Assembly (NCBI GenBank): GCA_027038835.1
Contig: JALWGC010000007.1
Location: 1 to 44,262, forward strand
Source: Helicobacteraceae bacterium
GTDB lineage: Bacteria; Campylobacterota; Campylobacteria; Campylobacterales; Sulfurimonadaceae
Length of the DNA: 44,262 bases
Reading direction: 5' to 3'
Made by a program: the position numbers and the translations under genes. Below, in pieces: positions 1 through 44,262 of this stretch (positions are counted from its first letter, which is position 1; every line of letters begins with the position of its first letter). The notes beneath the pieces were generated by a model. That model was not told the DNA's origin, did not search any database, and worked only from the letters and a program-made list of their open reading frames with translations.

Positions 1-75
1 GAAGTCTTATCTTCTCTTCTCTCTTGCTTAGTTGTCAATGATCTCAAACACTCTTTGAAAACCAACTCGGTCTTC

Positions 76-120
76 CTGTTTGCGGACGGGAATTATAGGG
101 GAAAATAGCTTAAGGGGAGA
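76..120 (-). promoter_or_regulatory. Strong leftward promoter with rRNA-like discriminator
   Basis: On the minus strand a perfect TATAAT (97 down to 92) is followed by the GC-rich stretch TCCCGTCCGC, the kind of discriminator seen at stringently controlled rRNA/tRNA promoters. The next 75 bases to the window edge contain no start codon with a ribosome site. They include a TTTTCAAAGAGTG stretch and a purine-rich tail, which look like a stable-RNA leader. No clear -35 box is visible, which is usual in Campylobacterota. That the transcript is an rRNA operon lying outside the window is inference. Confidence 0.45.
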
Positions 121-218
121 TTAAATACACGATAGATGCCGAAAAATTTTCTACCGTTTGAATTGCTGAAACATATTCAACCATTTTTAAACAATCAATA
201 AGAAGAATCTTATCTTTT

Positions 219-235
219 ATACCATATAATGGTAC
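219..235 (+). promoter_or_regulatory. -10 element embedded in an inverted repeat, upstream of the HIT gene
   Basis: TATAAT at 225-230 lies inside the perfect inverted repeat TACCAT-ATA-ATGGTA (220-234). The HIT start codon is at 266 behind a ribosome site AGAGAAGGA (251-259). The position is right for the promoter of the HIT-transglycosylase pair. The dyad over the -10 could be a repressor site, but that is only a suggestion. Confidence 0.5.
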
Positions 236-265
236 TTGATACAAATAAAAAGAGAAGGATAGAGC

Positions 266-622
266 ATGTGTCTTTTTTGTAAAATAGCAAACAAAGAAAT
301 TCCTGCGAATGTTGAACTTGAAAATGAAGATTGTTTGGCATTTCACGATATAAACCCGCAAGCACCGGTGCATATATTGGTCATTCCAAAGCAGCATGTG
401 GAAAGTTTCAACGATGTTTCACCCCAAACTATGGCACAACTTACTTCTTTCATACAAGAAGTAGCCAAAAAAGTCGGTATCGATAAGACCGGATATCGAG
501 TTATAACCAATATCGGTGAAGATGGCGGACAAGAAATAAAGCACCTTCACTTTCATATATTAGGTGGAGCGAAACTCAGATGGGGGCACTTTACCGATGC
601 CGACCCTAAGGATTTCATTTGA
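266..622 (+). CDS. HIT family protein (Hint-like nucleotide hydrolase)
   Basis: The 118-residue protein has the histidine-triad signature HLHFHILGG near residues 94-102 and the N-terminal CLFCKIANKEIPA typical of bacterial Hint/HinT proteins. These cytoplasmic enzymes hydrolyse purine nucleoside phosphoramidates and adenylated amino acids; the central His of the triad carries the nucleotide intermediate. The N-terminal CxxC pair fits the zinc-site cysteines often seen in this subfamily. Length is normal for the family. ATG at 266 is preceded by AGAGAAGGA. Its stop overlaps the TTG start of the next gene, so the two are probably translationally coupled, although no functional link with the transglycosylase is known to me. 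Confidence 0.93.
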   Translation: MCLFCKIANKEIPANVELENEDCLAFHDINPQAPVHILVIPKQHVESFNDVSPQTMAQLTSFIQEVAKKVGIDKTGYRVITNIGEDGGQEIKHLHFHILGGAKLRWGHFTDADPKDFI

Positions 623-1812
623 AAGCGTATAAATCATTCATCGTTTCAGCTTTAGTTACATCCACTCTTTTTGGAAGTGGTTCGAGCAGTTATATGCAAC
701 AACAAATGGAAGCTTTCAAAAAAGAGCAGCAGGGCTTCCTCAAATACAAAAAACAGCAGATAGACTCTTTTGAAGCGTATAAAAAAGCGCAAATGGAAGC
801 TTTTAAACAATACAAAAAAGAGATCGGTGTTTTTTGGGAGAAACCAAAACTCTCCACAAAAAAAGAATGGGTAGCGTATTCTCAAGACAAAAAGACACGA
901 AGCGATGTCGATTTTGGTAAAAATACGATCACCATCGAAACGATAGCGAAAAATAAAAACGAAGCATTATCGAAACTACGTCGAACTTTAGCCAAAGTTG
1001 CTACGATAGATACAAAAAACGCTATAGAAAAAGATCCGCTTGAGCAACGTATCGCCAAAATTCCAAAACCGGCAAACGTAGTCGATGCGAAAGTGGATGC
1101 AAAACCGATACTTGCACCAGTCGTTTTCAAAAAGCCCCCAACAAGAAAAACGCTTACACAGTTCGTTTATGCCACCGTCAACGATAAAACGCTGAGCAAG
1201 CGCCCTTCGAAGAAGGTAGAAAATACGTTCGTGTACAAAGTGGTCGTCAAACTTCCAAAAGACGCGACTTATAAACGTTCGCAAATTTATATAAACGAAG
1301 TGAGAGAAAATGCTTCAAGACAAAAACTACCTGTTAGTCTCGTTTTTGCGATAATGCATACCGAAAGCTCGTTCAATCCTAAAGCGACAAGCTACATTCC
1401 GGCATATGGACTGATGCAAATCGTACCCCACACCGCAGGGGTCGATAGTTACAACTATCTATACAAAGTCAAGAAGATACCTTCAAGCAGATACCTTTAC
1501 AATTCGAAAAACAATATTCGGCTTGGAAGCGCTTATTTGCATCTACTCTATTATGGATACTTAAAACACGTAAAAAACCCGCAAAGTCGCCTTTACTGTG
1601 CCATTGCGGCATACAATACCGGGGCTGGAAACGTAGCGTGGGCATTTACACATACCTACAACACTACAAAAGCGGCACGAGTCATAAACCGACTCACACC
1701 CCGACAAGTGTATGAAAAGCTGCTTCGAGATTTAAAATACGATGAACCGAAACATTATCTAAAACGCGTATCGAAACGGATGAATATCTACCATAAAATC
1801 TATGGTATGTAA
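619..1812 (+). CDS. mltC: MltC-type membrane-associated lytic murein transglycosylase
   Basis: A signal peptide (about residues 1-22) is followed by a Lys/Gln/Phe-rich helical segment with repeated EAF-x-x-YKK units (about 25-75). Next comes a region resembling the MltC N-terminal domain (DUF3393; compare DVDFGKNTITIETIA). The C-terminal SLT domain has the catalytic Glu in HTESSFNPKA and the GLMQIVPHTAG and AAYNTGAGNVA motifs. The enzyme would cleave peptidoglycan glycan strands to 1,6-anhydro products in the periplasm. The start is TTG at 619, supported by AAGGA at 608-612 and by the overlap with the HIT stop. No lipobox Cys is seen, unlike E. coli MltC. The helical N-terminal segment recurs in the transglutaminase-like protein at 35201-36814. 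Confidence 0.9.
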   Translation: MKAYKSFIVSALVTSTLFGSGSSSYMQQQMEAFKKEQQGFLKYKKQQIDSFEAYKKAQMEAFKQYKKEIGVFWEKPKLSTKKEWVAYSQDKKTRSDVDFGKNTITIETIAKNKNEALSKLRRTLAKVATIDTKNAIEKDPLEQRIAKIPKPANVVDAKVDAKPILAPVVFKKPPTRKTLTQFVYATVNDKTLSKRPSKKVENTFVYKVVVKLPKDATYKRSQIYINEVRENASRQKLPVSLVFAIMHTESSFNPKATSYIPAYGLMQIVPHTAGVDSYNYLYKVKKIPSSRYLYNSKNNIRLGSAYLHLLYYGYLKHVKNPQSRLYCAIAAYNTGAGNVAWAFTHTYNTTKAARVINRLTPRQVYEKLLRDLKYDEPKHYLKRVSKRMNIYHKIYGM

Positions 1813-1834
1813 AAGGGGATTAAACCCCTTTTTT
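1811..1834. terminator. Bidirectional intrinsic terminator
   Basis: AAAAGGGG (1811-1818) and CCCCTTTT (1825-1832) form an 8-bp stem with loop ATTAAA, followed by further T residues. Read on the minus strand it also ends in a T tract. It lies between the convergent ends of the transglycosylase (stop at 1810-1812) and argH (stop at 1820-1822) and overlaps both stop codons. Confidence 0.85.
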
Positions 1835-3211
1835 CGTTTCTATGAATCGCTTGAAATACGCAAGTTGTTCTTGAGTCGTTTTCGTGGATGTTCCACCTTG
1901 ACTGCAACGCGCATTCATGGAATTTTCTATGGAAAGATACGGAAGAACGTCTTCGCCGATTCGGCTGTCGATCTCTTTGAGGTATTTGTAGTCGATATCG
2001 CTTAGGTCTATGCCGAGTTCTTCCGCTTTGGCGACCGCTTCACCGGTTATAAAATGCGCTTCACGAAACGGTATGCCGCATTTCTCGACCAAATAATCTG
2101 CCAAATCGGTAGCACTTAGATGCCCTTTTTTACACGCTTTTAGCATATTTTCTTCATTGACTCGCATCGTGGCGATCGTTTCTTTGAGGATTTCAAGCGA
2201 TATATATGCCGTTTCAACCGCATCGAAAACCCCTTCTTTGTCTTCTTGCGTATCTTTGTTGTATGCAAGCGGCAACCCTTTCATAACGGTTAAAAGCCCA
2301 ACGAGTGCTCCATACACCCTCCCTGTTTTTCCACGAAGCAGTTCGGGAACGTCCGGGTTTTTCTTTTGCGGCATAATCGAGCTTCCGGTACTGTACTCAT
2401 CACTAAGTTCTATAAATTTGAATTCATAACTCGACCATAAAATAAGCTCTTCAGCCAGACGGGAGATATGCATCATCATAGTGGAGATGTTAAAAAGTAT
2501 TTCAAGTGCGAAATCTCTATCGCTGACGGTATCGAGGCAGTTGATGCTAACGGAGCTAAATCCAAGCAGTTTTGCCGTTTCTTCTCTGTCGATATCATGT
2601 GGTGTACCGGCAAGTGCTGCACATCCAAGCGGAGAAACGTTGTTTCGCTCAAAAGAGCTTTCAAAACGCTCGACATCACGTTTGAACATCGCCAAATACG
2701 CCCCAAGATGGTAAGCGAAATTGATCGGCTGTGCATGCTGAAGATGGGTCATCCCCGGAAGCAAAGTCGTCGTATGTTTTTGTGCCACTTGCAAAACAGC
2801 GTCCATCAACTCGTAAATACCGTCGATAATGTTTTTGTTCGCTTTGAGTACATAGCGTCTGAAATCGGTTGCGACTTGGTCGTTTCTACTTCTTGCGGTA
2901 TGAAGTTTTTTACCCGCATCGCCTATAAGCTGGGTCAGACGTTTTTCTATCGCCATATGCAAATCTTCATCACTTATCTTCCATTCGAATTTGCCCGATT
3001 CTATCTCTTCTTTGACTTGCTTTAGACCTTTTTTGATCGACTCCAGTTCCTCTTTTGTCAAAATCCCCTGTTTTTGCAGCATCGTCGCATGGGCAATCGA
3101 GCCTTCTATATCTTCTGCATAAAGCTTTCTATCGAACATTATAGAAGCGTTGAACTCGTCAAGCAGTTTCGCCGCACCTTTACTGAATCGTCCCGACCAC
3201 ATTTTGTCCAT
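1820..3211 (-). CDS. argH: Argininosuccinate lyase
   Basis: The 463-residue protein matches ArgH from end to end: [20 protein letters not shown] at the N-terminus, [17 protein letters not shown], and the fumarase/aspartase superfamily signature [12 protein letters not shown]. It splits argininosuccinate into arginine and fumarate, the last step of arginine synthesis, as a cytoplasmic homotetramer. It is a single-gene unit, divergent from acpS (68 bp between the start codons). It ends at a terminator shared with the convergent transglycosylase gene. No arg operator is recognised in the short upstream gap. Confidence 0.98.
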
Positions 3212-3266
3212 AATCTATCTCCGCATTTAAATTGCGTAATTTTAGCGAAACTTTTTTATAAAACTG

Positions 3267-3272
3267 TATAAT
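3267..3272 (+). promoter_or_regulatory. -10 box placing the acpS start at or near +1
   Basis: TATAAT at 3267-3272 is only seven bases upstream of the acpS ATG at 3280. No Shine-Dalgarno sequence lies between (ATTCCCCTT). Transcription from this box would start at about 3279-3280, giving a leaderless mRNA. A second AT-rich hexamer around 3257-3262 is an alternative. Confidence 0.5.
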
Positions 3273-3279
3273 TCCCCTT

Positions 3280-3654
3280 ATGATTGGCATAGATATAATA
3301 AAAATAGAAAGAATCGAACATATGATGAAACGGTTCGAGCAAAAAGCGCTTGTCAGATTTCTTTGCGAAGAAGAGATAGCACTTGTTAGAACCCCTTCTA
3401 GCGCCGCAGGTTTTTGGGCTATCAAAGAAGCACTCGCAAAAGCACTTGGTTGTGGTATAGGCAGCGAGCTGTCGTTTCACGATATAAAAATCTACAAAGA
3501 TGAAAAAGGTGCACCCCATGTAGCACTCAGACACGACGTCATAGAAAAATTTCAAATCAGAGAACTTGCCGCTTCGATCACCCATGACGGCGGTTTCGCC
3601 ATCGGCGTAGTCGTCGTTCAAACACGAAAAGAACTTCCCGTAAAAGGATTTTGA
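3280..3654 (+). CDS. acpS: Holo-[acyl-carrier-protein] synthase
   Basis: This 124-residue protein begins MIGIDIIKIERIE, the AcpS family start that carries the Mg-binding Asp. It also has FWAIKEALAKALGCGI, with the Glu and Lys of the (W/F)xxKEA(x)xK motif. AcpS moves 4'-phosphopantetheine from CoA to a serine of acyl carrier protein, activating fatty-acid synthesis. The length is normal for the family. The stop overlaps the next start (TGATG), so acpS, xseA and the FmdE-like gene form an operon. The gene may be expressed from a leaderless transcript. Confidence 0.96.
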   Translation: MIGIDIIKIERIEHMMKRFEQKALVRFLCEEEIALVRTPSSAAGFWAIKEALAKALGCGIGSELSFHDIKIYKDEKGAPHVALRHDVIEKFQIRELAASITHDGGFAIGVVVVQTRKELPVKGF

Positions 3655-4907
3655 TGCAACAAGCCATAAGTGTCACGACCCTGACAAACCAGATAAAATC
3701 GCTCCTTGAGACAAGCTTCAGCCGTGTTTTGGTCGAGGGGGAACTCTCGCGCATCACCTACCATAACTCGGGGCATATCTACTTTACTCTCAAAGACCAA
3801 GGTGCGACCATTAGGGCGGTGATGTTTCGCGGCAACGCAAGCAGACTGCGTTTTCGACTCGAAGAGGGGCAAAAAGTGATCATCGATGCCGCAATCACCC
3901 TCTATACGCCCCGAGGGGAGTATCAGCTCAACTGTTTTAGCATCGAGCCTTCGGGCAAAGGGGCTTTGGCTTTTGCGTTCGAGCAGCTGAAAAACAAACT
4001 CGCTTCACTTGGATATTTCGACCCTTCACGGAAAAAACCGCTACCTCGATTTCCAAAAAAGGTCGCTCTTATCACCTCCGCTACCGGCGCGGCACTCCAA
4101 GATATGCTTCGTGTGGCTGCATCGCGCTATCCGCTAGTAGAATTCGACATTTACGACGTACTCGTTCAAGGTGAAAACGCCGCATCCTCCATAGCTGCCG
4201 CCATCGAAACGGCAGATACGAAAAACTACGACGCTATCGTCATTGGCAGAGGTGGCGGAAGCATAGAGGATTTATGGGCGTTCAACGAAGAAACACTCGC
4301 AACTGCCATCTTCAACGCATCTACCCCCATCGTCTCCGCCGTCGGACATGAAATTGACACCGTCATCAGCGATTTTGTCGCCGATGTACGAGCAGCGACT
4401 CCAAGTAACGCTATGGAAATCCTCCTACCTGACAAAACGGAACTGTTACTCTACATCGATTCGCTGATGGAGCAATTTTCCAACAGACTCCATCAAATAT
4501 TTTTGAACCAAAAACGAACGCTTATACACCTCTACGAGGCTTTCGAGCGCCATTCGATAGAAAAAAGACTGCAGCAACAACTTCAAAATATCGCCTCTCT
4601 CAAAGAGCATTTCGATCGAAGCGTTACCCTTAACTTGCAACACTTCGAAACACAGATTGAGGATATCTCCAAACGTTACCCACAAGCCATACAAGCGCTT
4701 TTAAGCTCGAAAGCTTCACAAATCACCTCGCTTCAAAACGCTTTTGAAGCCTCCAATCCGAAGAAAAAATCGAAAAAAGGGTTCGCACAAATCATCAAGG
4801 ATGGGAAAATAGTCGATTTGGAAGATATTGCGGTAGGAGAGTTCTTCGAAGCGCAAACTTCCGATATAATACTCAAAGCAAAAACAATTCAAAAGGAAAA
4901 AATATGA
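3654..4907 (+). CDS. xseA: Exodeoxyribonuclease VII large subunit
   Basis: The protein of about 417 residues has an N-terminal OB-fold (VLVEGELSRITYHNSGHIYFTLKD), the catalytic region (ALITSATGAALQDML, IGRGGGSIEDLWAFNEE, SAVGHEIDTVISDFVAD) and a long helical C-terminal half. With the XseB small subunit it degrades single-stranded DNA from either end in mismatch repair and damage processing. xseB is not in the window. ATG at 3654 is preferred over the in-frame TTG immediately before it because it forms the TGATG overlap with acpS. The stop overlaps the next gene as ATGA (4904-4907). Confidence 0.96.
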   Translation: MQQAISVTTLTNQIKSLLETSFSRVLVEGELSRITYHNSGHIYFTLKDQGATIRAVMFRGNASRLRFRLEEGQKVIIDAAITLYTPRGEYQLNCFSIEPSGKGALAFAFEQLKNKLASLGYFDPSRKKPLPRFPKKVALITSATGAALQDMLRVAASRYPLVEFDIYDVLVQGENAASSIAAAIETADTKNYDAIVIGRGGGSIEDLWAFNEETLATAIFNASTPIVSAVGHEIDTVISDFVADVRAATPSNAMEILLPDKTELLLYIDSLMEQFSNRLHQIFLNQKRTLIHLYEAFERHSIEKRLQQQLQNIASLKEHFDRSVTLNLQHFETQIEDISKRYPQAIQALLSSKASQITSLQNAFEASNPKKKSKKGFAQIIKDGKIVDLEDIAVGEFFEAQTSDIILKAKTIQKEKI

Positions 4908-5506
4908 GCTATCCACAATTTTACAACACAATCGAGCCTATAAAACTCCAAGACCCTTTAGCGGATGTGCTTGGAGCGTTCGATGGAGGGCTTTACGACA
5001 TCACCTACACCGAAGTGGTCAAAGGTGCCGGACACAGCTGTCCGACTGTCGCAGGTGCGTACTTGATGGCGCGATACGCACTGAAAATCCTCTACCCCAC
5101 CGCACCTGCTATTAGAGGGGATGTGGAAGTGAGCTTCGAAGAAGAACTCGAAGATGGCGTTGCAGGGGTTATAGGCAATGTCATCTCCTACATCACCGGT
5201 GCGACCGACAAAAGCGGATTCAAAGGGCTTGGCGGAAAATTCGCCAGACACTCCTTGATGCGCTATGGAGCGCAAATCGATGGTGCGAACGCTCGTTTTA
5301 GAGCGCTTTCAAGCGGTAAAACGGTCGATGTTTTCTACAACCCCTCTTCCATCCCCGCTTCACCTCAGATGCAACCATTACTCCAGCGTATCATGCAAGG
5401 GGTCGCAAACGAGGAGGAGAAAAAACTTTTCGGTCAACTTTGGCAAGAAAGGGTGGAAAACATTTTCAAAAACGCAGATAAGGTGATAACGCTCAAAGAG
5501 TTCTAA
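4904..5506 (+). CDS. FmdE-like domain protein of unknown function
   Basis: This 200-residue protein carries GHSCPTVAGAYLMARYAL (about residues 43-60), resembling the GHxCPG signature of FmdE (formylmethanofuran dehydrogenase subunit E) family proteins, where the Cys binds metal. I see no zinc-ribbon tail, so it is a stand-alone FmdE-like domain with a helical C-terminus. No signal peptide is visible. It overlaps xseA by four bases and ends at the hairpin shared with sppA. Substrate and pathway are unknown; a metal- or cofactor-binding cytoplasmic enzyme is the most that can be said. Confidence 0.75.
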   Translation: MSYPQFYNTIEPIKLQDPLADVLGAFDGGLYDITYTEVVKGAGHSCPTVAGAYLMARYALKILYPTAPAIRGDVEVSFEEELEDGVAGVIGNVISYITGATDKSGFKGLGGKFARHSLMRYGAQIDGANARFRALSSGKTVDVFYNPSSIPASPQMQPLLQRIMQGVANEEEKKLFGQLWQERVENIFKNADKVITLKEF

Positions 5507-5515
5507 AACTCTTTT
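5495..5515. terminator. Hairpin between convergent genes
   Basis: AAAGAGTT (5495-5502), loop CTAA and AACTCTTT (5507-5514) make a perfect 8-bp stem over the stop of the FmdE-like gene, with T residues on both sides. It could end transcription in both directions between that gene and sppA, although the T tracts are short. Confidence 0.55.
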
Positions 5516-6428
5516 ACTTGAGCGTCCATGTAGGAAAGTAGGTATAAAGCGTAATCGCAGTCTGGGCGGCAAGTTTTTCAAAAAGCCGCTCGAACTTGTC
5601 TTTTTCGCTCCATACCGGTTGTTTCACTCCACTTAACGCGACAAGCCTTTTTTTGGCATCCTCTTTTACGCCGACCTCATCGACAAGCCCTACGTTTTTT
5701 GCTTGTCTTGCGGTAAAGATATGCGCATTCGCCCATTCGTCACGTTTTTTGATATCGAGTTTTCTCGCCGATGCGACATCTTGCGTGAACATATCGTAGG
5801 TATCGTATATCACTTTTTCGAGTTCGGCTCGCTCGAAAGGTTTCCAAGGTCTATCGGGTGTGCCGATTCGTTTGTATTTTCCCGCTTGTACCGTCTGGGT
5901 TTTCACCCCGATTTTCCCCATAAGACCGCTTACATCCGCACCTTCCATAATAACACCGATACTGCCGACCATACTTCCCGGATTCGCCACTATCTCGTTC
6001 GCCCAAATCGAAGCGTAGTAACTTCCGCTTGCCAAGATTCCGCTTGCATACACCACTACCGGTTTGTGTTTTTTCAGCTCCTTGATGGCATAAGCGACTT
6101 CCACCGATGGAGCAACAGCACCACCGGGGGAATTGACAACGAACAAAACCCCTTTTATCTTCGAGTCTTCTTTGGCTCTTTGTATATCTTCCAACACTTT
6201 ACTAACATCCAAAATTGGACCGCTCAGTTCGATTTCACTCAAGTTGTAAGGCTTGACCGCTTCTTTCGATTCGGGTGCGAAGAGCAAAAACAAAAGAAGC
6301 AAAAAAAGCATCCCTTTGAAATGTTCGCTAAAAAACTTCAGCATCACCCCAACAGGTGAAAAAAGTTTTTTCAACTTTGCGGTTATCCCTTTTGTCTCTT
6401 GTGCTTTATTTTCCCCTCGTATCTGCAT
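5514..6428 (-). CDS. sppA: Signal peptide peptidase SppA (S49 serine protease)
   Basis: This protein of about 304 residues is the short, single-domain S49 form. A membrane anchor (FKGMLFLLLLFLLFA, about residues 38-52) precedes the protease domain. VNSPGGAVAPS, the nucleophile Ser in ILASGSYYAS and the general-base Lys region QAGKYKRIGTPDRP are all present. It digests cleaved signal peptides at the inner membrane. ATG at 6428 is chosen over an in-frame GTG at 6431 because it forms the TGATG overlap with the upstream deaminase gene, with GGGGAGAG as ribosome site. As I recall it, C. jejuni has the same pairing (Cj0067/Cj0068). Confidence 0.95.
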   Translation of the reverse strand: MQIRGENKAQETKGITAKLKKLFSPVGVMLKFFSEHFKGMLFLLLLFLLFAPESKEAVKPYNLSEIELSGPILDVSKVLEDIQRAKEDSKIKGVLFVVNSPGGAVAPSVEVAYAIKELKKHKPVVVYASGILASGSYYASIWANEIVANPGSMVGSIGVIMEGADVSGLMGKIGVKTQTVQAGKYKRIGTPDRPWKPFERAELEKVIYDTYDMFTQDVASARKLDIKKRDEWANAHIFTARQAKNVGLVDEVGVKEDAKKRLVALSGVKQPVWSEKDKFERLFEKLAAQTAITLYTYFPTWTLK

Positions 6429-7642
6429 CACACTCTCTCCCCCATTATAAATCTATCTATTATTTCATATCTGTGCAATATCATGTGCAACTCCAACTCA
6501 GGTGTCGGCTCCCCCTCAAGTTGTAGGACTATCATATCGGCGTCTTTGCCCTTGGTTATCTCCCCTTTTGGAAGAGAAAGCGCATTCGCACCGTTTACCG
6601 TCGCGGCGGCTATGAGTTTTTTCGCAAGCTCCAAAAGAGGCAAATCGGTGTGCATAAAGAGTGCGGCTTTCATCTCTTCCCACAAATCGAGATTGTAATT
6701 CGAACTTAAACCGTCCGTCGCCAAGCACCACTTCACCCCTATTTTCTCTATTTTTTCAAGCTCCAACGCGCCGTTTCCAAGAAGCCTGTTGGAGATGGGG
6801 CAGTGAGCGATGGTATGAGCGTTTCGTTTCATCGTTTCATACTCTTCATCACTTGCTTTGATAGCATGAGCAAAAAGAGTAGAAACTCCATCGAAACTTT
6901 CCAAAAACTCTTTGGCCGAACTTACCGGTTTTTGCTGTTGCAAAAATTTGTCGAAGAACTCTTTGAACTCCCCTTTTGCGTTATCGAGCCATTGGCGTTC
7001 TGCGAGACTTTCCATAAAATGAGCCGTAAGCGGCAATCTCTCTTTGCGAACGACCTCCAGCGCTTTTTGCACCAAAACCGGATGCACCGAATAGGGAGAA
7101 TGGATAGCGACTCCGGGGAAAAACCCTTTGCGTTTTTGCTCTTTGGAGCGCTCGAGCCGTTGCAGAAAATCGCCAAAAAGCACATCGGCAGCGGCAGCCT
7201 GAGAGCCTATAAGCTCGTTGAAGAACACGACGTTTTGCTTTGCGTTGAAACACGCTTCGAAATCAAGCCCATGAGAACTTATAGCCCCAAACGTCGTGAT
7301 GCCGTTTGCCAGCATCGCATCGATCGCTTTGGTCATACACACCAAGTCGCACCCTTGCATCAGCTCCTCACGGTTTTCGATGACGCTATAAAGCCAGTTG
7401 ATGAAATCTCCGTAGGAAAGCTCGGTTTTGTTGCCACTGAACTCCACATGAACGTGCGCGTTGATAAGCCCCGGAAACAAAAGGGAATATTTTGGATATT
7501 CGATCGTTTCCACATCTTTGTTATCTCGCAGGACTTTGCTTTTTGGAGCGACTTGGAGTATCGTTTCATCGACCAAAACGGCATGGTTTTTCAAAACACC
7601 TTCGGGTGTGTAAATATAATCGGCTATAAGTATTTTTTTCAT
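6428..7642 (-). CDS. Aminofutalosine deaminase family amidohydrolase
   Basis: This 404-residue TIM-barrel amidohydrolase has metal ligands HVH (in LINAHVHVEFSG), the His region LFAHAIKA, and the Asp of ATDGLSSNYNLDLW. It belongs to the chlorohydrolase/aminofutalosine deaminase branch found in Helicobacter and Campylobacter (HP0267 type; the activity is sometimes called MqnX), which converts 6-amino-6-deoxyfutalosine to futalosine in menaquinone synthesis. The assignment rests on family resemblance and synteny, and a different purine-deaminase substrate cannot be excluded. It is followed by sppA with overlapping stop and start. The leader is very short (TATAAT ends 13 bases before the ATG). 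Confidence 0.85.
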   Translation of the reverse strand: MKKILIADYIYTPEGVLKNHAVLVDETILQVAPKSKVLRDNKDVETIEYPKYSLLFPGLINAHVHVEFSGNKTELSYGDFINWLYSVIENREELMQGCDLVCMTKAIDAMLANGITTFGAISSHGLDFEACFNAKQNVVFFNELIGSQAAAADVLFGDFLQRLERSKEQKRKGFFPGVAIHSPYSVHPVLVQKALEVVRKERLPLTAHFMESLAERQWLDNAKGEFKEFFDKFLQQQKPVSSAKEFLESFDGVSTLFAHAIKASDEEYETMKRNAHTIAHCPISNRLLGNGALELEKIEKIGVKWCLATDGLSSNYNLDLWEEMKAALFMHTDLPLLELAKKLIAAATVNGANALSLPKGEITKGKDADMIVLQLEGEPTPELELHMILHRYEIIDRFIMGERV

Positions 7643-7655
7643 GGTTTAATCCAAA

Positions 7656-7661
7656 ATTATA
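7656..7661 (-). promoter_or_regulatory. -10 box for the deaminase-sppA pair
   Basis: Minus-strand TATAAT (7661-7656) lies 13 bases before the ATG at 7642. Transcription would begin about seven bases before the start codon. Only a weak GGA is available as a ribosome site. Confidence 0.5.
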
Positions 7662-7672
7662 GTTTAATCGGG

Positions 7673-7678
7673 TAGAAT
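7673..7678 (+). promoter_or_regulatory. -10 box for the aroQ-folK-flhF operon
   Basis: TAGAAT (7673-7678) in the 69-bp divergent gap is the best plus-strand -10 candidate. It is followed by a leader of about 27 bases with ribosome site AAAGG (7701-7705) before the aroQ ATG at 7712. No sigma-54 or sigma-28 signature was recognised here, so the flagellar regulatory genes downstream probably rely on a housekeeping promoter. Confidence 0.4.
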
Positions 7679-7711
7679 AATAGCCAAATAATACAAACTA
7701 AAAGGTAAAAG

Positions 7712-8194
7712 ATGAAAATAGTAGTTATCCAAGGTCCAAACCTCAATATGCTCGGTGTGAGAGAGCAAAACATCTACGGTCCGATGAAGCTTGAACAGAT
7801 TCATGCACAAATGAAAGATTTCGCGCAGCAAAACGGCGTGGAGATAGAGTTCTTCCAAAGCAACCTCGAAGGGGAGATTGTCGATCGCATCCAAGAATGT
7901 TACGGCGATGCAGACGGTATCATCATCAATCCCGCAGCCTACAGCCACACATCCATCGCCATTCGCGACGCACTTGCCGCTGTAAGCCTTCCGGCTATCG
8001 AAGTGCACATCTCCAACGTTTACAAAAGGGAAGATTTCAGACAAAAAGATATCGTCGCTCCGGCTTGCGCTTCGACCATCGTCGGTTTCGGTCCTTTTGG
8101 ATACCACCTCGCGATGATCGGTATGTTGCAGATTCTCAACGAAATCAAAGCGATGAAAGAGATGCAACAATCTCAAGCGCAACCGCAACAGTAA
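7712..8194 (+). CDS. aroQ: Type II 3-dehydroquinate dehydratase
   Basis: The 160-residue protein has the family signature [16 protein letters not shown], which contains the catalytic Tyr. It also has [16 protein letters not shown] and [14 protein letters not shown], with the catalytic His and the flexible-loop Arg residues. It dehydrates 3-dehydroquinate to 3-dehydroshikimate, step three of the shikimate pathway, as a dodecamer. A Gln-rich tail extends slightly beyond the usual end. It is the first gene of the long plus-strand run into folK and the flagellar genes, as in C. jejuni Cj0066c-Cj0065c. Confidence 0.97.
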
Positions 8195-8205
8195 GGCGAC
8201 AAGCG

Positions 8206-8691
8206 GTGTACCTTAGAAAAAAACTCTCAGATGAATTGACACTGTTTCGCTCCACCCTTTTCCCCTCGGTGGAAAAAGGGTGTAAATCACTAAGGTACGA
8301 TGCCCTCATCGGTATCGGCGGCAATGTCGGCGATACCTTGCGCCTTTTCAATCGTCTCTACTGGCACTTGCGCAAATCGCGCCACATCGAAGTGCGCCAA
8401 ACATCGTCGATTTTGAAAAACCCGCCGTTTGGGTATCTTGATCAGCCGTTTTTCTACAACGCCGTCATCCTCGTCAAAAGCGATCTTTCCCCACGTATGT
8501 TGCTTCGCTATTTGCAACGGGTCGAAAACCGCTTTGGGCGCAAACGAAGTTTCAAAGACGCTCCAAGGACGCTTGATCTGGATATCTTGTTTTTCGAAAA
8601 CCGCAAAATCGACACCAAAGAACTCACCGTTCCGCACAGAGAATGGCACAAACGCCAAAGCGTACTCATACCGCTGATGGAGGTAGCTTGA
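8206..8691 (+). CDS. folK: 2-amino-4-hydroxy-6-hydroxymethyldihydropteridine pyrophosphokinase
   Basis: The HPPK core is clear: IGIGGNVGDTLRLFNRLYWH, SSILKNPPFGYLDQPFFYNA, RVENRFGRKRSFKDAPRTLD and LDILFFENRKI. It transfers pyrophosphate from ATP to 6-hydroxymethyl-7,8-dihydropterin in folate synthesis. The open frame extends far upstream inside aroQ, but the true start is GTG at 8206, giving MYLRKKLSDELTLF, the N-terminal form I associate with Campylobacterota FolK. AAGG at 8193-8196 serves as ribosome site. The product is about 161 residues. The stop overlaps the flhF start (TGATG at 8689-8693). Confidence 0.93.
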   Translation: MYLRKKLSDELTLFRSTLFPSVEKGCKSLRYDALIGIGGNVGDTLRLFNRLYWHLRKSRHIEVRQTSSILKNPPFGYLDQPFFYNAVILVKSDLSPRMLLRYLQRVENRFGRKRSFKDAPRTLDLDILFFENRKIDTKELTVPHREWHKRQSVLIPLMEVA

Positions 8692-9998
8692 TGAAAGTGG
8701 TTACGTTCACCGGCACGACCCCTTCCGAAGCGCTGAAAAAAGCCAAACTCGAGTACGGCGACGAAGCGATGCTCATAGAAACGAAGCAGATAAAGAAAAA
8801 AACCCTTAGCGAAGACGGGCTTTACGAAATCGTCGTCGGTATAGACGAAGAGATGGAACGAAAAAGCGAGATGAAAAAGCAACTCTCGCAACCACCGCAA
8901 AAGCCCTCACGCCAACTGCAAAAAGGGACCGAAGAGATTCTCTACGACATCTCGAGTGCCGCCAAGCAGATTTCGAAAATCTCCAAGGTGACCAAAGACC
9001 CCCTCGCGGAGTTGTACGCCAAAAACGCTTTCGAGTCCCAAAAAGCACCACAGCCTCAAACGCCGGTAGAACCCCAAGAGCTCAAAGAGATCAAAAGTGA
9101 AATCTCCAAACTCACCGACAAGGTCAAGCTGATACAAAACATGTTCTGGAGTGAAAAATCGCCGGATCTCTCCCAGCCCATACCGCCCGAATTTGCGGAA
9201 ATCTACAAGCTCGCCGCTCAAAGCGGTATGAACAAAGAACATCTCGATTCGATCATGAAGCTCACTTTGGAGCATATGCCGATGCGTATGCGTGAAAGTA
9301 CGACGACGATAAAACGCTACTTTCAAACCCTCCTTCGCAAGATGGTTCCCATACGGCTCGAGACTCTACCGACCCCCGGAAGTACACGCGTTATGATGCT
9401 TGTCGGTCCAACGGGGGTAGGTAAAACGACAACCATCGCCAAGCTTGCGGCACGCTACTCTTTTTTGATGCAAAAACGCTACAAAGTAGGACTGATAGTG
9501 CTTGATACCTATCGCATAGGTGCGGTCGAGCAGTTGATGCAGTATGCGAGGATGATGAAACTCGGCATAGAGACGGTCGTCGATCCGCCGGAATTCACGA
9601 CGGCTTTGAACTCTCTTAGCTATTGCGATTTCATTCTCATCGACACGATGGGCTCGAGCCCTTACGATAAAACGAAAATAGAGAAGATTTACGAATGCCT
9701 CGCATCGAACGACACGCAGCTCTCGATCGATGTGAGTCTCGTTCTGCCAAGCTCGATCAAGTACGAAGACCTGCTTGCGGCATATGAGAATTTTTCGACA
9801 CTCAATGTCGATACGGTAATCTTCACCAAGCTCGACGAAACGAGAGGTTTTGGAAATATCTTCTCGTTCTGTTTGGAGACGCAAAAACCGATAAACTATT
9901 TTTCCGTCGGTCAAGAAGTTCCAGAAGACTTGGTGGTCGCAAGCAGCGACTTCTTGGTGGAGTGTCTGCTAAACGGTTTCGATCGGAGTAAGATATGA
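8691..9998 (+). CDS. flhF: Flagellar biosynthesis GTPase FlhF
   Basis: The 435-residue SRP-type GTPase has an N-terminal basic domain, a low-complexity linker rich in Gln/Pro/Lys, and an NG domain. The NG domain shows G1 GPTGVGKTTTIAKLAARY, DTYRIGAVEQL, G3 IDTMGSSPYDK and G4 TKLDETRGFGN. FlhF marks the cell pole for flagellum assembly and, in Campylobacter, is also needed to express sigma-54 flagellar genes. ATG at 8691 has a strong ribosome site GGAGGT (8679-8684); the open frame extends further upstream into folK but this start gives the family N-terminus MKVVTFTGTTPSEAL. The next gene starts at ATGA on its stop. Confidence 0.97.
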   Translation: MKVVTFTGTTPSEALKKAKLEYGDEAMLIETKQIKKKTLSEDGLYEIVVGIDEEMERKSEMKKQLSQPPQKPSRQLQKGTEEILYDISSAAKQISKISKVTKDPLAELYAKNAFESQKAPQPQTPVEPQELKEIKSEISKLTDKVKLIQNMFWSEKSPDLSQPIPPEFAEIYKLAAQSGMNKEHLDSIMKLTLEHMPMRMRESTTTIKRYFQTLLRKMVPIRLETLPTPGSTRVMMLVGPTGVGKTTTIAKLAARYSFLMQKRYKVGLIVLDTYRIGAVEQLMQYARMMKLGIETVVDPPEFTTALNSLSYCDFILIDTMGSSPYDKTKIEKIYECLASNDTQLSIDVSLVLPSSIKYEDLLAAYENFSTLNVDTVIFTKLDETRGFGNIFSFCLETQKPINYFSVGQEVPEDLVVASSDFLVECLLNGFDRSKI

Positions 9999-10870
9999 TG
10001 GAGCATCAAGCGAAAAAACTCGAACAGCTTGTCAAGCAAAACGAAACGAAAAAAGGGAAAAAAACCCGTTTTGTCGCCATCACGAGCGGAAAAGGGGGTG
10101 TCGGTAAAAGCACCATCAGCTCCAACCTCGCCTACTATCTTGCGCAAAACGGTCTGAATGTCGGTATTTTCGATGCCGACATAGGGCTTGCGAACTTGGA
10201 TGTGATGTTCAACGTCAAGATAAAAAAGAACATTTTGCATGTCCTACGCGGTGAAGCGAGCGTTTCGGAGATTCTCGTTCCTGTTACTAGAAATCTCATC
10301 CTGATTCCGGGTGAAAGCGGAGACGAGATTCTCAAATACTCCAACCAAACCCTTTTCGAGCAATTCGTGCAAGAAGCGCAAGTGCTCGACAAGCTTGACA
10401 TTATGCTTATAGACACGGGGGCTGGGATTGGGGAGCATATACGGATGTTTTTAGAAGCGGCGGACGACATCGTCGTCGTAACCGTCCCCGACCCTGCCGC
10501 CATCACCGATGCGTATGCGACTATCAAAAGCATAGCGACGTTCAGAAACGACATAGGGATGGTGCTCAACATGGTCAAAAGCCAAAAAGAAGCGCAAAAC
10601 ATCTTCGCCAAAATCAAAAAAGTCGCCGATGCGAACATCGAAGGCGGTTTACAGTTGGAACTGCTTGGTAAAATCGAAAACGATGCCAAAGTCGCCTCCT
10701 CGATAAAACAAAGAGAACTTTTCGTCAAACTCTACCCATCTTCGACCGCGACGAAAGATATCGCCAAAATCGCTTACAACATAAGCAACAAAGTGGAACA
10801 AAATATGCTAGTAGAACCGAACGAAAGCGGTCTTAGCGGACTTTTCAAAAGACTGATGGGACATTTTTAG
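9995..10870 (+). CDS. flhG: Flagellar number regulator FlhG (MinD/ParA-type ATPase)
   Basis: The 291-residue ATPase has the deviant Walker A SGKGGVGKST, FDADIGLANLDVMF and the Walker B segment MLIDTGAGIGEH. FlhG partners FlhF at the membrane and limits flagellar number; in C. jejuni it also affects division placement. The basic N-terminus (MMEHQAKKLEQLVKQNE) corresponds to the FlhF-activating helix, and the C-terminal residues form an amphipathic membrane helix (SGLFKRLMGHF). ATG at 9995 has GGAG at 9985-9988. It overlaps flhF by four bases. Confidence 0.97.
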   Translation: MMEHQAKKLEQLVKQNETKKGKKTRFVAITSGKGGVGKSTISSNLAYYLAQNGLNVGIFDADIGLANLDVMFNVKIKKNILHVLRGEASVSEILVPVTRNLILIPGESGDEILKYSNQTLFEQFVQEAQVLDKLDIMLIDTGAGIGEHIRMFLEAADDIVVVTVPDPAAITDAYATIKSIATFRNDIGMVLNMVKSQKEAQNIFAKIKKVADANIEGGLQLELLGKIENDAKVASSIKQRELFVKLYPSSTATKDIAKIAYNISNKVEQNMLVEPNESGLSGLFKRLMGHF

Positions 10871-10882
10871 GAGCGTATCTCG

Positions 10883-11215
10883 ATGTTGAGTGAAAATTTC
10901 ATCCATTTTTTTACCGTTCAAGGTTTTTTTATCGGGATTGTCTTTGGGCTGCTCAAGTCGTTCGATGCGTTCGGACTCCTGAGCTACACGCTCATCATCA
11001 CCGCTTTTTTCTACCTTTTTGGGCATATCGTCATCGGTTTCTACTACAGAACGATGGAGATGAAAAGTTATTACTTTCCAAAAGAGTTCCATGAAAAAGA
11101 GCTCGATTTGTTCGTAAACGAGATCAAAAAAAGAGAACAGATTATCGACAAAGCCGTCTCCATGACCGACTCTTTGAGCGAACTCAACCAAAACGACACC
11201 GAAAGGGAAAGATAG
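10883..11215 (+). CDS. Small conserved membrane protein of the flhG-fliA interval
   Basis: The 110-residue protein has two hydrophobic segments (about residues 10-27 and 32-52), then a charged cytoplasmic-type tail rich in Lys and Glu with coiled-coil character. No domain is recognised. C. jejuni has a small integral membrane protein (Cj0062c) in exactly this place between flhG and fliA, so the position is conserved across the phylum even though the function is unknown. Its stop directly abuts the fliA start. A role in anchoring or tuning FlhG/FliA is possible but not shown by the sequence. Confidence 0.85.
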   Translation: MLSENFIHFFTVQGFFIGIVFGLLKSFDAFGLLSYTLIITAFFYLFGHIVIGFYYRTMEMKSYYFPKEFHEKELDLFVNEIKKREQIIDKAVSMTDSLSELNQNDTERER

Positions 11216-11911
11216 ATGGTCAAAAACGCCTATACCGAAGGGATGAAACATCGATGCGACGAGCTTGCCGTGCAGTATCTCCCTGCGGTCAAGGCGATGG
11301 CGTTTCGCCTTAAAGAGCGTCTTCCGAGTTCGGTAGATTACATGGACTTAAACGCCATTGGAACCGAAGAGCTCATCAAGATAGCCAGACGTTACGACGA
11401 AACTATCAACGACTCTTTTTGGGGATATGCGAAAAAACGGGTTTACGGTGCTATGCTCGATTACCTTCGCGGTCTCGACGTTCTCTCCCGCGCCAATAGA
11501 AAACTCGTCAAAGAGATCGACAAAGCGATCGATGAATACCTAAACGAACACGACGAAGAACCAAGCGATGAAGAGTTGGCGGATATACTCGGTGAGAGTG
11601 TCGAAAAAATCCACGATGCCCGCATAGCCTCGAGCATATACACCGTCATGCCCATCGACGACCATCTCCAAATAGGCGACGAGGGTGCGACACTTAAAAA
11701 AATAGAACAAGACGAGCTCGTCGAGGTGATAAAAAAAGTGTTGATCGATTTCAAAGAACGGGAACAGATGGTGATTCAACTGTACTATTTCGAAGAGCTC
11801 ACGCTCAAAGAGATTAGCGAAATCATGGGGATTACCGAATCTCGCATCTCTCAGATACACAAAGCGGTAATCAAAAAAATACGAGAAAGTATAGGAGTAC
11901 ATGATGGCTGA
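11216..11911 (+). CDS. fliA: Flagellar sigma factor FliA (sigma-28)
   Basis: The 231-residue factor has region 2 (YLPAVKAMAFRLKERLPSSV, FWGYAKKRVYGAMLDYLRGL), region 3 (EEPSDEELADILG) and the region 4 helix-turn-helix (LTLKEISEIMGITESRISQI). It directs transcription of late flagellar genes such as flagellin and is held by the anti-sigma factor FlgM (not in the window) until hook completion. ATG at 11216 follows the preceding stop with no gap. Its last codons overlap the fliM start, so the sigma factor and motor-switch genes are co-translated. Confidence 0.97.
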   Translation: MVKNAYTEGMKHRCDELAVQYLPAVKAMAFRLKERLPSSVDYMDLNAIGTEELIKIARRYDETINDSFWGYAKKRVYGAMLDYLRGLDVLSRANRKLVKEIDKAIDEYLNEHDEEPSDEELADILGESVEKIHDARIASSIYTVMPIDDHLQIGDEGATLKKIEQDELVEVIKKVLIDFKEREQMVIQLYYFEELTLKEISEIMGITESRISQIHKAVIKKIRESIGVHDG

Positions 11912-12995
11912 TATACTTTCACAAGAAGAGATAGACGCTCTTTTGGACGTTGTCGAGGACGAGGGGGAAGATGTCTTAGAGAGTGCCGAAGAGAACCTTC
12001 TTCCGCAACGTCAAGTAACCCTTTACGATTTCAAGCGACCAAACAGAGTTTCAAAAGAACAGCTTCGCGCCTTTAGAGGCGTTCACGACAAGATGGCAAG
12101 AAGTCTTGCAAGCCAGATATCTTCGATTATGCGAAGTATCGTCGAGATTCAGCTCCACTCCGTCGATCAGATGACGTATGGGGAATTTTTGATGAGTTTG
12201 CCAAACCCCACAAGCTTCAACGTGTTTTCCATGAAACCATTGGAGGGAAGCGGGGTTATAGAGATCAACCCTTCCATTGCATTTCCGATGCTCGATCGAC
12301 TCCTTGGCGGCAAAGGGGAGCCGTTTGACGCCAGTCGCGAATTTTCCGATATCGAATTGAGTTTGTTCGAGACGATTTTGCGGGTGATGATGAGCACACT
12401 CAAAGAAGCGTGGGGACCCGTTATGGAGGTGTATCCGGCTATCGAGTCGAAAGAATCGAGCCCCAACGTCGTCCAGATAGTTGCCCAAAACGAAATCGTC
12501 GTGATGGTAGTCATGGAGATAATTATCGGGCACAGTTCGGGGATGATGAACATCTGTTATCCGGTCATTTCGCTCGAGCCGATACTGCCAAAACTCGCAA
12601 GTCGTGATTTGATGCTCAATGAAACCAACTCCAAAAAAAGCCGTAACAAAGAGCTTCAAGTACTCCTTGGGGGTGCGAAAGTCAATGTCGAAGCCAACTT
12701 GGGAGAATCGGAACTCACGTTACGTGATATTTTGGAACTCGAAGCGGGTGACGTCATCCGCCTCAATACACCGGCTGACGACACGGTGGTGCTGAGCATA
12801 GACGGCAAAGAGCGTTTCAAAGGGGAGATAGGTCTAAGACGCTTTAGAAAATCGGTCAAAGTGACCGAGGTTATCGAAACCGAAAAAGACGAGGTCAAGC
12901 GTATCTTGGAAAAACTCGAAACGCGACGTCGAGAGAAAATCTCCGGCGTCAAAGAGTTGATGGACGAAGAGATAGAAGAACAACTACCAGAATAG
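11904..12995 (+). CDS. fliM: Flagellar motor switch protein FliM
   Basis: FliM of about 363 residues carries the N-terminal CheY-P-binding motif ILSQEEIDALLDVV, a CheC-like middle domain (LDRLLGGKGEPFD) and a C-terminal SpoA/FliN-like domain (SELTLRDILELEAGDVIRL). It forms the C-ring that sets rotation direction. ATG at 11904 is preferred to the ATG at 11901 because GGAG (11894-11897) then has a 6-base spacer and the product begins MADILSQEEIDAL. It overlaps fliA by eight bases. The C-terminus is Glu/Lys-rich. Confidence 0.96.
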   Translation: MADILSQEEIDALLDVVEDEGEDVLESAEENLLPQRQVTLYDFKRPNRVSKEQLRAFRGVHDKMARSLASQISSIMRSIVEIQLHSVDQMTYGEFLMSLPNPTSFNVFSMKPLEGSGVIEINPSIAFPMLDRLLGGKGEPFDASREFSDIELSLFETILRVMMSTLKEAWGPVMEVYPAIESKESSPNVVQIVAQNEIVVMVVMEIIIGHSSGMMNICYPVISLEPILPKLASRDLMLNETNSKKSRNKELQVLLGGAKVNVEANLGESELTLRDILELEAGDVIRLNTPADDTVVLSIDGKERFKGEIGLRRFRKSVKVTEVIETEKDEVKRILEKLETRRREKISGVKELMDEEIEEQLPE

Positions 12996-13010
12996 GACGA
13001 AAGGTAAGCT

Positions 13011-13883
13011 ATGAACGATTTTATGAAACTGCTCGAGAGCGAAACTGTCGCCACTATCGAAGCGCTCATCGGGGTCGCTCCCGTTTTGGAGCTCAAAGAG
13101 GAACAAGAGCTTAGTATCATTTCCAACATCATTCCCCCTATCGTTTTGGCGCACATAAGCGTAAGCGGGGACGTATCGGCGAAAATGATGGTAGCCGTTC
13201 CTGCGAACCTCTCGACCGCACTTTCGGATATGATGCTCGGTGAAGAGCCCAGCCAAAGGGAAGATGTCAACGACGACGACCTCGATGCTACAAAAGAGAC
13301 CATCTCCAATATTTTGGGTTCGGTCTCGAACACCCTTTCGGCACAAAAAGAGATGCCCGTGCTCTCTTTCTCCATAGAGGATATCGAGTTCATCAACGAA
13401 GGGAATGAAATCAGTCTCGAAGATTTCGCGAAAATGTTCATCTACAAAGTGGAACTCGATTCCACAAAATCGCAAATCATGTTCATTCTCGATGAAAACT
13501 TGGTCAAAAAGCTCTCCGGCGAAGATGCACAAGAATCCCCCAATAACACACAAAGCAGCGACAACGCTTCCACAGCGGCGGATTTATGTAGAGACGATGT
13601 CAAGCTCAGCGAAGAGGAGCTTAAGAACATAGCCCTCATACTCGATGTCAAACTCCCGGTACGCGTTCGAATCGGAAAGAAAAAGATGCTGCTAAAAGAT
13701 GTTCTCAACATGGATATAGGTTCTGTGGTGGAGCTTAACCAGCTTGCCAACGACCCGCTTGATATCTTGGTGGACGACAATGTGATAGCACAGGGGGAAG
13801 TGGTGATTGTCGATGGGAACTTCGGCGTACAGATTACGACGATAGGGACGAAAAAAGACCGTCTCAAACAACTCAAAGGATAA
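13011..13883 (+). CDS. fliY: Flagellar motor switch protein FliY
   Basis: The 290-residue protein has a CheC-like N-terminal part (about residues 1-170), a short Ser/Asn/Ala linker and a C-terminal SpoA domain (LPVRVRIGKKKMLLKDVLNM). Phylum members carry FliY alongside or in place of part of FliN function in the C-ring. In the CheC-like part the segment DATKETISN resembles the phosphatase motif, but the Glu-Asn spacing is one residue longer than the canonical E-x2-N, so CheY-P phosphatase activity cannot be assumed. It follows fliM by 15 bases. Confidence 0.94.
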   Translation: MNDFMKLLESETVATIEALIGVAPVLELKEEQELSIISNIIPPIVLAHISVSGDVSAKMMVAVPANLSTALSDMMLGEEPSQREDVNDDDLDATKETISNILGSVSNTLSAQKEMPVLSFSIEDIEFINEGNEISLEDFAKMFIYKVELDSTKSQIMFILDENLVKKLSGEDAQESPNNTQSSDNASTAADLCRDDVKLSEEELKNIALILDVKLPVRVRIGKKKMLLKDVLNMDIGSVVELNQLANDPLDILVDDNVIAQGEVVIVDGNFGVQITTIGTKKDRLKQLKG

Positions 13884-13886
13884 CCG

Positions 13887-14660
13887 TTGGCGAAACAACC
13901 TATCCCCCACAACGATACGCTAGCGAAAAAATACCTCAAAGAGATAAAATCGGCCGACACATGGAGTGTTTTTAAAATCATCTCCGATTTTGTCAAAGGT
14001 TTCGATGAACTTAGCGACTTAGGACCGAGTGTCACGATTTTCGGCAGTGCGAGGTTCGATGAGAACAACCCTTACTACAAACAGGCAAGAGCGCTTTCGC
14101 ATTTGTTGGCAAAACAAGGTTTTAGCATCATAAGCGGCGGCGGTCCGGGGATTATGGAAGCTGCCAACAGAGGTGCTTACGAAGCAGGCGGCGTAGAGTC
14201 GATAGGTCTAAATATCGATTTGCCCCATGAACAAGTCGCCAACCCATACACGACAAAAACACTCGAGTTCGATTACTTCTTTTCAAGAAAAGTGATGCTT
14301 GTGAAATACTCGCTGGCGTATGTCATATTTCCCGGTGGCTTCGGTACGCTCGATGAGTTGTTCGAGTCGCTCACTCTCGTTCAAACGAGAAAAGTGACGG
14401 GAGTGAAGATTTTCTTGGTGGGGCACGACTTCTACGCTCCATTGCTCCGTTTTTTGGAAACGAGTCTGCTTGCGAACAAAACCATAGACAAAAGCGACTT
14501 GGAACTTTTTGAAGTATGTGACGACCTCGAAGTGGTAGCGCAAAAGATTCAGCAGTCCCTTTTTGAACAGATAAAAGCGATAAAACAACTCGGGCTTTCC
14601 GACACCTCTTACTACAAATCTCTGAAAAAACTCAAAAAAAGAGTCAAACATGAAAGCTAA
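13887..14660 (+). CDS. LOG family (TIGR00730) Rossmann protein
   Basis: This 257-residue protein has [15 protein letters not shown] and [12 protein letters not shown], the two diagnostic motifs of LOG/lysine-decarboxylase-like proteins. These are nucleoside 5'-monophosphate phosphoribohydrolases that release a base from AMP or cytokinin nucleotides. The N-terminal 40 residues are an extra helical segment. The start TTG at 13887 is only three bases after the fliY stop, with AAGGA immediately upstream. The C-terminus overlaps mnmA by 11 bases. Physiological role in bacteria without cytokinins is unclear; purine salvage is the usual guess. Confidence 0.88.
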
Positions 14661-15684
14661 GAAAGTTCTTGTCGGAATGAGCGGCGGAGTCGATTCGACG
14701 GTTGCCACGCTTTTGTTGAAAAACGAAGGGTATGAAGTGGAAGGGTTGTATATGAAACTCCATGCCAAGCCGGGCTACCACGAAATACACCTCGAGCGTG
14801 CACGAAAAGCCGCCGATTTTGCTGGGGTGAAGCTTCATGTACTCGACCTTCAAGAACGTTTCGAACAAGAAGTGGTCAACCCGTTTGTGCAAACCTACCA
14901 AGAGGGAAAAACCCCAAACCCATGCGCACTTTGCAATAGAAGCCTCAAATTCGGCGAAATGATCCGCTTCGCGGATACCATCGGTGCCGATTATTTGGCG
15001 ACGGGGCATTATATCAAGTGTGACGGAGAGTTTTTCTACCAAGCCGAAGACGATACGAAAGACCAAAGCTACTTTTTGTTCTATGTCGAAAAAAGCATCC
15101 TTCCTCGTCTTCTTTTCCCGCTTGGAGAAAGGAAAAAAGAAGATATCAAAGCGTATGCGGCTTCGATACAAGGGTTGGAATCGTTTGCAAGCCAAAGTGA
15201 ATCGACCGAGATATGTTTTGTCGAAAACAACTACACCGAAGTACTCAAAGAACATCGGCTCAATGTCGATAACGAAGGAGAAGTACTCGACATCCAAGGC
15301 AATGTCGTTGGAACACACAAGGGGTACATGCACTACACCATAGGAAAACGTCGTGGGTTTACCGTAAAGGGAGCGCACGTACCTCACTATGTCATCGACA
15401 TTATCCCCCAAAAAAACCAAATCGTCGTCGCACCCAAAGAGTATCTTGCGTGTAAACGGGTCGTTTTGGACAACATCAACATGTTCACCGACAAGAGAGA
15501 ATTCGACGCCGAAGTCAAGCTACGCTACAGAACCAAGGGTGTAGCGTGTCATGTGAAAATAGAAAATTCCAAAGCGTTCGTCGAATTGAAAGAGGGTGTT
15601 TTTGGAGTCGCAACGGGACAAGCCGGAGTGTTTTACGACGGAAAAAAACTCCTTGGCGGGGGCTGGATTATCGAAAACCGATAA
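14650..15684 (+). CDS. mnmA: tRNA-specific 2-thiouridylase MnmA
   Basis: The 344-residue protein starts with the PP-loop [15 protein letters not shown], followed by the first catalytic Cys in NPCALCNR and the second in STEICFVE. The middle and C-terminal barrel domains ([23 protein letters not shown]) are intact. It thiolates U34 of tRNA-Lys, -Glu and -Gln using sulfur relayed from IscS. It overlaps the LOG gene and is the last gene of the run that begins with aroQ. A strong hairpin covers its stop codon. Confidence 0.97.
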
Positions 15685-15687
15685 TCC
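15665..15687. terminator. Perfect hairpin over the mnmA stop, between convergent genes
   Basis: GGATTATCG (15665-15673), loop AAAAC and CGATAATCC (15679-15687) form a perfect 9-bp stem that includes the mnmA TAA. thrC ends at 15695 on the other strand. No T tract follows in either direction, so it may be a 3'-end stabiliser rather than an intrinsic terminator. Confidence 0.4.
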
Positions 15688-15694
15688 GTTACCG

Positions 15695-17167
15695 CTAAAT
15701 AAACTTCAAAATCTCCTCTTCGATTTCCTCTTTTTCGATAACCGTTTTTTGCGCTATCTCTTTTTCGAAAAGCTCTTTTATCATATCCGGTATAGGGAGA
15801 TTCGCCGTTTTGGAGATGGAGCGAAGCGCGTCGATATCTTTCGTATCGACCTCACCGGTAAGCGCATTTGCGATAACAGGTGAAAATTTCGTCCACTCAG
15901 CCGTCGAATACACGATCGATTTGAGCGGTTTTTTCGTACACGTTTCGTAACTTTTAAAACAAGTCGCGGTGTGAGGGTCCATCAAGTAACCGTCGTTTTG
16001 GAACGTCTCTTTGATATAGCGTTTTCCCTCCTCGTCGTCACACCAATCGGCATCGAAACACTCTTGAAGTTTGGAGAGTTCCTCTTTTGTCAACTCGTAA
16101 TAATGCTCTTTTTCTAGCGATTCCATCAACTCTTTCGTTCGCTCTTCTCCAAAGAGGTCGAACAACACACGCTCGACATTGGAAGATTTCAAAATATCCA
16201 TCGCAGGGGAGGTCGTAGGGACAACCTTGTTGTTTCTTAGGTCGTAACGCCCCTCTTTGATAAGCTGTGTCAGGATGTTGTTCTTGTTCGAAGAGATGAT
16301 GATTTTTTCAACCGGTAAACCCATTTTCCACGCATAGTATCCTCCAAGCGCGTTTCCGAAGTTACCGCTTGGAACGTTTAGATACACCTTTTCACCCATC
16401 TTGATAGCACTTTGTCGCACCAGTTCGAGATAACTGTGAATGTGGTAGATGATTTGGAAAATGATACGCCCGAAATTCACCGAATTCGCAGCTGAAAGCT
16501 TGGTTTGTTTTTTATCGAGCGCTTCTTTGAACTTCTGCGATGCAAGCAGACGTTTTAGCGCCGTTTGCGCATCATCGAACACCCCTTTGATGCCGATCAC
16601 TTTCAAATTCGGTGCATCTTCCGTTACCATCTGCAGTCGTTGCACATCGCTCGTTCCGCCATCGGGGTACATACACGCTACTTTGACGTTGGCTCTGTTT
16701 TTGAACGTCTCGAGTGCCGCCGGACCGGTATCGCCGCTTGTAGCGGCAAGTATGAGATAGTTTTCCCCTCGAGTTTGCGCTATGGAAGAAAGAACGACAC
16801 CAAAAGGCTGTAACGCCATATCTTTAAAAGCGCGTGTAGGACCGTGATAAAGCTCGCTTACATACAAGTCCTCTTTCACTTTCACTACCGGTACGGGATT
16901 GGTGCTATCGTCGAATTTGTCATACAGCGCTATAGCTTCTTGAAGCACTTTTTTATCTATATCGACCTCAAAACGCTCGAGCATATCGAGCGCGAGGGTT
17001 TTGTAGTCGCTTTGGAGGTGTTTTTGCAAAAACGCTTCACCGAGATTTGGAAGCTCTTGGGGAACGTAAAGTCCTCCAAAAGAAGCGATAGGGTCTAAAA
17101 TAGCCTCCGAAAAAGTCACTTTCGCTTTTTTGTTTTCATCTTGTCCACGCGTTTGAATAAACTGCAT
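15695..17167 (-). CDS. thrC: Threonine synthase
   Basis: The 490-residue PLP enzyme shows the cofactor Lys in GPTRAFKDMALQPFG, the phosphate-binding region LAATSGDTGPAALE and VPSGNFGNALGGYYA. It converts O-phosphohomoserine to threonine in the cytoplasm. Its length puts it with the long (E. coli/fungal-type) threonine synthases. The C-terminus is strongly acidic (EKEEIEEEILKF). TATAAT at 17198-17193 and AGGAAACAG lie just upstream, so it probably has its own promoter after the GGDEF-EAL gene. Confidence 0.97.
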   Translation of the reverse strand: MQFIQTRGQDENKKAKVTFSEAILDPIASFGGLYVPQELPNLGEAFLQKHLQSDYKTLALDMLERFEVDIDKKVLQEAIALYDKFDDSTNPVPVVKVKEDLYVSELYHGPTRAFKDMALQPFGVVLSSIAQTRGENYLILAATSGDTGPAALETFKNRANVKVACMYPDGGTSDVQRLQMVTEDAPNLKVIGIKGVFDDAQTALKRLLASQKFKEALDKKQTKLSAANSVNFGRIIFQIIYHIHSYLELVRQSAIKMGEKVYLNVPSGNFGNALGGYYAWKMGLPVEKIIISSNKNNILTQLIKEGRYDLRNNKVVPTTSPAMDILKSSNVERVLFDLFGEERTKELMESLEKEHYYELTKEELSKLQECFDADWCDDEEGKRYIKETFQNDGYLMDPHTATCFKSYETCTKKPLKSIVYSTAEWTKFSPVIANALTGEVDTKDIDALRSISKTANLPIPDMIKELFEKEIAQKTVIEKEEIEEEILKFI

Positions 17168-17192
17168 TCTGTTTCCTGAAATTTTTTTCGAA

Positions 17193-17198
17193 ATTATA
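17193..17198 (-). promoter_or_regulatory. -10 box for thrC
   Basis: Minus-strand TATAAT (17198-17193) lies in the 42-bp gap between the GGDEF-EAL gene and thrC, about 25 bases before the ATG at 17167, followed by an AGGAAACAG ribosome site. Confidence 0.55.
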
Positions 17199-17209
17199 GC
17201 TTAATTTCT

Positions 17210-19087
17210 CTAATAATCCATCTTTTCGGGCTTTCCAAGATAAAACCCTTGTGCATAGGTTATATCCAACTCTTTTATCTTCTCGTACACCCCTTTGGAA
17301 TGGACGAACTCCGCTACGGTTTCTATGTTCAACGATTTGGCAAGAACGACTATCGATTTGGCTATGTCGTAAAGCACTTCGGAGGTTTCAATATCTTTGA
17401 TGATAGAGCCGTCTATTTTGATGATATCTATATCTATCTCTTTGAAGACGGTGTAGTTCGCATAGCCGCTACCGAAATCATCGAGTGCTATACGCACCCC
17501 GTAAGAGCGGATTTTCGATATGTTTTTTTTGACGTTTTCGTAATTTTCCAACACTTCGTACTCCAACAACTCCACGGTCAATTTGTCCGCGACCTCTTTG
17601 TTGGCCTCGATCTCCTCTATGATGATTTTGAAAAGTTTCTCATCGACGATATCGGAAAAATTGAGATTGAGGCTAATAGCGTTGGATGTCCGTTTGATAG
17701 TTGCAAACACTTCATGTACGACCAGTTTCGTCAACTCGTTGTAAAGATTGGTATGGAGAATGTTTTGCAAGAAAAACGGCGGGCCTATCACCGTATCGTC
17801 TTTGTCTATCATGCGCACAAGCGCTTCGTACTTGACGATAGTATCGGTTTTGGCATCGATGATAGGCTGATAGTAGCATAGTATACGGCCCTCTTCGAGC
17901 GCTTCTTTCGTTTCGTATATCGATTTCTTGTTATTTTCACAACGCTGTTGATAACCGCTATCGGTAACTATTTTGTTTCTACCTGTACGTTTGGCGGTAT
18001 AGAGGAGTTCGTCGGCATGTTTGATGGCGTCGCTTGTAGATTTGAAGTGGTGAGGCTCGAGGTTGACCCCTATCGAGACGGTCACTTTCAAGACAAGACC
18101 GTCATAAAAAAAGCTGTGCCGCTCTATGGTGGCGTGTAACCTTTTGACGACTTTGAGCAGTTCTTCGGGGTTTTTCGCTTCGTTTTTGAGAAATATTAAA
18201 AACTCCTCTCCCCCAAAACGAACCACGACATCTTCTTGACGTAAACATTCACCAAATAGATGCGCTACGTCTCTTAGCACCATATCCCCCACTTTGTGTC
18301 CGTAATTATCGTTGATTTGTTTGAAATGGTCTATATCGACCATCAAAATCGCAAAAGAGTTGATATCATGCGCCGTTATGAAATCGCGAAGGAAATTTCT
18401 GTTGTAAGCTCCCGTAAGCGGGTCTATATAGCTTTGTTTTTTCATCTTGATACTGCTGAAAATCTGAAACAACACGATCAACACCAAAACCGCTATGGCG
18501 ACAAAAACATATACAAAAAGCGTCTTTAGCGGCTCAATCGTTTCGGTAACTTCCAGTGGGAGTTTCATCGAAAAATCGATAGCGACTATCAGCTCGGTTT
18601 CGTCGCAATAAGCAACGGGATGCAGCAAGGTTGTCCAAACCGTTTCCAAATTTTGCTTGAACACCAAATCTTTTCGTGTATCGTACACCGTGTCCCATTT
18701 GCTCTTATCGACATCCAACTTTTGATCGAACTCCCCTCTTTCTTCGAACGGGCTTCCATCTACAAAGTAGCGATAATTGCCGTTTTTATCTTTATATAGC
18801 ACATATACATACTGATATACGGGTGTAATGAGCAGTTCGACGCTCTCTTGAAGCTGTATCCGTTTTTTCAAGTTCTCAAAAGCTTTTTTGGAAATCCCCT
18901 CGGGATAGGTTCGTTTGAGTTTCGTTTCTATGTTCGAAGCGAGTGATTTCGCTTGGGTGATGAAAATGTTTTGGATATTGCTTCTTAGTTCGTTTTCTAT
19001 TTTATCGATACTGACGAACATATACACGATAATCGCGATTATGACCAATACGACGAAAAAATAGAGTTTGGAAAATCGGCGCATCAA
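17210..19087 (-). CDS. Membrane GGDEF-EAL protein with periplasmic sensor
   Basis: The 625-residue protein has a transmembrane helix (about residues 8-26), a periplasmic sensor of about 160 residues and a second helix (about 188-210). A GGDEF domain with intact RFGGEEF and an upstream RxxD inhibitory site (RQED) follows, then an EAL domain. The EAL motifs YEALVRM, ALDDFGSGYAN, IKIDGSIIK and VAEFV are all present, so both c-di-GMP synthesis and hydrolysis are possible. It overlaps the upstream small periplasmic-protein gene by four bases, which itself overlaps a TonB-type receptor gene. That arrangement suggests the sensor listens to the periplasmic partner. Confidence 0.93.
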   Translation of the reverse strand: MMRRFSKLYFFVVLVIIAIIVYMFVSIDKIENELRSNIQNIFITQAKSLASNIETKLKRTYPEGISKKAFENLKKRIQLQESVELLITPVYQYVYVLYKDKNGNYRYFVDGSPFEERGEFDQKLDVDKSKWDTVYDTRKDLVFKQNLETVWTTLLHPVAYCDETELIVAIDFSMKLPLEVTETIEPLKTLFVYVFVAIAVLVLIVLFQIFSSIKMKKQSYIDPLTGAYNRNFLRDFITAHDINSFAILMVDIDHFKQINDNYGHKVGDMVLRDVAHLFGECLRQEDVVVRFGGEEFLIFLKNEAKNPEELLKVVKRLHATIERHSFFYDGLVLKVTVSIGVNLEPHHFKSTSDAIKHADELLYTAKRTGRNKIVTDSGYQQRCENNKKSIYETKEALEEGRILCYYQPIIDAKTDTIVKYEALVRMIDKDDTVIGPPFFLQNILHTNLYNELTKLVVHEVFATIKRTSNAISLNLNFSDIVDEKLFKIIIEEIEANKEVADKLTVELLEYEVLENYENVKKNISKIRSYGVRIALDDFGSGYANYTVFKEIDIDIIKIDGSIIKDIETSEVLYDIAKSIVVLAKSLNIETVAEFVHSKGVYEKIKELDITYAQGFYLGKPEKMDY

Positions 19088-19506
19088 AAATCATCCTCGA
19101 CGAATTGTCGCATAGAAGGGGGAAGCTCGATGCCGTTTTTTTGTAAGTTCGGCTGCAAAAACAAGATATTCGGCCTACCTTTTTGCCAAAAAAAGCCCCC
19201 TATCGCCCTGTTCTTGTACCTTTTGAGTAGAGGATAGGAGGTAACGAACAAAAGACAATCGCACTTAAGGTCGCTTCGCTTGGTAACTATAGCTATGTCG
19301 GCGTCATGGACGTCGTTGACGACTTGAATGCCTCGTAAGCTTCCAAGCTCTTCCAAAAGTACCTTCGAGTCACTCCAAAGGCGAACCGTTTCGTAGTTTG
19401 GCAAAACCGCATGGATGATCGTATCGTAGATTTTTTTCTCTGTCTCTATTTTCGAGCCGAACAACAGTGTAAACGAGAGTAGCGCGATCAAAAGTACGTT
19501 TTTCAA
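19084..19506 (-). CDS. Small exported protein, possibly YfiR-like
   Basis: The likely start is TTG at 19506, sharing TTGA with the receptor stop and preceded by GGAG eight bases upstream. It gives a good signal peptide (MKNVLLIALLSFTLLFGS). A longer form from ATG 19530 is possible but spoils the signal. The mature part of about 120 residues ends with a CLLFVTS strand, AIGGFFWQKGRPNILF and an LQPNLQKNGIEL segment. These are reminiscent of the GG and F-x-x-N region of YfiR/DUF4154 periplasmic repressors of membrane diguanylate cyclases. This is pattern resemblance only. It is coupled to the GGDEF-EAL gene by a four-base overlap. Confidence 0.7.
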   Translation of the reverse strand: MKNVLLIALLSFTLLFGSKIETEKKIYDTIIHAVLPNYETVRLWSDSKVLLEELGSLRGIQVVNDVHDADIAIVTKRSDLKCDCLLFVTSYPLLKRYKNRAIGGFFWQKGRPNILFLQPNLQKNGIELPPSMRQFVEDDF

Positions 19507-21404
19507 AACAGATACTCCAAGTTGACCCATAACTTACGATCGAACGAAGGGATAGGAGTGTCGTAGTCTCTATATGCAACATTGCAACTTTTATCCAACA
19601 GGTTTTCACCCCTCAAACCGAAGGAAAAGTCTTTGGAATAATGGTACTTCCAAGCAAACGTCCAATTGAACGTCGAAGGGAGATATATTTTACTCTGCGA
19701 ATCGGTATAAGAAGAGGTATAAAGCACTTCGTTGTAGATATCCGCTTTACCGACCGTGTTGTCCATTCGAAGCGTAGCGCCGTATTTCGGACTTTTGAGC
19801 ACGTCCGTGCCGTTGTCCGCACTGAAAAAAGAACCAAAAAGCGTGTTTTTGGTATCGAAGCGGTAATGACCGCTTAGTTCGAAGCGCTCCGAGTGCATCG
19901 TTTTCGAGCTGTTAGCGTAACCACGTTTGTATGTGATAGAGTTATGTACGTTGTTGGATGCGAGAAAGAGTTTTGCATCCCACTTTTCTTGTATGTATTC
20001 CACGCTTCCCGAAAGTGAATCGACATCGATGTGTTTTAAATGGGGATTCGATTTATAGGGGATGTTTGTAGGGTTGTAGAGCATATAAAAACTGTTTGGC
20101 ATGTAGGTATCTGTATAAAAAACTTTAAAATGAAAATCGCCGAAGTTTTTAATAACACCTGCTCTTACAACCGATTCATCGGCACTATCGACTACTTTGT
20201 CATAACGGTAAAAATCCCCTTTTGCCATAAATACGAATCGAGTCGTAGGATTGAAATCGTACTGCTCTTCCGCATAAACGGAATACAGATTCAAACCGTT
20301 GTTTACCTTTGGCGTTTCAATAGTATCGAAATGTCCGTTTTGCGTCATCTCCTTGTGCTTGTAAAAAGCGCCTAAAAGCAAAAAATGTTTCCCATAACGC
20401 AAGCGTTTTTCCAAAATTGCGCTATAAACTTCATCTTCAAAAGCGATAGTGTAGTCTTTTATCACCCCTCTGCCCGAAGGAGGATTCATCGGGTTGGAGA
20501 TTCTTATACCGTTAGGATCGACATATGTGCGTTCATACTCGAGGTTGTCGTATGCAAGTTCGAGTTTTATATCGTAGTCGAAATTTTGTGTAAAATGTGC
20601 ATAGAAATGGTTGGCATCCAGCTCGCCATCGGTTGGAGTTTTATGGATCCCTATCCCGACAAAACTGTCACTTCGGTTGTGAACGGTGCCTATTTCGAGT
20701 TGACTCGACTTGTAACGCAAATCGGCATAGAGTTCGTAGTTTTCATAATCGCTTTTGAAGGTGTATTCTTTGGATTGGTATGTATTGTAGTATGGCTCTC
20801 TTTTAGTGTCGCTTCCGTTTGCATACACGAAATAGGAAAAGCCGTTATCTAAAATATCGCTGCTATAAGTGTTGAAATCCAAACTCCCTTTATGGTCCGC
20901 CACGACGCGCAGCTTGTTCCCGCTATCGCGTGTCGCTTGTTTTGTATAGAGCTTGATAACTAGTACCGCCGTTTCATTTCCAAATTCGATAGAAGAACTC
21001 GTTTTGTACACCTCTATATGGTCGATGTACTCTATGGGCATCTTCCCCCATATCAAAAAAGCGCTCCCAAACGATGTCGATGTCATATCGTGGTCGTTTA
21101 TGTAGAGTCTTGCCGATGTCAAAGGGATACGCAAAAGAGTCGGCGGGGTGATAAACGTAAGGTTGTTGGCACTTCTATAGGTATATATGCCGGGTACGGT
21201 TTTCAATATATCTTCAAGATTGCGTGCTTGCATTTTTTCAAGCATATCGCGCGTAAAAAGAGTCAAGTCTCCTGCAGATTCCTGTTTGGTGACGTTGGAA
21301 AGGTCGGACTGTTTTTTGTAAACCTCAAGAAGTTCGTTCAAATCGCTACCGTAGAGCGAAAACGACATAAACAAAAAAGAAAATGCGGCACATGATTTCT
21401 TCAT
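19503..21404 (-). CDS. TonB-dependent receptor-like outer-membrane protein
   Basis: The 633-residue protein has a signal peptide (about 1-19) and a plug domain (LTLFTRDMLEKMQARNLEDI, then VPGIYTYRSANN, IEYIDHIEVYKTSSSIEFGN). A 22-strand-type beta barrel with alternating hydrophobic strands follows, ending in an aromatic (NLEYLF). Such receptors bind a ligand at the cell surface. No substrate can be assigned, and no TonB/ExbB/ExbD or ABC transporter genes are adjacent. It heads a three-gene overlapping unit with a periplasmic protein and a GGDEF-EAL enzyme, so it may act as a signalling rather than uptake receptor. Confidence 0.88.
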   Translation of the reverse strand: MKKSCAAFSFLFMSFSLYGSDLNELLEVYKKQSDLSNVTKQESAGDLTLFTRDMLEKMQARNLEDILKTVPGIYTYRSANNLTFITPPTLLRIPLTSARLYINDHDMTSTSFGSAFLIWGKMPIEYIDHIEVYKTSSSIEFGNETAVLVIKLYTKQATRDSGNKLRVVADHKGSLDFNTYSSDILDNGFSYFVYANGSDTKREPYYNTYQSKEYTFKSDYENYELYADLRYKSSQLEIGTVHNRSDSFVGIGIHKTPTDGELDANHFYAHFTQNFDYDIKLELAYDNLEYERTYVDPNGIRISNPMNPPSGRGVIKDYTIAFEDEVYSAILEKRLRYGKHFLLLGAFYKHKEMTQNGHFDTIETPKVNNGLNLYSVYAEEQYDFNPTTRFVFMAKGDFYRYDKVVDSADESVVRAGVIKNFGDFHFKVFYTDTYMPNSFYMLYNPTNIPYKSNPHLKHIDVDSLSGSVEYIQEKWDAKLFLASNNVHNSITYKRGYANSSKTMHSERFELSGHYRFDTKNTLFGSFFSADNGTDVLKSPKYGATLRMDNTVGKADIYNEVLYTSSYTDSQSKIYLPSTFNWTFAWKYHYSKDFSFGLRGENLLDKSCNVAYRDYDTPIPSFDRKLWVNLEYLF

Positions 21405-21434
21405 AACATAACCAATACGTGAACTTTTACTTCA

Positions 21435-21440
21435 ATTATA
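21435..21440 (-). promoter_or_regulatory. -10 box for the receptor/c-di-GMP operon
   Basis: Minus-strand TATAAT (21440-21435), in context AGCGTATAATTG, lies 30 bases before the receptor ATG at 21404. It is the only good promoter candidate in the 80-bp gap to the upstream EnvC-like gene. Confidence 0.6.
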
Positions 21441-21483
21441 CGCTATTAGGCTTTTTTCGTTCTTAAATATTCAAGTTTTAAAA

Positions 21484-22701
21484 TCAGTTCTTAAAAAGGC
21501 GTATCGGATTGATATGGAGCGATTTTTGGGTCGCTTCGAAAATAAGCTCGTCACTTACCCGACCGATGGTGTAGCCTTTTTTTATCCGTTTCCCTTTTTT
21601 GATATTGGGTGCAATTTTGGAAAGGTTGGCGTAGATGGTGTGCAAACCGTTTCTGTGCTCGACGATGACGATGTTGTTCAGCAGCGCCGTTTTATCGGCA
21701 TAGATCACCTTACCGTTGAAAACGTTTTTGACCTTGGCGTTAGGATACTTCGGTTTCATCGAAATCGACTCGTTGAAAACCTTGATACCGTATATCGGGT
21801 CGGTGTAGGTGCCGTACTTTTTGGTTATGGTGTATCTGTCCAACGGTGCGATCGTTTTTGGACCTCGGTAGCGTTTGGTTTTTACGCTTTGGTAGCTTTT
21901 GCCGTAACGTTTGACTTTTGGCATATTGAGCGTATCGACGTTTGTGGATGCGAAAGCCTCTTTGCGTTTTTGTTGCTCTTTTTTTCGCCGCTCCTGATCG
22001 ATTTTGACGATATTGAGACGTGCGAGTGTTTTCTTGAGCTCATCTTGTTTTTTCAACAGTTTCTTGAGCGCTTTTTTATACGACGCTTTTGCGAGTTTGA
22101 GCTTTTTCAAATCCGCCTTGTTCTTTTTTTGCATCGCAAGGAGTTTTTTCCGTTTTTTGTCTATTTTGGAGATGGTATTTTTCAGCGCATTGGCTTCTTT
22201 GCTCAATTGTTTTATGTTTTGCGCGGTTTGATAGTACTGCTCGTTGAAGCGTTTTATCTTCGCTTTGTAGTCTTTGAGTTTCGCTTTTAGGATTTCAAGC
22301 TCCACGATAGAATCTATGTTTTTTGCAAACCCTTTATCGAGTAAAACCGAAAGAGAGACCCCTCTGGCTATGGCAAAAACAAGTTCCTGTTCGAGTTTTT
22401 GCTCTTTTTGCTTGAGTTTTTCCCGCTTGGCTTCAAGGCTCAAAAGGTACTGCTTGCTCTTTTTGTAACTGCTTGACTTCTCTTTTAGCTCTTTTTCGAG
22501 CCGGCGTATCGTCTCTTCTTGTTTTCGAATTTGCTTTTTTTGTTTGAGAATCGCTTCTGCTGTTTTTGCCATTTTCGAATTGAGTCGCTTGTAGTTTTTC
22601 GAAAAACTCGACAATTCGTTCGATGTTTTCGCGATTTTCGCATCGACACTTTGCGATGCGAACAAAACCACCGGCAGCAAAAGAAACAAAAAAAGCCGCA
22701 C
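21484..22701 (-). CDS. EnvC-like murein hydrolase activator (degenerate M23/LytM)
   Basis: A signal peptide (MRLFLFLLLPVVLFAS) is followed by about 250 residues of Lys/Glu-rich coiled coil and a C-terminal LytM domain. The zinc ligands of active M23 peptidases are missing: the first site reads GIKVFNESI, YAHLS is YANLS, and the final HxH is replaced by SLHINPIRL. EnvC-type proteins are also inactive and instead switch on amidases when FtsEX changes conformation. The start is GTG at 22701 with AGAGGTG upstream, overlapping the ftsX stop; longer open frame upstream lies inside ftsX and is spurious. Gene order with ftsX and ftsE supports the role. Confidence 0.85.
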   Translation of the reverse strand: MRLFLFLLLPVVLFASQSVDAKIAKTSNELSSFSKNYKRLNSKMAKTAEAILKQKKQIRKQEETIRRLEKELKEKSSSYKKSKQYLLSLEAKREKLKQKEQKLEQELVFAIARGVSLSVLLDKGFAKNIDSIVELEILKAKLKDYKAKIKRFNEQYYQTAQNIKQLSKEANALKNTISKIDKKRKKLLAMQKKNKADLKKLKLAKASYKKALKKLLKKQDELKKTLARLNIVKIDQERRKKEQQKRKEAFASTNVDTLNMPKVKRYGKSYQSVKTKRYRGPKTIAPLDRYTITKKYGTYTDPIYGIKVFNESISMKPKYPNAKVKNVFNGKVIYADKTALLNNIVIVEHRNGLHTIYANLSKIAPNIKKGKRIKKGYTIGRVSDELIFEATQKSLHINPIRLFKN

Positions 22702-22703
22702 CG

Positions 22704-23516
22704 CTACACCTCTTCTTTGTGGGAAAACGCGATGGCTGTCGCGAGCAAAATCGAAAGCAACACCGCCGCTACGAACAAAATAGGAAAATCGTTGACAAAA
22801 TCGAATATCTCTATATCGATCCCCACCGTTGAAAGCTTCTCGCCGAGCCAATCGCTGTTTTTGATAAACGCATACGCGATGAAAACGAGAAACGACGATA
22901 TCACCGCATCGATGATAGCCAAGCGAAAAAGCACGGCGGAACTGAGCCACTTAGGCGCACCGAAAAGCCCCATGATATTCATTCGGTCTTTGTGGATATA
23001 CTGCCATATACGCAGCTCTTTGAGAATAAGCAGCGAAGTTATGACAAACACCACGACGCTAAAAACGGTAACGACCGTACCAAAGAGGGTCAAGAGTTTG
23101 TAAGAGGTGTCGTAACTTGTTTTGAAATCTTCTATTTTTTTAACACCGCTTAGTGTTTTGAGCTGTTTTTTCAGCTGTTTTATTTCCGACGGTGTCGGAT
23201 ACTTCGAAAGTGTCAGTTTGTAAAAATCAGGCAAAGAAAGCTTGAGAAGCTCGAGGTTGTTTTTCGAGATGGAGCTGTCGATACGCTTGATGGCATCATC
23301 CACTTCGATATCTTCCACCGACTCGATAAGCGAACTTTTCGATTTGAGTGTTTTTTCGTTGAGAACCTTGTCGCTCACGACGACGATGGAATAGTTCGTT
23401 TTGAGGTTTTTCTCATACGCTTCCAACGCCCTATGGGTTACGATAAGCGTCTGTATCGCAAAAAGGATACTCGTTAGCGCCAATACGAGCGAAATATGGT
23501 TTTTAATTGACTTCAT
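22704..23516 (-). CDS. ftsX: Cell division protein FtsX
   Basis: This 270-residue protein has one N-terminal transmembrane helix, a periplasmic domain of about 120 residues, and three more C-terminal helices with the FtsX permease region (RMNIMGLFGAPKWL). FtsX sits in the inner membrane with the ATPase FtsE and transmits ATP-driven movement to periplasmic peptidoglycan-hydrolase activators. It overlaps ftsE by 14 bases and abuts the EnvC-like gene, which is the expected partner. Sequence divergence is high, as is usual for FtsX. Confidence 0.9.
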   Translation of the reverse strand: MKSIKNHISLVLALTSILFAIQTLIVTHRALEAYEKNLKTNYSIVVVSDKVLNEKTLKSKSSLIESVEDIEVDDAIKRIDSSISKNNLELLKLSLPDFYKLTLSKYPTPSEIKQLKKQLKTLSGVKKIEDFKTSYDTSYKLLTLFGTVVTVFSVVVFVITSLLILKELRIWQYIHKDRMNIMGLFGAPKWLSSAVLFRLAIIDAVISSFLVFIAYAFIKNSDWLGEKLSTVGIDIEIFDFVNDFPILFVAAVLLSILLATAIAFSHKEEV

Positions 23517-24174
23517 GGATATTTCCGTATTCTATATGAAAATGTCTGTAATCGATGCCAAGGCTCTGGGGAATCCTGTGTGTTACGACGACTACGGTGG
23601 TATTTAACTGCTCGTTCGCACCTGCTAAAAGGTTCCAAATAAGTTGTGCGGAGTAGTCATCGAGGTTTCCAGTCGGTTCGTCCGCCAAAATCATGATGGG
23701 GTTGTGCGCAAGCGCTCTTGCCATGGCGACTCGTTGTTGCTCCCCACCTGAGAGTTCGAGAGGGTATTTTCCCGTTTGGTGCTTGAGTCGGACATGTTTC
23801 AACAAAGTATCGACTTGATTTTCGGTAACGCTTTTTTCGTATCCGTTGATGACAAGCGGCAAGGAGACGTTTTTTTCTATCGTCCATTCGTTTACGAGTT
23901 TGTAGTCTTGAAACACTATCCCGATATGGCGGCGCAAAAGGTTGAGCTTGCTTCTGCTCACCCCTTTGAGCTCGACACCCCCCACTATCAAACTGCCGCT
24001 CACCGGAGAGAGTGCTCCGTAAAACGACTTCAGCAGTGTCGATTTTCCGCTTCCGCTCGCACCGGTTATGAAAACGAAACTGCCGCTTTCGATAGCAAAA
24101 GAAGCGTCTTTGATAATCATCTCGCTTTTTTCGTACGCCAAAGATAACCCTTGAGCTACTATCACCTTATCCAT
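23503..24174 (-). CDS. ftsE: Cell division ATP-binding protein FtsE
   Basis: The 223-residue ABC ATPase has Walker [11 protein letters not shown], the Q-loop FQDYKL, signature [15 protein letters not shown], Walker [13 protein letters not shown] and the H-loop VVTHR. FtsE pairs with FtsX to control septal peptidoglycan hydrolysis. ATG at 24174 overlaps the end of trmB (ATGGATAA), so translation is coupled to the tRNA methyltransferase, as in the C. jejuni Cj1277c-Cj1278c pair. Confidence 0.95.
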
Positions 24175-25348
24175 GGTGCAAAACTCCGTTTATCGTTTTG
24201 TGCGCGGCGATGTTCACTTTGGAGCGCAGAGGTTCATGGGGAAAGTACGATGCCCTCCCCCCTTCGATATATATATACAGATGTTCCGGTCTATCGAAGC
24301 TTCCAAAAGAGAGCTTGAGCAGTTCTTTGTTTTCGTCTATGACGTAAACCCGTTCGAAATGAACGAAATACCCCTCTTTGACAATCTTTTTTGCATGAAG
24401 CGCTTCTAAAGCTTTTTTATCCAGCTCGACGCTATCGAAATGAAAATCCCCCTCGATGGTGAGTTCTTCGCTATGTACGTCGCATATCATGGCGATATCG
24501 TAGATGTTTTTCTCCATCTTCTTCCATCTATCTTCGTACTTGCTCGATACCGCTATCTCTTTGTTCTTTTTTATTTCGAGTTCGATTTTATTGAAACTCA
24601 TAAAAGTTTCGTACGAATACGCATAATAGTTCTCACTATCGGTTCTTAGCTCCAGTCTGCCGCCCACTTTCAAAACGCGCGTCGCTTCGGTTATGAAACT
24701 TTTGGAAATCACTCTACGGTGCGGTTTTTTGTCCCAAGGAACGGGGAAGTGAACGTAAATCTTCCCGACGATGTTGGATGGAACCTGCTCCATAAAAAGC
24801 CTCGCATCGTAGTCGATAACAAGGAGATTTTGCAAGTTTTGGATGTTGATTTGCTTGAGAACCTGTTCGATGGAAGGGCGGTGTATCTCGATACCTATAA
24901 AAAGGATGTCGGGATTGTGTTTCGCCTGATAAAGCAGATGCCGTCCACTCCCAAACCCTACTTCGATATGCACTTCCTTGTCCGTTGGGAATTCGTTGGC
25001 GAAGTACTCTATGGTCTTTAGTGCCGGAGTCTCTTTCAAATGGGGGTTGAAACTCTCTTGCGGAACGTTCGAAGCCAAAACGTTCAAATCGGCCAGCTTC
25101 GCATAACCGCGCAGCGCTTTGTGCAACAGCGACACCGAAGCGGGTCTTGTCGTTTTGTCGCTTTTAAGAAGCGTTTTTTCAGCATCCTCTTTGACCACGA
25201 GAAAAAAGCGCTCTTTGGATGCATGTTCTACGCACAAAAGCTTCTCGTTGGTAAAGTGGCGGTTCGTGGCAACGTACAAGTATCGCATATCTTCGTATGT
25301 CGCCGGTAGTTGCGGTTGTTTGAATTTTTCTATGACAAGATGAGGCAT
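24167..25348 (-). CDS. trmB: tRNA (guanine-N7)-methyltransferase
   Basis: The 393-residue protein has a SAM-binding motif EVGFGSGRHLLYQA and the TrmB motif VHFPVPWDKKPHRRV. TrmB makes m7G46 in tRNA variable loops. It is much longer than the E. coli enzyme (about 240 residues): an N-terminal extension of about 120 residues and a C-terminal beta-rich extension flank the catalytic core, a layout I associate with Campylobacterota TrmB. Its ATG shares one base with the stop of the upstream lipoprotein gene (TAATG). Confidence 0.94.
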   Translation of the reverse strand: MPHLVIEKFKQPQLPATYEDMRYLYVATNRHFTNEKLLCVEHASKERFFLVVKEDAEKTLLKSDKTTRPASVSLLHKALRGYAKLADLNVLASNVPQESFNPHLKETPALKTIEYFANEFPTDKEVHIEVGFGSGRHLLYQAKHNPDILFIGIEIHRPSIEQVLKQINIQNLQNLLVIDYDARLFMEQVPSNIVGKIYVHFPVPWDKKPHRRVISKSFITEATRVLKVGGRLELRTDSENYYAYSYETFMSFNKIELEIKKNKEIAVSSKYEDRWKKMEKNIYDIAMICDVHSEELTIEGDFHFDSVELDKKALEALHAKKIVKEGYFVHFERVYVIDENKELLKLSFGSFDRPEHLYIYIEGGRASYFPHEPLRSKVNIAAHKTINGVLHHG

Positions 25349-26730
25349 TATTCGCTATCCACTTCCAAACCGTCTATGGGTGCGACCTCTTCGGTAGTGA
25401 GAGGTTGCGCCGCTTTGGTTTTTGGTCGTTTTTTCGAGCTTGTTCGCACGACATCGCTTAAAGCCGCTTTGAGCTCCGTCACCTCCACCGTTACGGGTTC
25501 GGAAGGTTTTGAGAGTATTTTGTTGCCATCGACGGCATAGACTCTGTAGGTGTATGTCGTGTTTGGAGAGAGATTTCTATCGACGAACGTTTTCGAAGTT
25601 GTCTTGTAATGGTCGGTCTTTTCATCGAACCAGCCGGTTTTGGCTTTTCTCTCTACGATGTAGCTTCTACTTCGAGGATCGACTCTGAACCATCGAAGAT
25701 GCACGGCACTACCGTCAAACCGCGCTTCATCGAACGTCGGCGGATAAGGTTTTGGAAGCGTCGAACCCATAACGATAAAATCATCTTTTTTCGACTCCAA
25801 ACCGTCTATGTCCCTTTGTGCCACTTTGTAGAAATATTTCGCGCCGTCTTCGCCGATTTCATCGGTAAAACGGTTGTTGTAAAGCTTGGCTATAAGCTCG
25901 TATCTACCGTTTTTGGCATCACTTCTGTAAAGATAGTACCGTTCGAAATCTTTATAGTTGGACTTGTTCCATGTCAAAAATATCTTCTTCGGCAAGTCGG
26001 TCGTAGCTTGCAAACCGGTTACGACTGGAGGCAGCGGCTTGGTGACCACCTTGACAATCTCGCTTGGCGTGGAGACGATACCGTCAAACGTCTCGACGCG
26101 AACACGGTAACGGTAGGTATATTTGTCTTTTAGTCCGGTATCTATGTACTCGGCTTGAAGTCTCCCTTTTAGCGTAGCTATTCTCTCCCACTCTTCGTCA
26201 TCGATCGCTTTTCGCTCTATTATGTACTTCTCGACCGCTTGGTTTTTGTGGGGTCTCCAAAGGATTTTCCCCATTCTCGGCAAACCGTTTTTGGCGTATA
26301 TCCAAGAAACGGAAGGAAGCGGCGGTTTGGAATAGACGGTTATTTTTTTACTTTTTTGCGAAACGGCGTCCCCTTTGTAGGTTCGAAGCTCGTAGGTGTA
26401 TTTCGTATCGGGTTTGACATCGAGATCGACAAAATGGGTGGAGTAGCGGTTTTCGATGGTTTTGACAAGTGTCGTAACGTTGGCATCCCCTACGGCTCGA
26501 TAAACCTTTATCCCCTCCACTTCCATATCTTCTACCGGTTTCCACTCAAACGCGATTTCGTTCATCTCTACGACCAAACCGCGCGCGGTCAAGTCGATAA
26601 CGGGAAGTTTGGGGTCTTCTTTTAGTTCCTGCCCTATACCGGGAATCGGGTTCGCTCCGTTACATCCGCTAAAAAGCAGCAGCGTCGAACCGACGAACAA
26701 AAAGCTCGCCAAAAGTGTTTTCATTTTCAT
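25348..26730 (-). CDS. Fibronectin type III lipoprotein (FlpA-like)
   Basis: A lipoprotein signal with lipobox LFSGC is followed by about four fibronectin type III repeats. Recurrent TKYTYELRTYKG/KYTYRYRVRVETF/NTTYTYRVYAVDG strands mark them. The tail is Lys/Ser/Thr-rich. In C. jejuni the syntenic gene (Cj1279c, FlpA) encodes a surface lipoprotein that binds host fibronectin. In a free-living sulfur oxidiser the domains are more likely to bind the cell envelope or other surfaces. ATG at 26730 with GGAG seven bases upstream is preferred over the TTG at 26733. The 5' end lies within the 3' end of rluD. Confidence 0.9.
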   Translation of the reverse strand: MKMKTLLASFLFVGSTLLLFSGCNGANPIPGIGQELKEDPKLPVIDLTARGLVVEMNEIAFEWKPVEDMEVEGIKVYRAVGDANVTTLVKTIENRYSTHFVDLDVKPDTKYTYELRTYKGDAVSQKSKKITVYSKPPLPSVSWIYAKNGLPRMGKILWRPHKNQAVEKYIIERKAIDDEEWERIATLKGRLQAEYIDTGLKDKYTYRYRVRVETFDGIVSTPSEIVKVVTKPLPPVVTGLQATTDLPKKIFLTWNKSNYKDFERYYLYRSDAKNGRYELIAKLYNNRFTDEIGEDGAKYFYKVAQRDIDGLESKKDDFIVMGSTLPKPYPPTFDEARFDGSAVHLRWFRVDPRSRSYIVERKAKTGWFDEKTDHYKTTSKTFVDRNLSPNTTYTYRVYAVDGNKILSKPSEPVTVEVTELKAALSDVVRTSSKKRPKTKAAQPLTTEEVAPIDGLEVDSE

Positions 26731-27655
26731 CAAATTTCTCCATATCGAATTTTTTTTCTAAATATTCTCGCATCACATCGTCCATTTCGGCACGAAAGTG
26801 GATCTGTTTTTTGGTTATCGGATGTTGCAAATACAGCAAATAAGCGTGAAGCAAAATCCGTTCCGAGCGGCTTTTGCCGATATTTTTCCCATACACCTCG
26901 TCACCGACGATGTGGCGGCTTATTTTCTCCAGATGCACACGTATCTGATGGGTTCTGCCGCTAAAGAGTTTGCATGCTATGAGTTGCTCTTTTTGATCAT
27001 GGGAGTATAGCAAGGACAAAAATGCGCTTTTTGCCGCTTTTCCCCCCTCCACGCAAGCCATCTTTATGCGGTTTGCCGGGCTTCTGGCTATTGGGCACTC
27101 GACCACTTGCAACTCCTCTTTAAGCGGCGGCGTAATCACCGCCAGATAGTAGCGACCCATCGTTTTTTCTTCGAGCTGTTTGGAGAGCTCCGTATGCGCT
27201 TGGTTCGTTTTTGCCACCACCATGACACCGCTTGTCCCCTTGTCGAGTCTATGAACGATGCCGTGACGCTCCTCGCCGCTAATGGTAGAGAGGGAGATAC
27301 CCTTTTTTTTCAACCAATCCACAAGGGTCGCCCCTTTGACGCTCGGTGCGGGGTGTACCGTTACGCCGCTAGGTTTGTTCAAAACCAAAATCGCTTCGTC
27401 TTCGTAAAGCACTTCGACATCGAAATCGACCTCTTGGTGCTCCTTTTTTTGCACTTTTGGCAAAACGACTCTCACTTTTTGTTCGTTTTTGAGTTTCAAA
27501 CCGGGTTTGAGACACTCTTTTTCATCGACGAAGACGTTTCCTTTTTTTATCAAAATCGCGACTTGCGACCTTGTTTGGGAAAGCTTGTTGGACAAGTATG
27601 TATCGAGCCGATTGGGCGACTCTACGTTAAAGTTCACGACCTCTTCCAAAAACAC
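26669..27655 (-). CDS. rluD: Pseudouridine synthase, RluD type
   Basis: An S4 RNA-binding domain (RLDTYLSNKLSQTRSQVAIL) is followed by the RluA-family catalytic motif GIVHRLDKGTSGVMVVAKT, whose Asp is the nucleophile, and SGRTHQIRVHL. It would modify 23S rRNA uridines (positions 1911/1915/1917 in E. coli RluD). The longest frame starts with GTG at 27655, but TTG at 27649 has a better-spaced GGGAG, so the true start may be six bases later. The last 62 bases overlap the lipoprotein gene, a long overlap for this genome. It is divergent from rodA. Confidence 0.93.
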   Translation of the reverse strand: MFLEEVVNFNVESPNRLDTYLSNKLSQTRSQVAILIKKGNVFVDEKECLKPGLKLKNEQKVRVVLPKVQKKEHQEVDFDVEVLYEDEAILVLNKPSGVTVHPAPSVKGATLVDWLKKKGISLSTISGEERHGIVHRLDKGTSGVMVVAKTNQAHTELSKQLEEKTMGRYYLAVITPPLKEELQVVECPIARSPANRIKMACVEGGKAAKSAFLSLLYSHDQKEQLIACKLFSGRTHQIRVHLEKISRHIVGDEVYGKNIGKSRSERILLHAYLLYLQHPITKKQIHFRAEMDDVMREYLEKKFDMEKFDENENTFGELFVRRFDAAAF

Positions 27656-27722
27656 TCTCCCGCTTCAATGAAAAATTTGCGCAATTCTACCATAATTCCA
27701 TCAACAATTTTCCACTTTGTGA

Positions 27723-27728
27723 TACAAT
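27723..27728 (+). promoter_or_regulatory. -10 box placing the rodA start at +1
   Basis: TACAAT (27723-27728) ends six bases before the rodA ATG at 27735. The intervening AAACCT holds no ribosome site. The predicted transcription start coincides with the A of the start codon, so the rodA mRNA may be leaderless. Confidence 0.5.
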
Positions 27729-27734
27729 AAACCT

Positions 27735-28847
27735 ATGTTTCGTTTCGATAAAAGTATTTTAACCCAGTTCGATTTTATCTCTATCCTTTTGATAGTGCCT
27801 CTTGTTGTCATATCCAACACACTTATCGCCGAAGCGATACCGGCACTCGCCCAAAAACAGCTTACTTATGTATCGATTTCGGTTTTGGTTTTTTTCTTCG
27901 TTTTTCTCATCCCTATACGACGTATAAGCTGGCTTATCCCCATCGCGTACTGGACGAATATCTTACTACTTTTGGCGGTGGAGTTTTTCGGACACTCCAG
28001 ACTCGGCGCGAAGCGGTGGATAGAGATCCCCTTCATCAACGCGACGATTCAGCCTTCGGAGTTCGTCAAACCTGCGCTGATTTTGATGCTTGCCTACCTC
28101 ATCCATAAAAACCCACCGCCAATAAACGGTTACAGACTCAAAGATTTCGCGAAAATGTCGGCTTTCATACTCATCCCTTTCATTCTCATAGCCAAAGAAC
28201 CCGACTTGGGAACCGCGACGGTATTGATGCTTATTGGATTTGGCATCTTGTTCTATGTCGGGGTGTACTGGAAAATCTGGGCGGTACTCGTTACGTTCGC
28301 GCTTTTGTTCATGCCCATAGCGTACAAGTTCTTGCTCCATGACTACCAAAAAGAGCGCATACGGGACTTTTTGAGCGAAAAGCCCTCCTACCACGTCCAA
28401 CAGTCCATCATCGCCATAGGTTCGGGCGGACTCACCGGCAAAGACAAAGAGGAAGCGACCCAAACGCGAATGAAGTTTCTCCCTATCGCCACAAGCGATT
28501 TCATCTTCGCTTTTTTGGTCGAAAGATTCGGTTTTTTAGGTGCTGCGGGTGTCATCATGCTCTATTTGCTACTTATTTTGCACCTTATCAGCATCAGTGT
28601 TTATAACAGCGACTACTACATAAAGGTCGTAACTGTCGGAATCGCTTTGATGATTTTTATCTACATGAGTGTCAATATCGCCATGACGATAGGGTTCGCT
28701 CCCGTAGTGGGTGTGCCGCTGCCGATGTTCAGTTACGGCGGAAGCAGTTTTTTGACCTTTATAACCCTTTTTGCGATCATGCAAAATCTTGTAAGTTTCA
28801 AATACAGAGACGAATATGAAGATATCGGCAAAAAAAGTTTTTTATAG
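27735..28847 (+). CDS. rodA: Peptidoglycan glycosyltransferase RodA (SEDS family)
   Basis: The 370-residue polytopic protein (about ten membrane helices) has the SEDS motifs GAKRWIEIPF, QPSEFVKPALIL, AKEPDLGTATVL and FSYGGSSF. The Asp in EPDLG is the catalytic residue. RodA polymerises glycan strands in the elongation complex with PBP2 and MreB. It is divergent from rluD, as in the C. jejuni region Cj1280c/mrdB. A coiled-coil gene of unknown function follows after 13 bases. Confidence 0.96.
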   Translation: MFRFDKSILTQFDFISILLIVPLVVISNTLIAEAIPALAQKQLTYVSISVLVFFFVFLIPIRRISWLIPIAYWTNILLLLAVEFFGHSRLGAKRWIEIPFINATIQPSEFVKPALILMLAYLIHKNPPPINGYRLKDFAKMSAFILIPFILIAKEPDLGTATVLMLIGFGILFYVGVYWKIWAVLVTFALLFMPIAYKFLLHDYQKERIRDFLSEKPSYHVQQSIIAIGSGGLTGKDKEEATQTRMKFLPIATSDFIFAFLVERFGFLGAAGVIMLYLLLILHLISISVYNSDYYIKVVTVGIALMIFIYMSVNIAMTIGFAPVVGVPLPMFSYGGSSFLTFITLFAIMQNLVSFKYRDEYEDIGKKSFL

Positions 28848-28860
28848 GATAACGAAATAG

Positions 28861-30117
28861 ATGGATTTTGAAAAACTGCAAAGCGAGTTGGAGCGTATTT
28901 TACAAAAACACACATCGCTTTTGCACAAAAACTACAACGGTAAAAAAGACCAAATCCTCCTCGAGGCTCCCCTCGTTCAAGCACTCAAAGAACATTTGAA
29001 CAAACACATCGAAGACGACAACCTGCTAAACGCTACGCTCAAAACGCTCCTTAGAGAGATTTTCGACCTCCAAGAGGAGGATTTGCTCATTTTCAAAAAC
29101 GGCATAATCTTCATCAAACTTGCAAGCACCCTCCCCCAAAAAATCCAAAACGGCAGAAAAGACGCCAGCGAAACCCGCTTCAACGGTTACGACGAAAAAG
29201 AACTCATAGCGTTTTACAACCAGTTTTTCACCCCAAAAGAGAGTCTCTCTCTCATCAAATCCGCCGCGAACGAGTTCGTCCAAACCCATCTACTTCAAAA
29301 CGGTATGGGAAACGAAGAGTACGAAAAAAAAGTTTTCGCATACCTCAAAGAGATCATCTACAACATACTCACGCAAAAATTCGACAACGAAGACGAGTTT
29401 CTCAAAGGGTTCGCCGGATATTTTCTACGTATCAATTTCGAAAAGGTTTTTAGAGAACTTGCGGAGATTCTCCTTGAAAAAATCGCTTTTGGAGAGCAAA
29501 AAATCGTCAACTTCTTGGAGTACTATTCCCATGAAGTGATCATCATAAACGGCGAAAAGTACACCCCGCCTCCTTTGATGAATCCGCAAGGGTTTCGATG
29601 GAAACTCACCTCCATCAGACCGATAGTACGCATCTACGTAACGAACCTGCAGCATATAAGGGAGATAAGAACGAAAATCGCGGAACTCAAGGCGAAGATG
29701 GACGCGCTGTACAAATCGAACGGTTCGATTTCATTGCTAAAACGGCAACGGATGCTTCAAGAATCGATAGAAAAAATAGAAAAAGAGATACGCCAAAAAC
29801 TCTCTCTAATCGAGCGCCTCTACGATGAAATGCTCTCTCAAAAACTCTCCAAGGAGAAGAAAAAAGAGCTTAAAAAAACTATCGAGCTCGAAAAGAACGA
29901 AACGGAAAAACTCAAAACGCAAATGCAGCAATACCAAAAAGCTCTTCTTCCAAGCACTACCATAATGCAGTACAAGAAACTCTACAAGGAGTACGAAGAT
30001 TTCAACAGAGAGTTGAAAAACAAATTCAAAATCTTGGAACAAAACCGTAAAAATTACGAAGAGATCCGAGCCGCGCTTGTCAAAGCACTCATTCAGAAAA
30101 AGAAAAAAATCGGCTAA
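28861..30117 (+). CDS. Unknown coiled-coil protein downstream of rodA
   Basis: The 418-residue protein has no signal peptide or membrane segment and no recognised domain. Residues 1-250 are mixed alpha/beta and acidic-basic, with the segment EVIIINGEKYTPPPLMNPQG near residue 230. Residues 265-418 are a long Lys/Glu-rich coiled coil ending in a basic tail (ALIQKKKKIG). It starts 13 bases after rodA with AGGATAACG as ribosome site, so it is almost certainly co-transcribed. A cytoplasmic partner or regulator of the elongation machinery is a guess from position alone. Confidence 0.75.
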   Translation: MDFEKLQSELERILQKHTSLLHKNYNGKKDQILLEAPLVQALKEHLNKHIEDDNLLNATLKTLLREIFDLQEEDLLIFKNGIIFIKLASTLPQKIQNGRKDASETRFNGYDEKELIAFYNQFFTPKESLSLIKSAANEFVQTHLLQNGMGNEEYEKKVFAYLKEIIYNILTQKFDNEDEFLKGFAGYFLRINFEKVFRELAEILLEKIAFGEQKIVNFLEYYSHEVIIINGEKYTPPPLMNPQGFRWKLTSIRPIVRIYVTNLQHIREIRTKIAELKAKMDALYKSNGSISLLKRQRMLQESIEKIEKEIRQKLSLIERLYDEMLSQKLSKEKKKELKKTIELEKNETEKLKTQMQQYQKALLPSTTIMQYKKLYKEYEDFNRELKNKFKILEQNRKNYEEIRAALVKALIQKKKKIG

Positions 30118-30148
30118 AACACCAAACTACCCTTAAGCCCTTTTTCGC

Positions 30149-30154
30149 TAAAAT
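30149..30154 (+). promoter_or_regulatory. -10 box for the SulP gene
   Basis: TAAAAT (30149-30154), in context CGCTAAAATTGCGC, precedes the ribosome site AAGGA (30170-30174) and the TTG start at 30181 with spacing that fits a short leader. Confidence 0.4.
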
Positions 30155-30180
30155 TGCGCACTTTTTTTCAAGGACGCGAT

Positions 30181-31719
30181 TTGTTCGATATACGAAGATA
30201 CAAACACGAAAACATCAAAAACGACATCCTTTCTGGGCTTGTCGTCGCCGTCGCACTCGTACCCGAAGCGATAGCCTTTAGTTTTATCGTCGATGTCAGC
30301 CCGATAGTGGGGCTTTATACCGCTTTCATCTTGGGGCTTGTCACCGCTTTGATTGGCGGAAAACCCGGCATGATAAGCGGCGCGACGGGAAGTGTCGCCG
30401 TCGTTTTGGTCGGACTCACTATCGAGGCTTCGGCACTCTTGCAAAAACAAGGGCTAAGCGGTGACGCACTCGCATTTGGCATACTTCAGTATATCACCCT
30501 TGCCGCGGTTTTGGCGGGAATCATACAAATCCTTTTTGGGGTATTCAAACTCGGTAAATTCATCCGCCTCGTTCCACAACCTGCGATGTACGGGTTCGTC
30601 AACGGTCTCGCCATCGTCATCGCTATGGCGCAGTTCAAGTTTTTCGAAAACCAAGGTTTTTTGATGTACCTTTTAGTCGCCGTGACGATGGGTATCATGT
30701 ACGCTTTTCCGAAAATAACCAAAGCTCTCCCCTCCGGACTCTTCGCCATCGTCGTCTTGACCCTTGTGGTGTATTTTTTCAAGCTCGATACCATCACCGT
30801 CGGAGACTTGGCAAATCTAAGCGAATTCAAAGGAAAATTTCCCCAATTCAGTGTTCCCCAAACGATTTTGAGTTTCGAAGCTATCAAGATGACCTTGCCT
30901 TATGCCGTAATCGTCGCGCTTGTCGGGCTTATAGAGTCGCTTTTGACCCTTTCTGTATTGGACGAGCTAAGCGGCAAACGAGGGAGTGCGAATAAAGAGT
31001 GTATAGCACTTGGAACGGGTAACGTGGCGTGCGGTTTCTTCGGCGGGATGCCCGGATGCGCGATGATTGGACAAAGTATCATCAACTACACTTCAGGCGG
31101 GCTTGGACGCCTCTCTGGGGTGACGGCGGCTGTGGGGCTGATGGTGCTTGTCGCTACGTTTACCGACCTGCTTAACATCATTCCCGTTGCCGTTTTGGTG
31201 GGAATTATGTTTATGGTGAGTATAGGGACGTTCGAGTGGTCGAGCTTCTCCCATCTCAAATACATGCCGCGAACCGATGCGTTCGTGATGGTCGCAGTTA
31301 CCATCATCACCATTTTTGCAGACCTCGCCGTAGCGGTGATAGCCGGAGTCATCATCTCCGCATTGGCGTTTGCGTGGAAACATGCACGCATATATGCAAA
31401 AACTGCTCTCGAAGAGGACGGTGCAAAAGTATATGAACTCGATGGACCGCTCTTTTTTGGAAGCGTAACGAGTTTTTACGATGTGTTCGATGTTGAAAAC
31501 GACCCGCAAAAAGTGGTCATCGACTTCAAAAACGCACGGGTTATGGACAGCAGCGGTGTAGAAGCGATAGACAAGATAACCGAAAAATACGAAAAAGCCG
31601 GAAAAAAACTACTACTTCGACACCTCAGCGCCGACTGCAAAGCGATACTCAAAAAAGCAGGACCGCACTGCTCCTACGAAGAGGACGACCCGACCTACAA
31701 AGTCGCCTACAACTTTTAG
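30181..31719 (+). CDS. SulP family anion transporter with STAS domain
   Basis: The product of about 512 residues has 10 or more membrane helices starting with DILSGLVVAVALVPEAIAFS, the SulP signature region, and GMPGCAMIGQSIINYTSGG. A C-terminal STAS domain (VVIDFKNARVMDSSGVEAID) follows. SulP proteins move sulfate, bicarbonate or other anions; the substrate cannot be told here. In a sulfur oxidiser, sulfate export or bicarbonate import are both reasonable. TTG at 30181 with AAGGA six bases upstream is preferred over the TTG at 30154. The last 105 bases are duplicated at 32469-32575. Confidence 0.92.
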   Translation: MFDIRRYKHENIKNDILSGLVVAVALVPEAIAFSFIVDVSPIVGLYTAFILGLVTALIGGKPGMISGATGSVAVVLVGLTIEASALLQKQGLSGDALAFGILQYITLAAVLAGIIQILFGVFKLGKFIRLVPQPAMYGFVNGLAIVIAMAQFKFFENQGFLMYLLVAVTMGIMYAFPKITKALPSGLFAIVVLTLVVYFFKLDTITVGDLANLSEFKGKFPQFSVPQTILSFEAIKMTLPYAVIVALVGLIESLLTLSVLDELSGKRGSANKECIALGTGNVACGFFGGMPGCAMIGQSIINYTSGGLGRLSGVTAAVGLMVLVATFTDLLNIIPVAVLVGIMFMVSIGTFEWSSFSHLKYMPRTDAFVMVAVTIITIFADLAVAVIAGVIISALAFAWKHARIYAKTALEEDGAKVYELDGPLFFGSVTSFYDVFDVENDPQKVVIDFKNARVMDSSGVEAIDKITEKYEKAGKKLLLRHLSADCKAILKKAGPHCSYEEDDPTYKVAYNF

Positions 31720-31760
31720 TTACTCGTCGCTTGCAACCTCTTTGGTATGTGCAAGCGGTG
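31615..31760. repeat. 146-bp direct repeat, copy 1
   Basis: This stretch is the 3' end of the SulP gene, its stop codon and the last 12 codons plus stop of the toxin gene on the other strand. It matches 32469-32614 at 145 of 146 positions; the sole difference is C at 31738 against T at 32592, synonymous in both minus-strand frames. The two copies flank the toxin-antitoxin pair. Confidence 0.97.
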
Positions 31761-32088
31761 TATCATCTTTGAATAATCTTTGGAAGAGTATATCTTCCAT
31801 ATTTCTACTTGCATCAACGACCGCAACAATAAAAATCTTATCACTTGCAATCTTGTAAATAATTCTCCATCTTTTATAGATAAGTTCTCTATATTTTAAA
31901 ACTCCGATTTGTTGCAGTTCGGGAACGACTCTTCTACTCATTGGAAAGGCTGATAAATCGTTACATTGATTTTTGATTTCAAAGAATATATCTTTAGCGA
32001 TTTCAATACTATCCGTTTTTATATACTCTATTATCGACTCTAAATCGAACTCCGCATTTTTTGTCCATATAACTTCAAAATCTTTCAC
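31720..32088 (-). CDS. RelE/ParE-family toxin with a captured C-terminal tail
   Basis: The 122-residue protein begins MKDFEVIWTKNAEFDLESII and contains the ParE-like YRELIYKRWRIIYKI and KIFIVAVVDASRNMEDIL strands. ParE/RelE toxins poison DNA gyrase or cut mRNA on the ribosome; this one looks closer to ParE. It normally would end near FQRLFKDD. Instead it runs in frame into the direct repeat and finishes with PLAHTKEVASDE, identical to the end of the EAL protein at 32574-33845. The start is GTG at 32088, three bases after the antitoxin stop. Whether the added 12-13 residues affect activity is unknown. Confidence 0.88.
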   Translation of the reverse strand: MKDFEVIWTKNAEFDLESIIEYIKTDSIEIAKDIFFEIKNQCNDLSAFPMSRRVVPELQQIGVLKYRELIYKRWRIIYKIASDKIFIVAVVDASRNMEDILFQRLFKDDTPLAHTKEVASDE

Positions 32089-32468
32089 TAACTATCCAAA
32101 AAGTTTTTTTTCCAAATTTTCAAACATTTTATCTTGGGGAATCACATCACCTTTTTGTATATCATTTTCACTTTGAATTATCATTTTCAATAGTGATAAA
32201 GAATTTCTCAAACTCTCATAACTTTTCATATCTTGAATGATGGCTTTCGCTTCACCATTTTGTGTTATTATGATAGGTTGTCTATTTTCATTTACGCTGT
32301 TTATGACATCGGCTGTTTTTGTTTTTAAATAACTTATAGGTTTTATAGTTTGACTAAATTGCATGACAATCCTCGCTAATTTTTTATAATGTATCGAATT
32401 TAGACTTAATTTGGTATAAACTATGTTTATTCTAAAGTTTTTAACTGTTTAACATACCCCTAAATATT
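31761..32468. mobile_element. 708-bp inserted toxin-antitoxin cassette
   Basis: The unique DNA between the two 146-bp repeats holds only a toxin gene (without its own stop codon), its antitoxin and about 100 bp of upstream DNA. It is visibly richer in A and T than the flanking SulP and EAL genes. No transposase, terminal inverted repeat or tRNA is present. Removing one repeat plus this segment (854 bp) restores a convergent sulP-EAL pair with abutting stop codons, so insertion is the simplest reading. The insertion mechanism is unknown. Confidence 0.75.
32092..32364 (-). CDS. Phd/YefM-type antitoxin
   Basis: The 90-residue protein begins with the DNA-binding Phd/YefM pattern (ISYLKTKTADVINSVNENRQ, PIIITQNGEAKAIIQDMKSY). 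Its acidic/amphipathic C-terminus would wrap the toxin. It should neutralise the downstream toxin and repress its own promoter. GAGGA lies seven bases before the ATG. The upstream 100 bp is AT-rich with several possible -10 boxes; no single operator stands out. Confidence 0.9.
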   Translation of the reverse strand: MQFSQTIKPISYLKTKTADVINSVNENRQPIIITQNGEAKAIIQDMKSYESLRNSLSLLKMIIQSENDIQKGDVIPQDKMFENLEKKLFG

Positions 32469-32575
32469 CTTCGACACCTCAGCGCCGACTGCAAAGCGAT
32501 ACTCAAAAAAGCAGGACCGCACTGCTCCTACGAAGAGGACGACCCGACCTACAAAGTCGCCTACAACTTTTAGTT
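32469..32575 (+). pseudogene. Orphan 3' fragment of the SulP gene
   Basis: This piece encodes only the last 34 or so residues of the SulP STAS domain (RHLSADCKAILKKAG through KVAYNF) and its TAG stop. It has no start codon, ribosome site or upstream domain. It exists because of the direct duplication and is not a gene. Confidence 0.93.
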
Positions 32576-32614
32576 ACTCGTCGCTTGCAACTTCTTTGGT
32601 ATGTGCAAGCGGTG
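32469..32614. repeat. 146-bp direct repeat, copy 2
   Basis: Second copy of 31615-31760 at an offset of exactly 854 bp. It contains a promoterless fragment of the SulP 3' end and the genuine 3' end of the EAL gene. Near identity means the duplication is recent or maintained by gene conversion. Confidence 0.97.
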
Positions 32615-33845
32615 CTCCTATGTAGTACCCTTGTACATAATCTATACCGATATTTTTGACATACTCGTAGATTTTTTCATCTGAGACAAACTCCGCGACC
32701 ACTTTTATACCTGATTTTCTGCATACATCCAAAATGGCATCGACGATAATCTGACTCTTTCTCGATGTAAGGATATCTTTGATGAACACTCCATCGATTT
32801 TCAGCAAATCGGGATGGAACTCTATAAGGCGCGAAAAGTTGGAGTTTTCCATACCGAAATCGTCTATGGCGACTTTGAAACCTATCTTTCTAAAACGTTC
32901 TATCTGCTCGACCATATTTCCCTCAGTCAAGGTTACGATATCTTCGAGAATCTCCAACACTATTCGAGATGGCTCGATGTTGTATTTTTCGACATGGAAC
33001 ATCAAGAACTCTTCGAGATACCCCAAGCGAATGTCGCTTGCCGTGATGTTGATAGAAAATTCGTAATCGTTGCCGGAAAACTCTTTGAATGCCGTTTTGA
33101 TGATGGAGCGGGTGATGAGCGAATGTGTTCCGGTAATGCGCGCTGCTTCCATGAAACGTATGGGAGAGATCACGATGTCGTCGTCTTTTATGCGTGCAAG
33201 ACATTCGAACTTCTCGATTTTGCCTGTTTTTACATTTTTGATGGGTTGATAGTAGGAGATTATCTTTTCATCTTCTATCGCTTTTTTGATTTTGTTTATC
33301 CAGTAAACGTTTTCTTGTTGTTCTTTGTTGTAGCCCTCTTTGGCAGTAAAGAGTTTGTAAGCCCCTTTTGAGTTGCGTCTTGCTTCTTTTATGGCGGTTT
33401 GCGCATGACTGAGCGTTATGATACCGTTCCCCATCGCCACGCCGATACTTACGGAAACTTTGAGCGAAGTCTGCTCGAGTTTTTTTACCTCCACTTCGGT
33501 TTGGTTGAAAAAAGATATCACCCCCATGGAGAACTCTTCGATTTCTCTAAAGTTCATGAACTGGTGTGTCAAAAAAACGAACTCGTCCCCATCGAAACGG
33601 AAAAAATGCATATGGGACAGCTTGAGCATATCCAAACCGGTTGCGACCTCTTTGAGTATCTCATCGCTGATCAAATAACCGTAAAGCCTGTTGTACGCCG
33701 AAAAATTGTCTATGTTGACCACGAAAATGGTCATGCGACTGCTTGAATGTTGCTCCAAATACTCTATCAAAGCATGTCGGTTGTAAAAGCCGCTAATTTG
33801 ATCCTTGTAATAATCCCACTCCCTTGAAAATACTACCTCTTTCAC
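32574..33845 (-). CDS. Soluble GGDEF/EAL protein with degenerate cyclase site
   Basis: The 423-residue cytoplasmic protein has an N-terminal GGDEF domain whose signature reads RFDGDEF (first Gly replaced by Asp, no RxxD I-site), so cyclase activity is doubtful. The EAL domain keeps FECLARI (E-x-L-x-R), AIDDFGMEN, LKIDGVFIK and VAEFV, so phosphodiesterase activity is plausible; the loop after DDFG lacks the usual GTGYSS. GTG at 33845 with AGGCGG upstream lies nine bases after the cytochrome stop, indicating co-transcription with that gene and flgH. Its 3' end lies in repeat copy 2. Confidence 0.9.
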   Translation of the reverse strand: MKEVVFSREWDYYKDQISGFYNRHALIEYLEQHSSSRMTIFVVNIDNFSAYNRLYGYLISDEILKEVATGLDMLKLSHMHFFRFDGDEFVFLTHQFMNFREIEEFSMGVISFFNQTEVEVKKLEQTSLKVSVSIGVAMGNGIITLSHAQTAIKEARRNSKGAYKLFTAKEGYNKEQQENVYWINKIKKAIEDEKIISYYQPIKNVKTGKIEKFECLARIKDDDIVISPIRFMEAARITGTHSLITRSIIKTAFKEFSGNDYEFSINITASDIRLGYLEEFLMFHVEKYNIEPSRIVLEILEDIVTLTEGNMVEQIERFRKIGFKVAIDDFGMENSNFSRLIEFHPDLLKIDGVFIKDILTSRKSQIIVDAILDVCRKSGIKVVAEFVSDEKIYEYVKNIGIDYVQGYYIGAPLAHTKEVASDE

Positions 33846-33854
33846 TAATACCGC

Positions 33855-35186
33855 CTATTGTTGAATTTTATAATAATCTCTTTGATCCCATCCTACCATA
33901 CCCCATTTTTCCAAATCGTTTTGTAGCGATTGCATCGTTTTGTCTTTGTGGCAAGCATAGCAAGCGTTGGTTTCTTTTGGCATTTTATACATCATCGTCT
34001 GTGCCGGAGTGACGAAACCGAACATATGGGTTCGAACCGTCAAAGGGGATTTTCCTGTATGACGCCCAACTTTTGGCATATGGCACTCCACACACAAACT
34101 CCCTTTGGACGAGGGTTTGTGGTGAGTGTGTGCTTGTAGGTCTTTTTGGTGCGGTCCGATGACACTGCCGAAACTATGACATTTCAAGCACAACTTGTTA
34201 CCCGTGTTGTGCTTGGCGGTCGGCTCGAGCGTATGGGGATCGTGACAGTTGATACAGGTGATACCGTGTTTGCCTTTGATCGAATGAACGAACTCGTTAC
34301 CTTGGGTTCTGTTCTTTTTTCCCATACCGTTGGCGTAGAACTCCTTGGTTTCATGTCCGGGCATAAACGGTGCCGGCAATTTATAAGAAGCAAGCGGTTT
34401 TCCGGGCTGATACCCAAGCGGATAATCTCTTGCATCTTTGTACAGAGCGTTCATGGGCTCTGTTTTGAGTCTGTAGTCCCTGTTTCTCATGTGGCATTGC
34501 AGACAGACCTCGTTTTGACGAACGGGGTCGAGAAGCGACGCTATGAAAACTTTCGACTTTGGTTCTTCGACATGATTGGAGCCGGGGCCATGACACGCTT
34601 CGCAAGCGATACCCGGTTCAACCCTTTTTTGTACCGCCATATACCCTGTAAAATGGCATCCATCACACGCCTTGGAAGTTGGAAACTCCTTGTTGTCATG
34701 TGGATAAACCGGTTTGTACCAGTACTTCCACGGTTTGAAATGTTGCCATTTACCGGTTTGAACGTTCCACTGATAGTTTCCAAGCCTATAGTCCTCTTTA
34801 CCGTCGATTTTCGCCGGTATCATGTAGCGCTGTTTGAACTTGCCACCGATTGTATATACGGCATCTTGTAAACGAAAATCCGCATCTTCTGGAAGTTTGG
34901 AAAAATCCGCAACGACACAGCTTGGGTCTTTTTCGATATCTTGAATCATTTTTGGATGTTGCGAGTGAGCCCACCGGTCGTAGTTCTCCTTATGGCACTC
35001 CCTACACTTCGAAGAGCCGACATACGTCGCTTTGGTTTGTGCATCCGGCTGGAGGTCTCGCTCCAAACTCACTCTTGGTTTTGTCAGCTGTTCGTAATAA
35101 GGCAGCAGTTTCGCCACCTTCTCATACCCTACATACCCACCGACGAAAATTACGGCAACAATCACCCCTATTAGAAACTTTTTCAT
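33855..35186 (-). CDS. Octaheme c-type cytochrome, membrane-anchored
   Basis: The 443-residue protein has an uncleaved-type N-terminal helix (FLIGVIVAVIFVGGYVGY) and eight CxxCH haem-binding motifs: CRECH, CDGCH, CEACH, CLQCH, CINCH, CLKCH, CVECH and CYACH, running from about residue 60 to near 420. It would sit on the periplasmic side and carry electrons or reduce/oxidise small nitrogen or sulfur compounds. It does not obviously match hydroxylamine oxidoreductase or octaheme tetrathionate reductase; cytochrome c-554-like multihaem proteins are the nearest general class. It lies 14 bases after a transglutaminase-like gene and nine before the EAL gene. Confidence 0.9.
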   Translation of the reverse strand: MKKFLIGVIVAVIFVGGYVGYEKVAKLLPYYEQLTKPRVSLERDLQPDAQTKATYVGSSKCRECHKENYDRWAHSQHPKMIQDIEKDPSCVVADFSKLPEDADFRLQDAVYTIGGKFKQRYMIPAKIDGKEDYRLGNYQWNVQTGKWQHFKPWKYWYKPVYPHDNKEFPTSKACDGCHFTGYMAVQKRVEPGIACEACHGPGSNHVEEPKSKVFIASLLDPVRQNEVCLQCHMRNRDYRLKTEPMNALYKDARDYPLGYQPGKPLASYKLPAPFMPGHETKEFYANGMGKKNRTQGNEFVHSIKGKHGITCINCHDPHTLEPTAKHNTGNKLCLKCHSFGSVIGPHQKDLQAHTHHKPSSKGSLCVECHMPKVGRHTGKSPLTVRTHMFGFVTPAQTMMYKMPKETNACYACHKDKTMQSLQNDLEKWGMVGWDQRDYYKIQQ

Positions 35187-35200
35187 TCAAACACCCTTTC

Positions 35201-36814
35201 TCAACGAAGCGTTACATAGATAAAATCTTCAGGCATTTTGCCTCTAAATTGCGGCATCGCCAAGCCGATAGGTGCGTTGATATAGGTAGGGTCGGCAACG
35301 ACGAACTCTTTGTTGTTGATGCGTACTTTATCTCCACTAAGCGGCACATACAATGCAGTCGCCATATGGTTTGGATATTTGATACCTAAAACCGGAACAC
35401 CAAAAAGCTCTTTAGTCAAATAAGAGTACAAAATAGCTCTGTCTTCACAATCGCTTGCATCGTAGTAGAGGGTCTCTTCGGCAAACATCACTTTCTCTCT
35501 GCCAAATTGTTGCTGGTCGGTTTGGTACTCAAAAGCGTTTTGAACGAAATTCAAAACGAAATTCATCGCTTCCGCCGCCTTTTTACCGTTTATGTACTTA
35601 CGCAAAGACTCCGCTATGCTTGCGTATGTCAGATTGTCCACGGGCGCATTGAAAAAAGTCGGATAATCCGCTTGCGGGTATGTAGCGAAAAAATCGAGCA
35701 AATTTTTGTTGTACTTGTACGTGATGTCGTATTTTTTCCCCAAGTAGGTGAAATGCAATTTTTTCGTTCTATACGCAGGTTCGAAAACCGGTAAAGACTT
35801 CAAAGCCAAGTCAAGCGGTTTGGTTGCATTTGGATAGTTTTGTCTATACGAAAGCACCGAACCGATGTTACCTTTGTTGTAGTGGGAAACGACATAATAG
35901 CGTTTTTTGCCAAAGCGGAAATTCGGCGTTGAGTAGATAACTTTTTTCGAATAGTACATCGTTATTACATGACCTCTACTAAGCCCGACTTTCACCGCGT
36001 AACCGAGTTTGTTGAACACGAACCAATCGAAAAGCTGCGCTTCGTCTTCGTATTTGTACAGATTGTGCGCTATTTTGTCCACAAGCAGGTACAACCCCCA
36101 GTCGTTGAGGTTCAAGCTGCTTTTTATCGCTTTTATGTTTCTTAAAAGCGGTTCGTACTCGCTGGCCGCTACGGTGTCGAAATAGTTCGATATCCCTTTT
36201 TGCGTATTTGGATAGAATCGTGCGTTTTTCATTTTTTTCGGTATGTCAAAACCGAGTTTCGAGCCGAAAAAGTCGAATTCGACATCTCTTTTTACGACAA
36301 CTGCCGGTTTCTTCGGAGGTTTTTGCACGACTATCTGCGGTTTTGCAGATGGTTTTTTTGCAACGACCTCTTGCTCTTTAGGGGTTTTCTTTGCTACCAC
36401 TTTCGGTTTTGGTTTTTTCGCAGGCTCTTTAAGAGGCGGTTTTACCGGCGGAGTCACGACAACTTGGGGTGGAAGTTTGGGTTTTTTTATCTTTGGAAGC
36501 GGTTTAAGGTGTATGAGAACCTTCGGCCCTACTTTTGGAGCCGGCTTTTGTTTTGTTTTTGGAACGCTCTTTGGCTTCGGTTTTTCATAAAGCGGCGCAC
36601 TGACAAACTTGCGGTACGCTTCCCATTGCGCTTTTAGATACCCGGCAAACGCCCTGTCACGCTCATCTTTGTACTGTTTGTACGACTCGGCTTGCCGTTT
36701 TTTGAACTCGCTAAACGTTTCTGCATGAAGCATCACTCCAACACTTAGCAAAACCAGACTAAAACGGCCAAACAGCTTGAAGCATTTTCGTTCCCCATCC
36801 TTGTTTCGTAGCAC
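35201..36814 (-). CDS. Exported transglutaminase-like protein with coiled N-terminus and Pro/Lys linker
   Basis: A signal peptide ends at MLHA, followed by a helical segment with repeated Tyr-Lys/Phe-Lys units (FSEFKKRQAESYKQYKDERD, then YLKAQWEAYRKF) like that of the lytic transglycosylase at 619. A linker of about 110 residues rich in Pro, Lys and Val follows. The globular C-terminal part ends in a transglutaminase-like triad: Cys in YDASDCEDRAIL, His in YPNHMATAL, Asp in FVVADPTY. Such domains act as peptidases or cross-linkers in the envelope. GTG at 36814 with AAGGAG is the preferred start; the frame is open to 36853. It overlaps flgH by 56 bases. Confidence 0.8.
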   Translation of the reverse strand: MLRNKDGERKCFKLFGRFSLVLLSVGVMLHAETFSEFKKRQAESYKQYKDERDRAFAGYLKAQWEAYRKFVSAPLYEKPKPKSVPKTKQKPAPKVGPKVLIHLKPLPKIKKPKLPPQVVVTPPVKPPLKEPAKKPKPKVVAKKTPKEQEVVAKKPSAKPQIVVQKPPKKPAVVVKRDVEFDFFGSKLGFDIPKKMKNARFYPNTQKGISNYFDTVAASEYEPLLRNIKAIKSSLNLNDWGLYLLVDKIAHNLYKYEDEAQLFDWFVFNKLGYAVKVGLSRGHVITMYYSKKVIYSTPNFRFGKKRYYVVSHYNKGNIGSVLSYRQNYPNATKPLDLALKSLPVFEPAYRTKKLHFTYLGKKYDITYKYNKNLLDFFATYPQADYPTFFNAPVDNLTYASIAESLRKYINGKKAAEAMNFVLNFVQNAFEYQTDQQQFGREKVMFAEETLYYDASDCEDRAILYSYLTKELFGVPVLGIKYPNHMATALYVPLSGDKVRINNKEFVVADPTYINAPIGLAMPQFRGKMPEDFIYVTLR

Positions 36815-37481
36815 GGTCCACGTCTCCTTCCGTTTTGTATAGTATCTTCGCATCGCTCATTTTGTCGGAGCTTATTTTGTTGAACTGGTCGATATCGTAC
36901 GGTCTTATAACTCCGCTTACTTGGATAATCTGCTTTTGGTCGTCTATAAGAATCTCTCTTTTGCCGGAGACGAAAATATTTCCGTTCTCCAGCACTTTGA
37001 CCACTCGAGCACTTACCGTCGTAGTGAACGACGCATCTTTTGTCGCACTGCCTTGACCTTTGAACTGGTTGTTGGTCGAAGCGGCGAAACTCGTTCCCAA
37101 AACACCGTTTAGGTTATTGACATGGGAGTTGATGGCACCGTTGGTTCCCGCACTTGTAAACGTCCCTCCTCCAAGCGCCGTAGTGTCGCTTTTTGAAAGT
37201 TGTTTCTGCCCTGTCGTCGAACTTCGTGCCGTCTCTTTGATCACTATCGTGACGATATCGTTCACCCGCATCGCTTTATGGTCGCAAAAAAGCGGGTTGT
37301 CCCCTTGACCAAATATACTCCCCGGAGCCGCAAAGTTCTTTTTTTCCTCTTTTGGAGGCATCTCTTCGACATACTTCGGCGGTTCGAAATCTATTTCAGG
37401 TTCGGTAAGATTCGCCGTACAACCTGTAAAAAACACTATAGCATAAAATATTATAAAAACCGATAAAACACTCTTTTGCAT
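36759..37481 (-). CDS. flgH: Flagellar L-ring protein FlgH
   Basis: The 240-residue lipoprotein has lipobox FFTGC, then GSIFGQGDNPLFCDHKAMRVND and VKVLENGNIFVSGKREILID, hallmarks of FlgH. It forms the outer-membrane L-ring bushing around the flagellar rod. Its end overlaps the downstream transglutaminase-like gene. A sigma-54-type promoter lies upstream, in keeping with control of rod and ring genes by RpoN in Campylobacter. Confidence 0.97.
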   Translation of the reverse strand: MQKSVLSVFIIFYAIVFFTGCTANLTEPEIDFEPPKYVEEMPPKEEKKNFAAPGSIFGQGDNPLFCDHKAMRVNDIVTIVIKETARSSTTGQKQLSKSDTTALGGGTFTSAGTNGAINSHVNNLNGVLGTSFAASTNNQFKGQGSATKDASFTTTVSARVVKVLENGNIFVSGKREILIDDQKQIIQVSGVIRPYDIDQFNKISSDKMSDAKILYKTEGDVDRATKQGWGTKMLQAVWPF

Positions 37482-37517
37482 CTACTTCGACTCCGTAATT
37501 ATTTCGATATAATTCCA

Positions 37518-37537
37518 AAAGCAAAAACAATACCAAA
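37518..37537 (-). promoter_or_regulatory. Sigma-54-type promoter for flgH
   Basis: Minus-strand TTTTGGTATTG then TTTTTGCTTTT has the invariant GG (37534-37533) and GC (37522-37521) exactly ten bases apart. TTTGCTT is a good -12 element; the -24 element TTGGTAT departs from TTGGCAC at two positions. The start would be near 37509, about 28 bases before the flgH ATG. It lies just upstream of the yqeY start on the other strand. Confidence 0.6.
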
Positions 37538-37547
37538 AGGAACAACG

Positions 37548-37991
37548 ATGAGTCTCAAAGAGCAAATCAACCAAGACCTAAAAGCGGCTATGAAAGCCAA
37601 AGACACCCAAAAAAGAGACGCACTCAGACTGCTTACAAGCGCATTCAAGCAAATAGAAGTGGACGAAAGAAAAGAACTAAGCGACGAAGATGTCGTCAAA
37701 ATCATTCAAAAACAGGTCAAACAAAGAAACGACTCCATAGCCCAATACAAAGAAGCGGGGCGAGACGACCTTGTTGCCAAAGAACAAGCGGAAATCGACT
37801 GCTACACTTGCTACCTTCCAAAACAACTAAGTGACGACGAACTGCAAATGCGACTTCGAAAAATCATAGAGCAAGTGGGTGCTACCTCCATGAAAGATAT
37901 GGGCAAAGTAATGGGCGCTGCGACCAAAGAACTCGCAGGTAAAGCCGACGGCAAACGGATAAACGCTGCGGTAAAATCGCTTCTTAGCTAA
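37548..37991 (+). CDS. yqeY: GatB/YqeY domain protein
   Basis: The 147-residue protein (MSLKEQINQDLKAAMKAKD) contains the helical YqeY domain found at the C-terminus of GatB, with RLLTSAFKQIEVDERKELSD and KDMGKVMGAATKELAGKADG. YqeY is thought to be a tRNA-binding partner in amidotransferase-type reactions, but its own role is unsettled. ATG at 37548 with AAAAGG upstream is the start; open frame further 5' lies in the flgH promoter region and is not coding. Confidence 0.93.
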   Translation: MSLKEQINQDLKAAMKAKDTQKRDALRLLTSAFKQIEVDERKELSDEDVVKIIQKQVKQRNDSIAQYKEAGRDDLVAKEQAEIDCYTCYLPKQLSDDELQMRLRKIIEQVGATSMKDMGKVMGAATKELAGKADGKRINAAVKSLLS

Positions 37992-37999
37992 CTCCAACG

Positions 38000-38015
38000 G
38001 GGCTGCGTTGCCCCA
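38000..38015 (+). terminator. Short GC hairpin after yqeY
   Basis: GGGGC (38000-38004), loop TGCGTT, GCCCC (38011-38015), eight bases after the yqeY stop. Only a delayed T run (from about 38026) follows, so termination efficiency is doubtful. Confidence 0.3.
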
Positions 38016-38127
38016 AAACACCTCTTTTTCACTCCCAATCCCTCCAAAAAAAGACACATTTTTTTACAATCGGTAGCATCCAAGTGCAAGAAAGCTTGAG
38101 TTTATATTATCTTAAACTTTTAACAAG

Positions 38128-38133
38128 TATAAT
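38128..38133 (+). promoter_or_regulatory. -10 box for the sulfide-oxidation cluster
   Basis: TATAAT (38128-38133), in context AAGTATAATTTGC, sits 35 bases before the first ATG at 38169, with AAAAGGAAA as ribosome site. The DNA upstream (38085-38127) is AT-rich with a CAAG-AAAG-CTTG dyad that could bind a regulator. Confidence 0.65.
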
Positions 38134-38168
38134 TTGCACTTAAGAATTTCATAACAAAAGGAAATACA

Positions 38169-38507
38169 ATGGCAATTTCATTCAAAAAAGCAGCTTTCGC
38201 GGCTATCATCGGATTGGGTCTTATCGCTACATCTGCAAATGCGGATGCGAACAAAGGGAAAAGAATCTACCAAAAGAAACTCAAAAGCGTTTGCGGTTTC
38301 TCCGGTGCGGTTTTTGCCGCTAAGCATACACAAGACGAGTGGGCGGAAGCAAAAGACGAAGGTAAACTCGGTGAAGTAATGACAGAAGCTTGTCCTGCAG
38401 GGAAAAAGTTTTTCGAAAGCGACAAATTCAAGAAAAAATTCTCTTCACACCTTTACGACTTCGTACATGACTTCGCAAGCGACAGCGGGAACATCCCTTC
38501 TTGCTAA
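38169..38507 (+). CDS. Small exported cytochrome-like protein without a haem motif
   Basis: The 112-residue protein has a signal peptide ending ATSANA. The mature part opens ANKGKRIYQKKLKSVCGFSG, which looks like the first helix of a class I cytochrome c (GKxIYxKKC), but there is no CxxCH. Three cysteines remain (SVC, EAC and the C-terminal residue). It may be a former cytochrome fold kept for protein binding or thiol chemistry. It is first in line ahead of a DUF3373 barrel and SQR, so a periplasmic role with sulfide or polysulfide is a reasonable guess. Confidence 0.8.
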   Translation: MAISFKKAAFAAIIGLGLIATSANADANKGKRIYQKKLKSVCGFSGAVFAAKHTQDEWAEAKDEGKLGEVMTEACPAGKKFFESDKFKKKFSSHLYDFVHDFASDSGNIPSC

Positions 38508-38531
38508 TTGGTCGTTTCTCCTAAACAACCC

Positions 38532-38555
38532 GGTATAAGCCTCGATGCTTATACC
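38532..38555 (+). promoter_or_regulatory. Strong intercistronic stem-loop
   Basis: GGTATAAGC (38532-38540), loop CTCGAT, GCTTATACC (38547-38555): a perfect 9-bp stem between the cytochrome-like gene and the DUF3373 gene. No T tract follows. It could protect the upstream message or partly terminate transcription so that the first small gene is made in excess. Confidence 0.6.
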
Positions 38556-38588
38556 ACCCCTCCAAACGAAACAACATAAGGATGCTAT

Positions 38589-39953
38589 ATGAAAAAAACG
38601 TTACTTTCTCTCGCAGTTTTAAGTGGTTTATCACTCAATGCTTTTGGCGATGAAATCTCCGACTTGAAAGAGCAAATCAAAACATTGACTGATAAAGTCA
38701 ACAAACTCGAAAAAAAACAAAAACGTACAAACAAAACACTTACGAAAGTCAAACAGCACGATGCACATGACAATATCAAGTGGAGTATCGATTTTCGTAC
38801 CGCTTACGACAATCTCAACTACAAACTAAAAGGTGGCGGCAGTGTTAGCAACCCTTCCTTGCTTACAAGCAGACTGTGGCTTGGCATGGCAGCCGCTCCG
38901 ACACCGAAACTCTCTTTCAAAGGTCAGTTGGCCGTTTACAACACTTGGGGCGGGAACCGTCTTCCTCAAGACGATCAGTTCCAAAACGTCAACTGGCGCT
39001 CAAGTTCGAAAGCTGACGATATCAAACTAAAGGTGAGAAACGCGTACTTCGTTTACAGAATCACCGACGGTGAACATCCCATCAGCATCAGTGCCGGTCG
39101 CCGACCTGCTACGGATGGATTTTTGGCAAACCACAGAGAAGGTCTAAAAGAACCGGGTTCACCGTTAGCGCACATAACCAACATGGAAGTCGATGGCGCG
39201 ATGATAAGAATAGGCAATGCGTTTGGTCTTGAAGGTTCTTATGTAAAATTCGTACTTGGTCGTTCCTACACAAACATCAATCAACCTTCTTACTCCGGTA
39301 CACCGTACACCGATGTCAACTCCACAGATGCAAACGTGAACTTTTTTGTCATACCGATGAGCATCTACAACGACGGACAATTCAACCTTATGGCTCAATA
39401 TACCGCTATATTCGATTTCATGGGGGTCGATAAAAAAAGCAAACAACCTACAACCGGTGCCGGTATGAAACATATGGGAGCACTTTCTCTTGAAATAAAC
39501 GGTTTGAATGAAGATATCGATTTTCTTGACAGTTCCACACTTTTTGCATCCGTCGCATTTACGACAAGCGATCCAAAAGACGGCTACACGATGTTAGGGA
39601 GAAGCGAAAAGAAAACAGGGTACAGTTTTTGGGCAGGGTTTATCTTCCCGGACACTTTTACCGACGATGGAACAATCGGATTGGAATACAACTACGGATC
39701 GAAATTTTGGGCTCCTATGACTTGGGCTGAAGACACGATGAGCAGTTCGAAAATCGCCACTCGTGGAAATGCGTACGAAGCGTACTGGAATCTACCGTTT
39801 GAAGGCGGACACTTCTCTACACAGCTTCGCTATACCTATATGGATTACCGGTATAAATCGAACATCGAAGAGTTTTGGGCGTCACCAGAGTTGCAAGACG
39901 GAGATGCTAAAAGCGTTCAAGATGTCAGATTTTACTTAAGATACACATACTAA
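38589..39953 (+). CDS. DUF3373-type outer-membrane beta-barrel protein
   Basis: The 454-residue protein has a signal peptide (ending AFG), a short coiled coil (ISDLKEQIKTLTDKVNKLEK) and a barrel of alternating strands ending in an aromatic residue (FYLRYTY). RTAYDNLNYKLKGG and SAGRRPATDGFLANHREG fit the DUF3373 family found in Campylobacterota and metal- or sulfur-metabolising deltaproteobacteria. The coiled coil suggests a trimeric porin with a periplasmic stalk. Cargo is unknown; position before SQR suggests a sulfur compound or polysulfide passage. Confidence 0.85.
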   Translation: MKKTLLSLAVLSGLSLNAFGDEISDLKEQIKTLTDKVNKLEKKQKRTNKTLTKVKQHDAHDNIKWSIDFRTAYDNLNYKLKGGGSVSNPSLLTSRLWLGMAAAPTPKLSFKGQLAVYNTWGGNRLPQDDQFQNVNWRSSSKADDIKLKVRNAYFVYRITDGEHPISISAGRRPATDGFLANHREGLKEPGSPLAHITNMEVDGAMIRIGNAFGLEGSYVKFVLGRSYTNINQPSYSGTPYTDVNSTDANVNFFVIPMSIYNDGQFNLMAQYTAIFDFMGVDKKSKQPTTGAGMKHMGALSLEINGLNEDIDFLDSSTLFASVAFTTSDPKDGYTMLGRSEKKTGYSFWAGFIFPDTFTDDGTIGLEYNYGSKFWAPMTWAEDTMSSSKIATRGNAYEAYWNLPFEGGHFSTQLRYTYMDYRYKSNIEEFWASPELQDGDAKSVQDVRFYLRYTY

Positions 39954-39978
39954 CCAAACAAAAGAAAGGGAAAGGGAC

Positions 39979-41424
39979 ATGAAACCAACGAAAGAGACAG
40001 AATTTTTAAACGAAATTATCAACAAGAAAGAGGGGCTTAGTCGTCGTGACGCTCTGAAGATTATGGGTATCTCGCCAATTGCTGCTGGTGTTTTGGCAAG
40101 TGCTGGAAGCGGTAGCGTAACGGAAGCAAAAGCATCTGATGCGGAAGGGAAAATCGTCATCGTCGGTGGAGGTGCCGGAGGGATAATGGCACTTGCAAGA
40201 CTCCATCGTGCTCTTTCAAATCCTAACATTACATTGATCGCACCGAATGAAATCCATATTTATCAACCCGGTCAAGTTTTTGTCGCAGCAGGTGAAATGA
40301 CTACAGATGACCTGTTCAAAGAAAACAAAAACTTCATCCCGGACGATGTCAACTGGATCAAAGACGAAGTAGCGACTTTCGACCCAGATAACAACAAAGT
40401 CGTCACGAAATCGGGTCAAGAAGTAAGCTACGACTATCTCGTCGTCGCGACCGGTCTTCAGTACCACTACGAATGGATCGAAGGTTTGACAGAAGACATG
40501 ATCGGTAAAAACGGTATCACTTCGGTTTATCTCAACAATCCTGCGGATGGAACCGCAAAAGGTGGTGAGCTTACTTGGAAATGGTTCAACGAACTCAAAG
40601 AAGCGGCGAAAAAAGGTAAACCGAAAGTTATCTGTACGCAACCTGCAACACCTATCAAATGTGGCGGTGCTCCGCAAAAAATCCTCTACCTTAGTGACGA
40701 CTACCTCAAAAGAGACGGCTTGACTGCCGATTTCACGTTCGCGACAAACGGCGGAAAACTTTTTGGACTCCCTGAAGTGAACGAAACACTTGTAAAAGAG
40801 GTGCAGCCAAGATACGGCAACATCACCAACAAGTTCAAACACAACCTCGTAGCGATCGATGCGGAGAAAAAACTCGCGACTTTCGAGCATAAATACGAAG
40901 TCAAGGGTGAGTACGACGAAGACCTCGAAGAATACGACATGATCCAAAAAACCGAAAGAGTCACCCTCCCTTACGATTTCATCCATATCGTTCCACCGAT
41001 GGCGGGTGTCGATGCGGTAGCGAACTCCAAACTTGCATGGCAAAAAGGTAGCGGTAAAGGCTGGCTCGAAGTTGACCAATACACTCTCCAACATAGACGC
41101 TACAAAAACGTCTTCGGTATCGGTGACATCTGTGGTGTACCAAAAGGAAAAACAGGTGGTTCGGCGCGCCACCACGGACCTATCATGGTCGCTAACCTCA
41201 TATCGGTCATGGAAGGAAAAGAACCAAAAGAAAAATTCGACGGTTACACCGTGTGTCCTCTTAAAACCCAATACGGAAAAATCATCCTTGCGGAATTCAA
41301 CTACAAAGGAGCAGCTCCGTCGTTCCCACTTGCAGTCGGTGAACAAAGATGGTTATGGTGGGCGTTTGACCTTTATATGCTCGAGCCTATGTACTGGTAC
41401 TTGATGCTAAGAGGCTTGATGTAA
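39979..41424 (+). CDS. sqr: Tat-exported sulfide:quinone oxidoreductase
   Basis: The 481-residue flavoprotein has an N-terminal twin-arginine signal (LSRRDALKIMG then a hydrophobic stretch to about residue 48). FAD motifs IVIVGGGAGGIMALARL and FGIGDICGVPKGKTGG follow. Redox cysteines are seen in CTQPATPIKCGGAP and GYTVCPLKTQYG, as in SQR; the C-terminus has amphipathic, Trp-rich membrane-binding segments. It oxidises sulfide to polysulfide/sulfur and reduces quinone. The Tat signal means it acts on the periplasmic face. AAGGGA precedes the ATG. Confidence 0.92.
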   Translation: MKPTKETEFLNEIINKKEGLSRRDALKIMGISPIAAGVLASAGSGSVTEAKASDAEGKIVIVGGGAGGIMALARLHRALSNPNITLIAPNEIHIYQPGQVFVAAGEMTTDDLFKENKNFIPDDVNWIKDEVATFDPDNNKVVTKSGQEVSYDYLVVATGLQYHYEWIEGLTEDMIGKNGITSVYLNNPADGTAKGGELTWKWFNELKEAAKKGKPKVICTQPATPIKCGGAPQKILYLSDDYLKRDGLTADFTFATNGGKLFGLPEVNETLVKEVQPRYGNITNKFKHNLVAIDAEKKLATFEHKYEVKGEYDEDLEEYDMIQKTERVTLPYDFIHIVPPMAGVDAVANSKLAWQKGSGKGWLEVDQYTLQHRRYKNVFGIGDICGVPKGKTGGSARHHGPIMVANLISVMEGKEPKEKFDGYTVCPLKTQYGKIILAEFNYKGAAPSFPLAVGEQRWLWWAFDLYMLEPMYWYLMLRGLM

Positions 41425-41425
41425 G

Positions 41426-41665
41426 ATGAAAAAGGTCTTGATAAGAGAAACGGCAATCTTTGCCGTTTTGCTTGTCGTCCTTGCATTGGCGATCCATCCG
41501 GACTTGCTGCACACTCCAACTGAAAGATTTTCCCGCATGGTAGATGCACGGAACTACTACCACCCCTTTTTATACACTTTTTTAGTCTATGCCGTACTTT
41601 TTATCATACGTTTTATAGTAAAAAAGGTATTTTCTCTTACCCGAAAACTCAAACGCTCATCGTGA
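41426..41665 (+). CDS. Small two-helix membrane protein coupled to sqr
   Basis: The 79-residue protein starts one base after the sqr stop (TAAGATG), so it is translated with it. It has two membrane segments (AIFAVLLVVLALAI and FLYTFLVYAVLFIIRFIV) joined by a loop with TERFSRMVDARNYYHP, and a basic cytoplasmic tail. No family is recognised. It may anchor or assist SQR at the membrane. Confidence 0.82.
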   Translation: MKKVLIRETAIFAVLLVVLALAIHPDLLHTPTERFSRMVDARNYYHPFLYTFLVYAVLFIIRFIVKKVFSLTRKLKRSS

Positions 41666-41686
41666 TTCAACCGGTTTTATTACTCC

Positions 41687-43132
41687 CTATTTCAAAGCGT
41701 TTAACGTTTGGTATTCATGTAGCGCGTAATCATCGGTCATCCCGCTGATATAATCGACAATCAAACGCACTCTGTAGTACCACTCCAATATCTTGTATCG
41801 TTCTTCATCACTTCTATCGAGCTTCTTGACATCATCTTTATATGCCGTGATTTGTTTTGAAGATATCCTTTTGATAAGCCGCATCGCTACAAAACACTCT
41901 ATCTTTTTGTCCGCTAATACCTTTTCAAAATCTTCTGCATCGATCTCCAACAGAGGTTTGTAGCTATCAAACAAAGCGTTGATGATAGCATACCCTTGAA
42001 GTTCCAACTGCTGCACATCTTTGTGGGTGTAGATATATCTGACCGATACCGCTTGCAGCACTTTGATCGCTTTGTAATATTCGCTTTTTTTGTCATACTC
42101 CAAAAGTGCAGCGTTGAAACTGCCTTCAAAAACCTCTTTATGGTTTTGCACATAGATGCTCGCTACATGCTTGACAAGCGGTGTGATAAGCTTGGCACGA
42201 AGTAAAATAAAGAACATATTGAACTGGTAAGGCTCTTCATTTTTTTTCGCTTTTGCATACTGCTCTTCAAGGATACCCAGCAAAAAGTTCTCCTCTTCTT
42301 TTTCACATTCCTCTTTGATGATTTTATAAACCTCATCCAAACTCAATATCCCTTTTTCCGCGGCATCTTCAAGGTCTGCCGTAAGATAGGAGATATCATC
42401 CGCCGCTTCCATGATGTACGTTAGCGGGAAGCGATGACCAGATGGTATCTCCAGCGTTTTTTGCAGTTTTTGGACAAACTCTTTTTCACTATAGTAAAAC
42501 CCCGGTTTCTTTTGGAGATAATCCAGAGCTTTACCCTTTTTAGGCGCATCTTCGAATGCTCCGCGGGTATATTTGAGTACAGCGAGCGTTTGCGTATAGG
42601 AAAGATTGAGACGCTGGAGCTTCGATATGAGCCTTATCGCCTGCGCATTGCCGTCAAATCCACATATATCTTTGGATAGAAGCTGCTTTAAAGCTTCATT
42701 CTCTTTTGTACTTGCAGGCAGTCTCTCCAAAATAGGAAGAGCGTTGGTACAAAGCCATTTATTGATAGTCTGCTCTGCAAAATGTCCAAAAGGAGGGTTG
42801 CCTATATCATGCAACAAACTGGTCATCTCGGCTGTGGAGACAAAAGCGTTTTCCAACCCCTCTAACCCAAATTGCTCCAGTCCCCTTTTTTCCAATTCCG
42901 CCAAAATCGTTTTGGCGATATAGCGCGCTATTTGTGCTACTTCAAGTGAATGTGTCAACCGCGTACGGATCGAAGCATTAAGCTCCAACGCAAAAACCTG
43001 AGTACGCTTCTGCAACCTACGCACCCCTCCCGAGGAGATAATACGCCCCCTGTCACTCTCAACGGAGTTGTCGATATCCGCAATAGGATACAACTCCCTA
43101 TCTGTAGTAATCCTCTTTCTATAATCGATCAC
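41687..43132 (-). CDS. dgt: dGTP triphosphohydrolase (HD superfamily)
   Basis: The 481-residue protein has the HD-domain metal ligands: His in TRLTHSLEVAQIA, HD in LLHDIGNPPFGH and the distal Asp in AADDISYLTADLED. It hydrolyses dGTP to deoxyguanosine and triphosphate, adjusting dNTP pools and limiting phage replication. The long form with RRLQKRTQVF fits the E. coli-type Dgt. It starts with GTG at 43132. It is convergent with the SQR cluster. The C-terminal 200 residues are less conserved. Confidence 0.9.
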   Translation of the reverse strand: MIDYRKRITTDRELYPIADIDNSVESDRGRIISSGGVRRLQKRTQVFALELNASIRTRLTHSLEVAQIARYIAKTILAELEKRGLEQFGLEGLENAFVSTAEMTSLLHDIGNPPFGHFAEQTINKWLCTNALPILERLPASTKENEALKQLLSKDICGFDGNAQAIRLISKLQRLNLSYTQTLAVLKYTRGAFEDAPKKGKALDYLQKKPGFYYSEKEFVQKLQKTLEIPSGHRFPLTYIMEAADDISYLTADLEDAAEKGILSLDEVYKIIKEECEKEEENFLLGILEEQYAKAKKNEEPYQFNMFFILLRAKLITPLVKHVASIYVQNHKEVFEGSFNAALLEYDKKSEYYKAIKVLQAVSVRYIYTHKDVQQLELQGYAIINALFDSYKPLLEIDAEDFEKVLADKKIECFVAMRLIKRISSKQITAYKDDVKKLDRSDEERYKILEWYYRVRLIVDYISGMTDDYALHEYQTLNALK

Positions 43133-43507
43133 AAGCCGCCTTTTTTCATTTTTCCACCACCTTAACCATCGTCAACGCAGGCCTACATATCATAGTTTTT
43201 TTAAATTGTAACAAAAAAAGAAGATTTTTTAAACTCGCCAGTTAGCAAGCAGATGTAAAAACTCGAGTGTTGTTATGTGTCCAAGGTTGCCGTGAAATTG
43301 CACCTAATATTAGAATGGGCAACAAATAGGGGTAAGATAAGGGATTTTTTTAGTTTTTAAATCTTCTGAAAGTCCCTATTTTAAGGCTTTTGAGGCTGTT
43401 TTTTGTTGAGTTGTGGAGAAGGAGGGATTCGAAAAAATCTTATCCAAAAAATTGTATTTTTCTTAAAAAAAGTGTATAATTATACACACACTTAAGAAAG
43501 GTTGGCT
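43133..43507. other. AT-rich intergenic region between dgt and a toxin-antitoxin pair
   Basis: No gene is recognised. The first 60 bases hold the likely dgt promoter (minus strand TATGAT near 43190). Further right are a perfect 10-bp palindrome CTAATATTAG (43304-43313) inside a GTTGCC/GGCAAC inverted pair (43286-43291, 43318-43323). The right end holds the toxin-antitoxin operator. The middle resembles degraded accessory DNA, but no known element is identified. Confidence 0.5.
43472..43487. promoter_or_regulatory. 16-bp perfect palindrome: toxin-antitoxin operator over the -10 box
   Basis: GTGTATAATTATACAC is a perfect palindrome that contains TATAAT (43475-43480) and lies 20 bases before the antitoxin ATG. 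RHH antitoxins usually bind such palindromes to repress their own operon, so autoregulation is expected. Confidence 0.75.
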
Positions 43508-43723
43508 ATGAGTACCGTTCGATTAAATATCACTTTGCCCGAATCTCTTAATAATGAAATAAATCATTATGCAAAAGAGTTAAAAGAGAAAAAAAGTCAT
43601 ATTATCGCTTCAGCTCTTGATATGTATTTCGATTATATCGATCTAAAGGAAGCTGAAAAAAGATTAGCAAACAAAGAACCAACTTTCACGCTCGATGAGA
43701 TGAAAAAAGAGTTAGGATTGTAA
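43508..43723 (+). CDS. Ribbon-helix-helix antitoxin
   Basis: This 71-residue protein starts STVRLNITLPESLNNEINHY, a classic RHH (CopG/MetJ-fold) DNA-binding strand-helix. A second helix (KKSHIIASALDMYFDY) and a charged C-terminus (TFTLDEMKKELGL) for toxin binding follow. ATG at 43508 with GAAAGG upstream is preferred over TTG at 43502. It is followed after one base by a RelE-type toxin gene. Confidence 0.9.
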   Translation: MSTVRLNITLPESLNNEINHYAKELKEKKSHIIASALDMYFDYIDLKEAEKRLANKEPTFTLDEMKKELGL

Positions 43724-43724
43724 C

Positions 43725-44009
43725 TTGTTTTCTTTAGAATTTTCAAACTCAACAAAAAGAGATTTAAAACGGATTGATAGACAATATCAAAAGTTTATCC
43801 TTGATTCTTTGGAAGAGTTTGTAAAAAATTTTTCTTCCGACTATGAAGCTTCTTTAATTACAACCGGTAAAATAAAAAAACTTCAAGGTCAAAAAGAAGT
43901 TTTGTACCGTTTGAAACTTCGATCATATAGGGTGATTTACAAAAAGTTTGATGATAAACTTGTTATTTTAGTTGTGCATATAACTACCCGTGAAGGTGCT
44001 TATAAGTAG
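43725..44009 (+). CDS. RelE/ParE-family toxin
   Basis: The 94-residue protein has the RelE fold pattern: FSLEFSNSTKRDLKRIDR, IKKLQGQKEVLYRLKLRSYR and VIYKKFDDKLVILVVHI. The LRSYRVIYK strand carries the basic residues typical of ribosome-dependent mRNA interferases, so RelE-like action is more likely than gyrase poisoning. TTG at 43725 is one base after the antitoxin stop, so translation is coupled. Confidence 0.88.
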   Translation: MFSLEFSNSTKRDLKRIDRQYQKFILDSLEEFVKNFSSDYEASLITTGKIKKLQGQKEVLYRLKLRSYRVIYKKFDDKLVILVVHITTREGAYK

Positions 44010-44055
44010 TTTTGGTGTTCTTACCACCATTATATACTTTTTAGAATCTTCAAAA

Positions 44056-44135
44056 TTATGAATATATTTTTACCATTGGTATGATTTTGTAATCCAGCAC
44101 ATCGGAGTTTTCTCTTATATATTCTTTTGCTTCTT
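44056..44135 (-). pseudogene. C-terminal remnant of a gene cut by the insertion sequence
   Basis: On the minus strand 44135-44056 reads as a plausible protein end (AKEYIRENSDVLDYKII, then PMVKIYS and stop TAA at 44058-44056). The frame continues only into DNA that looks like an IS3-type end, and no upstream part exists here. The parent protein is not recognised. The other part may lie beyond the insertion sequence outside the window. Confidence 0.4.
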
Positions 44136-44262
44136 TGATCCGGCTACACTTATTAGGACACAGAAATGATAAAATTTCTGTAGAAAAATAAGAGAGGAAA
44201 AGAAGATGGCAGGATATGGAAGAAGATACACTCAAGAGTTCAAAGATTCAACTATTCAGTTG
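44136..44262 (+). mobile_element. Left end of an IS3-type insertion sequence
   Basis: TGATCCGGCTACACTTATTA, followed by GGACACAG, from 44136 has the shape of IS3-family terminal inverted repeats (TGA at the tip, GGACAC inside). Next comes an 8-bp hairpin (ACAGAAAT/ATTTCTGT, 44160-44181), a ribosome site (AGAGAGGAAA) and the transposase gene. The right end is outside the window, so the target duplication cannot be read. Confidence 0.6.
44206..44262 (+). CDS. IS3-family transposase OrfA, N-terminal fragment
   Basis: The 19 codons MAGYGRRYTQEFKDSTIQL match the start of IS3/IS911-type OrfA proteins (RRYTxEFK, the beginning of the helix-turn-helix). The gene runs off the right edge. AGAGAGGAAA supplies the ribosome site. 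Confidence 0.75.
   Translation, partial: MAGYGRRYTQEFKDSTIQL

Follow-up and report, generated by a model that had tools for sequence, protein, structure and literature searches.

In the YfiBNR (TpbB) system of Pseudomonas aeruginosa, an outer-membrane partner and a small periplasmic protein are combined with an inner-membrane GGDEF enzyme that carries a periplasmic sensor. In that system the small protein acts as a repressor by binding directly to the enzyme, and it is in turn sequestered at the outer membrane. The YfiR-YfiN pair has been described as a modular core, which in distant species usually occurs without YfiB (Malone et al. 2012, PMC3375315), and in the wider YfiR-YfiN family the outputs also vary among GGDEF, GGDEF-EAL and kinase versions (PMC3375315). 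The coupling of outer-membrane contact to c-di-GMP is poorly understood in Gram-negative bacteria, and the input of YfiB itself is obscure. Here we describe a three-gene cassette of Campylobacterota with a comparable division of roles, encoding a TonB-type receptor (REC), a small exported protein with a predicted YfiR-like fold (SML), and a membrane-anchored output protein (OUT). The evidence presented below suggests that the receptor, the small protein and the sensor of the output protein probably constitute a cross-envelope signalling relay, which works like YfiBNR without being YfiBNR itself. Searches of the open-licence literature on YfiR with TonB, and on Campylobacterota or Sulfurimonas with TonB and diguanylate cyclases, yielded no description of this system.

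The window, namely the entire stretch of 44,262 nucleotides from a Helicobacteraceae bacterium that was analyzed, contains the three genes on the minus strand in the order REC (19503..21404), SML (19084..19506) and OUT (17210..19087). The stop codon of REC and the TTG start of SML have the TTGA at 19503-19506 in common, and the stop of SML and the start of OUT similarly share the TTGA at 19084-19087 (both minus strand), so that the three overlapping frames and both junctions are as an earlier sequence-only reading of this DNA had placed them. An alternative in-frame ATG at 19530 would extend SML from 140 to 148 residues. Given these overlaps, the genes are likely to be co-transcribed; however, the single promoter proposed in that reading found no support, as a sigma-70 scan returned sites at chance frequency (10 versus 8.8 expected), none of them upstream of REC. 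An Rfam scan of the locus was uninformative. The gene upstream of the trio encodes an M23 peptidase domain and the downstream one a threonine synthase, both recognized by Pfam.

OUT is a protein of 625 residues in which two membrane helices are predicted to bracket a periplasmic domain of approximately 150 residues, followed by GGDEF (PF00990, E 3.2e-39) and EAL (PF00563, 6.4e-56) domains, in agreement with its initial description as a two-helix GGDEF-EAL enzyme with a large periplasmic domain. The AlphaFold2 model of the sensor part (18440..19087, minus strand; pLDDT 92.9) shows a single Cache domain between TM1 and TM2, and its nearest fold is the ectodomain of WalK (Z 14.4, rmsd 2.2 Å over 140 residues). 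Neither a HAMP nor a CHASE8 match was recovered in OUT. The I-site RQED, GGEEF, EALVR and DDFG motifs are intact and AQG is present, making OUT a predicted c-di-GMP enzyme with intact motifs for both synthesis and hydrolysis. The EAL motif AEGVE reads AEFVH in OUT (17210-19087), and AEYVS or AEFVH in many relatives. Across 60 genomes, strong matches to the sensor profile occur almost exclusively at SML loci, and the same sensor family is found on GGDEF-EAL, GGDEF and histidine kinase outputs. One orphan GGDEF-EAL protein with this sensor (L236:3557-5488, G003:C71) has neither a receptor nor a small protein nearby.

Conservation of the trio beyond a single genome had been named beforehand as a check, and it proved extensive. 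Profile searches recovered SML relatives in 86 of 397 Campylobacterota genomes and 24 of 68 genera, and a single-sequence search recovered them in 42 of 150 related genomes. In all, 116 SML loci (114 distinct) were collected and their neighbors typed with profiles. In 113 of the 116, the gene directly upstream of SML is REC, a degree of conservation that excludes a chance arrangement. An automatic spacing filter detected an adjoining output protein with the same sensor at 107 of the 116 loci, comprising 87 GGDEF-EAL, 15 GGDEF-only and 5 histidine kinase versions, with REC missing from only two of the 107. Inspection by eye added L085 and L224, whose downstream kinase outputs the filter had overlooked, as well as L074, a rearrangement with the output just upstream of REC, bringing the count to 110 of 116. 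Two further loci run to a contig edge (L048 and L051), and two contain a kinase of a different sensor type (L070 and L073). The sensors of these last kinases (L070:6422-7912 and L073:4490-6001) differ from the usual Cache family of the cassette, and the SML adaptor thus seems able to serve another type of sensor. The kinase outputs of SML cassettes are borne out by Pfam. The commonest gene spacing is -3, i.e. a four-base start-stop overlap (39 and 52 of the 114 distinct loci).

Individual cassettes display further variations. In two loci a receiver-PAS-EAL protein follows a kinase-type cassette (L081:7887-9860 and L224:6219-8219), and for this reason kinase cassettes may also end in c-di-GMP. 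Another contains two REC-type receptors in tandem, followed by one SML and one enzyme (L050:2136-5881), suggesting two inputs into one relay. No SML was found on plasmids; outside Campylobacterota, the scan used only short exact peptides from one sequence and has no bearing on absence.

SML has a signal-peptide-like N-terminus and yielded an AlphaFold2 model of high confidence (pLDDT 94.2). Comparison of this model with YfiR had been set beforehand as a check, and the best PDB neighbors were indeed YfiR structures (4xjy_D, Z 10.6, rmsd 3.1 Å, 121 aligned of 147). The ABC_sub_bind proteins 3lft (Z 10.3) and 3lkv (Z 10.1) are tied with YfiR in Z, but superimpose with an rmsd of 5.3-5.4 Å; a Rhodothermus substrate-binding protein scored 9.1 and the next unrelated structure 6.5. 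As 3LFT and a Vibrio cholerae protein are also structural neighbors of YfiR itself (PMC4655355), SML lies in the structural neighborhood of YfiR. It is therefore predicted to fold like YfiR, with a fold that is common to ABC_sub_bind proteins rather than exclusive.

At the level of sequence, SML is not a member of DUF4154 (PF13689), the family of YfiR; hence, of the initial "YfiR-like" label the fold stands and family membership by sequence does not. The SML of the window matched no Pfam or NCBIfam family, scans of 51 homologues with both libraries gave only scattered chance matches, and PF13689 was absent among the families listed for these homologues (25 of 34). Searches against PDB sequences, with the single sequence and with a profile, returned nothing notable. 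An hhalign assignment of SML to DUF4154 with 89% probability was dropped, as the score came largely from signal peptides: when the mature protein only was aligned, with reversed and shuffled profiles as controls, the match to the DUF4154 profile was weak (probability 6.5, score 21.2 versus a shuffle maximum of 19.9). A family common in Campylobacterota has thus been missing from both Pfam and NCBIfam.

The hallmark of SML is a C-terminal region (residues 100-140; 19087..19209, minus strand; IGGFFWQKGRPNILF...I.LP...) with the consensus GxFFWxKGRPNIxF...I.LP, in which mean pairwise identity reaches 45% as against 25% in the remaining mature protein, and G103 and R111 are invariant. The residues of YfiR linked to the binding of YfiN and YfiB, namely F151, E163, I169 and R171, also sit C-terminally (PMC4655355), and a weak profile alignment would place the SML hallmark at these positions. 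The two conserved cysteine pairs of YfiR (71-110 and 145-152 in P. aeruginosa) are absent from the SML of the window, which has only a CDC motif; among 114 homologues, the mature protein contains two cysteines in 71 cases, of which 62 show the pattern C..A..C, and four in only two cases.

A further connection to YfiR emerges from three cassettes, L134 (G022), L234 (G036) and L235 (G028), in which a DUF4154 protein is combined with a TonB-type receptor and a histidine kinase bearing the sensor family of OUT; the receptor and kinase were typed in Pfam for the first and by profiles for the other two. The sensor homology persists when only the globular part is compared (E 3e-17, 1e-9 and 5e-9), and these sensors are nearest to the kinases of SML cassettes. 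Since the DUF4154 protein and SML adjoin the same sensor family, they appear to fill the same slot and are probably interchangeable in role, and the sensor common to both cassette types offers a natural swap experiment. Of the two, SML is the commoner, with true YfiR being present in 12 of 200 Campylobacterota genomes versus SML in 86 of 397. DUF4154 genes repeatedly adjoin TonB-type receptors together with kinases or GGDEF-EAL proteins (L125, L127, L129, L130, L132, L133, L134, L234 and L235), and some enzymes beside such genes in Campylobacterota carry CHASE8 sensors. The genome of the window itself encodes a DUF4154 domain fused to a HisKA-HATPase-receiver module (G000:C16:18356-20908; L120:4357-6909, minus strand), with a divergently transcribed TonB plug receptor (L120:6995-9109, plus strand).

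The tie between SML and ABC_sub_bind proteins makes ligand binding by SML possible, and raises an alternative that we regard as unlikely, namely that REC imports a solute and SML, as a one-lobed solute-binding protein, presents it to the Cache sensor. NspS presents its ligand to MbaA in Vibrio cholerae in this manner. Such a role would be in keeping with the closeness of SML to 3lft, 3lkv and the Rhodothermus protein, with the small ligands that Cache domains often bind, and with the ExbB/ExbD of the genome. However, a single-lobed SML has no two-lobe cleft, the ABC_sub_bind structures align less closely than YfiR does, the trio has no conserved transporter neighbors, and a DUF4154 protein replaces SML beside the same sensor family.

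REC (633 residues) contains a plug at approximately residues 40-145 (PF07715, E 1.8e-8; 35.2 bits versus a cut-off of 23.9), whereas its barrel, a structure of 22 strands in TonB-dependent receptors, matched no TonB barrel profile in Pfam and a PDB sequence search with REC was empty. Of the "TonB-type barrel" proposed at the outset, the plug is thus confirmed and the barrel uncalled, and we retain the label provisionally, since REC has a plug, a suitable length and a Phe at its C-terminus. No STN signalling domain was matched by Pfam in REC. An assignment as a B12 receptor was rejected, BtuB TIGR01779 scoring only 27.5 bits versus a cut-off of 599.7. Conservation is greatest in a pre-plug segment (residues 21-45; 21270..21344, minus strand; LxxLLxxYxxxSxLSxxTKxExAG), with mean pairwise identities of 43% for this segment, 37% for the plug and 24-27% for the barrel. 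The segment occupies the usual place of the TonB box and could bind SML, TonB or both.

The genome of the window has an ExbB/ExbD pair, so that REC may also transport in an energized manner. The suggestion that a lack of nearby uptake genes favors signalling therefore stands to the extent that no transporter or inner-membrane uptake genes recur beside the trio, and is weakened by this pair elsewhere in the genome. It is nevertheless very improbable that the cassette is an uptake operon with its own regulator, in which REC would be a nutrient receptor, OUT would sense the imported nutrient and SML would be minor. TonB-type receptors do usually transport, and the genome encodes three more plug receptors besides the ExbB/ExbD pair, but no inner-membrane uptake genes recur beside the cassette, the cassettes differ in their output domain but keep REC, SML and the sensor, and within REC conservation is lowest in the barrel.

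REC, SML and OUT form a conserved, co-inherited cassette. In 98 full trios the distance matrices of receptor, small protein and output correlate with r of 0.86-0.91 in mirror-tree comparisons. As shared species history could by itself give such values, paralogous trios within single genomes were compared, and their distance profiles mostly match by locus and not by genome. This matching is clear for L041, L055, L047, L181 and L198 and weak for L079 and L077; in G269, the REC-SML values are 0.61 and 0.97 on the diagonal versus -0.26 and -0.34 off it. That the three genes are mere co-inherited neighbors without joint function is, despite the compatibility of the mirror-tree correlation with common vertical descent, already refuted in the main and has almost no probability left, given the locus matching of paralogues and the persistence of the trio in 24 genera while flanking genes vary from locus to locus.

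We accordingly return to the cross-envelope relay. The parallel with YfiBNR drawn from the gene layout, with a TonB-type receptor and a dual-domain enzyme as substitutes, is favored by the conservation of the trio, the predicted YfiR fold of SML and the exchange with DUF4154 proteins. We infer the contacts and the control by a ligand along the following lines, in which either synthesis or breakdown of c-di-GMP may be the activity that is favored. In the periplasm, SML would bind the Cache domain via its conserved C-terminal region and hold OUT in one state. An extracellular ligand occupying REC would alter the plug and the pre-plug segment, which would in turn recruit or release SML. The resulting shift of the Cache domain could be transmitted through TM2, changing the GGDEF/EAL balance or, in the kinase versions, kinase activity. 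The most conserved parts of the cassette, namely the pre-plug segment and plug of REC and the C-terminus of SML, face the periplasm. A receptor capable of recognizing defined ligands from outside the cell would open the input of such a relay to experiment. More tentatively, and with less to be said for it than against it, the cassette might represent a phylum-wide form of TonB-independent sensing, in which the pre-plug segment engages a YfiR-fold adaptor in place of TonB and extracellular ligands control c-di-GMP or kinase activity without import. If so, SML would be the founder of a class of YfiR-type adaptors outside DUF4154.

Set against known systems, the cassette differs from YfiBNR in all three components. 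The outer-membrane partner YfiB is an OmpA-like, peptidoglycan-binding protein as opposed to the TonB-type REC, in which Pfam detects only the TonB plug; YfiR belongs to DUF4154 and SML lies outside it; and YfiN combines PAS/CHASE8 and HAMP with GGDEF only, whereas OUT has a Cache domain without detectable HAMP, an added EAL domain and an I-site. The DUF4154 cassettes of Campylobacterota (L125, L129, L134, L234 and L235) contain the same three roles, and in the last three the same sensor family, but their small protein is a DUF4154 member, usually first in the operon, and their receptor comes from another TonB-type group. In Yersinia pestis, HmsCDE is likewise reported to be a tripartite c-di-GMP control system with a YfiR/HmsC-like periplasmic protein (PMC5550408). 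HmsC is a member of the YfiR/HmsC-like family PF13689, outside of which SML falls. We know of no TonB-type receptor in HmsCDE. The FecA-FecR-FecI transducers also signal across the envelope by means of a TonB-type receptor, but the trio is devoid of an STN domain, an anti-sigma and a sigma factor, no such regulators recurring beside it. WalK, whose Cache ectodomain is closest in fold to the sensor of OUT, is regulated by its partner proteins YycH and YycI, and differs in being a kinase of Gram-positive bacteria with membrane-protein partners. Relative to the YfiR-YfiN core, the new elements are thus the TonB-type outer-membrane partner, an unnamed family with a predicted YfiR fold, the sensor of Cache type and a distribution that spans the phylum.
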